Shown: in pieces, positions 1 through 40,067 of the stretch | How the letters are laid out: each line of letters starts with the position of its first letter | Numbering within the stretch: position 1 is the stretch's first letter | From: Actinomycetales bacterium | GTDB lineage: Bacteria > Actinomycetota > Actinomycetes > Actinomycetales > Quadrisphaeraceae | DNA length: 40,067 nucleotides | Assembly: GCA_022701985.1 (NCBI GenBank) | Contig: JAKONK010000235.1 | Coordinates: 1-40,067 of the forward strand | Direction of reading: 5' to 3' | Made by a program: the position numbers and the translations under genes | The notes under the pieces: model-generated | What the model was told of the DNA's origin: nothing | The model's input: only the letters and a program-made list of their open reading frames with translations | Databases searched by the model: none

Positions 1-299
1 GTGCCGTCGGGGAAGTCCGCCGCGTCGAGCACCGTCAGGGTGCCCACCGCCAGGACGCCGACCAGCTCGACCAGCACCGCGGCCAGGGCCACCCGCCAGG
101 AGGCGGGGGTGGAGCGGACCAGCGCGACGGTCGCCACGACGTAGACCAGGCCCGCGAACAGGCTCAGCAGGTAGGCCAGCGGGGCCTCGTCGAAGCGGGC
201 CAGCACCTGGTAGGCACCGCGCACCGTCGCCGACAGGCCCAGGACGGCGTAGACCGCCACCAGCACCCGACCCGGACCGTGGCGCATCCGCGTCCCCAT
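1..299 (-). CDS. Small integral membrane protein (3' end beyond window)
   Basis: The gene is not in the ORF track because its stop lies outside the window, but the minus strand is open from an ATG at 299 (MGTRMRHGPGRVLV) for at least 99 codons. The visible protein has hydrophobic segments at about residues 10-25, 38-62 and 68-90, separated by short charged loops, so it is probably a three- or four-helix membrane protein. I do not recognise a family. It follows the next membrane gene on the same strand after about 40 bp, so the two are probably co-transcribed. The function is unknown. Confidence 0.6.
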   Translation of the reverse strand, partial: MGTRMRHGPGRVLVAVYAVLGLSATVRGAYQVLARFDEAPLAYLLSLFAGLVYVVATVALVRSTPASWRVALAAVLVELVGVLAVGTLTVLDAADFPDG

Positions 300-339
300 C
301 GAACCCTCGGACCCCTCGGACCCCGTCGACCTCACGCGC

Positions 340-702
340 TCAGCCACCGGTCCTCCAGACCTGCTCCAGGCGCACCACGAGGATCGCCGTCGTCGCCGCC
401 GCCACCAGGAGCACGCCCGTGCCCCAGCGCGACTTCTCCCCCACCGCCCAGAACGCCCCCAGCGGGATCACCAGGACGCTGGTGAGCAGGTAGCCGCTGA
501 AGACGACGCCGTCGACGTCGCGGTCGGTCACCGCCAGCGCCACGAACCCGATGACGGCCTGCACCAGCAGGCCCAGCTCCAGCACGGCGGCCCCGATGAG
601 CAGGGGGTCGTCGATGCGCCGGCCGCGGGCGGTGGCCAGGCCGGCGAGCACGGTCACCACCAGGGCCAGCACCCCGGTGGCCCAGGCGAGCACCGGGGTC
701 AC
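340..702 (-). CDS. Small four-helix integral membrane protein, function unknown
   Basis: This 120-residue protein has four hydrophobic stretches at about residues 4-23, 34-57, 68-88 and 95-111 and a short basic C-terminus. The track ORF begins far upstream inside the antisense of the phosphatase gene. The GTG at 702 (VTPVLAWATG) is the first start that leads straight into the first membrane helix, and I prefer it. It lies upstream of the truncated membrane gene on the same strand, which suggests a two-gene unit. It is divergent from the histidine phosphatase, about 105 bp away. I see no catalytic motif and assign no function. Confidence 0.65.
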   Translation of the reverse strand: MTPVLAWATGVLALVVTVLAGLATARGRRIDDPLLIGAAVLELGLLVQAVIGFVALAVTDRDVDGVVFSGYLLTSVLVIPLGAFWAVGEKSRWGTGVLLVAAATTAILVVRLEQVWRTGG

Positions 703-807
703 GCGCGTCCTCCTGCTCGGGCTGGGTCTCGGCCCACCGGTCGGTGGTGGGGGTCGGCGCGCAGCGCGCCGAGCGCATCGTAGGCGGGCCTGGCAGGGTC
801 CCCTGTC

Positions 808-1461
808 GTGAGCCCTGTGAGCACCCCCTCCACCCCGCACCCGGGCCGGCTCCTGCTGCTGCGCCACGGCACCACCGAGTGGTCGGCGACGGGCCGGCAC
901 ACCGGCAGCACCGACGTGCCCCTGACCGGCGCCGGCGAGGAGCAGGCCAGGGCCGCGGGCCCGCTGCTGCGCCACCTGCTGGGCGGGAGCGCCCCCGTCG
1001 CGGTGCTGTCCAGCCCCCGACAGCGGGCGCTGCGGACCGCCGAGCTGGCCGGGCTGGAGGTCACCTCGGTCGACGGCGACCTCGCCGAGTGGGACTACGG
1101 CGCCTACGAGGGGCTCACCACGCCGCAGATCCGCGAGCAGCGCGGTGACGACTGGCGGGTCTTCCGCGACGGGGTGGCGCCCGGTGGCCCGGGCCAGCCG
1201 CCCGGGGAGCAGCTGGCCGACGTCGCCGCCCGCGCGGGCCGCGCCCTGGGGCGGGTGCGCCCCCTGCTGCAGGAGGGGGACGTCGTCGTCGTCGCCCACG
1301 GCCACCTGCTGCGCGTGCTGGCGGCGGTGTGGCTGGAGGCGGACCCCGCGGCCGGTGCGCAGCTGCTGCTGGACACCGCGGCCGCGTGCGTGCTGGACGT
1401 CGAGCACGGCGTGCCCGGGGTGAGGCGCTGGAACCTCACCCCGGACCTGCTCCGCGGGTGA
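808..1461 (+). CDS. Histidine phosphatase family protein (phosphoglycerate mutase-like)
   Basis: This 217-residue protein has the histidine phosphatase hallmark RHGTTEW near residue 19, where the His becomes phosphorylated. It also has a SPRQRALRTAE segment with the second phosphate-binding Arg, an EWDYGAYEGLTT segment, and the late catalytic His in VVVAHGHLLRVLA. These residues and the length fit branch-1 phosphatases rather than glycolytic mutase. The substrate cannot be told from sequence. GTG at 808 is used, and GTG at 817 is equally possible because no clear ribosome-binding site separates them. Its stop and the stop of the convergent iron-binding protein lie together in the palindrome TGAGCGCTCA. 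Confidence 0.9.
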   Translation: MSPVSTPSTPHPGRLLLLRHGTTEWSATGRHTGSTDVPLTGAGEEQARAAGPLLRHLLGGSAPVAVLSSPRQRALRTAELAGLEVTSVDGDLAEWDYGAYEGLTTPQIREQRGDDWRVFRDGVAPGGPGQPPGEQLADVAARAGRALGRVRPLLQEGDVVVVAHGHLLRVLAAVWLEADPAAGAQLLLDTAAACVLDVEHGVPGVRRWNLTPDLLRG

Positions 1462-1465
1462 GCGC

Positions 1466-2538
1466 TCAGGTGACCTTGTTCGCCGACTCCAGGTCGTCGG
1501 CCAGGGCGTTGAGCACACGGGCCTGCTGGACGTAGTCCTGGGAGCCGAAGTACCACGGGTACAGCTGGGAGGCCTGGGCAGCCGGGGTGGGCGCGAACGT
1601 CGGCTGGGCCTTGAGCCCGTCGGCGTCCAGGGCGTCGATGGGGCTGTAGAGGACGACGTCGGGGGTGTACTGCGCCGCGTTCTCCCAGGAGGCCGTCTCC
1701 CAGTAGTACTCGCTGGTGGTCAGCGGGAGGAACTGCACCCCGAGGGACTCGTAGAAGGCCAGCCCCGGGTCGTCGGAGGCCTTGGCCCAGTACATGCCGT
1801 CGCTGGGGGTGGCGTAGAGCGCCCCGACGACCAGGCCCTTGGAGGCGGTGGCGCGCACGCGCTCGCACGCGGCCTCCCAGTCGGCCTGCGCCTGGACGAG
1901 GTCGGCCGAGGACGGGTCGGCGCCGAGGGACTCGGCGAGCTCGGCGTTGCGGGCGATGACCCCCTCGGAGGTGCCCTTCTGGGCGATGGCGACGATGGGG
2001 GCGATCTTCGCGGCGCTGTCCTGCTGGGCCTGGTCGGCGAAGGAGAACAGCTGCTCACCGAGCACCCCGGAGGAGTCGGCGGGGTACCCGGGCACCACGA
2101 GCAGGTCGGGCGCCAGGCCCGCCAGCGCCTCGAGGTCGATCTCGCCGTAGGTGGTGCCCAGGACGGTGACGCCGGAGGTGTCGCGGTCGGCGAAGTTGAG
2201 GTCCTGGTCGAGCTGGTAGCGGTGCCAGACGCCGGTGGGCGCGATGCCGAAGCCCCACAGGGCGCTGACCTGGTCGGCGTACCCGACGATGCGCTGCGGC
2301 ACCGCGTCCAGGGTGACGGTCTGGCCGCGGTCGTCCGTGAAGCTCCACGGTCCCGCCGGCGCCGAGGACGCCCCCTCGGCGGCGGCCTCGCCGGCACCAC
2401 CGCCCGAGCCACCAGAGCCGCAGGCGGCGAGCAGGCCGGCGAGGCCCCCGGCACCGGCCAGGAGCACCGCGCGGCGCGAGGCGCCCGCGGTCGGCAGGTG
2501 GGGTCCCAGCAGCGAGGCGAGGTGGGGGGTGGGGCGGG

Positions 2539-2542
<4 letters not shown>
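1466..2542 (-). CDS. Iron-siderophore ABC transporter substrate-binding lipoprotein
   Basis: This 358-residue periplasmic-binding-type protein is anchored outside the cell. Its N-terminus has a twin-arginine-like ASRRAVLL followed by a hydrophobic run and the lipobox LLAAC, so Cys41 is the likely lipidated residue and export may be by Tat. The mature part has the two-lobe pattern of the FepB/FhuD class, with a DRGQTVTLDAVPQRIVGY entry segment and LEALAGLAPDLLVVPGYP. It is the last gene of the operon and overlaps the ATPase gene by ATGA (2539-2542), which implies translational coupling. Having the binding protein last is less common than having it first. The iron substrate is inferred from family and from the upstream DtxR-type boxes; the exact siderophore is unknown. 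Confidence 0.88.
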
Positions 2543-3536
<994 letters not shown>

Positions 3537-3537
<1 letters not shown>

Positions 3538-4709
3538 CACACGGTCCTCTCTCGGGCTCGTCGCACGAGCAGCCACATCAGGTAGGGGGCTCCGACGATC
3601 GAGGTGACCACCCCGACCGGAACCTCGTTGGGCAGGGTGAAGAGCACGTCGAGGCCGAGGCTGGTGCGGCCCACGCAGTCGGCCAGGACCACCAGCACGG
3701 CGCCCAGCGCGGCGCTGGCCAGCACCGGGGGGCGCCCCCGGGCCGCGCGGCCGGCCAGCCGCAGGGCGACCTGCGGCACGAGCAGCGCCACGAAGCCGAC
3801 CGGGCCGGAGGCGACCACCGCGGCGGCCGCAGCGGCCACCGAGACCACCAGGACCGCGAGCTGGCTGCGCTGCAGCGGCACCCCCAGGGCGCGGGCGGTG
3901 TCGTCGCCCAGCACGAGGGCGTCCAGGCGGTGGCCCAGCACCACGGCGAGCGGCAGCAGCACCGCCAGCGCGACGCCGGCCTGGGCGACCTGCTCCCAGC
4001 CCCGGCCCGACAGCGAGCCCGACAGGAACCGGACGGCCTGGGCGGCCCACTCCAGCCGCGCACCGATGAGCATCCAGGAGATCAGGCCCTGCAGCGCCGC
4101 GGCGATGCCGATGCCGACCAGCACCAGGCGGGTGCCGTGGACCCCGTGGCGCCAGGCCAGCACGTAGATGAGGACGGCGGTGCCCATCGCCCCCAGCCCC
4201 GCGGCCAGCGGCACGCCCACCGCGGCGAGCGGACCGGCCAGGGAGGGCGCGGCCGTCGCGGCCAGGATGACGACGACGGCGCCGGCCGCGGCCCCCCGGT
4301 CGACCCCGAGGACGTCGGGGCTGGCCAGCGGGTTGCGCGCGAAGGCCTGCAGCAGGGCCCCGGACAGGCCCAGCAGGGCTCCCACGGCCACGGCGGTGCT
4401 GGTGCGGGGCAGGCGGAGCTCGGTCACCACGAAGCGGGCGCCCCGGTCTCCCCCGCCGGCCAGCACCGAGAACACCTCCCCCAGGCCCAGCTGGGCGGAG
4501 CCGCGGGACAGGTCGACCGCGACCACCAGGACCAGCAGCCCCAGGGCGGCGAGCACGAGGCCGACCGAGCGCCCGCCGACCCGCAGCGAGACCCTCCCGG
4601 CGCGCACGGCCCGCCCGCCGCGCGGCGGCGCCAGCACCGGGCTGCTCGCCGGGCTGCTCGCCGGGCTGCTCACAGGGCTGCTCACCGGGCTGCTCACCGG
4701 GCTGCTCAC
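3537..4709 (-). CDS. FecCD-family iron-siderophore ABC permease (second permease)
   Basis: This 390-residue multi-spanning permease of the FecCD/BtuC type has family motifs such as LRLPRTSTAVAVGALLGLSG, FARNPLASPDVLGV and GPVGFVALLVPQVALRLAG. It would form the channel with the other permease. The core matches the usual ~340-350 residues. The extra N-terminus is made of V/A-S-S-P repeats encoded by six 12-bp units. GTG 4709 overlaps the upstream stop as GTGA, and three further GTG codons occur one per repeat unit, so the true start among them is uncertain. It is co-translated with the downstream ATPase through TGATG. Confidence 0.9.
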
Positions 4710-4710
4710 A
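4639..4710. repeat. 12-bp tandem repeat, six units, carrying the permease start codon
   Basis: Six units of gggctgctcNNN run without interruption. On the minus strand each unit reads GTG or GCG, AGC, AGC, CCN, coding V/A-S-S-P. The first unit contains both the annotated GTG start and the TGA stop of the preceding permease. The next three also have GTG in frame. Confidence 0.92.
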
Positions 4711-5860
4711 GGGTCACCAGCCGGAGGCGGCGCACCAGGACCACGAAGGCGGGCCCGCCGAGGACGGCCAGCACCACCCCGACGGGCACCTCGCCGGCCC
4801 CGGCGACCAGGCGCCCCAGGACGTCCGCGACGAGCACCAGCGCGGCGCCGACCAGGCCCGCCACCGGCAGCAGCCAGCGGTGCACGGGCCCCACGAGGGC
4901 GCGGGCCACGTGCGGGACGACCAGGCCGACGAACGCGACCGGGCCGCAGGCGGCCGTGGCCGCTCCCACCAGGGCGACGATGCCGGCCACGCCGAGCACC
5001 CGGGCCGGGCCGACCCGCAGGCCCGCCCCGCGGGCGACGTCGTCCCCCAGTGCCAGCAGGTCCAGGGCCCGCGCGCCGGCGAGGCCGAGCACCAGGCCGA
5101 CGGCGGCCACCGGGGCCGCCAGGGCGACGACGCCGGGGGGCCCGGTCAGCGCCCCGACGGCCCAGTACCGGTAGGCCTGCAGCGCGGTGGCGTCGGCGAG
5201 GACCACGGCCTGCGACAGCGACCCCAGCAGGGCGGTCACGGCAGCGCCCGCCAGGACCAGGGTGAGCGGGTCGGTGAGGCCGCGGGAGCGGGCGCCGCCC
5301 AGGGCGATCCCGACGACGACGAGGGCCCCGACGGCCGCGCCGAGCAGCGCTGCGCCGACGGTGACCTGCGGCGGCAGGACGCCGTCGGCGCCGATCGCGG
5401 TGGCGGCCAGCACCACCGCGAGGGCGGCGCCCTGGGTGACTCCGAGCAGGCCCGGGTCTGCCAGCGGGTTGCGGGTGTGGCCCTGCATGAGGCCGCCGGC
5501 GACGCCGAGCGCGGCACCGGCGAGCAGCCCGAGCAGGGTGCGGGGCACCCGCAGCTGCCAGACGATGACGGCGCTCTCCGGGGCCCCGGGGGCTGCAGCG
5601 GGTGCGGGCCCGGCGGCGAGCGCCCCGACGACCTGGTCCAGCGGCAGGGACCTGGACCCCAGGGCCAGGCTGGCGACCACCGCGGCCACCACCAGCACCA
5701 GGAGGCCTGCGAGGACCGCCCGGCGCGAGGCTGCGCGGGACGCGGGGCTCGAGGCGCTGCCCGCGCTGCCCGCGCTGCCCGCGCTGCCCGCGCTGCCCGC
5801 GCTGCCCGCGCTGCCCGCGCTGCCCGCACGGGGCGCGCTCGGGTCCGCCGTCGTGGTCAC
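4706..5860 (-). CDS. FecCD-family iron-siderophore ABC permease (first gene of operon)
   Basis: This 384-residue permease has the FecCD pattern: LRVPRTLLGLLAGAALGVAG, QGHTRNPLADPGLLGV and GPVAFVGLVVPHVARALVG, with about nine or ten membrane helices. Before the first helix lies an AGS repeat (eight 9-bp units) that is probably a disordered cytoplasmic tail. The start is GTG 5860. The minus-strand box TAACCT ends 7 nt before it and there is no Shine-Dalgarno sequence, so a leaderless transcript is likely. It heads the operon permease-permease-ATPase-binding protein and lies behind two DtxR/IdeR-type boxes, so repression in iron-replete cells is inferred. Confidence 0.92.
   Translation of the reverse strand: MTTTADPSAPRAGSAGSAGSAGSAGSAGSAGSAGSASSPASRAASRRAVLAGLLVLVVAAVVASLALGSRSLPLDQVVGALAAGPAPAAAPGAPESAVIVWQLRVPRTLLGLLAGAALGVAGGLMQGHTRNPLADPGLLGVTQGAALAVVLAATAIGADGVLPPQVTVGAALLGAAVGALVVVGIALGGARSRGLTDPLTLVLAGAAVTALLGSLSQAVVLADATALQAYRYWAVGALTGPPGVVALAAPVAAVGLVLGLAGARALDLLALGDDVARGAGLRVGPARVLGVAGIVALVGAATAACGPVAFVGLVVPHVARALVGPVHRWLLPVAGLVGAALVLVADVLGRLVAGAGEVPVGVVLAVLGGPAFVVLVRRLRLVTL
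5757..5828. repeat. 9-bp tandem repeat, eight units (AGS repeat in permease N-terminus)
   Basis: Eight copies of ctgcccgcg (the last ends in a) are almost identical, which suggests recent expansion. They code an Ala-Gly-Ser repeat upstream of the first transmembrane helix of the first iron permease. Confidence 0.95.
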
Positions 5861-5865
5861 GGCGG

Positions 5866-5884
5866 TGAGGTTAGCCTGCCCTCA
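5866..5884. promoter_or_regulatory. DtxR/IdeR-type iron box 1
   Basis: The 19-bp sequence TGAGGTTAGCCTGCCCTCA matches the known DtxR/IdeR consensus TWAGGTWAGSCTWACCTWA at 15 of 19 positions. It is itself a palindrome with 7 of 9 paired positions. It covers the -10-like TAACCT of the iron operon (minus strand) and ends 6 bp before the GTG start, so a bound repressor would block RNA polymerase. Binding by an iron-dependent repressor is inferred. Confidence 0.8.
5868..5873 (-). promoter_or_regulatory. -10 box of iron operon, leaderless start
   Basis: TAACCT on the minus strand lies 7 nt before the GTG at 5860, which would place transcription start at the first base of the start codon. No convincing -35 was seen. 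The box lies inside iron box 1. Confidence 0.6.
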
Positions 5885-5904
5885 CCCAGCGGACGACACC
5901 GGGG

Positions 5905-5923
5905 TGAGGGCAGCCTCACCTCA
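5905..5923. promoter_or_regulatory. DtxR/IdeR-type iron box 2
   Basis: TGAGGGCAGCCTCACCTCA shares the pattern TGAGGnnAGCCTnnCCTCA with box 1 and matches the consensus at about 14 of 19 positions. Its centre is 39 bp from that of box 1. It overlaps the stop codon of the pyruvate carboxylase gene. A second dimer pair binding cooperatively is plausible. Confidence 0.65.
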
Positions 5924-8900
5924 CGCGCCTCGGGCGGGGGTGACCTCGACGACGAGGTCGCCGCCCTCCACCTGCTGCACCGCCCCCAGGGCCAGGCGGG
6001 CGACCCGGCCGGCGACCGGGGTGGTGATGGACGCCTCCATCTTCATGGCCTCGATGGTCGCGACGGTGGCACCGGCCTCGACGTCGTCGCCCTCGGCGAC
6101 GACGAGGGTGACGACCCCGGCGAAGGGGGCGGCCACGTGGCCGGGGCGGGCGGGGTCGGCCTTCTCTGCGCTCTTGACGTCCACGGCGAGGGTGCGGTCG
6201 CGGACGGCGACGGGGCGCAGCTGCCCGTTGAGCACCGTCATGACGGTGCGCACGCCCTTCTCGTCGGGCTCCCCCACCGCCTCGAGCTCGGCGATGAGGG
6301 CGACGCCGCGACCGAGGTGGATCGTGGACTCCACCCCCCGCCGCAGGCCGTAGAGGTAGTCGCGGGTGTCGAGGACGGAGACGTCGCCGTGGGCCTCCCG
6401 GGTGCTGGCGAGCTCGGCGGACGGGCCGGGGAAGAGCAGGCGGTTCAGCAGGTCCTGGCGGTTCCTGCTGGAGGCGGCACCGGGTGCCGCGAGCGCGGCG
6501 GCGTCGGCCTCGGACAGGGGGGTCTCGCGGGGGCGGGCGGCGGGGCGCCCGGCGAGGGCCTTGGTGCGGAAGGGCTCGGGCCAACCGCCGGGCGGGTCGC
6601 CGAGCTCTCCGGAGAGGAAGGCGATGACGGAGTCGGGGACGTCGTAGCGCTGGGGGTCGGCGGCGAAGTCCTCCGGGTCGGCTCCGACGGCGACGAGGTG
6701 GAGGGCGAGGTCTCCGACGACCTTGGAGGAGGGGGTGACCTTGACGAGGTGCCCCAGGGTGCGGTCGGCGGCGTGGTACATCGCCTCGACCTGCTCGAAG
6801 CGCTCCCCCAGGCCGAGGGCGATGGCCTGCTGGCGCAGGTTGGAGAGCTGGCCACCGGGAATCTCGTGGTCGTACACGCGTCCGGTGGGGGCGCTGAGGC
6901 CGGACTCGAAGGGGGCGTAGAGGCGGCGGACGGCCTCCCAGTAGGGCTCGAGGTCCATGACGGCGCGCAGGTCGAGGCCGGTGTCGCGAGGGGTGTGGCG
7001 CAGGGCGGCGACCAGGGCGGAGGCGGCGGGCTGGCTGGTGGTGCCGGCCATGGGGGCGCTGGCGGTGTCGACGGCGTCGACGCCGGCGGCCACGGCGGAC
7101 CACAGGGTGGCGAGCTGGCCGCCGGCGGTGTCGTGGGTGTGGAGGTGGACGGGGAGGTCGAACCGCTCCCGCAGCGCCGTGACCAGGGTGGCGGCGGCGG
7201 GGGCGCGCAGGAGGCCGGCCATGTCCTTGATGGCCAGGACGTGGGCGCCGGCGTCGACGACCTGCTCGGCCAGGCGGAGGTAGTAGTCGAGCGTGTACAG
7301 GTGTTCGGAGGGGTCGGACAGGTCGGAGGTGTAGCACAGGGCGACCTCGGCCACGGTCGTGCCGGTCTCCAGGACGGCGTCGACCGCCGGGCGCATCTGG
7401 GAGACGTCGTTGAGGGCGTCGAAGACGCGGAAGACGTCGACGCCGGTGGCGGCGGCCTCGGTGACGAAGGCGCGGGTGACGGCCTCGGGGTAGGGGGTGT
7501 AGCCGACGGTGTTGCGCCCGCGCAGGAGCATCTGGAGGGCCTGGTTGGGCATGGCCTCGCGCAGGGCGGCGAGGCGGTCCCAGGGGTCCTCTCCCAGGAA
7601 GCGCAGGGCGACGTCGTAGGTGGCGCCTCCCCAGCACTCCACCGAGAGCAGGCCGGGGGTGGCGCGGGCGACGTGGGGGGCCACGGCGACCAGGTCGCGG
7701 GTGCGCACCCTGGTGGCCAGCAGGCTCTGGTGGGCGTCGCGGAAGGTGGTGTCGGTGACGGCGACCGCGGTCTGCTCGCGCAGGGCGCGGGCCCAGCCGG
7801 CCGGGCCGAGCTCGGCCAGGCGCTGGCGGGAGCCGGGCGGGGGCGGGGCGGACAGGTCGGTGGCGGGCAGCTTCTCCGCCGGGGAGAGCGAGGCCCGGGC
7901 CTCCCCGTGGGGGCGGTGCACGGTGACGTCGGCCAGGTAGGTCATCAGCTTGGTGCCGCGGTCGGCCGGGGTGCGGGCGGTGAGCAGCTCCGGGCGCTCC
8001 TCGATGAAGGAGGTCGCGACGTCGCCGGCGGTGAAGGCCGGGTCGTCCAGGACCGCCTGCAGGAAGGGGATGTTGGTGCTGACCCCCCGGATGCGGAACT
8101 CCGCGAGCGCCCGGCGCTGGCGGCGGACGGCGGTGGCGAGGTCGCGGCCGCGGCAGGTGACCTTGACGAGCATGGAGTCGAAGTGGGCGCTGATCTCGAC
8201 GCCGGTGTCGATGGTGCCGCCGTCCAGGCGGACGCCGGCGCCGGCGGCGGAGCGGTAGGCGGTGATGGTGCCGGTGTCGGGGCGGAAGCCGTTGGCGGGG
8301 TCCTCGGTGGTGACGCGGCACTGCAGGGCGGCGCCGCGCAGCACGATCGCGTCCTGGGTGAGGCCGAGGTCGACGAGGGTCTCCCCGGAGGCGATGCGCA
8401 TCTGCGCCTGGACGAGGTCGACGTCGGTGACCTCCTCGGTGACGGTGTGCTCGACCTGGATGCGGGGGTTCATCTCGATGAAGACGTGCTGGCCGGCGCG
8501 CTCCCCGGCGGTCTCGACGAGGAACTCCACGGTGCCGGCGTTGACGTAGCCGATGGAGCGGGCGAAGGCGAGGGCGTCGCGGGTCATGGCGGCGCGCAGG
8601 TCGGGGTCGAGGTTGGGCGCGGGGGCGATCTCGATGACCTTCTGGTGGCGCCGCTGCACGGAGCAGTCGCGCTCGAACAGGTGGACGAGGCCGTCGGGAC
8701 CGCCGGTGCCGTCGGCGAGGACCTGCACCTCGATGTGGCGGGGCCGCAGCACGGCCTGCTCGAGGAAGACGGTGGGGTCGCCGAAGGCGCCCTCGGCCTC
8801 GCGCATGGCGGTGGCCAGGGCCTCGGGCAGGGCCGCGGGGGTGTCGACGCGGCGCATGCCGCGCCCCCCGCCGCCGGCGACGGCCTTGACGAAGACGGGG

Positions 8901-9358
8901 AAGCCGACGTCCTCGGCGGCGGCGACCAGCTCGGCGACGTCGGCCGAGGGCGCCGACGAGCGCAGCACGGGAATGCCGGCCTCCCGGGCCGCCGCGAGCG
9001 CCCGGACCTTGTTGCCCGCGAGCTCCAGCACCCCCGGCGGGGGGCCGACGAAGGCGATGCCGGCGTCGGCGCACGCCTGGGCCAGGCGCGGGTTCTCCGA
9101 GAGGAACCCGTAGCCGGGGTAGACCGCGTCGGCCCCGGACTCCCTGGCGACCCGGACGACCTCCTCGACGTCGAGGTAGGCGCGCACGGGGTGGCCGCGC
9201 TCCCCGATGCGGTAGGCCTCGTCGGCCTTGATGCGGTGGACGGCGCCGCGGTCCTCGTGGGGGAAGACCGCGACGGTGCGGGCTCCCAGCTCCACGGCGG
9301 CGCGGAAGGCGCGGACCGCGATCTCCCCGCGGTTGGCGACCAGGACCTTGCGGAACAC
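5921..9358 (-). CDS. pyc: Pyruvate carboxylase
   Basis: This 1145-residue single-chain enzyme carboxylates pyruvate to oxaloacetate using ATP and biotin, replenishing the TCA cycle. The length and domain order are standard. The N-terminal biotin carboxylase (FRKVLVANRGEIAVRAFRAA start, GGGGRGMRRV ATP loop, EMNPRIQVEHTVTEE) covers about residues 1-455. The carboxyltransferase (DTTFRDAHQSLLATRVRT, GGATYDVALRFL) is at about 535-800, followed by the PYC/OADA domain. The biotinyl domain at the C-terminus has EAMKMEA, with Lys1106 the likely biotin site. The GTG start at 9358 follows GGAGG with a 4-nt gap. A -10-like TACGGT (9403-9408) suggests its own promoter. Confidence 0.97.
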   Translation of the reverse strand: MFRKVLVANRGEIAVRAFRAAVELGARTVAVFPHEDRGAVHRIKADEAYRIGERGHPVRAYLDVEEVVRVARESGADAVYPGYGFLSENPRLAQACADAGIAFVGPPPGVLELAGNKVRALAAAREAGIPVLRSSAPSADVAELVAAAEDVGFPVFVKAVAGGGGRGMRRVDTPAALPEALATAMREAEGAFGDPTVFLEQAVLRPRHIEVQVLADGTGGPDGLVHLFERDCSVQRRHQKVIEIAPAPNLDPDLRAAMTRDALAFARSIGYVNAGTVEFLVETAGERAGQHVFIEMNPRIQVEHTVTEEVTDVDLVQAQMRIASGETLVDLGLTQDAIVLRGAALQCRVTTEDPANGFRPDTGTITAYRSAAGAGVRLDGGTIDTGVEISAHFDSMLVKVTCRGRDLATAVRRQRRALAEFRIRGVSTNIPFLQAVLDDPAFTAGDVATSFIEERPELLTARTPADRGTKLMTYLADVTVHRPHGEARASLSPAEKLPATDLSAPPPPGSRQRLAELGPAGWARALREQTAVAVTDTTFRDAHQSLLATRVRTRDLVAVAPHVARATPGLLSVECWGGATYDVALRFLGEDPWDRLAALREAMPNQALQMLLRGRNTVGYTPYPEAVTRAFVTEAAATGVDVFRVFDALNDVSQMRPAVDAVLETGTTVAEVALCYTSDLSDPSEHLYTLDYYLRLAEQVVDAGAHVLAIKDMAGLLRAPAAATLVTALRERFDLPVHLHTHDTAGGQLATLWSAVAAGVDAVDTASAPMAGTTSQPAASALVAALRHTPRDTGLDLRAVMDLEPYWEAVRRLYAPFESGLSAPTGRVYDHEIPGGQLSNLRQQAIALGLGERFEQVEAMYHAADRTLGHLVKVTPSSKVVGDLALHLVAVGADPEDFAADPQRYDVPDSVIAFLSGELGDPPGGWPEPFRTKALAGRPAARPRETPLSEADAAALAAPGAASSRNRQDLLNRLLFPGPSAELASTREAHGDVSVLDTRDYLYGLRRGVESTIHLGRGVALIAELEAVGEPDEKGVRTVMTVLNGQLRPVAVRDRTLAVDVKSAEKADPARPGHVAAPFAGVVTLVVAEGDDVEAGATVATIEAMKMEASITTPVAGRVARLALGAVQQVEGGDLVVEVTPARGA

Positions 9359-9402
9359 GGGACCTCCAGGAGGACGGCGCGGCTCACGACGGGTGTCCAG
9401 GG

Positions 9403-9408
9403 ACCGTA
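9403..9408 (-). promoter_or_regulatory. Possible -10 box of pyc
   Basis: TACGGT on the minus strand lies 44 nt before the pyc GTG, leaving a leader of about 37 nt that contains the GGAGG ribosome-binding site. No clear -35 was seen. Confidence 0.4.
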
Positions 9409-9449
9409 GCGGGGGCCGATCACGACGCGCACCCCGCCGGAGGCCCCCC

Positions 9450-9455
9450 TAGGTT
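9450..9455 (+). promoter_or_regulatory. -10 box of PPOX gene, leaderless start
   Basis: TAGGTT is followed by exactly 7 nt and the ATG at 9463, and no ribosome-binding site is present. This fits a leaderless actinobacterial promoter. Confidence 0.55.
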
Positions 9456-9462
9456 GCTGGCC

Positions 9463-9954
9463 ATGGCACGCACCATCGCGACCTCCACCCGCACCGACCT
9501 GGCCGGCCTGCTGGCCTTCGCCCGCGAGCGCCACGATGGGGTGCTCACGACCTTCCGCCGCGACGGGTCCCTGCAGTCCTCCCCCGTGACGTGCGGGGTG
9601 GCGATGTCGCTGCCCGGTGCCGACGGGTCTGTCGAGCAGGCGCGGTTCGTGGTGTCGACCTACCCCGACCGCGCCAAGGCGGTGAACCTGCGCCGCGACC
9701 CGCGGGCCTCGCTGGTGGTGCTGTCCCCGGGCTTCGGCAACGAGTGGGTGCAGGTCGACGGGACCGCTGAGGTCGTCGACGGGGAGGACGCGGTGGAGCC
9801 GCTGGTGGAGTACTTCCGCTGCATCTCCGGGGAGCACCCGGACTGGGAGGAGTACCGCCGGGCGATGCGCGACCAGGGCAAGTCGCTGATCAGCATCGCG
9901 CCCACGCGCTGGGGCCCGATCGCCACCGGCGGCTTCCCCGCGCGCCTGGCCTAG
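9463..9954 (+). CDS. PPOX-class (F420- or FMN-binding split-barrel) oxidoreductase
   Basis: This 163-residue protein has the split-barrel flavin fold of the pyridoxamine-5'-phosphate-oxidase superfamily. It has the GVLTTFRRDGSLQSSPVTCG entry strands, FVVSTYPDRAKAVNLRRDPRASLVV with the cofactor-binding basic residues, and the late SLISIAPTRWGP segment typical of actinobacterial F420-dependent members. The substrate and cofactor are not proven. The track start at 9454 (MLA) lies inside the probable -10 box, and ATG 9463 is preferred. Its TAG stop overlaps the stop of the convergent GCS2 gene in the palindrome CTAG. Confidence 0.85.
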   Translation: MARTIATSTRTDLAGLLAFARERHDGVLTTFRRDGSLQSSPVTCGVAMSLPGADGSVEQARFVVSTYPDRAKAVNLRRDPRASLVVLSPGFGNEWVQVDGTAEVVDGEDAVEPLVEYFRCISGEHPDWEEYRRAMRDQGKSLISIAPTRWGPIATGGFPARLA

Positions 9955-11540
9955 GTCTCCAGCGGCCAGGTGTGCACCGGTGCGCCGGCCTCCATGTGGT
10001 CGGCGTAGCGCTCCACCAGGCCCGCGAGCGCCGCGGGGCGGTCGGCGCCGCGCGCCTCGAGCGCGGCGGCGGTGCGGACCTGCCAGGTGGCGCCGTTGCG
10101 TCCGGAGGCGGCGCGCGCCCGTGCCACCTCGAGGTAGCGGTCGGCGACGGCGCCCTCGACCCCGGCGGCGGCGAGCCCGTCGGCGGCCAGGGGCAGGACG
10201 ACGTCGAGCAGCAGCCGGCGCGCGTCCACCCGTCCCAGGCCGGGCCAGGGCAGGTGGGCACCCAGGCCGTGGCGGGCGGCGTCGAACAGGCCGTCGACGG
10301 CGGCGGCGTGGGGCAGGAGCGCGGTGGGGTCGGGGCCGGCCTCGCGCAGACCGCGGACGGCCCCCAGCCACACCGCGGCGTCGGTGAAGGCGTCCAGCAC
10401 CGTGGGGGCGGCGGGGAGCACCCGGTTCTCCACGCGCAGGTGCGGGCGCGCGGGCAGCCCGCCGCGGGCGGGGGTCACGTCGTAGACGGGGCGGTTCCAG
10501 CGCCACACCGTGCCGCCGTGCAGGCACAGCTCCGGCAGGGCGGGGACCCTCCCGGCGGCCAGCTCGGCGAGGGGGTCCTCCTCGGAGCTCTGGGGCAGCA
10601 GCGGCGGGAAGCACCGGACGTTCTGGGCGAACAGCTCCCGCGCGCCGTGGGGGTCGGCGCCCGGGCCCGAGCGGGATCCGGGACGCAGCCACTCGTCACC
10701 GGGGAAGACGCGGGGGGCGACACCGGTGCGGGCGTGCTCGCGGGAGCGGACGTCGACGGACTGGGTGAACAGGGGGATGCGGGTCTCGGCCCACACCCGG
10801 CGTCCCAGGGCGAAGGGGCTGTTGGCCCCCAGGGCCACCTGCGGGCCCATGAGCAGCTGGGCGGCGTTCCAGGTGTCGGCGAAGTCCTCCGGGGCCACCT
10901 TGAGGTGCACCTGGGTGCTGGTGCAGGCGCCCTCGGCGGCCAACGACCCCAGCTGGTGGCGCAGACCCTCGGCCCCTCCGTCACGACGGCCACCGGGCGG
11001 ACGGATGTCGAGCTCGAGGTCCTCCCCCCGGGCGGCGAGCACCGCCTCCTGCAGCGCCCGGTAGCGCGGGGAGCGGGTCATCCACCCCGGCGCGAGGTGC
11101 TCCGGCGCCAGGGTGGGCAGGATCCCCGTCATCAGCAGCCGCGCACCGGCCTCGCGGGCCCGGGCGCCGACCGCGTCCAGCCGCGAGCGCAGGCCCCGTT
11201 CCAGCTCGGCGAGCCCTGCGCCGGCGAGGGTGGTGGGCGGGGCGTTCAGCTCCAGGGTGTGGGCGCTGATCTCCGGGCCCCACAGCGCGGCGTCGGGGGT
11301 GCCGGCGATGCGGGCCAGCACGTCCTCGTTGCAGCGGGCCGGGGCGCCGGTGGCGGGGTCGGTGAGCACCAGCTCGAGCTCGAGCCCGACCTCGGGGGCC
11401 CCCGCGTCGAACACCCGTCCGAGGGGGCTCCGGTCACCCGCGAGCATTCCCGCGAGCGCGGTGAGGTCCTGCTGCAGCTTGGCGCGGTGCTCGCGCAGCC
11501 GGTCCGGTCCCAGCGCGTCGGGGTCGACCTCCTGGCCCAC
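9951..11540 (-). CDS. Glutamate-cysteine ligase family (GCS2) protein
   Basis: This protein of about 529 residues belongs to the actinobacterial GCS2-type carboxylate-amine ligases. It has the acidic metal/nucleotide strand EVGLELELVL, the segments MTGILPTLAPEHLAPGW and ACTSTQVHLKVAPEDFADTW, and NSPFALGRRVWAETRIPLF and HLRVENRVLPAAPTVLDAF. Members join glutamate to an amine such as cysteine; which one is used here cannot be told. The track start is GTG 11561. GTG 11540 has GAGGAGG five bases before it and is preferred. The gene is divergent from sbcD and meets the PPOX gene stop to stop. No ergothioneine genes are nearby, so an EgtA role is not supported by context. Confidence 0.8.
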   Translation of the reverse strand: MGQEVDPDALGPDRLREHRAKLQQDLTALAGMLAGDRSPLGRVFDAGAPEVGLELELVLTDPATGAPARCNEDVLARIAGTPDAALWGPEISAHTLELNAPPTTLAGAGLAELERGLRSRLDAVGARAREAGARLLMTGILPTLAPEHLAPGWMTRSPRYRALQEAVLAARGEDLELDIRPPGGRRDGGAEGLRHQLGSLAAEGACTSTQVHLKVAPEDFADTWNAAQLLMGPQVALGANSPFALGRRVWAETRIPLFTQSVDVRSREHARTGVAPRVFPGDEWLRPGSRSGPGADPHGARELFAQNVRCFPPLLPQSSEEDPLAELAAGRVPALPELCLHGGTVWRWNRPVYDVTPARGGLPARPHLRVENRVLPAAPTVLDAFTDAAVWLGAVRGLREAGPDPTALLPHAAAVDGLFDAARHGLGAHLPWPGLGRVDARRLLLDVVLPLAADGLAAAGVEGAVADRYLEVARARAASGRNGATWQVRTAAALEARGADRPAALAGLVERYADHMEAGAPVHTWPLET

Positions 11541-11592
11541 GGCCACCTCCTCAGCACCCACCCCGGCGCGACGGGCTGTCGGTGGGGCGGCC

Positions 11593-11598
11593 TAGCGT
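11593..11598 (+). promoter_or_regulatory. -10 box of sbcDC, leaderless start
   Basis: TAGCGT is followed by 7 nt and GTG 11606. There is no Shine-Dalgarno sequence in the 7 nt, so a leaderless mRNA is likely. Confidence 0.55.
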
Positions 11599-11605
11599 CG
11601 CAGGG

Positions 11606-12919
11606 GTGCGGATCCTCCACACCTCCGACTGGCACCTGGGCCGCTCCTTCCACCGCGTGGGCATGCTCGAGCACCAGGCCGCCGCCCTCGACGCCCTCGT
11701 CGAGGTGGTGCGCGCCGAGCGCGTCGACGCCGTCGTCGTCGCCGGTGACGTCTACGACAGGGCCCTGCCCGCCGTCGACGCGGTCGCCGTCCTGGACGAC
11801 GCGCTGCACCGCCTCCTCGGCACCGGCGCGCAGGTGCTCCTGACCAGCGGCAACCACGACTCCGCCACCCGCCTGGGCTTCGGCGGGCGCGCCACCGAGG
11901 GCGCGGGGCTGCACCTGCGCACCCGCGTGGCCGACGCCGCCCGCCCCGTCGAGCTCGCCGACGCCCACGGCCCGGTGGCGCTGTACGGCGTCCCGTACCT
12001 GGAGCCGGGCCTGGTGGCCGGCCAGCTCGGCACCGCCCGCAGCCACGCGGCGGTCCTGGGCGAGGTGGGGTCCAGGGTGCGCGCCGACCTGGCCTCGCGC
12101 CGCGCCGGCGACGGCGCCCGGGGCCGCACCCGCGCACTGGTCGCCGCCCACGCGTTCGTCGTCGGCGGCGAGGCCAGCGGCGACGAGCGCGACATCACCG
12201 TCGGGGGCGTCGGGTCGGTGCCCGCCGGCGTGCTCCTGGGCCACCCCGACGACGGACCCGCTGGCCGCCCCGACTACCTGGCCCTGGGGCACCTCCACGG
12301 CCGCCAGGCGGTCACCGAGACCGCCCGCTACTCCGGGTCCCCGCTGGCGTACTCCTTCGGCGAGGCCGGGCGCTCCAAGGGCCACTGGCTGGTCGAGCTC
12401 GGCGCGAGCGGGGTGGAGCGGGTCGACGCCGTCGACGTGACCCCGCCCCGGGCCCTGGCGCTGCTGCGGGGCCGCCTGGAGCACCTGCTGAGCGCCTCCG
12501 AGCACGCCGGGGCCGAGGGCGCGTGGTGCCAGGTGGTGCTCACCGACCCCGAGCGCCCCCGCGAGCCGATGGCCGCGCTGCGCACCCGCTTCCCCCACGT
12601 GCTGGTGCTCTCCTGGGAGCCCGACCCGGTCCCCGGCGCCCGGCGCCCGGCGGGCTACGCCGAGCGCGTCGCCGGCCTGGACGACGAGGCCCTGTGCTGC
12701 TCCTTCGTCGAGCACGCCCGCGGCCGCGCCGCCGACGACGGCGAGCGCTCCCTGCTGCGGGCCGCGCTGGAGGCCACCCGCACCGAGCACGTCGACGCCG
12801 ACCCCGCTCCGAGGCCGGAGCTGGCCGCCGTCGACCTGCGCGACGGCGAGCGCCCGCTCACCGGCACGTCCAGCAGCTCCGCCAGCTCTGGTGGCGCTGC
12901 CGCAGGGGTGGTGGCGTGA
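11606..12919 (+). CDS. sbcD: Exonuclease SbcD (Mre11-like nuclease subunit)
   Basis: This 437-residue metallophosphoesterase nuclease works with SbcC to cut hairpins and process double-strand ends. The metal-binding motifs are all present: SDWHLGRSF (residues 7-15), AGDVYDR (46-52), SGNHDS (81-86), the AAHAFVVGG His, and LGHLHGRQ. The track begins at 11582, but that would put the -10-like box inside the gene. GTG 11606 gives the family-typical VRILHTSDWH start. The C-terminus has a serine/alanine-rich tail. The stop overlaps the sbcC start as GTGA, which indicates coupled translation of the two subunits. Confidence 0.95.
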   Translation: MRILHTSDWHLGRSFHRVGMLEHQAAALDALVEVVRAERVDAVVVAGDVYDRALPAVDAVAVLDDALHRLLGTGAQVLLTSGNHDSATRLGFGGRATEGAGLHLRTRVADAARPVELADAHGPVALYGVPYLEPGLVAGQLGTARSHAAVLGEVGSRVRADLASRRAGDGARGRTRALVAAHAFVVGGEASGDERDITVGGVGSVPAGVLLGHPDDGPAGRPDYLALGHLHGRQAVTETARYSGSPLAYSFGEAGRSKGHWLVELGASGVERVDAVDVTPPRALALLRGRLEHLLSASEHAGAEGAWCQVVLTDPERPREPMAALRTRFPHVLVLSWEPDPVPGARRPAGYAERVAGLDDEALCCSFVEHARGRAADDGERSLLRAALEATRTEHVDADPAPRPELAAVDLRDGERPLTGTSSSSASSGGAAAGVVA

Positions 12920-15900
12920 GGCTCCACCGCCTGTCGGTGCAGGCCTTCGGGCCCTTCGCCGGCAGCGAGCAGGTCGACCTCGACGCCCTGGCCGCGGACG
13001 GCCTGTTCCTGCTGCACGGGCGGACCGGGGCGGGCAAGACCAGCGTGCTGGACGCGGTCTGCTTCGCCCTCTACGGCGCCGTCCCGGGCGCCCGCGCCGC
13101 CGCGGCCCCCGACCTGCGCTCCCACCACGCCGCCCCCGACCTGCCGCCGGTGGTCGAGCTGGAGCTGACCGTCGGCGGGCGTCGGCTGCGGGTGGAGCGC
13201 TCCCCGGCCTGGCAGCGGCCCAAGCGCCGCGGCGAGGGCACCACCACCGAGCAGGCGCGCACCCTGCTCAGCGAGCACGCCCCCGATCACCCCGAGGCCG
13301 GGGACGACGGGTGGCGGCCGCTGTCGTCGCGCAACGACGAGGCCGCGCAGCTCGTCACGGACCTGCTGGGCATGGGCCTGGCGCAGTTCGCCACCGTGGT
13401 GCTGCTGCCCCAGGGCCAGTTCGCCGCCTTCCTGCGCTCCGGGGTCGCCGAGCGCCGGGCGCTGCTGCAGCACCTGTTCGCCACCGACCGCTTCGAGCGC
13501 GCCGAGCGGTGGCTGGTGGCCGAGCGCACCCGGAGCGCCGCGGCGCTGGAGCGGGCCACCGCAGCGCTGGTCTCGACCGCCGAGCGCGCCGAGCACACCG
13601 CCGCCGAGTGGGCTCCGGCACCTCCCGAGGGGAACGGTGACGAGGCTGGCGGGCTCGGCGGGCTGGAGCAGCTGGTCGACCGCGTGGCCCAGCTGGCCGG
13701 GGCCGTGAGCGCCGCGGCCGCCTCCGCGGAGGCCCACCGCTCCTCCACCGCGTCTGCGGCCCGCGAGGCGCAGGCCCACGAGCACGCCGCGCGGACCACC
13801 GCCGACCGGGCGCAGCGCCGCGCCGAGCTGGGCTCGCAGCGCCGCGTCCTGCTCCAGGCCGAGCGGGGCGTCGCCGCCCAGCGCACCGAGCTGGCGGCGG
13901 CGGCGGCCGCGGCAGGTCTGGCCGGTCACCTGCACGCCGCGCGGACCGCAGACGCCGTCCTGCACGCCGCCACCACCCGCGCCGGCGCCGCTGCCGCGCA
14001 CCTGGCCGAGGTCGCCGGGGCCGCCGGCACCCCCGGGGCGGAGCAGGAGCCGGCGACCTCCCAGCACCTGCGCGAGCGCGCCGCCGAGCACCGCCGCGAG
14101 CAGGGCCGCCTGAGCGAGCTGGTGGCGCTGGAGTCCGACCTGGTGTCCCGGCAGGCGCAGGCCCGTGAGGTGGCCGCCGAGCACGAGCGGGTCCACGTCC
14201 AGCAGCAGCGCGTGGTGGGAGAGCGCGAGCAGCACGCGCTCCGCCGCACCGACCTGGCCGAGCAGCTCAGCGCCCACGCCGACCGGGCCTCGCTCGCCCC
14301 GGCGGCCGCTGCAGCGCTCGAGGAGGCCGAGCGCCTGCTGGAGCACGCACGCGCGGCCGACGCCCTGGGGGTCCGGCACGCCACCGCGGCCGAGGGGACC
14401 CGGGAGGCGGCGCAGACCGCGCTGGAGGCCCGCGCGACGTGGCTGGACGCTCGTCAGGTGCGGCTGGACGGCGTCGCCGCCGAGCTGGCCGCCCGTCTGC
14501 TGCCCGGTGCGGCCTGCCCGGTGTGCGGCGCCTGCGAGCACCCCGCTCCCGCGGCTCCCCCCGACCCCGGCGGCGCAGCGGGGGCTGCGGGCTCGGGCAG
14601 CAGCGCGGCCGCCGCCGAGGACGCCGCCCAGCAGCGCTGGGACCTCGCCGAGGCAGCCGCGACGTCGGCCCAGCAGCGCCTCGACGACCTCCGGCGCGAG
14701 GTGGTCGCCGCTCGCGCCCGAGCCGGTGACCTGAGCACCGCGGAGGCCGCTGGACGCGTCGAGGACGCGCGTGTCCGGGCTGCGGCCGCAGCGTCCGCTG
14801 CGGCGCTCGTCGAACGCCTCACGACCCAGCTGGCCGACGTCGAGGCCGCCGACGCGGCAGCGGTGCGCGCTCAGGGGCAGGTCGCGGCGTCCCTGGCGCG
14901 CCTGGGTGAGCGGGCCGAGCAGCTCGCTGTCGGCCTGGCCCGCGACTCCGCGCGCCTCGAGGGCGCCCGTGACGGCGAGGTGGGGCTCGCCGAGCGCAGC
15001 GCGCGCCTGGCCGCCCTGGCCGACGCCGCCGAGGAGCTCGCCACCGCCACCGAGGCCGAGGCCACCGCCCGCACCTCGGCGCAGGCGGCGCGCGAGACCG
15101 CCCGCGGGGCCGCGACCGCGGCGGGCTTCACCGACCTGGCCGCCGCGGTGCTCGCCGAGCGACCGGCGGGAGTGCGCCGCCACCTCGAGCAGGCCGTCGC
15201 CGAGCACGAGCGCGCCCGCGAACGGGTGCAGGCGCAGCTCGAGGAGCTGGGTGCGGCTGACCCCGCTGACCCCTCAGACGGGCTGGTGGACGGCCTGGTG
15301 GACGGCCTGGTGGACGGCCTGGTCGCGGCGCTGGACGGAGCCCGGCGCGAGCGCGAGGAGGCTGACGCCGCTGCCGACGCCGCGGTGCGCGCAGCAGAGC
15401 GCGCGCGCAGCGCCGCGCAGGTGCTGGAGCGCCTCGAGGTGGAGGTCCGCGACCGGGCTGCCGCCGCGCGGCCGCTGGCGGTCGCCGCGGAGGTCACCGG
15501 TGACCTGGCCCGCTGCGCCGAGGGCACGGGGGGCGGCAACACCCGGCGGATGAAGCTGTCGACGTTCGTGCTGGCGGCCCGGCTGGAGCAGGTGGCGGTC
15601 TCCGCCAGCGAGCGCCTGGAGGTGATGAGCGACGGCCGCTACCGCCTGGTGCACACCGACGCCCTGGAGCGCCGCGGCGCGGGCTCGGGGCTGGGGCTGA
15701 GGGTCCTGGACGCCTGGACGGGCGTGGAGCGCGACGTCGCCACCCTGTCCGGCGGTGAGACCTTCATGGCCTCCCTGGCGCTGGCGCTGGGCCTGGCCGA
15801 CGTCGTGCGCGCCGAGGGCGGCGGGACGCCGGTGGAGACCCTCTTCGTCGACGAGGGGTTCGGCACCCTCGACCCGGAGTCGCTGGAGGAGGTGATGGGC

Positions 15901-16038
15901 GTGCTGGAGCAGCTGCGCGCCGGGGGGCGCGCCGTGGGGCTCGTCAGCCACGTCCCGGAGCTGCGCACCCGCGTGCCGGCGCGCCTGGAGGTGCTCCGGA
16001 CCGCCACCGGCTCGAGGCTGCGGACCGTGCTGGGCTGA
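12916..16038 (+). CDS. sbcC: Exonuclease SbcC (Rad50-like SMC ATPase subunit)
   Basis: This 1040-residue SMC-type ATPase partners SbcD. Walker A is GRTGAGKT (35-42), the zinc-hook is CPVC at 534-537 with a further Cys at 540, the ABC signature LSGGET begins at about 944, and Walker B FVDEGFGTLD has Asp979-Glu980. Long Ala/Glu/Arg-rich coiled coils lie on both sides of the hook. GTG 12916 overlaps the sbcD stop; the track ORF starting at 12523 is a frame extension. A four-unit DGLV repeat sits in the second coiled-coil arm. An 850-residue antisense ORF (12655-15207) is a shadow. Confidence 0.95.
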   Translation: MRLHRLSVQAFGPFAGSEQVDLDALAADGLFLLHGRTGAGKTSVLDAVCFALYGAVPGARAAAAPDLRSHHAAPDLPPVVELELTVGGRRLRVERSPAWQRPKRRGEGTTTEQARTLLSEHAPDHPEAGDDGWRPLSSRNDEAAQLVTDLLGMGLAQFATVVLLPQGQFAAFLRSGVAERRALLQHLFATDRFERAERWLVAERTRSAAALERATAALVSTAERAEHTAAEWAPAPPEGNGDEAGGLGGLEQLVDRVAQLAGAVSAAAASAEAHRSSTASAAREAQAHEHAARTTADRAQRRAELGSQRRVLLQAERGVAAQRTELAAAAAAAGLAGHLHAARTADAVLHAATTRAGAAAAHLAEVAGAAGTPGAEQEPATSQHLRERAAEHRREQGRLSELVALESDLVSRQAQAREVAAEHERVHVQQQRVVGEREQHALRRTDLAEQLSAHADRASLAPAAAAALEEAERLLEHARAADALGVRHATAAEGTREAAQTALEARATWLDARQVRLDGVAAELAARLLPGAACPVCGACEHPAPAAPPDPGGAAGAAGSGSSAAAAEDAAQQRWDLAEAAATSAQQRLDDLRREVVAARARAGDLSTAEAAGRVEDARVRAAAAASAAALVERLTTQLADVEAADAAAVRAQGQVAASLARLGERAEQLAVGLARDSARLEGARDGEVGLAERSARLAALADAAEELATATEAEATARTSAQAARETARGAATAAGFTDLAAAVLAERPAGVRRHLEQAVAEHERARERVQAQLEELGAADPADPSDGLVDGLVDGLVDGLVAALDGARREREEADAAADAAVRAAERARSAAQVLERLEVEVRDRAAAARPLAVAAEVTGDLARCAEGTGGGNTRRMKLSTFVLAARLEQVAVSASERLEVMSDGRYRLVHTDALERRGAGSGLGLRVLDAWTGVERDVATLSGGETFMASLALALGLADVVRAEGGGTPVETLFVDEGFGTLDPESLEEVMGVLEQLRAGGRAVGLVSHVPELRTRVPARLEVLRTATGSRLRTVLG
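15277..15324. repeat. 12-bp tandem repeat, four units, inside sbcC
   Basis: Four units of gacggcctggtg (first and last with one change each) code DGLV four times in the C-terminal arm of SbcC. A Gly in each unit would break a regular heptad coil, so it may form a flexible joint. Confidence 0.88.
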
Positions 16039-16068
16039 GGGGGCCGGACGGGCGGGGTGGGCCGCTGG

Positions 16069-16638
16069 TCAGGTGGTGCGCCGGGCGGCCCGGCGGGCGG
16101 CGAGCTCGTCGGTGCCGGAGCCGCCGCCGTCGACCTTCTCGCTCGGCAGGGTGGCCAGCGAGGACTCCACCTCGCGCCAGACGCGGCCCACGGCGATGCC
16201 GAAGACGCCCTGCCCGCCCTGGACGAGGTCGACGACCTCCTCGGCGGAGGTGCACTCGTAGACGCTGGCGCCGTCGCTCATGAGCGTGATCTGCGCCAGG
16301 TCCTCGACCTCGCGCTCGCGCAGGTGCACGACGGCGGAGCGGATCTGCTGCAGGGAGACGCCGGTGTCGAGCAGCCGCTTGACCACCTTGAGCACGAGGA
16401 TGTCGCGGAAGCCGTAGAGCCGCTGGGTGCCCGAGCCGCTGGCGGGGCGGACGCTGGGCTCCACCAGGCCCGTGCGGGCCCAGTAGTCGAGCTGGCGGTA
16501 GGTGATCCCCGCCGCCTTGCAGGCCGTGGGGCCCCGGTAGCCCGCGTCACGGTCGAGCGCGGGGAGCGCCTCCGTGAACAGCAGGCTCTGCGCAGCGACG
16601 GACCCGCGGGTCCCGCCGCCGTCTCCCGAGCCCCTCAC
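16069..16638 (-). CDS. MerR-family transcriptional regulator, ResR/McdR-like (Rv1830 position)
   Basis: This 189-residue DNA-binding protein has a MerR helix-turn-helix (about residues 37-62: GPTACKAAGITYRQLDYWAR, then GLVEPSVRPA) with a dimer helix LKVVKRLLDTGVSLQQIRSAV and a C-terminal region of unknown ligand. In mycobacteria the gene at this place, Rv1830, controls growth and division timing; the same role here is inferred from position and sequence type. The track start is 16665, but GTG 16638 has AGGAGG five bases upstream and is clearly better. Its own -10-like TACCGT lies at 16692-16697. It is the last gene of the gcvH-garA-ftsR group and converges on sbcC with a 30-bp gap. Confidence 0.85.
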   Translation of the reverse strand: MRGSGDGGGTRGSVAAQSLLFTEALPALDRDAGYRGPTACKAAGITYRQLDYWARTGLVEPSVRPASGSGTQRLYGFRDILVLKVVKRLLDTGVSLQQIRSAVVHLREREVEDLAQITLMSDGASVYECTSAEEVVDLVQGGQGVFGIAVGRVWREVESSLATLPSEKVDGGGSGTDELAARRAARRTT

Positions 16639-16691
16639 GCGGACCTCCTGTCCTCGCGACGGCACCAGGTCGGGCGCACGTCGTCTCCATG

Positions 16692-16697
16692 ACGGTA
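16692..16697 (-). promoter_or_regulatory. Possible -10 box of resR-like gene
   Basis: TACCGT on the minus strand would give a leader of roughly 45-50 nt that carries the AGGAGG site used for GTG 16638. It suggests separate expression from the DUF151 gene. Confidence 0.4.
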
Positions 16698-16732
16698 GGG
16701 CCGCCCACGGCGCCCGTCAACGACGGAGGCCC

Positions 16733-17239
16733 TCAACGGCCGGGCGTGTCGGTCCCCGGCGTGTCGTCTCCGCCGGGGGCCTCGAAGTCCTCGGCGCTCA
16801 CGTGGTCGAGGAACTCGCGGAACTTCTCGACCTCGTCCTCGTCCTGCTCAGGGGCGGGCAGGCCGCCGGTCTCGAGCACCTCCTCGGCGCCCAGGATCGG
16901 GGACCCGGTCCGCAGGGCCAGGGCGATCGCGTCGGAGGACCGGGCGCTGACCGTCAGACCGCCGTCGAGGACGAGCTCGGCGTGGTAGACGCCGTCGGTC
17001 ACCGACACGATGCGCACCTCGACCAGCTGGCGGCCGACCGCGGTGATGACGTCCTTCAGCAGGTCGTGGGTCAGGGGCCTCGGCGGCACGACGCCCTGCT
17101 GGGCGAAGGCGATGGCACTGGCCTCGGGAGCCCCGATCCAGATGGGCAGGAAGCGGTCGCCGTCGCGCTCCCGCAGCAGCACGATGGGGTTGTTCGAGGG
17201 CATCTCGACCCTGACACCCACGACGTCCAGCTCACGCAC
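16733..17239 (-). CDS. Bifunctional nuclease family protein (DUF151)
   Basis: This 168-residue protein matches the DUF151/bifunctional nuclease family with VRELDVVGVRVEMPSNNP, LPIWIGAPEASAIAFAQQG, RPLTHDLLKDVI and SARSSDAIALALR in the usual order. The tail is acidic (EDEVEKFREFLDHVSAEDF), as in other actinobacterial members. The biochemical role of the actinobacterial protein is not settled. The track start at 17317 overlaps ftsR. GTG 17239 gives the family N-terminus and is preceded by TACGGT with a 6-nt gap, so it may be leaderless. It sits between the two MerR genes exactly as Rv1829 does. Confidence 0.9.
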   Translation of the reverse strand: MRELDVVGVRVEMPSNNPIVLLRERDGDRFLPIWIGAPEASAIAFAQQGVVPPRPLTHDLLKDVITAVGRQLVEVRIVSVTDGVYHAELVLDGGLTVSARSSDAIALALRTGSPILGAEEVLETGGLPAPEQDEDEVEKFREFLDHVSAEDFEAPGGDDTPGTDTPGR

Positions 17240-17245
17240 CCGCCC

Positions 17246-17251
17246 ACCGTA
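17246..17251 (-). promoter_or_regulatory. -10 box of DUF151 gene, possible leaderless start
   Basis: TACGGT on the minus strand is followed by 6 nt and GTG 17239, with no ribosome-binding site. It lies just past the ftsR stop. Confidence 0.45.
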
Positions 17252-17265
17252 ACCCCCGGTCGGGC

Positions 17266-18042
17266 TCACGACCGGGCCGGCACCGCCGGCACCGTGATCA
17301 CCTGGTCGAGGGCGCACCCCAGGGCCGCGGCGTGCAGCGCGAGCATCGACGCCACCAGCTCGTTGCCCACCCGCTGCGCCTCGCCGTCGCCGTCGGCGGA
17401 GCGCTGGCGCCGCAGGGGGCTCACCACCTGCTCCACGAGGGCCGCCTCGTGACCGACGGCGCTGCGCAGCGCCCGCAGGTGGCGTGGCTCGATGCCGTGG
17501 TCGGCCAGCACGCGAGCCGCCCGCACCAGGTCGAGGGCGGCCGCGGGGTAGTGGCCCGCGCTCTCGCGGGGCAGCAAGCCGTGGTCCTCCAGCGCCTCGA
17601 GCAGCCCGGTCGCGCCGCCGGCGGCCTCGAGCGCCTCGGCGCGCGTCACAGCGGCGGGCTCCGTCGGGGCCTCGGCCTCGGGAGCCGGGGCCGGCGCGCG
17701 GGGCGGGACCGGCGCCGGGTCGGCGGGCACCTCCGGAGCGGCGGCGGGCCCGAGGCCGGCGTCCTGGGCGTCGAGGTGGGCGCGGATGACCCGCAGCGGC
17801 AGGTACTGGTCGCGCTGGAGGGTCAGGACGGCGCGCAGGCGCTCGACGTCGGCCGGGGCGAACTTGCGGTAGCCGCTCGGGGTGCGCTGGGGGGAGACCA
17901 GACCCCGGTCCTCGAGGAACCGGACCTTGGAGTGCGACACGTCGGGGAACTCGGGCGCCAGGCGCGAGAGCAGCTCCCCGATGGTGAGCAGCGGCTCCTC
18001 GCTGCGGCCGGCGGCCCCCGAGCCCTGCGGGGGCGGGGTCAC
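17266..18042 (-). CDS. ftsR: MerR-family regulator FtsR (Rv1828-like)
   Basis: This 258-residue MerR-type regulator has an N-terminal winged helix-turn-helix at about residues 18-75 (LLTIGELLSRLAPEFPDVSH, KVRFLEDRGLVSPQRTPSGY, RKFAPADVERL). A Pro/Ala/Glu-rich linker follows (about 95-135), then a second all-helical domain. The variant LAPEFPDVSHSKVRFLE is specific to the FtsR group, which in Corynebacterium activates the division gene ftsZ; that role here is by homology. GTG 18042 starts 7 nt after the garA stop, with no ribosome-binding site seen, so coupling to garA is likely. The Pro-rich linker is longer than needed and probably disordered. Confidence 0.9.
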   Translation of the reverse strand: MTPPPQGSGAAGRSEEPLLTIGELLSRLAPEFPDVSHSKVRFLEDRGLVSPQRTPSGYRKFAPADVERLRAVLTLQRDQYLPLRVIRAHLDAQDAGLGPAAAPEVPADPAPVPPRAPAPAPEAEAPTEPAAVTRAEALEAAGGATGLLEALEDHGLLPRESAGHYPAAALDLVRAARVLADHGIEPRHLRALRSAVGHEAALVEQVVSPLRRQRSADGDGEAQRVGNELVASMLALHAAALGCALDQVITVPAVPARS

Positions 18043-18049
18043 CGCAGCG

Positions 18050-18532
18050 TCACCGGGCGGCGCGGTAGGGGTGGAAGGTGAGGCGGTACTTCCCGATCTG
18101 CACCTCGTCGCCCGCGGACAGCAGGACGTCGTCGACCCGGTCGCGGTTCACGTAGGTGCCGTTCAGGCTGCCGACGTCGCGCACGCGGAACCGCTCGCCG
18201 TCGCGGACGAACTCCGCGTGCCGGCGGGAGACGGTGACGTCGTCCAGGAAGATGTCGCTGCTGGGCTGGCGCCCGGCGGTGGTGCGCTCGGCGTCGAGCA
18301 GGAACCGCGCCCCGGCGTTGGGGCCGCGCTGGACCACCAGCAGGGCGCAGTCCTCCGGGAGCGCGTCGACGGCGCGCTGCTGGTCGGACGTCAGGCCGGG
18401 CGGAGGCGCCTCACCGGAGACGTCGACCTCGGGCACCGAGATGGCCGGGAAGGACATCGTGGTGTCCGAACCGCCGCGACCGGGCTCGACGCGCTCGGCC
18501 TCGGCGCGCCCGTTCTCGTCGCGCTCGCTCAC
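18050..18532 (-). CDS. garA: FHA-domain signalling protein GarA/OdhI
   Basis: This 160-residue protein has a C-terminal forkhead-associated domain (AGRQPSSDIFLDDVTVSRRH, then VRDVGSLNGTYVNRDRV) that binds phosphothreonine. Its N-terminal tail has SDTTMSFPAI, with Thr24-Thr25 at the place of the PknB/PknG-phosphorylated ETT motif of GarA. In relatives the unphosphorylated form inhibits 2-oxoglutarate dehydrogenase and controls glutamate metabolism; phosphorylation makes it fold on itself. The same role here is inferred. GTG 18532 is preceded by TAGGGT with a 6-nt gap, a likely leaderless start. It is followed by ftsR. Confidence 0.93.
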   Translation of the reverse strand: MSERDENGRAEAERVEPGRGGSDTTMSFPAISVPEVDVSGEAPPPGLTSDQQRAVDALPEDCALLVVQRGPNAGARFLLDAERTTAGRQPSSDIFLDDVTVSRRHAEFVRDGERFRVRDVGSLNGTYVNRDRVDDVLLSAGDEVQIGKYRLTFHPYRAAR

Positions 18533-18538
18533 AGACCC

Positions 18539-18544
18539 ACCCTA
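18539..18544 (-). promoter_or_regulatory. -10 box of garA, leaderless start
   Basis: TAGGGT on the minus strand lies 6 nt before the GTG of garA, inside the 39-bp gap after gcvH. It suggests garA-ftsR has its own promoter. Confidence 0.5.
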
Positions 18545-18571
18545 GCCACCTCGCCGCGCCCGCCGGTGCGG

Positions 18572-18961
18572 TCAGGAGATCTGCGCGCGGTAGCCGGCGG
18601 CGTCCAGCAGCGCCTCGAGGGCGGCCGGGTCGTCCAGCCGCAGGTCGAGGACCCAGCCCTCGCCGTACGGGTCGGAGTTCACCAGCTCCGGGCTGCCGTC
18701 GAGGCTGTCGTTGCGGGCGACCACCTCACCGGTCACCGGCGCGTACAGGTCGCTGACGCTCTTGGTCGACTCCAGCTCGCCGCAGGAGGTGCCGGCCTCC
18801 ACGCGCTCGCCCACCGCGGGCAGGGAGACGTAGACGATGTCACCGAGCTCGCCCTGCGCGAACGCGGTGATGCCCACCCGGACCACGCCGTCGCCGGCGT
18901 CGGCCACCCACTCGTGCTCGGCGGTGTAGCGCAGGCCCTCGGGCACGTCGACGTCGGTCAC
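18572..18961 (-). CDS. gcvH: Glycine cleavage system H protein
   Basis: This 129-residue lipoyl carrier shuttles the aminomethyl group between the P and T proteins of glycine cleavage. It shows the family start YTAEHEWV, GITAFAQGELGDIVYVSLP, and the lipoylation site ESTKSVSD with Lys67. The length is normal. GTG 18961 has AGGAGG with a 7-nt gap. The P, T and L genes are not in the window, so it stands alone next to garA, as in mycobacteria. It follows the second DUF881 gene on the same strand with about 30 bp between. Confidence 0.96.
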   Translation of the reverse strand: MTDVDVPEGLRYTAEHEWVADAGDGVVRVGITAFAQGELGDIVYVSLPAVGERVEAGTSCGELESTKSVSDLYAPVTGEVVARNDSLDGSPELVNSDPYGEGWVLDLRLDDPAALEALLDAAGYRAQIS

Positions 18962-18990
18962 GGGGCGTCCTCCTGGAGGCGTGGGGGGCG

Positions 18991-19980
18991 TCAGCCGGCG
19001 TCGGCCGGGTCGACCGGCCGAGCGTACGCAGGCTCCGGCGCGGGCTGCAACGCCGTCACCTCGACCTCGTCGAGCTGCTCCACGCTGATGGACCCGCCCA
19101 CCCGCCGGACCGTCGGACCGACGCCGTCGGGGAACTCCATCGCGGACGCCAGGGTCTGCGCTCCGCCCACCGCGAGGACCGTGAAGGGAGCGCGCACGAC
19201 CACGGGTCCTCCGGGGCCGGTGACCGCGACGGCCCCGTCCGCGGAGGTCGCGTCGTCGGTGAACGCGGTGCTCGCGACGACGCGCGCGTCACCGATCTGG
19301 ATGGACTCCGCGCCGGCGTCGCGCAGCTCCTGCACGGCTCCGAGCAGCAGCGTGGCAGCGCTGGGCGTGGTGCCCGCGGGGACCTGGACGGTGAGGCGGA
19401 TCCCCGGACCGCTGGCCGGCAGGGTCCCGGCGAGGATGCCGAGGGTGTCCAGGCGCTGCTGCGCCAGCTCGCGTGCAGCCGCCTGCTGGTCACCGCTGGC
19501 CTCCAGCTGGCCGCGGGCCGTCTCCAGCTCGCTGATCTCGCGCTGCAGGCGGTCGGAGCGGTCGGTGGCGTCGTCCAGGAGGCCGAGCAGCTCCGACTGG
19601 GGCAGGCCGGCCAGGTCGGCGCCGGTGCGCTGGCGCACCTGCACCGCGACCGCCACGCCCAGCAGCAGGCACAGCAGCCCGACGACGACCTGCCCGCGGG
19701 TCGCGCGGGGTGCCAGCGCAGCCCGCAGCCCCCGCATCCCGGTGACGGGCCGGCCACCGCTGCCGGGCCGCTCGGCGGCCGGCGCAGCGGTGGGGACCGG
19801 CTCAGGGCCCGGCTCGGGCTCAGGAGCGGCTTCCGGGGTGGCCCCGGGTTCCGGGGCGGGCTCCGGGGCGGGCAGGTCAAGGGCCAGCTGGCCGGGCAGG
19901 ACGGCGGGCTGCTCACCGGTGCCGCCGGGCTGCTCCGGGTGCTCCGGCTGCTCCGACCCGCCCGCGGAAGGGGCGCTCAT
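18991..19980 (-). CDS. DUF881 family membrane-anchored protein (second copy, Rv1825-like)
   Basis: This 329-residue protein starts with a long disordered tail rich in Pro and Glu (about 1-95), then one membrane helix VVVGLLCLLLGVAVAV. An extracytoplasmic coiled coil (SDRLQREISELETARGQL) and a DUF881 domain with GPGIRLTVQVP and SIQIGDARVVASTAF follow. DUF881 proteins are thought to be envelope- or divisome-associated in actinobacteria, but the function is unproven. ATG 19980 overlaps the sbp stop by ATGA. The track ORF to 20343 is a frame extension. The tail has EPAPEPG-like repeats. Confidence 0.88.
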   Translation of the reverse strand: MSAPSAGGSEQPEHPEQPGGTGEQPAVLPGQLALDLPAPEPAPEPGATPEAAPEPEPGPEPVPTAAPAAERPGSGGRPVTGMRGLRAALAPRATRGQVVVGLLCLLLGVAVAVQVRQRTGADLAGLPQSELLGLLDDATDRSDRLQREISELETARGQLEASGDQQAAARELAQQRLDTLGILAGTLPASGPGIRLTVQVPAGTTPSAATLLLGAVQELRDAGAESIQIGDARVVASTAFTDDATSADGAVAVTGPGGPVVVRAPFTVLAVGGAQTLASAMEFPDGVGPTVRRVGGSISVEQLDEVEVTALQPAPEPAYARPVDPADAG

Positions 19981-20309
19981 GCCTTGAACAGGTGCCGCCG
20001 GATGGAGGCGACGTTGGAGAAGATGCGGATGCCGAGGACCACGATCACGCCGGTGGACAGCTGGCTGCCGACGCCGAGCTGGTCGCCGAGGTAGACGATG
20101 ACGGCCGCGACCACCACGTTCGACAGGAACGAGACGATGAAGACCCGGTCGTCGAAGATGCCGTCGAGCAGGGCGCGGAACCCCCCGAAGACGGCGTCCA
20201 GGGCGGCGACCACCGCGATCGGCAGGTAGGGCTGCAGCCAGGGCGGTACGGACGGGTCGAGCACCAGACCCAGGACGATGCCCAGCACGAGGCCGACGGC
20301 GGCGATCAC
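19977..20309 (-). CDS. sbp: Small basic protein Sbp (DUF1290)
   Basis: This 110-residue membrane protein matches the Sbp/DUF1290 family: an N-terminal helix VIAAVGLVLGIVLGLVL, the strongly conserved YLPIAVVAALDAVFGGFRAL, FVSFLSNVVVAAVIVYLGD and the basic end IRIFSNVASIRRHLFKA. In Gram-positive bacteria sbp lies near division genes. GTG 20309 overlaps the first DUF881 stop as GTGA and has AGGAG upstream. The track's 782-residue ORF (19977-22325) is a fusion of this gene with antisense code and is not real. Confidence 0.92.
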   Translation of the reverse strand: MIAAVGLVLGIVLGLVLDPSVPPWLQPYLPIAVVAALDAVFGGFRALLDGIFDDRVFIVSFLSNVVVAAVIVYLGDQLGVGSQLSTGVIVVLGIRIFSNVASIRRHLFKA

Positions 20310-21238
20310 GGGGTGGGCTCCTGCTCCTCGGGGACCCGAGCACTGTAGAGGCGCTGCGCGTCGAGCGCGGGCAGCTCCAGCTCGTCCGACGTCGAGACCT
20401 GGACGCCGATGCCGTACTGGTCCGACAGGGCCTGCAGCCACCGCGCGGCGGGGGTCAGCGCGAACGAGGCGGCGAGGGCGTTGGGCGAGCCGACGGCCTC
20501 GACGCGGTAGGGCGGGGACAGCGGCCGGAAGTTGACCAGCACCGCGCCGCCGGCGCTGCGGATGGCCGTGGCCGCGGTGAGGCGCTGCCCGTTGATGGCC
20601 ACCGCCTCGGCACCGGAGCTCCACAGGCCGTTGGCCACGCGCTGGAGGTCGCCGTCCTGGACGCGGGCGTCGACGTCGGGGTCGACGTCGCGGGGGTCGC
20701 TGGCGCCGTCTGCGGCGGCGGCGGGGCCGTCGGAGACGGTGACGACCAGGCCGGGTCCGGTCACGGCCGTGGTCCCCGATCCCACCAGCAGGCCGGGGTC
20801 GCGCGCGGGGGCGCCCGCGTCGCCGGTGAGCAGGGCGTCCTGCTGCGCCTGGACCTCGGCGCGCAGCGAGGCGGCCTGCGCGGCGGCGTCGTCGGCCTCG
20901 GCGGTGCGGCGCTCGATGTCGCTGACCAGGGCGCCGCGGTCGTCGGGGTCGCTGGGGCGGGTGAGCGCCGAGGCCGCGCCGGTGACCAGCAGGCCCGCCA
21001 CGAGCGCCATCGCCGCCGTGGTGACGGCCCGGCGGCGGTGCTGCCCGCGGCGGGAGGCCTCGGTGCCGGTGGCCTCCCGCGAGCGCCGGCGCTCGGCGGC
21101 GGCGGCGTAGCCGGGGTCCAGGGGGCGCTCGACGACCTCCACGAGCAGGGTCATGGACGCGTCGGGCCGCCGGCGCTGCGTGCTGGGGGCGCTGGTGGGG
21201 GCGCTGGTGGGGGTCGTGCTGCTGGCCGGGCTCTGCAC
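20306..21238 (-). CDS. DUF881 family membrane-anchored protein (first copy, Rv1823-like)
   Basis: This 310-residue protein has the conserved RRRPDASMTLLVEVVERPLDPGY-type head (shortened here), a basic stretch, one membrane helix at about 72-90 (TTAAMALVAGLLVTGAASAL), a coiled coil, and a DUF881 domain with GPGLVVTVSDGP, GAEAVAINGQRLTA and SPPYRVEAVGSP. Because the RPDASMTLL motif continues upstream of the internal ATG 21154, GTG 21238 is preferred. A weak -10 GATGCT lies 6 nt before it. It heads the DUF881-sbp-DUF881 group and is divergent from the response-regulator gene, 82 bp away. Confidence 0.87.
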   Translation of the reverse strand: MQSPASSTTPTSAPTSAPSTQRRRPDASMTLLVEVVERPLDPGYAAAAERRRSREATGTEASRRGQHRRRAVTTAAMALVAGLLVTGAASALTRPSDPDDRGALVSDIERRTAEADDAAAQAASLRAEVQAQQDALLTGDAGAPARDPGLLVGSGTTAVTGPGLVVTVSDGPAAAADGASDPRDVDPDVDARVQDGDLQRVANGLWSSGAEAVAINGQRLTAATAIRSAGGAVLVNFRPLSPPYRVEAVGSPNALAASFALTPAARWLQALSDQYGIGVQVSTSDELELPALDAQRLYSARVPEEQEPTP

Positions 21239-21320
21239 CGGGCAAGCATCGCAGTGGTCCGACCGGGTGGGCGGAGGGCCCGGCCGCCCGCGGCCGGGCG
21301 GGGCCCGACATCATCGCGGG

Positions 21321-21974
21321 GTGGTGGGGGTCGTGGTGGTCGACGACGAGGCGCTGGTGCGCTCCTGCCTCCGGGCGGTGCTGGACGCCTCCGAGGCGGT
21401 GGAGGTGCTGGCGTGCGCCACGGGGGTGGACGCCGCGGGCGTCGTCGCGGCGTCGCGGCCCGACGTGGTGCTGCTGGACGTGCGGATGCCCGTCGTCGAC
21501 GGCCTGGCGGTGCTGCCGCAGCTGGTGGCGCTCCCGCGGCCCCCGGCGGTGGCGATGCTGACGTCGTTCGACGCCGACGAGCACGTCGAGGAGGCGCTGG
21601 CGCTCGGGGCGGCGGGGTTCCTGCTGAAGGACACCCCTCCCGAGCAGCTGGTGGCCTCGGTGGTGGCGCTGGCGGCCGGGGCGGTGGTCCTGTCCCCCGG
21701 TGCCGCGGGGGCGCTGCTGGGACGGCGCGACGCGGGCAGCGCCGGCGCGCGGGCGCAGGTGGCCGCGCTGACGGCTCGGGAGCGGGAGGTGCTGGCGCTG
21801 CTGGGGCAGGGGCTGTCGAACGCGGAGGTGGGGCGGCGGCTGGGGATGCGGTCGAGCACGGCGAAGGACCACGTGAGCGCGGTGCTGGGCAAGCTCGGTG
21901 TCAGCAGCCGGGTGCAGGCGGCGCTGGTGGCGCGGCAGGCGGGTCTGGACGACGGGTGGCTCCCGGGTGGGTGA
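21321..21974 (+). CDS. NarL/FixJ-family response regulator
   Basis: This 217-residue regulator has a receiver domain with the acidic pair Asp8-Asp9 (VVVVDDEAL), phospho-acceptor Asp53 (LLDVRMP), Thr81 and Lys103 (LLKDTPP), and a C-terminal LuxR-type helix-turn-helix (LTAREREVLALLGQGLSNAE, then STAKDHVSAVLGKL). The track begins at 21153 with a hydrophobic false extension. GTG 21321 gives the normal start. It overlaps the histidine kinase gene by 8 bp. Regulator-before-kinase is the reverse of the common order in this family. The regulon is unknown. Confidence 0.92.
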   Translation: MVGVVVVDDEALVRSCLRAVLDASEAVEVLACATGVDAAGVVAASRPDVVLLDVRMPVVDGLAVLPQLVALPRPPAVAMLTSFDADEHVEEALALGAAGFLLKDTPPEQLVASVVALAAGAVVLSPGAAGALLGRRDAGSAGARAQVAALTAREREVLALLGQGLSNAEVGRRLGMRSSTAKDHVSAVLGKLGVSSRVQAALVARQAGLDDGWLPGG

Positions 21975-23184
21975 GCCGGGGCGCTGGGCGGCCGTCGCGG
22001 CGCGGGCGCCCTGGGCGCCGGCGGCGCTGCGCGTGCTGGGCGAGGCGGGCCTGCTGGCGGCCGCGGCGCTGGACGCGCTGACCACCTCCGCGGGTGAGCG
22101 CGTCGAGAGCTGGGGGGCGCTGGCCGCGGGGGTGGCGCTGCTGGGCCTGCTCCTGAGGAGGCGGCTGCCGGCGGTCGGGTTCCTGATGGCGCTGCCGGCG
22201 CTGTCGCTGTCGTTCGCGCTGGTGCCGGCGCTGGTGGCGCTGTACCAGCTGTCGCGCCGCGCGGAGCACCAGCGGCTGTCGCTGGTGGCGGGGGCGGTGA
22301 CCGCCGCGCTGGCGGCGCTGCCCACGCCTCCGGTGCCGCGCGAGCTGCTGGCGCTGGCCTCCCAGAGCCCCCGCGACCTGCTGCTGGACCTCGTCTACGG
22401 GTCGCTGGCGGGGGCGGCGCCCGTGGCGCTGGGCCGCCTGGCGCGGGCCCGCGAGGAGCTGCGCCACCAGCTGGTGGCGCTGGACGCCGCCCACTGCGCG
22501 GAGCGGGAGCTGCGCGAGGCCCGGGCGCTGGAGCGCGAGCGGCTGCGGCTGGCACGCGAGATGCACGACGTCGTCTCGCACCAGGTGAGCCTGATCGCGG
22601 TGCAGGCGGGGGCGCTGCAGGTCACCGCCCGCGACGAGGTGGTGCGCACCAGCGCCTCGACCATCCGCGAGCTCGGGGTGGCGACGCTGGAGGAGCTGCG
22701 CCACATGGTCGGGGTGCTGCGGGCCCCCCGGCCCGGCCAGGCGCCCTCGGAGCCGCAGCCCCGGCTGCGCGACCTGCGGCACCTGGTGGAGGCGTCGGGC
22801 TGCGGGGCGTCGCTGGAGCTCGACGACGGCCTGGTCCTGGAGCCGCCGGTCGAGCGGGCGGTGTACCGCACGGTGCAGGAGGGGCTGACCAACGCCCGCA
22901 AGCACGCCCCCGGGGCCGCGGTGGCGGTGCGGGTGGGGGTCCGGGCAGCGGGACGGGGGTCGCGCGAGGGGGCGGAGGGGCCGGAGGGGCCGGAGGGGCC
23001 GGAGCTGGAGGTGGTCGTGGCCAACGGGCCGCGCGCCGGCCGGCCGCTGGGGCTCCCGTCGTCCCAGATGGGGCTGGTGGGGCTGCGCGAGCGCGCCGAC
23101 CTGCTGGGCGGCGACCTGGAGGCCGGTGCCGACGGTGAGGGCGGCTACCGGCTGCGGCTGCGGGTGCCCCTGGGCGGGTGCTGA
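21967..23184 (+). CDS. Sensor histidine kinase (HisKA_3 / NarL-partner type)
   Basis: This 405-residue kinase has about five or six N-terminal membrane helices (residues 12-150) with little extracellular loop, then a coiled linker. The HisKA_3 H-box LAREMHDVVSHQVSLI has His200 as the phosphorylated residue. A degraded-looking but complete ATPase domain follows with VYRTVQEGLTNARKHAPG (N-box) and MGLVGLRERADLLGG (G-box). The membrane-only sensor suggests a signal at or in the membrane. GTG 21967 overlaps the regulator stop; the track start at 21898 lies within the regulator. A short EGP repeat lies between the ATP-binding boxes. Confidence 0.92.
   Translation: MGEPGRWAAVAARAPWAPAALRVLGEAGLLAAAALDALTTSAGERVESWGALAAGVALLGLLLRRRLPAVGFLMALPALSLSFALVPALVALYQLSRRAEHQRLSLVAGAVTAALAALPTPPVPRELLALASQSPRDLLLDLVYGSLAGAAPVALGRLARAREELRHQLVALDAAHCAERELREARALERERLRLAREMHDVVSHQVSLIAVQAGALQVTARDEVVRTSASTIRELGVATLEELRHMVGVLRAPRPGQAPSEPQPRLRDLRHLVEASGCGASLELDDGLVLEPPVERAVYRTVQEGLTNARKHAPGAAVAVRVGVRAAGRGSREGAEGPEGPEGPELEVVVANGPRAGRPLGLPSSQMGLVGLRERADLLGGDLEAGADGEGGYRLRLRVPLGGC
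22975..23001. repeat. 9-bp tandem repeat, three units, in kinase ATPase domain
   Basis: Three identical units gaggggccg code EGP repeats in the lid-side loop between the N-box and G-box of the histidine kinase. The unit is in frame. Confidence 0.8.
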
Positions 23185-23188
23185 GCCG

Positions 23189-23764
23189 TCACCGCGGCGC
23201 TGACGCCGCCACCAGGGCGGTGTCCAGGCAGCCGGCGGCGGCGGTCGGGTCGGTCCTGGCGAGGGCGAAGGCCGCCAGGACCAGGCCGGTGAGGGTGTCG
23301 GTGAGGTGGCGCGCCGCCGCGGGGCCGAGGTCGGGCCGGGCGGCGCCCACCCCGGCGGCGAGGGCGGAGCCCAGCTCGGCGCGGTAGGCCCCCACGGTGG
23401 AGGCCACCGCGTCGTCGCCCCCGAGGGACGAGGTGGCGGTGTTGAGCAGCAGGCACCCGGGCGTGCGCGGGGCCGCGGCGAGGGCATCGCGCAGGCCGGT
23501 CAGGTAGCCCGCGAGCGCCGTCGGTGCGACGGCGGCCTCGCTCAGGGGCCGCAGGCGGGGGCGCACGACCTCGTCGAGGTAGCTGGTGACGGCGGCGTCG
23601 AACAGGCCCCGCTTGCTGCCGAAGGCGTGGTAGAGGCTGGAGCGGCCGACGCCGGTGGCGCGCTCGAGGGCGGGCACGGAGGCGCCCTCGTAGCCGTGCT
23701 CCCAGAAGACCGCTCGGGCCGCCCGCACGACGGCGCTGGTGTCGAACCCCTGCTGGCGACCCAC
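23189..23764 (-). CDS. TetR/AcrR-family transcriptional repressor
   Basis: This 191-residue protein has a TetR N-terminal helix-turn-helix (VVRAARAVFWEHGYEGASVP, then LERATGVGRSSLYHAFGSKR) and a C-terminal ligand domain in which CLLLNTATS fits the TetR_C group found with small-molecule-responsive repressors. GTG 23764 is the start, with a GAGGGTG stretch upstream. It is divergent from the DUF1304-reductase unit, and two overlapping palindromes lie in the 50-bp gap. Control of both itself and that unit is inferred. Its stop is only 4 bp from the stop of the convergent kinase gene. Confidence 0.92.
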   Translation of the reverse strand: MGRQQGFDTSAVVRAARAVFWEHGYEGASVPALERATGVGRSSLYHAFGSKRGLFDAAVTSYLDEVVRPRLRPLSEAAVAPTALAGYLTGLRDALAAAPRTPGCLLLNTATSSLGGDDAVASTVGAYRAELGSALAAGVGAARPDLGPAAARHLTDTLTGLVLAAFALARTDPTAAAGCLDTALVAASAPR

Positions 23765-23781
23765 GGCACCCTCCCGCTCGC

Positions 23782-23804
23782 ATCGTTGTGCAACGATCGT
23801 TACA
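23782..23804. promoter_or_regulatory. Probable TetR operator (overlapping palindromes)
   Basis: Two inverted repeats share bases here: ATCGTTG-tg-CAACGAT (23782-23797, perfect 7-bp arms) and TGCAACGATCGTTACA (23789-23804, one mismatch pair). Size and symmetry fit TetR-family operators. The second palindrome covers part of the -10 box TACAGT of the DUF1304 gene. Confidence 0.72.
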
Positions 23805-23806
23805 GT
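23801..23806 (+). promoter_or_regulatory. -10 box of DUF1304-reductase unit, leaderless start
   Basis: TACAGT is followed by 8 nt and GTG 23815, with no ribosome-binding site between. It overlaps the operator, so repressor binding would exclude polymerase. Confidence 0.55.
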
Positions 23807-23814
23807 ACTTGCTC

Positions 23815-24204
23815 GTGGTCACCACCGGGCTCGTCCTCATCAGCGCCGCCGCGCTCCTCCACGGGTGGATCTTCGTGCTGGAGTCGCTGGCCTGGACGAG
23901 CCCGCGGGCTCGCGCCACCTTCGGCACCACGCCGGAGGAGGCGCGCGCGACGCGCGCACTGGCGTTCAACCAGGGCTTCTACAACCTCTTCCTCGCCGTC
24001 GCGGCGGGCGCGGGGGTCGTGGTCCTCGCGACCACCGGCGGACCGGTCGGCGCCACCCTCGCGTTCACCGGAGCCGGCTCGATGGTCGCCGCCGGGCTCG
24101 TGCTGGCCCTGTCGGACCGCTCCAAGCTGCGCGCCGCGCTGGTCCAGGCGGGCCCGCCGCTTCTCGGCTGCGCCCTGCTCGCGGTCGGACTGCTCACCCG
24201 CTGA
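23815..24204 (+). CDS. DUF1304 family integral membrane protein
   Basis: This 129-residue protein has four membrane helices and the DUF1304 features: a His in the first helix region (ALLHGWIFVLESLAWTSPRA), FGTTPEEARATRALAFNQGF, and YNLFLAV. The function of the family is unknown. The track ORF starts at 23788 inside the operator; GTG 23815 is preferred because it lies 8 nt behind TACAGT and starts directly into helix one. It is followed by the reductase gene after 49 bp. The pairing with a TetR repressor suggests an inducible role, but the inducer is unknown. Confidence 0.85.
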   Translation: MVTTGLVLISAAALLHGWIFVLESLAWTSPRARATFGTTPEEARATRALAFNQGFYNLFLAVAAGAGVVVLATTGGPVGATLAFTGAGSMVAAGLVLALSDRSKLRAALVQAGPPLLGCALLAVGLLTR

Positions 24205-24253
24205 CCCGCTCGACCACCCCGTTCCCAGACCCCAGGACCCCAGGAGGCCCCCC

Positions 24254-25288
24254 ATGACCGCACGCAGCCGCCAGTGGCAGCTCGTCTCCCGCCCCCAGGC
24301 CGAGCCGCAGCCCAGCGACGTCCGCCTCGTGGAGGTCGACCTCCCCGACCTCGCTCCCGGCCAGGTGCGGGTCGCCAACGAGTTCGTCTCGGTCGACCCC
24401 TACATGCGCGGCCGCATGGACGACGTGAAGAGCTACGTGCCGCCCTTCGGCCTCGGCGAGGCGATGACGGGCGGCGCCGTGGGCCGCGTCGTCGCCAGCA
24501 CCGCCGAGCAGCTGTCCGTGGGCACCCTGGTGACCCACGCCCTCGGGTGGCGCGACGTCGCCCAGGGGGACGCGTCCGGCTTCCGCGCCGTCCCGGAGGC
24601 CACCCAGCCCTCGGGCGGGGCCGCCCCCTCGTCGGTCCACCTCGGCGTCCTCGGGCTCACCGGGCAGACGGCGTACGTGGGCCTGACGGCCGTGGCCCAC
24701 CTGCAGCCGGGCGAGACCGTCTTCGTGTCGGGCGCGGCCGGCGCCGTGGGCGGCGCCGTCGGCCAGGTCGCCCGCCTGTTGGGCGCCTCGCGCGTCGTCG
24801 GCTCGGCCGGTGGCGCCCAGAAGACCGCTCGCCTGCTCGAGCGCTCCGGCTTCGACGCCGCCCTGGACTACAAGGCCGGCCCGGTCCGCGAGCAGCTGCC
24901 CGCCCTGGTCCCGGACGGTGTCGACGTCTACTTCGACAACGTCGGCGGCGACCACCTCGAGGCGGCGCTCGACGTCATGAACCGCGGTGGGCGCCTGGCG
25001 CTGTGCGGCGCGATCAGCGGCTACAACGCCGACCGCAGCGCCCCGCGCACCCCAGGCCCGGACAACCTCGCCAACGCCATCACCCGCGGCCTCACCCTGC
25101 AGGGCTTCACCCTCGGCAGCTACGCCGCCCAGCTCCCGGAGGCGACCGCCCGCCTCGCCGAGTGGTTCGCCGCCGGCGAGCTGGTCCACGACGAGACCGT
25201 CGTCGAGGGCGTCGAGAGCACCTTCGAGGCCTTCACCTCGATGATGCGCGGCGGCAACACCGGCAAGATGGTCGTCCGCGTCGGCTGA
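24254..25288 (+). CDS. NADP-dependent MDR-family oxidoreductase (CurA / prostaglandin-reductase-like)
   Basis: This 344-residue zinc-free medium-chain reductase has the family start WQLVSRPQAEPQPSDVRLVE, the VDPYMRGRM substrate loop, the NADP-binding Rossmann motif GAAGAVGGAVGQVARLLGA, a DALDYKAG-like strand (FDAALDYKAG), VDVYFDNVGGDHLEAALD and the end segment GNTGKMVVRVG. Such enzymes reduce the double bond of alpha,beta-unsaturated ketones or aldehydes; the substrate here is unknown. ATG 24254 has AGGAGG with a 6-nt gap, so unlike the first gene it is translated from a classical site. The track ORF from 23306 is a frame extension. A 16-bp-stem terminator follows. Confidence 0.92.
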   Translation: MTARSRQWQLVSRPQAEPQPSDVRLVEVDLPDLAPGQVRVANEFVSVDPYMRGRMDDVKSYVPPFGLGEAMTGGAVGRVVASTAEQLSVGTLVTHALGWRDVAQGDASGFRAVPEATQPSGGAAPSSVHLGVLGLTGQTAYVGLTAVAHLQPGETVFVSGAAGAVGGAVGQVARLLGASRVVGSAGGAQKTARLLERSGFDAALDYKAGPVREQLPALVPDGVDVYFDNVGGDHLEAALDVMNRGGRLALCGAISGYNADRSAPRTPGPDNLANAITRGLTLQGFTLGSYAAQLPEATARLAEWFAAGELVHDETVVEGVESTFEAFTSMMRGGNTGKMVVRVG

Positions 25289-25326
25289 CCCCGGCGGGCG
25301 CGGGCCCCACCGCGCCGAGGACGACG

Positions 25327-25361
25327 AGAGCCCTGGTGGGAGGAACTCCCACCAGGGCTCT
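25327..25361. terminator. Strong bidirectional terminator hairpin
   Basis: agagccctggtgggag is followed by GAA and its exact reverse complement, a 16-bp perfect stem with a 3-nt loop. There is only a short T run after it on the plus strand, as often seen in actinobacteria. It can end both the reductase unit (+) and the tRNA-Pro transcript (-). Confidence 0.9.
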
Positions 25362-25365
25362 TCTG

Positions 25366-25439
25366 TCGGGCTGACAGGATTTGAACCTGCGACCCCGTGA
25401 CCCCCAGTCACGTGCGCTACCAAGCTGCGCCACAGCCCG
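25366..25439 (-). tRNA. tRNA-Pro(GGG)
   Basis: The minus strand reads CGGGCTGTGGCGCAGCTTGG and folds into a full cloverleaf. It has acceptor CGGGCTG/CAGCCCG, D-arm GCGC-AGCTTGGTA-GCGC, anticodon arm CGTGA-CTGGGGG-TCACG with anticodon GGG (codons CCC/CCU), and T-arm with GGTTCAAATCC. The discriminator is A and CCA is not encoded. The gene is intact. It follows the integrase stop by 51 bp on the same strand and is followed by the hairpin terminator. Confidence 0.96.
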
Positions 25440-25490
25440 TGATCTCGACCAGGTCGACATCCGGTGGCCCTTGATGGACCGGTGAACACC

Positions 25491-26816
25491 TTACAGGCTG
25501 CTGGCACCGGACCCGCGAGCAGGTGACGCCGGCGCCTCGAGCAGCCCGTCCAGGACGGCGACGACCTCTGGTTCAGCGCCCACGGGGCGGACGTACCCGC
25601 GCGTCGAGCGCTCGTCGCGGTGGCCGAGCCGTACCGCGATCTGGTCGACGCTGACACCCGCGCCGTTCAGCCATGACGCGTGGGCGTGCCGGGTCTGGCG
25701 TGGCAGCGGGCGGAAGTCCAAGCCGGCGGTGCGCACCGCCTCGGACCACACCCGCGCCCAACACTGTGGCGTGGTCGCCCCCAGCGGGGGCTCCGCGGGC
25801 AGGGACGGCTCTCCGGCACCGGCCGCCGCCACGAGCCCGGACCTGCGCACCGGTCGTTGCGGTCCGGCGAGGGCCCGGCGAGCGCGAGCCCTGGAGGCGG
25901 AGTACTCGGACACGGCCTGTCGGCAGCACGCCTCGCGGCAGCGACCCGTGGCGTACCCGTTCACGGTGCCGTGCTGGTAGGTGACCCCGTTGGGACCGGT
26001 GAAGGTCCCCAGCTCCTGGAGACGCGCAGCGGTCAAGGGCTCTCGCTGCTGCTTCGACGGGAAGCGCCTGCCTGACGGCGGGGGCAGGACGAGCCGGCTC
26101 GGGAAGAGGAGGTCGGCCACTCCCAGTCCCTGCTCCTCCGCCCACGCCTCGAGCCGCCCTGCGAACTCGTCGCCGACCACGACGCGGCGCGCGGCGCCGT
26201 TCTTGGTCGAGGGACGGATGACGAAGCGCTCTCCGCTCTCAGAGAAGCGGCGTCCGGGTTCGGAGAGGCAGCGAGCGACCAGCAGCGCGCCGTCACCGAG
26301 ATCACCCGCCACGAGCGCGAGGGCCTCACCCAGGCGCAGACCGCTCCGCACGAGCAGCTCGGCGAGCAGGCTGGCCCCCGGGGTGGGCATGGCGGCGCGC
26401 ACGGCGATGAACTCCTGCGGTGTCAGCACCCGGGTGGGTGCAGCGACGGGACGCGGGGTGCGCACGCCGTCCGTCGGCAGCCGGTCGAGCACCCCGCGGG
26501 CCATGGCTCGTCGGCAGGTCACCGCCAGCACCAGCCTGGCCAGGCGGACCACCGACGGACTGCTGCCCGTGGAGCGAGCACCCGCGAGCAGGGCCTCCAC
26601 GTCGTCCGCGGTGAGGTCAGCGACCTGCCGGCCACCCAGCACGGGCTCCACGTGGCAGGCGAAGACGCTCTCGTACAGGGACAGGGTCTTCGGGTCGACC
26701 GCAGCGGTCGCCGCGTACTCCTGCCAGGCACGGCTGAGCGTCATCCCAGGGGTGCCGACGGATCGGCCAGGACCGGACGGGTGTTCGACCACGCTGCTGA
26801 TCATGCCCGCCACCAC
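25491..26816 (-). CDS. Tyrosine recombinase/integrase with internal His-Cys module
   Basis: This 441-residue tyrosine recombinase breaks and rejoins DNA through a covalent Tyr link. A SAM-like N-terminal core-binding domain covers about 25-115 and the catalytic domain 130-420. Visible active-site residues are Arg161 (SGLRLGEAL), Lys205 (STKNGAA), Arg376 (RQTRHAHAS), His399 (RLGHRD) and Tyr408 (RGYVRP). The box II His normally three before Arg376 is Arg373. Residues about 243-350 hold an unusual insertion with YQHGTVNGYATGRC and CCRQA (His282, Cys293, Cys297, Cys298), followed by a basic stretch. The start could be GTG 26816 or ATG 26804. It stands alone between der and tRNA-Pro, with no excisionase or phage genes. 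It is probably acquired and its activity is untested. Confidence 0.88.
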   Translation of the reverse strand: MVAGMISSVVEHPSGPGRSVGTPGMTLSRAWQEYAATAAVDPKTLSLYESVFACHVEPVLGGRQVADLTADDVEALLAGARSTGSSPSVVRLARLVLAVTCRRAMARGVLDRLPTDGVRTPRPVAAPTRVLTPQEFIAVRAAMPTPGASLLAELLVRSGLRLGEALALVAGDLGDGALLVARCLSEPGRRFSESGERFVIRPSTKNGAARRVVVGDEFAGRLEAWAEEQGLGVADLLFPSRLVLPPPSGRRFPSKQQREPLTAARLQELGTFTGPNGVTYQHGTVNGYATGRCREACCRQAVSEYSASRARARRALAGPQRPVRRSGLVAAAGAGEPSLPAEPPLGATTPQCWARVWSEAVRTAGLDFRPLPRQTRHAHASWLNGAGVSVDQIAVRLGHRDERSTRGYVRPVGAEPEVVAVLDGLLEAPASPARGSGASSL

Positions 26817-26849
26817 CGACAGCAGGCCGACAGCCGGCCCGGCGGCGCC

Positions 26850-28343
26850 TCAGCGGCGGCGCTTCTCCCGGACCCGCACGCTGACCTCGACCGGGCTGCC
26901 CTCGAAGCCGAACTGCTCGCGCAGGCGCCGCTCGAGGAAGCGGCGGTACTGCGCCTCCAGGAACCCCGAGGCGAAGAGCACGAAGCGCGGGGGCCGCGTG
27001 GAGGCCTGGGTGCCGAACAGGATGCGCGGCTGCTTGCCCCCGCGCAGCGGGTGCGGGTGGGCCTGCACCACGGAGGTGAGGAACTGGTTCAGGCGCCCGG
27101 TGGAGATGCGCTGGTCCCAGCTGTCCAGGGCGACGTCGAGCGCGGGCACGAGGCGGTCGGTGTGCCGGCCGGTGCGCGCGGAGATGTTGACCCGCGGCGC
27201 CCAGGCGACCTGCGCCAGGTCCTGCTCGATCTCGCGCTCCAGGTAGTGGCGGCGCTCCTCGTCGGTCAGGTCCCACTTGTTGAACGCCAGCACCAGGGCG
27301 CGCCCGGACTCCACGACGGTGGTGATGATGCGGGTGTCCTGCTCGGTGAGGCGCTCGGAGGCCTCCAGCAGCACCACGGCCACCTCGGCGCGCTCGAGGG
27401 CGGCCTGGGTGCGCAGCGAGGCGTAGAAGTCGGCGCCGGAGGTCTGGTGCACGCGGCGGCGGATGCCGGCGGTGTCCACGAAGCGCCACGGGCGCCCGCC
27501 CAGCTCGACCAGCTCGTCGACCGGGTCGCGGGTGGTGCCGGCGGTGGGGTCCACGACGACGCGCTCGGACCCGACCAGCTTGTTCAGCAGGCTCGACTTA
27601 CCCACGTTGGGGCGTCCCAGCAGGGCCACGCGGCGGGGACCTCCGGTGACCTCCCGCTCGCCCACCAGCGTCTCGGGGACGGCGGCGAGCATCGCGTCGA
27701 GCAGCTCGCCGGAGCCGCGGCCGTGCAGCGCCGAGACCGGGAACGGCTCGCCCAGGCCGAGGGACCACAGCTGGGCGGCGTCGGCCTCGGTGCGCGCGTC
27801 GTCGACCTTGTTCGCCGCGAGCACCACGGGCTTGCCGGAGCGGCGGATCAGCTTGACGACGGCCTCGTCGGTGGCGGTGGCCCCCACGGAGGCGTCGACG
27901 ACGAAGACGACGACGTCGGCCATCTCGATGGCGATCTCGGCCTGCTCGGCGACGCGGGCGTCGAGGCCGTGGACGTCGACCTCCCAGCCGCCGGTGTCGA
28001 CGACGTTGAACGGGGTCCCCGCCCACTCGGTGGTGTAGGTGACGCGGTCGCGGGTGACGCCGGGGACGTCCTGGACGACCGCCTCGCGGCGGCCCAGCAC
28101 GCGGTTGACCAGCGTCGACTTGCCCACGTTGGGGCGGCCGATGATCGCGATGACGGGCAGGACGGCGCCGTCGTCGTCGCCGTGGGCGCCGTCGGAGGCG
28201 CCCGACAGGACGGCGAGGTCGTCCTCGGAGAGCTCGTAGTCGTCCAGGCCGACGCGCAGGGCGCCGCTGGGGTCCAGCTCGTCGTCGTGGCCGTCGTGGC
28301 CGTCGTGGCCGTCGTGGGTGGTGGTGGTGTCTTCGGCGCTCAT
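26850..28343 (-). CDS. der: Ribosome-assembly GTPase Der (EngA)
   Basis: This 497-residue protein contains two GTPase domains in tandem and a C-terminal KH-like domain, needed for 50S subunit maturation. The first domain has [18 protein letters not shown] and NKVD; the second has [22 protein letters not shown] and NKWD; the end PRFVLFASG...[19 protein letters not shown] is typical. About 60 extra N-terminal residues are acidic and begin with an HDG repeat encoded by 9-bp units. ATG 28343 overlaps the cmk stop as ATGA. It is the last gene of the scp-rluB-cmk-der neighbourhood. Confidence 0.96.
28284..28319. repeat. 9-bp tandem repeat, four units, in der N-terminus
   Basis: Units of gtcgtggcc code His-Asp-Gly repeats ([11 protein letters not shown]) in the N-terminal tail of Der. 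The His/Asp content might bind metal ions, but this is speculative. Confidence 0.88.
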
Positions 28344-29095
28344 GCGCGGGCTCCAGCGGTGGTGGTCAGTGCGTCGCGGACCAGGGAGAGCAGCGCCTCG
28401 ACGCCCTCCTCCAGGGTCCCGGAGTTGTCGAGGACGACGACGCCGTCGGCGGCCTCGGTGAAGGAGGCGACGGTGGAGTCGTCGCGGTCGCGCCGCACCA
28501 CCTCGTCGCGGGTGGCCTCGACGGCGGCGGCGTCAGCCGCGCCGTGCAGCTCCAGGGCGCGGCGGGCCAGGCGGCGGGCCTCGTCGACCACCACCAGCAC
28601 GCGCACGGGGGCGTCGGGGGCGACCACGGTGGTCAGGTCGCGGCCCTCGGCCACCACCCCGCGCAGCGCGGCCTGCGCGGCCAGGGCGGCGCGCTGGCGG
28701 CGGATGAGCTCGGAGCGGACCTCGAGGTTGGTGGCCACGGCGCTCACGGCGGCGGAGATGCGGCTCTCGCGGACGGCCGCGGTGACGTCGGTGCCGCGCA
28801 CCACGACGTAGGGCTTCTCGGGGTCGGTGCCGACCTTCAGGTCGAGGCCCCGGGCCAGCCCGGCGACGGCCTCGGCGGAGCCGGCGTCGCGGTCGGCCGA
28901 CAGGTCGACGCCGTCGGCCAGGGCCGCCCACGTCACGGCGCGGTAGAAGGCGCCGGTGTCGAGGTACCCGGCGCCGAGGGCGGCGGCGGCGCGGCGGCAC
29001 AGCGTGGACTTGCCCGAGCCGGAGGGACCGTCGACGACGACCACGAGGCCCCTGGCGGGCGCGGCGGAGCTGTCGTCGAGGAGCGGGGAGGGCAC
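28340..29095 (-). CDS. cmk: Cytidylate kinase
   Basis: This 251-residue kinase phosphorylates CMP and dCMP. The P-loop is [16 protein letters not shown], followed by [15 protein letters not shown] (the CMP-binding GxxYR type), [34 protein letters not shown] and the lid RDRDDS. The track start is GTG 29119, but TACCCT on the minus strand sits 6 nt before GTG 29095, so a leaderless start there is preferred. It overlaps der by ATGA. In related genomes tyrA lies immediately upstream; here a plus-strand phosphatase gene separates them. Confidence 0.93.
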
Positions 29096-29101
29096 CTCAG
29101 A

Positions 29102-29107
29102 AGGGTA
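29102..29107 (-). promoter_or_regulatory. -10 box of cmk-der, leaderless start
   Basis: TACCCT on the minus strand is followed by 6 nt and GTG 29095. It is back to back with the -10 of the divergent phosphatase gene (29151), about 43 bp apart. Confidence 0.5.
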
Positions 29108-29150
29108 GTCGGCTCCCACCGGCGACCCCGACCACCTCCGACCGACCGCC

Positions 29151-29156
29151 TAGCCT
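29151..29156 (+). promoter_or_regulatory. -10 box of IMPase-family gene, leaderless start
   Basis: TAGCCT is followed by 6 nt (gggcgc) and GTG 29163, with no ribosome-binding site. Confidence 0.5.
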
Positions 29157-29162
29157 GGGCGC

Positions 29163-30035
29163 GTGGTCCTCCCCGTCCCCCCCGCAGCAGGTCACGACCC
29201 CGCCGACGACACCGCCGACGACGTCGAGGAGGCCCTCGCCTTCGTCGGGGAGCTGGTGAGCCGGCTGGGACGCGTCGCCGCCCGGCGCCAGGCGAGCGCC
29301 GTCGAGCAGCGCAAGCCCGCGGCCGCCCTCACCGGCTCGGTGGTCACCGACGTCGACCTCGACCTCGAGCGCGCCGTCGACGACGCGCTGCGCGAGCGCT
29401 TCCCCCTCGACGGCCTGATCGGCGAGGAGGGCGCCGACCGGCCCCCCGCCGACCCCGCCACCGGGCGCACCTGGGTGGTCGACCCCGTCGACGGGACCCT
29501 GAACTTCGCGCGCCGCCTCGGACCGTGGTCGGTGGTCGTCTCCGCCTGGCGCGGCCCGCGCGAGCGCCCGCTGGTGGAGTCCGTGGCCGTGTGGACCGGC
29601 GGCCACCTGTACACGGCCGCCGCCGGCCGCGGCGCGTTCGTGCGCGTCGACGGCGAGGACGGCGTCCCCGGCCCCGCCCGCCGGCTGCAGCTGTCCGGCG
29701 AGGCGGAGGCCGGCGGCGTGGTCCGCGCCGGCGCCGCGCTGCTCGGCGAGGTCGGCCGCGCGGGCTGGCTGCCGAAGGTGACCGAGAGCTCGGCCTCGGA
29801 GATCGCCTCGGTGGCCGACGGCCGCGTCATGGGCACCCTGCGCCTCGGCGGCGACCGCCGCGACCTGCACGGCCCGGCGCTGCTCGTGTCCGAGGCGGGC
29901 GGCGCCGTCGTCCCCCTCGACGGCGAGCCCCTCTCGGGGACCACCCGCCGGATGGTGGTGGCCCACCCCGGCGCCGTCGACGCGCTGGTCGCCCTGGCCT
30001 CCGAGCACCTCCCGACGGCCGGCCCGTCCGACTGA
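29163..30035 (+). CDS. Inositol monophosphatase family protein
   Basis: This 290-residue Mg-dependent phosphatase has the family metal motifs: SVVTDVDLDLERAV, GEEGAD and DPVDGTLNFARRLG. The final metal motif is RRDLHGPALLVSEAGG, where the usual Trp before the Asp is Arg. Family members dephosphorylate inositol-1-phosphate, histidinol phosphate, fructose-1,6-bisphosphate or PAP; this sequence does not allow a choice. The start is GTG 29163 with a leaderless promoter. It stands alone on the plus strand between tyrA and cmk, meeting tyrA stop to stop 16 bp apart. Confidence 0.88.
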   Translation: MVLPVPPAAGHDPADDTADDVEEALAFVGELVSRLGRVAARRQASAVEQRKPAAALTGSVVTDVDLDLERAVDDALRERFPLDGLIGEEGADRPPADPATGRTWVVDPVDGTLNFARRLGPWSVVVSAWRGPRERPLVESVAVWTGGHLYTAAAGRGAFVRVDGEDGVPGPARRLQLSGEAEAGGVVRAGAALLGEVGRAGWLPKVTESSASEIASVADGRVMGTLRLGGDRRDLHGPALLVSEAGGAVVPLDGEPLSGTTRRMVVAHPGAVDALVALASEHLPTAGPSD

Positions 30036-30051
30036 CCGGCACCGCGAGGGG

Positions 30052-31212
30052 CTAGTCGACCAGGGCCCACCCGAGGTCGCGCAGCGCCGCCTCCAGCGGG
30101 GTGCGCGCAGCAGGCAGCACCGACACCTCGGCGAGCCCGACGGGCTGCTCCGGGGAGTGCTCCAGGCGCAGGTCCTCGAGGTTGACACCGGCGGCGCCGA
30201 CGTCGTGCAGGAGCCGCGCGAGCTCGCCGGGGGCGTCGGGCACCAGCACGGTGACCACCGCGTAGGAGGTGGGTGCGCTGCCGTGCTTGCCGGGCACCCG
30301 GGCCCGGCCCGCGCCGCCGTCGGCGATCAGCTGGGCGACGGCGGCCAGCGCCCCCGGCGACGTCGCGGCCGCGTCGTGCGCGTCCTCGACGCGGTCCAGC
30401 TGCTCCAGGGCCGCGAGCACGCCGTCGAGGTCGTCGCGCAGGTCGCGCAGCACGGCGGCCACGGGGCCGGCGTTCGCCCCGAGGATCTGCACCCACAGCG
30501 CGGGGTCGGACTCGGCGATGCGGGTGACGTCGCGCAGCCCCTGCCCGGCGAGCTCCACGGCCGGCTCGGGCGCCCGGCGCAGCCGCGCGGCCACCAGCGA
30601 GGCGGCCACCTGCGGCACGTGGGAGACCAGCGCCACCGCCTCGTCGTGCGCGCCGGCCTCCATCACCACCGGTGCGGCGCCGAGGTCGTCGGCGAGGGCC
30701 CGGACGGCGGCGAGGGCCCGGGGGGACGACGACGGCGTGGGGCAGAGCACCCAGGGGCGTCCCGCGAAGAGCGTGCCGCGGGCGGCGACGGCCCCGGAGC
30801 GCTCGCGCCCGGCCATCGGGTGGCTGCCCACGTACCTCGCCAGCGCCTCCGGAGCGCCTCCCCCGTCTGCCCCACCGGCCGCCAGCAGCCGCCGCAGCTC
30901 GGTCAGCACGGTGAGCTTGACGCTGGCCACGTCGGTGACGACCGCCTCCGGCCAGGTCTGGAGCTGCTCGGCGACGACGGAGGCGGTCACGTCGGGCGGC
31001 GCCGCGACCACGACCAGCGCCGGCGGCGCCTCGTCCCGCGCGCGCAGGCGGCCCGCGCCCAGGTCGCGGGCGAGCGCCGCGGCCGTGGGCGAGGGGTCGG
31101 CGAGGGTCACGTCGACGCCTCGGGCGCGCAGCGCGAGGGCCGCGCTGGCGCCGAGCAGGCCGGTGCCGACGACGTGCACCGGTCCGGCGGTGCGGGCTCC
31201 CAGGGGGCTCAC
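30052..31212 (-). CDS. tyrA: Prephenate dehydrogenase
   Basis: This 386-residue enzyme oxidises prephenate to 4-hydroxyphenylpyruvate for tyrosine synthesis. The NAD-binding fold starts VHVVGTGLLGASAALALRA, then DVASVKLTVL, the conserved GSHPMAGRERSG with the catalytic His, and the helical dimer domain. A C-terminal ACT domain (about 310-386; VTVLVPDAPGELARLLHDVG) is likely to bind tyrosine for feedback control. GTG 31212 begins 7 nt after the aroH stop, so the two tyrosine-branch steps are made from one message. Confidence 0.94.
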   Translation of the reverse strand: MSPLGARTAGPVHVVGTGLLGASAALALRARGVDVTLADPSPTAAALARDLGAGRLRARDEAPPALVVVAAPPDVTASVVAEQLQTWPEAVVTDVASVKLTVLTELRRLLAAGGADGGGAPEALARYVGSHPMAGRERSGAVAARGTLFAGRPWVLCPTPSSSPRALAAVRALADDLGAAPVVMEAGAHDEAVALVSHVPQVAASLVAARLRRAPEPAVELAGQGLRDVTRIAESDPALWVQILGANAGPVAAVLRDLRDDLDGVLAALEQLDRVEDAHDAAATSPGALAAVAQLIADGGAGRARVPGKHGSAPTSYAVVTVLVPDAPGELARLLHDVGAAGVNLEDLRLEHSPEQPVGLAEVSVLPAARTPLEAALRDLGWALVD

Positions 31213-31219
31213 CGGGGGG

Positions 31220-31591
31220 TCACTGGGCGATGTCGCGGCGCAGCGCCACCGCGCCGCGCAGGTACACGTGCTGCACCTCGCTGCGCTCCAGCGGGGTCTG
31301 GGCGAGCGCCATGAGCCGCACCACGCGGGGCATGGCGCCGGCGACGTCGACCTCCACCGCGCACATGAGGGGCACGTCTCCCAGGCCGAGCTCGCGCGCG
31401 GCGACCGCGGGGAACTCCGAGGTCAGGTCGGGGGTGCAGGTGAAGACCATGTTGACGAGGTCGTCGGTGGAGAGCCGGTTGGCCTCGAGCACGGCGGTCA
31501 CCAGCTCGCGCGTCGCGGCGAGCAGGTGCTCGCGCTCGTCGACGTCGAGCTGCACGGCTCCCCGCACCGCGCGCAGCGACGGGGGCGCCAT
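31220..31591 (-). CDS. aroH: Chorismate mutase, AroH type
   Basis: This 123-residue protein belongs to the single-domain AroH class that converts chorismate to prephenate, the substrate of TyrA encoded next. Characteristic segments are LRAVRGAVQLDVDE with the active-site Arg, VNMVFTCTPDLTSEFPA with Cys and the following Arg-containing helix (AVAARELG), and HVYLRGAVALRRD with Tyr and Arg at the active site. ATG 31591 overlaps the rluB stop as TGATG; the 417-residue track ORF is rluB antisense plus this gene. Confidence 0.93.
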   Translation of the reverse strand: MAPPSLRAVRGAVQLDVDEREHLLAATRELVTAVLEANRLSTDDLVNMVFTCTPDLTSEFPAVAARELGLGDVPLMCAVEVDVAGAMPRVVRLMALAQTPLERSEVQHVYLRGAVALRRDIAQ

Positions 31592-32586
31592 CAGCGCCCG
31601 CCCTGGCCGCGGCGCTGCTTGGCCCCGGCCACCCGCCCGGCGGTGCGCCCGGTCTTGGCGGCCTTCGCGGCGCGGGCCGCCTTGGAGGCACCGGTGCTGC
31701 GGCGCTTGTCGGCGGTGACGACCTCGATGCCGCGGCGGTCGGGGGCCTTGGCCACCGGGCGGCTGCCCTTGGGGCGCCGCACGCGCTGACCGGGCTGGCT
31801 GCCCGGGCCGGCGCTGCGCAGCTGGGAGACCTCCTCGCGGGTGAGCGAGCGGGTCACCCCGGGCCGCAGGTCGCCGAGCTGGATCGGGCCGATGGCGGTG
31901 CGGGCCAGGCGGATGACCGGGTAGCCGACCTCCTCCAGCATGCGGCGCACCACGTGCTTGCGGCCCTCGTGAAGGACGATCTCGACGAACGCCTTGCCGG
32001 GCAGGGAGTCGACCAGGCGGAAGGAGTCGGCGCGGGCGATGCCGTCCTCCAGCTCCACGCCGTCGCGCAGCTGCTTGCCGATGCCGCGCTCGACGGGGCC
32101 GTTGACCTCGGCGACGTAGGTGCGGGGCACCTCGAAGGACGGGTGCTGCAGCCGGTGGGCGAGGTCGCCGTCGTTGGTGAGCAGGATCAGGCCCTCGGTG
32201 TCGACATCGAGGCGCCCGACGTGGAAGAGCCGCACGCCCTGCTCGGTGCGGTCGTCGAGGATGTCGGCGAGGGTGAGGCGGCCCTCGGCGTCGGACATCG
32301 CCGAGAGGTACCCGCGCGGCTTGTTCATCGCCAGGTAGACCTTCGAGGTGTCGAGCTGCAGCAGCATCCCGTCGACCTCGACCTGGGCGGTGGCGGGGTC
32401 GACGCGGACGCCCTGGTCGCGGACCAGCTCGCCGTCGACGCGGACGCGTCCCTGGGCGATCATCTGCTCGCACGCGCGGCGCGAGCCGAGACCGGCGCCG
32501 GCGAGCACCTTCTGCAGGCGGACGCCGTCGGGGTCGTGGGGATCGCGGCTGTCGTCGCGGCTGTCGTCGCGGCCGGTGGTGCTCAT
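31591..32586 (-). CDS. rluB: 23S rRNA pseudouridine synthase RluB-type
   Basis: This 331-residue enzyme makes pseudouridine in large-subunit rRNA. An S4 domain (RLQKVLAGAGLGSRRACEQM) precedes the catalytic domain with HVGRLDVDTEGLILLTNDGD, where Asp in RLDVDTEG is catalytic, and HEGRKHVVRRMLEEVGYPV. The C-terminal 75 residues are Lys/Arg/Ala-rich and probably contact RNA. ATG 32586 overlaps the scpB stop as ATGA. The N-terminus has two DDSR units from a 12-bp repeat (32545-32572). Confidence 0.94.
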   Translation of the reverse strand: MSTTGRDDSRDDSRDPHDPDGVRLQKVLAGAGLGSRRACEQMIAQGRVRVDGELVRDQGVRVDPATAQVEVDGMLLQLDTSKVYLAMNKPRGYLSAMSDAEGRLTLADILDDRTEQGVRLFHVGRLDVDTEGLILLTNDGDLAHRLQHPSFEVPRTYVAEVNGPVERGIGKQLRDGVELEDGIARADSFRLVDSLPGKAFVEIVLHEGRKHVVRRMLEEVGYPVIRLARTAIGPIQLGDLRPGVTRSLTREEVSQLRSAGPGSQPGQRVRRPKGSRPVAKAPDRRGIEVVTADKRRSTGASKAARAAKAAKTGRTAGRVAGAKQRRGQGGR

Positions 32587-33170
32587 GCGGGGCTCCTGTC
32601 GTCGAGGGCCTCGAGGAGGTCGTCGACCTCCGTGTCGGCCGGGAGGTGCGGCGCCAGCGGAGGGAGGTCCTCGAGGGTGTCGACCCCGATCTTCTCCAAG
32701 AACGAGGTGGTCGTGCGATACAGGGTGGCCCCTGAGCCCTCCTCGCGCCCCGCCTCGGCCACCAGGCCGCGCACCAGGAGGGTCCGCACGACCGAGTCGA
32801 CGTCGACCCCGCGGACCGCCGCGACCCGCGCGCGGGTCACCGGCTGGGTGTAGGCGACGACGGCGAGGGTCTCCAGCGCGGCCCGCGACAGGCGCGCCGA
32901 GGCCGCCTCCCCGGTGAAGGCGGCGACCAGCGCCGCGGCGTCGGGCCGGCTCCAGATCCGCCACCCGCCGGCCGCGGCGCGCAGCTCGAACCCGCGCTGC
33001 TCGGCGCGGTAGGCGGCGGCGAGCGCCTCGAGCTCGCCGGCCACCTCGGTCTCGGGGACGCCGAGGCCCTCGGCGAGCTCGGCGGCGGACACCGGGGCCT
33101 CCACGACCATGAGGACGGCCTCCAGCGCGGCGCGCAGCCCCCCGGGCAGCTGCTCCACGTCCTCGCTCAC
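32583..33170 (-). CDS. scpB: Segregation and condensation protein ScpB
   Basis: This 195-residue protein binds the kleisin ScpA and completes the SMC condensin complex. It has two winged helices: LRAALEAVLMVVEAPVSAAE and LSRAALETLAVVAYTQPVTR, then VRGVDVDSVVRTLLVRGLV and ATLYRTTTSFLEKIG, all typical. The start at 33170 overlaps the scpA stop by 4 bases. The smc gene is not in the window, as is usual because it lies elsewhere. Confidence 0.95.
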   Translation of the reverse strand: MSEDVEQLPGGLRAALEAVLMVVEAPVSAAELAEGLGVPETEVAGELEALAAAYRAEQRGFELRAAAGGWRIWSRPDAAALVAAFTGEAASARLSRAALETLAVVAYTQPVTRARVAAVRGVDVDSVVRTLLVRGLVAEAGREEGSGATLYRTTTSFLEKIGVDTLEDLPPLAPHLPADTEVDDLLEALDDRSPA

Positions 33171-34090
33171 GAGACGCCCTCGCGCAGGTCGACGACGACC
33201 CGCCAGGTCACGAGCAGCGGCTCGTCGGGGCGGGCCTGCTCCAGGTCGACCTCACCGCGCCGGTAGAGCTCGAGCACGGCCAGGAACCTGCCCACCACCC
33301 ACACGGTGCCCGGGGGGCCGGTGAGCGGGTCGGTGAGGAGGTCGGTGAGGAGGTCGGAGAACGGCACGGGCACCCCGGGCGCGGCGCCGTGGCGCTCCTG
33401 CAGCCGTTCGCGCAGCGCCTCGACCTGCTCGGGGAGGCTGACGACGGGGGCGTGCAGGTGCTCGACGTCGACGGCCTCGGGCGGGCGCCCGGCGGCGGCC
33501 AGGGCCCCGGCGGCGAGGGCGGCCAGCTGCTCCGGCGTGGTGGGCAGCACCAGCTCGGGCAGGGCCCGCCGCACGTCGTCGTCCGCGGTCCCCGCGCCTC
33601 CGGGACGGGGGCTCGACAGCGCCCCCTGCGCGAGCCGGTCGGCGAGCACCCCGCCCACCCGGGCGTAGGCGCGGTGCTGGAGCAGGCGGGCGAAGAGCAG
33701 GTCGCGCGCCTCCACCAGGGCGAGCGCGTCGGCGTCGGGCTCGGCGCCCTCCTCGGCGGGCAGCAGCCGTGCCGCCTTGAGGTCGAGCAGGGTGGCGGCG
33801 ACCACGAGGAAGCCGCTGGCCTGCCCCAGCGCCGCGGCCGAGGAGCCGTCCTCGCGGTCGGCGCGGGCGAGCATCCGGCGCAGGTGGGCGATGAACTCGT
33901 CGGTGACGGCGGCGAGCGCCACCTCGGTGATCTCCAGGCGCCGGCGCGAGATCAGACCCAGCAGCAGGTCGAACGGCCCGGAGAAGTTCTCCAGGTGGAC
34001 GTCGAAGGCGGGGGCGTCGCGGTCGGTGAGGACGCCCCCCGGCGTGCTCCCGGGGGCCTGCTCGCTGCTGGTGCGCGGGGCGGGGAGCAC
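33167..34090 (-). CDS. scpA: Segregation and condensation protein ScpA (kleisin)
   Basis: This protein of about 307 residues links the SMC heads. It has the ScpA signature FDVHLENFSGPFDLLLGLIS, RRLEITEVALAAVTDEFIAH, LVVAATLLDLKAARLLP and a C-terminal winged helix (GRFLAVLELYRRGEVDLEQ). The track start at 34168 would overlap parA by 59 bp. GTG 34090, 19 nt after the parA stop and behind a G-rich stretch, is more likely; GTG 34036-34038 region codons cannot be excluded. A DLLT repeat (12-bp units, 33329-33358) lies before the winged helix. Confidence 0.92.
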   Translation of the reverse strand: MLPAPRTSSEQAPGSTPGGVLTDRDAPAFDVHLENFSGPFDLLLGLISRRRLEITEVALAAVTDEFIAHLRRMLARADREDGSSAAALGQASGFLVVAATLLDLKAARLLPAEEGAEPDADALALVEARDLLFARLLQHRAYARVGGVLADRLAQGALSSPRPGGAGTADDDVRRALPELVLPTTPEQLAALAAGALAAAGRPPEAVDVEHLHAPVVSLPEQVEALRERLQERHGAAPGVPVPFSDLLTDLLTDPLTGPPGTVWVVGRFLAVLELYRRGEVDLEQARPDEPLLVTWRVVVDLREGVS

Positions 34091-34109
34091 CCCGGTGTCC
34101 CCCCCGGCC

Positions 34110-34997
34110 TCAGGCCGAGGCACCGCGGGCGACGAGCTCGCGCGCGAGGCGGCGGTAGGACTCGGCACCGGAGTGCTCGGGCGCGTAGGTGGTGATCGGC
34201 TCCCCGGCGACCGAGGCGTCGGGGAACTTGACGGTGCGGCCGATGACCGTGTCGAAGAGGGTGTCTCCGAAGGCCTCCACGACGCGGGCGATGACCTCGC
34301 GGGAGTGCAGGGTCCGCGCGTCGTACATCGTGGCGAGGATGCCGTCGATGGCGAGGGCCGGGTTGAGGCGGTCCTGCACCTTCTCGATGGTCTCCACCAG
34401 CAGCGCCACGCCGCGCAGCGCGAAGAACTCGCACTCGAGCGGGATGAGCACGCCGTGGGCGGCGGTGAGGGCGTTGACCGTGAGCAGGCCCAGGGAGGGC
34501 TGGCAGTCGACCAGGACGACGTCGTAGTCGTCGGTGCCGGTGCGCAGCGCCCGCGCGAGCGCCTGCTCGCGGGCCACCTCGCCCACCAGCTGCACCTCGG
34601 CGGCGGACAGGTCGATGTTCGCGGGCAGGATGTCGACGCCGGGCAGCCGGGTGGGGACGACGACGTCGGCCACGGAGGCGCGGCGGTCCATCAGCAGCGT
34701 GTAGACGCTGTGCTGCAGCTCGTGGGGGTTGACGCCCAGGCCGACCGACAGCGCGCCCTGGGGGTCGAAGTCGACCAGGAGCACCTTGCGCCCGTACTCC
34801 GCGAGCGCCGCGCCGAGGTTGATGGTGGACGTCGTCTTGCCGACGCCGCCCTTCTGGTTGCACATCGCGATGATGCGCGCCGGACCGTGGCCGGACAGGG
34901 CCGGAGGGACCGGGAAGTCGACGAGGGGACGGCCCGTGGGACCCAGCAGGCCCTGCGCAGGAGGCTGCGCGCCGCGGGCCTGGAGGTCGCTCGTCAT
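34110..34997 (-). CDS. ParA-family ATPase (chromosome-partitioning type, orphan)
   Basis: This 295-residue Walker-type ATPase has the deviant Walker A KGGVGKTTSTINLG, LLVDFDPQGALSVGLG, DVVLVDCQPSLGLLTVNAL and ECEFFALRGVALL. There is no parB or parS candidate next to it. In actinobacteria this ParA paralogue regularly precedes scpA (as Rv1708), so a link with condensin or positioning is likely, but the exact role is not known. ATG 34997 is preceded by TAGTCT with an 8-nt gap. The 602-residue track ORF adds antisense of xerD and is not real. Confidence 0.92.
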   Translation of the reverse strand: MTSDLQARGAQPPAQGLLGPTGRPLVDFPVPPALSGHGPARIIAMCNQKGGVGKTTSTINLGAALAEYGRKVLLVDFDPQGALSVGLGVNPHELQHSVYTLLMDRRASVADVVVPTRLPGVDILPANIDLSAAEVQLVGEVAREQALARALRTGTDDYDVVLVDCQPSLGLLTVNALTAAHGVLIPLECEFFALRGVALLVETIEKVQDRLNPALAIDGILATMYDARTLHSREVIARVVEAFGDTLFDTVIGRTVKFPDASVAGEPITTYAPEHSGAESYRRLARELVARGASA

Positions 34998-35005
34998 GGG
35001 TCGCA

Positions 35006-35011
35006 AGACTA
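35006..35011 (-). promoter_or_regulatory. -10 box of parA-scpAB unit, leaderless start
   Basis: TAGTCT on the minus strand is followed by 8 nt (TGCGACCC) and ATG 34997. It is in the 37-bp gap after xerD and suggests a promoter for parA and the genes after it. Confidence 0.5.
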
Positions 35012-35034
35012 CCCCGGGTGACCGGCTGGACGGG

Positions 35035-36039
35035 TCAGCCGAGGGCCCTCGGGTGGGCCGCGGCGTACACCTCGCGCAGGGCCTCGGCGGTGACCATCGT
35101 GTAGATCTGCGTGGTCGTGACGCTGGCGTGGCCGAGCAGCTCCTGGACGACGCGGACGTCGGCGCCGCCCTCCAGCAGGTGGGTGGCGAAGGAGTGGCGC
35201 AGGGTGTGCGGGCTGACGGGGTGCTCGGTGCTGCCGACGCCGGCGCGCTCGGCCGCGGCGCGCAGCACCGCCCAGGCGCTCTGGCGGGAGAGCCGATCTC
35301 CGCGGGTGTTGAGGAACAGCGCGCTGGTGGCGGTGCCGGACGCGGCCCCCTGCACGAGCCCGGGGCGGGAGCGCACCAGGTAGGCCTCCAGGGCCGCGAC
35401 GGCGTAGGAGCCGAGCGGCACCACGCGCTCCTTGCCGCCCTTGCCGCGCAGGCGCAGGAGCGCTCCCTCGGTGCTCTCGCGGCCCAGCGCCTGGGCGGGC
35501 AGGTCGTCGACGTCGAGGCCGACCGCCTCGCTGATGCGGGCACCGGTGCCGTAGAGCACCTCGAGCAGGGCGCGGTCGCGCAGCGGCAGCGGACCCTCAC
35601 CGGTGCCGGCCGCCTCCAGGAGGGCGAGGACGTCGGCGACGGGCACGGCCTTCGGCAGGCGGCGCGGGGTGGAGGGCGGGCGCACCGCGGCGGCCGGGTC
35701 GGCGCTGGTGGCGCCCTCGAGGGCGCTGAAGCGGTGCCAACCGCGGACGGCGACGACGGCGCGGGCGGCCGAGGCCGCGGAGAGCGCGGCGCCCGGCCCC
35801 GGAGCGGGCCCGTACTCACCGGTGCGCAGCGCCTGGAGGTGCGCGCTGACGTCGGCCTCGCCCACGGCGGCCAGCTCGGTGCGGCCCTGGGCGCGCAGCC
35901 AGGCGGTGTAGCGCTCAAGGTCTCGTCGGTAGGCGGCGAGGGTGTTCTCGGCCAGGCCCCGCTCGACCCGCAGGTGCGCCAGGTACTGCCCCAGCGCCCT
36001 GCTCAAGGCGTCGCTGGCCGTGAGCACCTGCACCCCCAC
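35035..36039 (-). CDS. xerD: Site-specific tyrosine recombinase XerD
   Basis: This 334-residue recombinase resolves chromosome dimers at dif. The N-terminal SAM-like domain ([20 protein letters not shown]) is followed by a catalytic domain with Arg in [13 protein letters not shown], Lys in [24 protein letters not shown] (HxxR), [14 protein letters not shown] (His and Tyr). All catalytic residues are present, unlike in the lone integrase at 25491. Its place next to parA-scpAB supports XerD rather than XerC. Two small inserts (about 75-90 and 205-225) make it slightly long. The start is GTG 36039; an in-frame TAG upstream excludes earlier starts. Confidence 0.94.
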
Positions 36040-36057
36040 GCCTCGCCCACGTCCGCC

Positions 36058-36063
36058 AGCCTA
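36058..36063 (-). promoter_or_regulatory. -10 box of xerD
   Basis: TAGGCT on the minus strand lies 18 nt before the xerD GTG. Transcription would start near 36050, giving a leader of about 11 nt with no clear Shine-Dalgarno site. Confidence 0.45.
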
Positions 36064-36073
36064 GGGGCAGGCT

Positions 36074-37021
36074 GTGACCGTGCCCCCCTCTCGCGGCGAC
36101 CGCCGGACCCGCCGCCCCACCAGCACCGCCCCGGCGGCACCGCCCCCGCCCGAGGGACGCTTCGTGACCACCACCGGCCAGGTGGAGTGGGTCCGCGAGC
36201 GCGACGACGGCGCGTGGACGCTCTACGTGAACGGGGTGCCGAGCTCCCCGCTGCGCGCGGGGGCCCCGGAGGTCCTGGACTTCGAGTACCTGCAGTGGAT
36301 GGCCGACTGCGTGCGGCTCGCCCTGCCCCCCGAGGGGCCCGCCGGTGGGGGCGCGCCGCTGCGGGCGGTGCACCTGGGCGGCGGGGCGTGCGCCCTGCCC
36401 CGGCACCTCGCGGCGGTGCGCGCGGGGGTGGGCGGCACCCGGCAGGTGGTGGTGGAGCTGGACGCCGAGCTGGTGGCCCGGGTGCGGGAGTGGGTGGACC
36501 TGCCGCGGGCCCCCGAGCTGCGCATCCAGGCCGGTGACGCCCGCGCCGGGCTGGCGGCGCGCCGCGACGCCTCGGCCGACCTGGTGGTGCGCGACGTGTT
36601 CGCCGGCGACTCCACGCCCCGGCACGTGGTCACCGCCGAGTTCACCGCCGAGGTGGCCCGGGTGCTGGACCCCGCGCGGGGCGGGGGCCTCTACCTGGCG
36701 AACGCCGTCGACAGGACGTCGCCGGTGGGCCTGAAGGCCGAGGTCGCGACGCTGCTGTCGGTGTTCCCGCACGTCGCGGCGGCGCTGGAGCCGGGGGTGC
36801 TGCGGGGGCGCCGCCACGGCAACGCGGTGCTGCTGGCCAGCCACGCGCCGCTGCCGCTCGCCGAGCTCACCCGGGCCCTGGGCGCCGGGGCCGCGGTGGC
36901 GCGGGTGCTCCACGGCGACGCGCTCACCGCGCTGGTGGCGGGCGCCGCCGTGGTGCACGACCCCCCGGGCGAGGCAGCTGCTCCCGTCACTCCGCCCGGA
37001 GGTGCACCAGGGTCACCGTGA
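36074..37021 (+). CDS. Spermidine-synthase-like protein (methyltransferase fold)
   Basis: This 315-residue protein resembles the spermidine-synthase-like proteins common in actinobacteria. It has a beta-strand N-terminus (WTLYVNGVPSSPL, FEYLQWMADCVRLAL), then a Rossmann-like fold with the nucleotide loop VHLGGGACALPRHL, the acidic strand VVVELDAELVARV and RDVFAGDSTPRHVVTAEF. True polyamine synthase activity is doubtful without the usual GGGDG loop; an aminopropyl or methyl transfer role is possible. The start is GTG 36074, divergent from xerD. The last 35 bp overlap the end of the convergent alpha-galactosidase gene. Confidence 0.8.
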   Translation: MTVPPSRGDRRTRRPTSTAPAAPPPPEGRFVTTTGQVEWVRERDDGAWTLYVNGVPSSPLRAGAPEVLDFEYLQWMADCVRLALPPEGPAGGGAPLRAVHLGGGACALPRHLAAVRAGVGGTRQVVVELDAELVARVREWVDLPRAPELRIQAGDARAGLAARRDASADLVVRDVFAGDSTPRHVVTAEFTAEVARVLDPARGGGLYLANAVDRTSPVGLKAEVATLLSVFPHVAAALEPGVLRGRRHGNAVLLASHAPLPLAELTRALGAGAAVARVLHGDALTALVAGAAVVHDPPGEAAAPVTPPGGAPGSP

Positions 37022-39248
37022 GCGGGTACCGCCGCGGCAGCACCAGGCCCACCGAGCCCCACACCGACCCCGGCAGCGCCACCCCGCCCGCGGGGCCCAC
37101 GGCCTCGACCGGCCCGAGCCTGCGGTTGGCCCGGGCACCGCGGTCGGGCTCGGGCGCGCGGGAGCCGTCCGCGTCGGCCGGGCCCACCCAGGTGGCGCGG
37201 TAGCGGCGGGCCGGGTCCAGGCCCCCCGGGCCGACGGGCACGCGCACGGGCACGGGGTGCTCCACGAAGGACTCCCCCATCTGCACCTGCGCCACCAGCG
37301 CCTCCGACCCGTCGAGGGCGACGACTCCGTGGGCGCGCACCGCCGGGTCCGGCGAGTCGGCGCGCCAGGTGCGCCCGGAGTGCAGCAGCCCGCGGTGGTC
37401 CTTGTAGACCTGCACCCACTGCGCCAGGCGCGCGCGGTCCGCGTCGGAGGCCGTCGAGACGTCCCACTCGATGCCGAACGCCCCGAACAGCGCCGTCGCG
37501 GCGCGGAAGTCCAGCGGGACGCTCCGGTGCGTCTGGTGGGAGACCGGCGCCGAGACGTGGGCCCCCAGGAGCTCCGGAGGCGCCTGCTGGACCATCCAGC
37601 GCTGGATGTCCTGGCGGGCCACCGCGTCGGTCATGTCGGAGGTCCACACGCGCTGCACGTGCTGGAGCACCTCCAGGTCGACCCGGCCGCCACCGGAGGC
37701 GCAGCTCTCCCACTCCACGTCCGGGTGGGCGGCGCGCAGCTCGTCGAGCAGGCGGTAGAACCCCGCGGTGTGGGCGCTCACCACGGGCCGCCCGCCCGTC
37801 CCCGGACCCGCGGCGGCGCCACCGGCCTCCAGCAGGTCGCGGTTGTGGTCCCACTTCACGTAGTCGACAGGTATGGCGCTCAGGACCGCCGAGACCGCGT
37901 CGCGGACGTGCTCGCGCACCTCCGCCCGGGAGAGGTCGAGCACCAGCTGGTCCCTCTCCAGCAGGGGCGTGGTGCCCCTGGCCGACAGCACCCACTCGGG
38001 GTGGGCGCGGAACAGGTCGGAGTCGGGGTTGACCATCTCCGGCTCGAACCACAGCCCGAACTGCATCCCGTGGCCGTGCACGGCCTCGGCCAGGGCCCCC
38101 AGCCCGCCCTCGGCCTGCGGCCACGCCTGCTCGGAGACGACCCAGTCGCCCAGGCCGGAGGTGTCGTCGCGGCGCGAGCCGAACCACCCGTCGTCCAGCA
38201 CGAACCGCTCCACCCCGATCCCGGCGGCGAGCTCGGCCATCTCGAGCAGGTGGGGCAGGTCGTGGTCGAACCACACCGCCTCCCAGACGTTCAGCGTCAC
38301 CGGCACCGGTCGCGCCGGAGCGGCCCCGGTCGCCTCGCCGACGGCGCGCAGGAAGGCGTGGTTCGCCGCCGCCAGCCCGTCCAGGCCCTGCGCCGAGGCC
38401 CCCAGGTAGACCCAGGGGCCGGTGTAGGAGGCACCGGGCACGAGCACGGTCTCCCCGGCCAGCAGCAGCTCACCGCCGCCCAGGGTGGTCACCGACGACG
38501 GCGAGCGCTCCAGCCGCTGCACGGTGTTGCCGCTCCAGCCCACCGAGGCGCAGCGCACCTCCCCCGCGGCGAAGCCGAAGCCCGGGGTGCCCACCACCAC
38601 GTCCCCGGCGGCGTCGTGCCCGGTCTTGCCGGTGCGGTTCTCCCGCAGCCACAGCCCGTCGCGCACCGGGGCGCGCTGCGGGACCCGCTCGTGCAGCCAG
38701 CCGCCGGTGTGGTCCAGCACCTCCGCCGCCTCGTCGGGCAGGGGGACGAGGACCTCCAGGCCCTCCAGGGCGTAGTCGGAGGCACCGGTGTTGGTCAGGG
38801 TGTGGCGGGCGCGCAGCAGTCCCCCGGGCAGCGCCTCCCACTCCGAGAAGAGCTCGAGGTGCGCGACGCCGTCGACGGCGGAGACGGCCACGCGGTCGGT
38901 GCGCGCCCCGTCCTCACCGGCGGTCTCCACCGCGTCGAGGGTGAAGGCGGTCGACCAGGCCGGGTCCTCGCCCGGTGCCGGGGCCGGCCGGTGCCCGCGC
39001 AGCGCCGGACGCGCGAAGCTGCCGGTGGAGTGCTCCGGCAGGACCGCCAGGCCCTGCACCCCGTCCAGCCCGCGACGGGCGGCGACCACGTCGGCGGCGC
39101 TCGCCCCGGCGACCTGCTCGGCCGGACCCCACCAGACCACCCGCGGCAGACCACCCCCGTCCGGCACGGCCAGGACCAGGGCTGCGCCCGGGTCGGCGCC
39201 CGTGCCAGGGCCCGCGAGGAGGACGGCGGTGGGGGCGGTGCGGGTCAC
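36987..39248 (-). CDS. Alpha-galactosidase, glycoside hydrolase family 36
   Basis: This 753-residue enzyme would release alpha-linked galactose from raffinose-type sugars or similar glycans. The N-terminal beta-sandwich (1-320) is followed by the barrel with NVWEAVWFDHDL, ERFVLDDGWFGSRRDDTSGL, FGLWFEPEMVNPDSDL, the nucleophile Asp467 in YVKWDHNRD, and the acid/base Asp538 in WTSDMTDA. The length and motif spacing fit bacterial GH36. No signal peptide is seen, so it is probably cytoplasmic. GTG 39248 has GGAGG upstream. No sugar transporter is visible in the window; it may depend on one beyond the edge. Confidence 0.95.
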   Translation of the reverse strand: MTRTAPTAVLLAGPGTGADPGAALVLAVPDGGGLPRVVWWGPAEQVAGASAADVVAARRGLDGVQGLAVLPEHSTGSFARPALRGHRPAPAPGEDPAWSTAFTLDAVETAGEDGARTDRVAVSAVDGVAHLELFSEWEALPGGLLRARHTLTNTGASDYALEGLEVLVPLPDEAAEVLDHTGGWLHERVPQRAPVRDGLWLRENRTGKTGHDAAGDVVVGTPGFGFAAGEVRCASVGWSGNTVQRLERSPSSVTTLGGGELLLAGETVLVPGASYTGPWVYLGASAQGLDGLAAANHAFLRAVGEATGAAPARPVPVTLNVWEAVWFDHDLPHLLEMAELAAGIGVERFVLDDGWFGSRRDDTSGLGDWVVSEQAWPQAEGGLGALAEAVHGHGMQFGLWFEPEMVNPDSDLFRAHPEWVLSARGTTPLLERDQLVLDLSRAEVREHVRDAVSAVLSAIPVDYVKWDHNRDLLEAGGAAAGPGTGGRPVVSAHTAGFYRLLDELRAAHPDVEWESCASGGGRVDLEVLQHVQRVWTSDMTDAVARQDIQRWMVQQAPPELLGAHVSAPVSHQTHRSVPLDFRAATALFGAFGIEWDVSTASDADRARLAQWVQVYKDHRGLLHSGRTWRADSPDPAVRAHGVVALDGSEALVAQVQMGESFVEHPVPVRVPVGPGGLDPARRYRATWVGPADADGSRAPEPDRGARANRRLGPVEAVGPAGGVALPGSVWGSVGLVLPRRYPLTVTLVHLRAE

Positions 39249-39281
39249 GGGAGGGTCCTCCGGGTCGGTGCTCGGGTCGGT

Positions 39282-39320
39282 GGTCAGCGGCCGGTCAGCG
39301 GCCGGTCAGCGGCCGGTCAG
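39282..39320. repeat. 11-bp tandem repeat, three and a half units, across a stop codon
   Basis: Units of ggtcagcggcc span the end of the last gene and the gap before the alpha-galactosidase gene. The unit is not a multiple of three, unlike the coding repeats of this window, and the gene's TGA lies within one unit. Confidence 0.85.
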
Positions 39321-40067
39321 CCTCAGGAGCGCGTCGAGCTCGGAGACCCCGGGGGTGGACGCGTCGGTGGCGGCGCCCGAGGTGGGCCACGAGCGCACGT
39401 GCTCCAGGGCGCGGCGGACGGTCATCGGGTGCAGCGACGGCTCGCGTCCGGCTGCGGTGCCGACGTCCCAGGTGGCCACGACGAGGTCGACCAGCACGCC
39501 CTGCGCACCGGCCTCGACCACCTCGGCGGCCTGCTCGCCCTCGGGCGGACTCACCCAGGTGGCCAGGAGGGACCCCAGGGCCTCGGGCCACGCACCCGCC
39601 GGGTCGGCGCCGGTGCCGCCGAGGGCACCGGAGACGACGTCGGCGACGGTCCGCACGCCGTCGGGCGCGGTGCGCTGCCAGGCGGGGGCGTCGAGGTCGG
39701 CGAGCAGGGCGGCCAGGTCGCCGCCGGCCACCGGGAGCAGCTGGGCGGCGGTGGTGGCCCGCAGGCCCAGCAGCGCGAGGGCGTAGGCCTCCTCGGCGTC
39801 GGCGGAGCGGGTCAGGGCCCACCCGCCGTCGGGCAGCGAGGTGGCCACCTCCCAGGAGCCCCCCTCGAGGTGGAGCCCGTCGAAGGCGGCGCCGACCTCG
39901 GCGCGCAGCTGGCCCTCGCGGGGCAGCCAGAGGACGTCGGCGGCCTCGACGCTGTCCAGGGCCCACTCGGTGGTGCCGTTGAAGCCCAGGACCTGCCCGG
40001 AGGCGAGGTCCTGGGCCTCGATGGTCATGTCCGAGACCACGAAGACGTCGCCGTCCATCTCGCGGTC
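39306..40067 (-). CDS. Conserved actinobacterial protein, 5' end beyond window (often annotated as pilus-assembly CpaE-like)
   Basis: At least 253 codons are open on the minus strand and run off the window edge. The track's Met at 40058 is internal, because the codons before it (DRE) continue the frame and the segment DVFVVSDMTIEAQ normally follows an N-terminal part in relatives. The recognisable part is LGFNGTTEWALDSVEAADVL with WLPREGQLRAEVGAAFDGL and AEEAYALALLGL. Similar actinobacterial proteins are often labelled pilus assembly CpaE, but I see no ATPase motif here and do not endorse the label. The C-terminal ~140 residues are unfamiliar. Confidence 0.65.
   Translation of the reverse strand, partial: DREMDGDVFVVSDMTIEAQDLASGQVLGFNGTTEWALDSVEAADVLWLPREGQLRAEVGAAFDGLHLEGGSWEVATSLPDGGWALTRSADAEEAYALALLGLRATTAAQLLPVAGGDLAALLADLDAPAWQRTAPDGVRTVADVVSGALGGTGADPAGAWPEALGSLLATWVSPPEGEQAAEVVEAGAQGVLVDLVVATWDVGTAAGREPSLHPMTVRRALEHVRSWPTSGAATDASTPGVSELDALLRLTGR

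Follow-up and report, generated by a model that had tools for sequence, protein, structure and literature searches.

A recombinase gene between der and tRNA-Pro(GGG)

The window, i.e. the whole stretch of 40,067 nucleotides that was analysed, carries on its minus strand a gene for a tyrosine recombinase (hereafter int), which starts about 34 bp after der and is followed by a tRNA-Pro gene on the same strand. The features of this locus are the following:

25365..25439, minus strand: tRNA-Pro(GGG), intact, 51 bp downstream of the stop codon of the recombinase gene
25491..26816, minus strand: tyrosine recombinase gene, 441 aa, GTG start at 26816, alternative ATG at 26744 (residue 25)
25581..25760, minus strand: catalytic domain part 2, residues 353-412, with R373 (position of the box II His), R376, H399 and Y408
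25761..25880, minus strand: variable basic/Pro-Ala linker, residues 313-352
25881..26030, minus strand: embedded, finger-like HGT...Y....C module, residues 263-312 (H282, C293, C297, C298)
26091..26450, minus strand: catalytic domain part 1, residues 123-242, with R161 and K205
26451..26744, minus strand: core-binding (SAM-like) domain, residues 25-122, with weak matches to Pfam Phage_int_M and SAM_3 and matches to 2kkp and lambda Int
26850..28343, minus strand: der (ribosome biogenesis GTPase), the upstream neighbour, above the cut-off of NCBIfam NF002828 and TIGR03594

An earlier note on this DNA had placed a tyrosine recombinase of 441 residues at 25491-26816, and we found its coordinates and residue numbering to be correct. 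The start codon itself is uncertain, the ATG at residue 25 being present in only three of the six orthologues described below. Residues 1-24 were under little constraint (pN 0.25 vs. pS 0.29), and translation may begin at residue 25 rather than at the GTG.

Pfam Phage_integrase (PF00589) matched the protein above the cut-off (E = 1.5e-12) in two pieces situated on either side of an insert, the second piece covering residues 354-410. When the predicted structure was compared with solved structures with the help of Foldseek, the nearest folds were those of lambda Int (E = 3.3e-9) and Tn1549 Int. As judged from its sequence and its model, the protein is a tyrosine recombinase, with a predicted core-binding and catalytic fold, a putative nucleophilic Tyr and conserved catalytic residues. 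It is neither XerC nor XerD, since its scores with TIGR02224 and TIGR02225 were 16.9 and 13.7, for cut-offs of 335 and 330. A separate XerD-type recombinase is encoded at 35035-36039 of the window (above the cut-off of NCBIfam NF001399 and just under that of TIGR02225). The presence of this protein and of further strong recombinase matches in each genome of the genus ruled out that int replaces Xer.

Catalytic residues and Arg373

When 88 recombinases were aligned, R161, K205, R376, H399 and Y408 fell on the catalytic columns, and they were invariant in all six Quadrisphaera proteins. The alignment also confirmed that, as had been noticed from the sequence, an Arg (R373) occupies the position of the box II His while the remaining catalytic residues are in place. 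This Arg is fixed in the six proteins of the genus. Among 36 other recombinases that share the embedded module (see below), 35 retain the His; Arg was found in 1 of the 24 actinobacterial ones and in none of the 12 from viral contigs. The exception, L133 (from genome G124), reads RMRDLRHAHA and appears to result from an independent change.

Previous work has shown that the box II His is variable. SSV1-type integrases have KxxR and pNOB8-type ones YxxR in this box (PMC8371274), while the His is weakly conserved in IntBPP-1 and replaced by Tyr in IntDes (PMC8138268). Cre(H289A) still recombines, with a reduced efficiency, and the reaction of Flp(H305A) goes no further than cleavage (PMC4381057), which indicates that loss of this His can damage some recombinases. 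Because of this variability, we consider, by analogy, that Arg373 is probably a tolerated oddity, and not proof of a new chemistry.

An HGT/Cys module inserted in the catalytic domain

The earlier note had counted about 100 residues too many between the catalytic Lys and Arg, and comparison with other integrases bore this out. In the six Quadrisphaera proteins, i.e. that of the window and its five orthologues, the Lys and the box II Arg are 168-172 residues apart, as compared with 66-104 (median 73) in 43 module-free integrases from viral contigs and 136-159 in the other module-bearing integrases. Thus, the window protein has about 98 residues beyond the usual number between K205 and R376, and the alignment and these spacings led us to reject a frame artefact or chance as the origin of the insert.

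The insert contains the motif HGTVNGY...CREACC, a variant of a pattern that can be written HGT-x3-Y-x4-C-x-C-x2-C and that is followed by a basic helix. H282, G283, T284, Y288, C293 and C298 are at their expected places, with the middle Cys shifted to C297; H282, C293 and C298 are invariant across the aligned module-bearing recombinases. Five of the six Quadrisphaera proteins have CxxxCC instead of CxCxxC (in the window, Glu is found at position 295 and an additional Cys at 297). The orthologue that retains CxCxxC, in genome G001, is the first branch within the clade of the genus. The reading CREACC also occurs in a small phage protein (L322:5207-5257), i.e. the shifted-Cys form exists independently, and as judged from this sequence the variant is therefore probably viable.

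The module was 72-88% identical to that of the window among the orthologues and better conserved than the linkers that flank it. The linker 313-352 was 70% identical to that of the nearest orthologue and only 24-30% identical to those of the four distant ones, while identities of 67-93% were observed for catalytic part 2 (353-412). In the full-length structure model, the module region was predicted with low confidence (pLDDT about 38). Folded in isolation with 83 relatives, it gave a compact model (pLDDT 93.8) comprising a hairpin, a short helix, a Cys turn and a long helix, with the His and the Cys residues in adjoining turns. Since Foldseek retrieved no similar fold among solved structures, zinc and DNA binding are suggested by the residue pattern, i.e. 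the invariant His and Cys, and we take the module to be, most probably, a small knob that is stabilised by zinc and makes an extra contact with DNA.

Occurrence of the module in phages and other integrases

The likeness of the module to small phage-associated proteins, which the earlier note had proposed, was substantiated. Viral contigs, searched with a DNA pattern, contained at least 116 distinct copies, the majority of them in small proteins and outside integrases, and the module was present in PHROGs families 24671, 4234, 23251, 12112 and 14857, among the annotations of which are integrase, HNH endonuclease, HTH and WhiB-like. These viral copies are retrieved by the DNA pattern of the module and not by a full-length recombinase profile: none of the 52 viral-contig relatives that the latter retrieved contained the module. 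When the window protein was compared by tblastn with phage and plasmid sequences, nothing matched at 1e-5. In several viral contigs (L264, L227, L224, L229 and L234), HGT modules occur in close groups of at least two, in some cases within a single protein.

In the class Actinomycetia, the module was found in 21 of 395 genomes, nearly always within a long integrase frame. In total, 24 actinobacterial and 12 viral-contig integrases have it at the equivalent position. The database comparison thus showed that the module is shared, and we rejected the idea that it is unique to the window protein. No Pfam family corresponds to the module, and neither Pfam nor NCBIfam names the lineage of integrases that bear it. 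We found no account of the module inside a recombinase in the literature that we searched, and the lineage appears to be undescribed in the searchable literature. The earlier suggestion of a distinct subfamily is supported as far as the module is concerned; that the Arg and the module define it together is not supported. Several independent gains of the module by recombinases were also considered, and a single origin was not rejected by the AU test (p = 0.56), on a tree the deep branches of which are weak.

When the neighbours of the other module-bearing integrases were read by eye, clear element genes were absent in most cases. Two of these integrases from another genus, L275 and L282 (genomes G201 and G250), have upstream flanks sharing stretches that are about 92% identical, a sequence likeness that hints at a second lone integrase kept by vertical descent.

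Conservation of the locus in Quadrisphaera and its absence in sister genera

The genomic context, which the earlier note had missed, proved to be of greater interest, the integrase standing alone and being fixed genus-wide at the der/tRNA-Pro site. An orthologue was found in each of the five other Quadrisphaera genomes examined, with 54-81% identity to the window protein (81% for L021). The order der-int-tRNA-Pro is the same in all six genomes, and the surrounding cmk, oxidoreductase and TetR genes are also conserved. In six genomes from sister genera, int is absent and tRNA-Pro comes directly after der. What has been inserted is a single gene, with little more DNA than int itself. No other element genes were found near int at this locus, and we found no tRNA-fragment or att-like repeats in the flanks covered (loci of 14-40 kb), nor any conserved inverted repeat or recombinase target site.

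By eye, the end of the recombinase gene touches a conserved TAAGGT box, which is akin to a -10-like box upstream of tRNA-Pro in the sister genera; a scan for promoters and terminators gave nothing. A GC-rich inverted repeat (of the type GGGCGGGTGGCTGC...GCAGCCGCCCGCCC) separates der from int at the orthologous loci L053, L054, L055 and L057. It was not seen in the window and in G004, and in these two transcription from der may continue into int.

The reading frame is intact in all six int genes, while about 15 stop codons would be expected under neutrality in a gene of this length for the nearest pair (dS 0.49). Pairwise dN/dS ratios ranged from 0.25 to 0.52, for synonymous distances of about 0.5-1.3; these ratios, high by the standards of housekeeping genes, are rough because dS is partly saturated for the distant pairs. 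Constraint was strongest in the module and the catalytic end, and residues 1-24 and the linker 313-352 were not conserved. The Quadrisphaera sequences formed one clade (support 100/100), and the int tree was free of conflict with that of der, which resolves a single split (window + G004), also present in the int tree.

The stretch that precedes the core-binding domain measures 25-27 residues in the proteins of the genus vs. 54-106 in their module-bearing relatives. With so few residues, the N-terminal arm-binding domain is missing from the Quadrisphaera proteins. This domain has been tied to mobility by Smyshlyaev et al. 2021 (PMC8138268).

An integrase that has probably outlived its element

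The explanation that we favour, and consider reasonably probable, is that int derives from the integrase of a mobile element, that the element and the arm-binding domain have been lost, and that the host has retained, under selection and presumably to its benefit, what is probably a catalytically competent core recombinase. An integrase of the module-bearing lineage of actinobacteria and phages would have settled in the ancestor of Quadrisphaera and become fixed at the site between der and tRNA-Pro(GGG); the element, its attachment repeats and the N-terminal arm-binding domain would subsequently have disappeared, and int would then have been passed on vertically under purifying selection. In such an enzyme, the recombinase would clamp a pair of half-sites, Y408 would attack the DNA with the assistance of R161, K205, R376 and H399, and strands would be exchanged. 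Arg373 would put a basic residue in place of the box II His, which some recombinases do not strictly need, and the module would touch the DNA at an additional point, perhaps making up in part for the lost arm-binding domain.

Possibly, though this is clearly more doubtful, such a domesticated and competent recombinase, with recognition derived from the module and freed from arm-binding control, now serves a genus-specific rearrangement or resolution of the chromosome.

The main alternative, which we regard as unlikely, is that the protein has turned into a DNA-binding regulator that no longer recombines and that binds close to the 3' end of int and to the tRNA-Pro promoter. Such a role would suit a lone gene with no visible substrate and a replaced box II His, the stop codon of which lies on or near the TAAGGT -10-like box preceding tRNA-Pro, and a precedent exists in MrpR of prophage SPbeta (PMC10516654). 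However, MrpR has lost most catalytic residues, while the Arg, Lys, Arg and His residues and the Tyr are kept in 6 of 6 proteins here.

It is improbable that int is a slowly decaying, functionless relic of an old integrated element. The lack of further element genes and att sites would fit with decay, as would three changes at places where the relatives are conserved, namely Arg373, the shift of the Cys and the absence of the N-terminal region. Against this stand dN/dS values below 1 and a constraint that bears mainly on the module and the catalytic parts, and the conservation of six intact frames over such synonymous distances largely refutes it. It is equally improbable that int is the active integrase of a mobile element, minimal or hidden, that is repeatedly re-acquired at this site: tRNA genes are often integration targets (PMC8371274) and the relatives resemble element integrases with arm-binding domains, but int lies 5' of the tRNA gene and not in its 3' end, with no tRNA repeat and scarcely any inserted DNA beyond the gene, and forms a single monophyletic clade of the genus that has constant neighbours and no conflict with der.

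With int taken as a host-retained integrase, the locus is a clean case of an integrase outliving its element, the site being empty in sister genera and occupied in every genome of the genus sampled. It also shows how a small module that is widespread in phage proteins and has no Pfam family is incorporated in the catalytic domain of one lineage of recombinases. Both the retention of the recombinase by the host and the role of the module are now open to direct testing.

Comparison with known systems

With the integrases of actinobacterial phages and integrative elements that possess an arm-binding domain (IntTn916/pSAM2-like; PMC8138268), the window protein has in common the core-binding and catalytic fold and the catalytic residues. 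It differs from them by the absence of the arm-binding domain, the box II Arg and the lack of an element. The beta insertion of IntTn916 sits between beta strands 2 and 3 (PMC8138268), whereas the module of about 100 residues is located elsewhere.

Outside the genus, sequence similarity is highest (27-31% identity) with the integrases from Actinomycetia and viral contigs that bear the module (L009-L012, L018, L127-L150 and L156-L209), in which the module is at the identical position. Unlike the window protein, these retain the arm-binding region, CxCxxC and, in 35 of 36 cases, the box II His.

The two-domain layout without an arm-binding domain is shared with core-only recombinases such as Xer and Brujita Int (PMC8138268). 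MrpR, the SPbeta repressor with a recombinase fold (PMC10516654), shows that such a fold can take on a new role, but it is devoid of most of the catalytic residues. Finally, the module itself is shared with small phage HGT...CRC..C proteins, one of which (L322) also has CREACC. In phages it stands alone or within proteins annotated as HNH-, HTH- or WhiB-like, while in the window it is found inside a recombinase.
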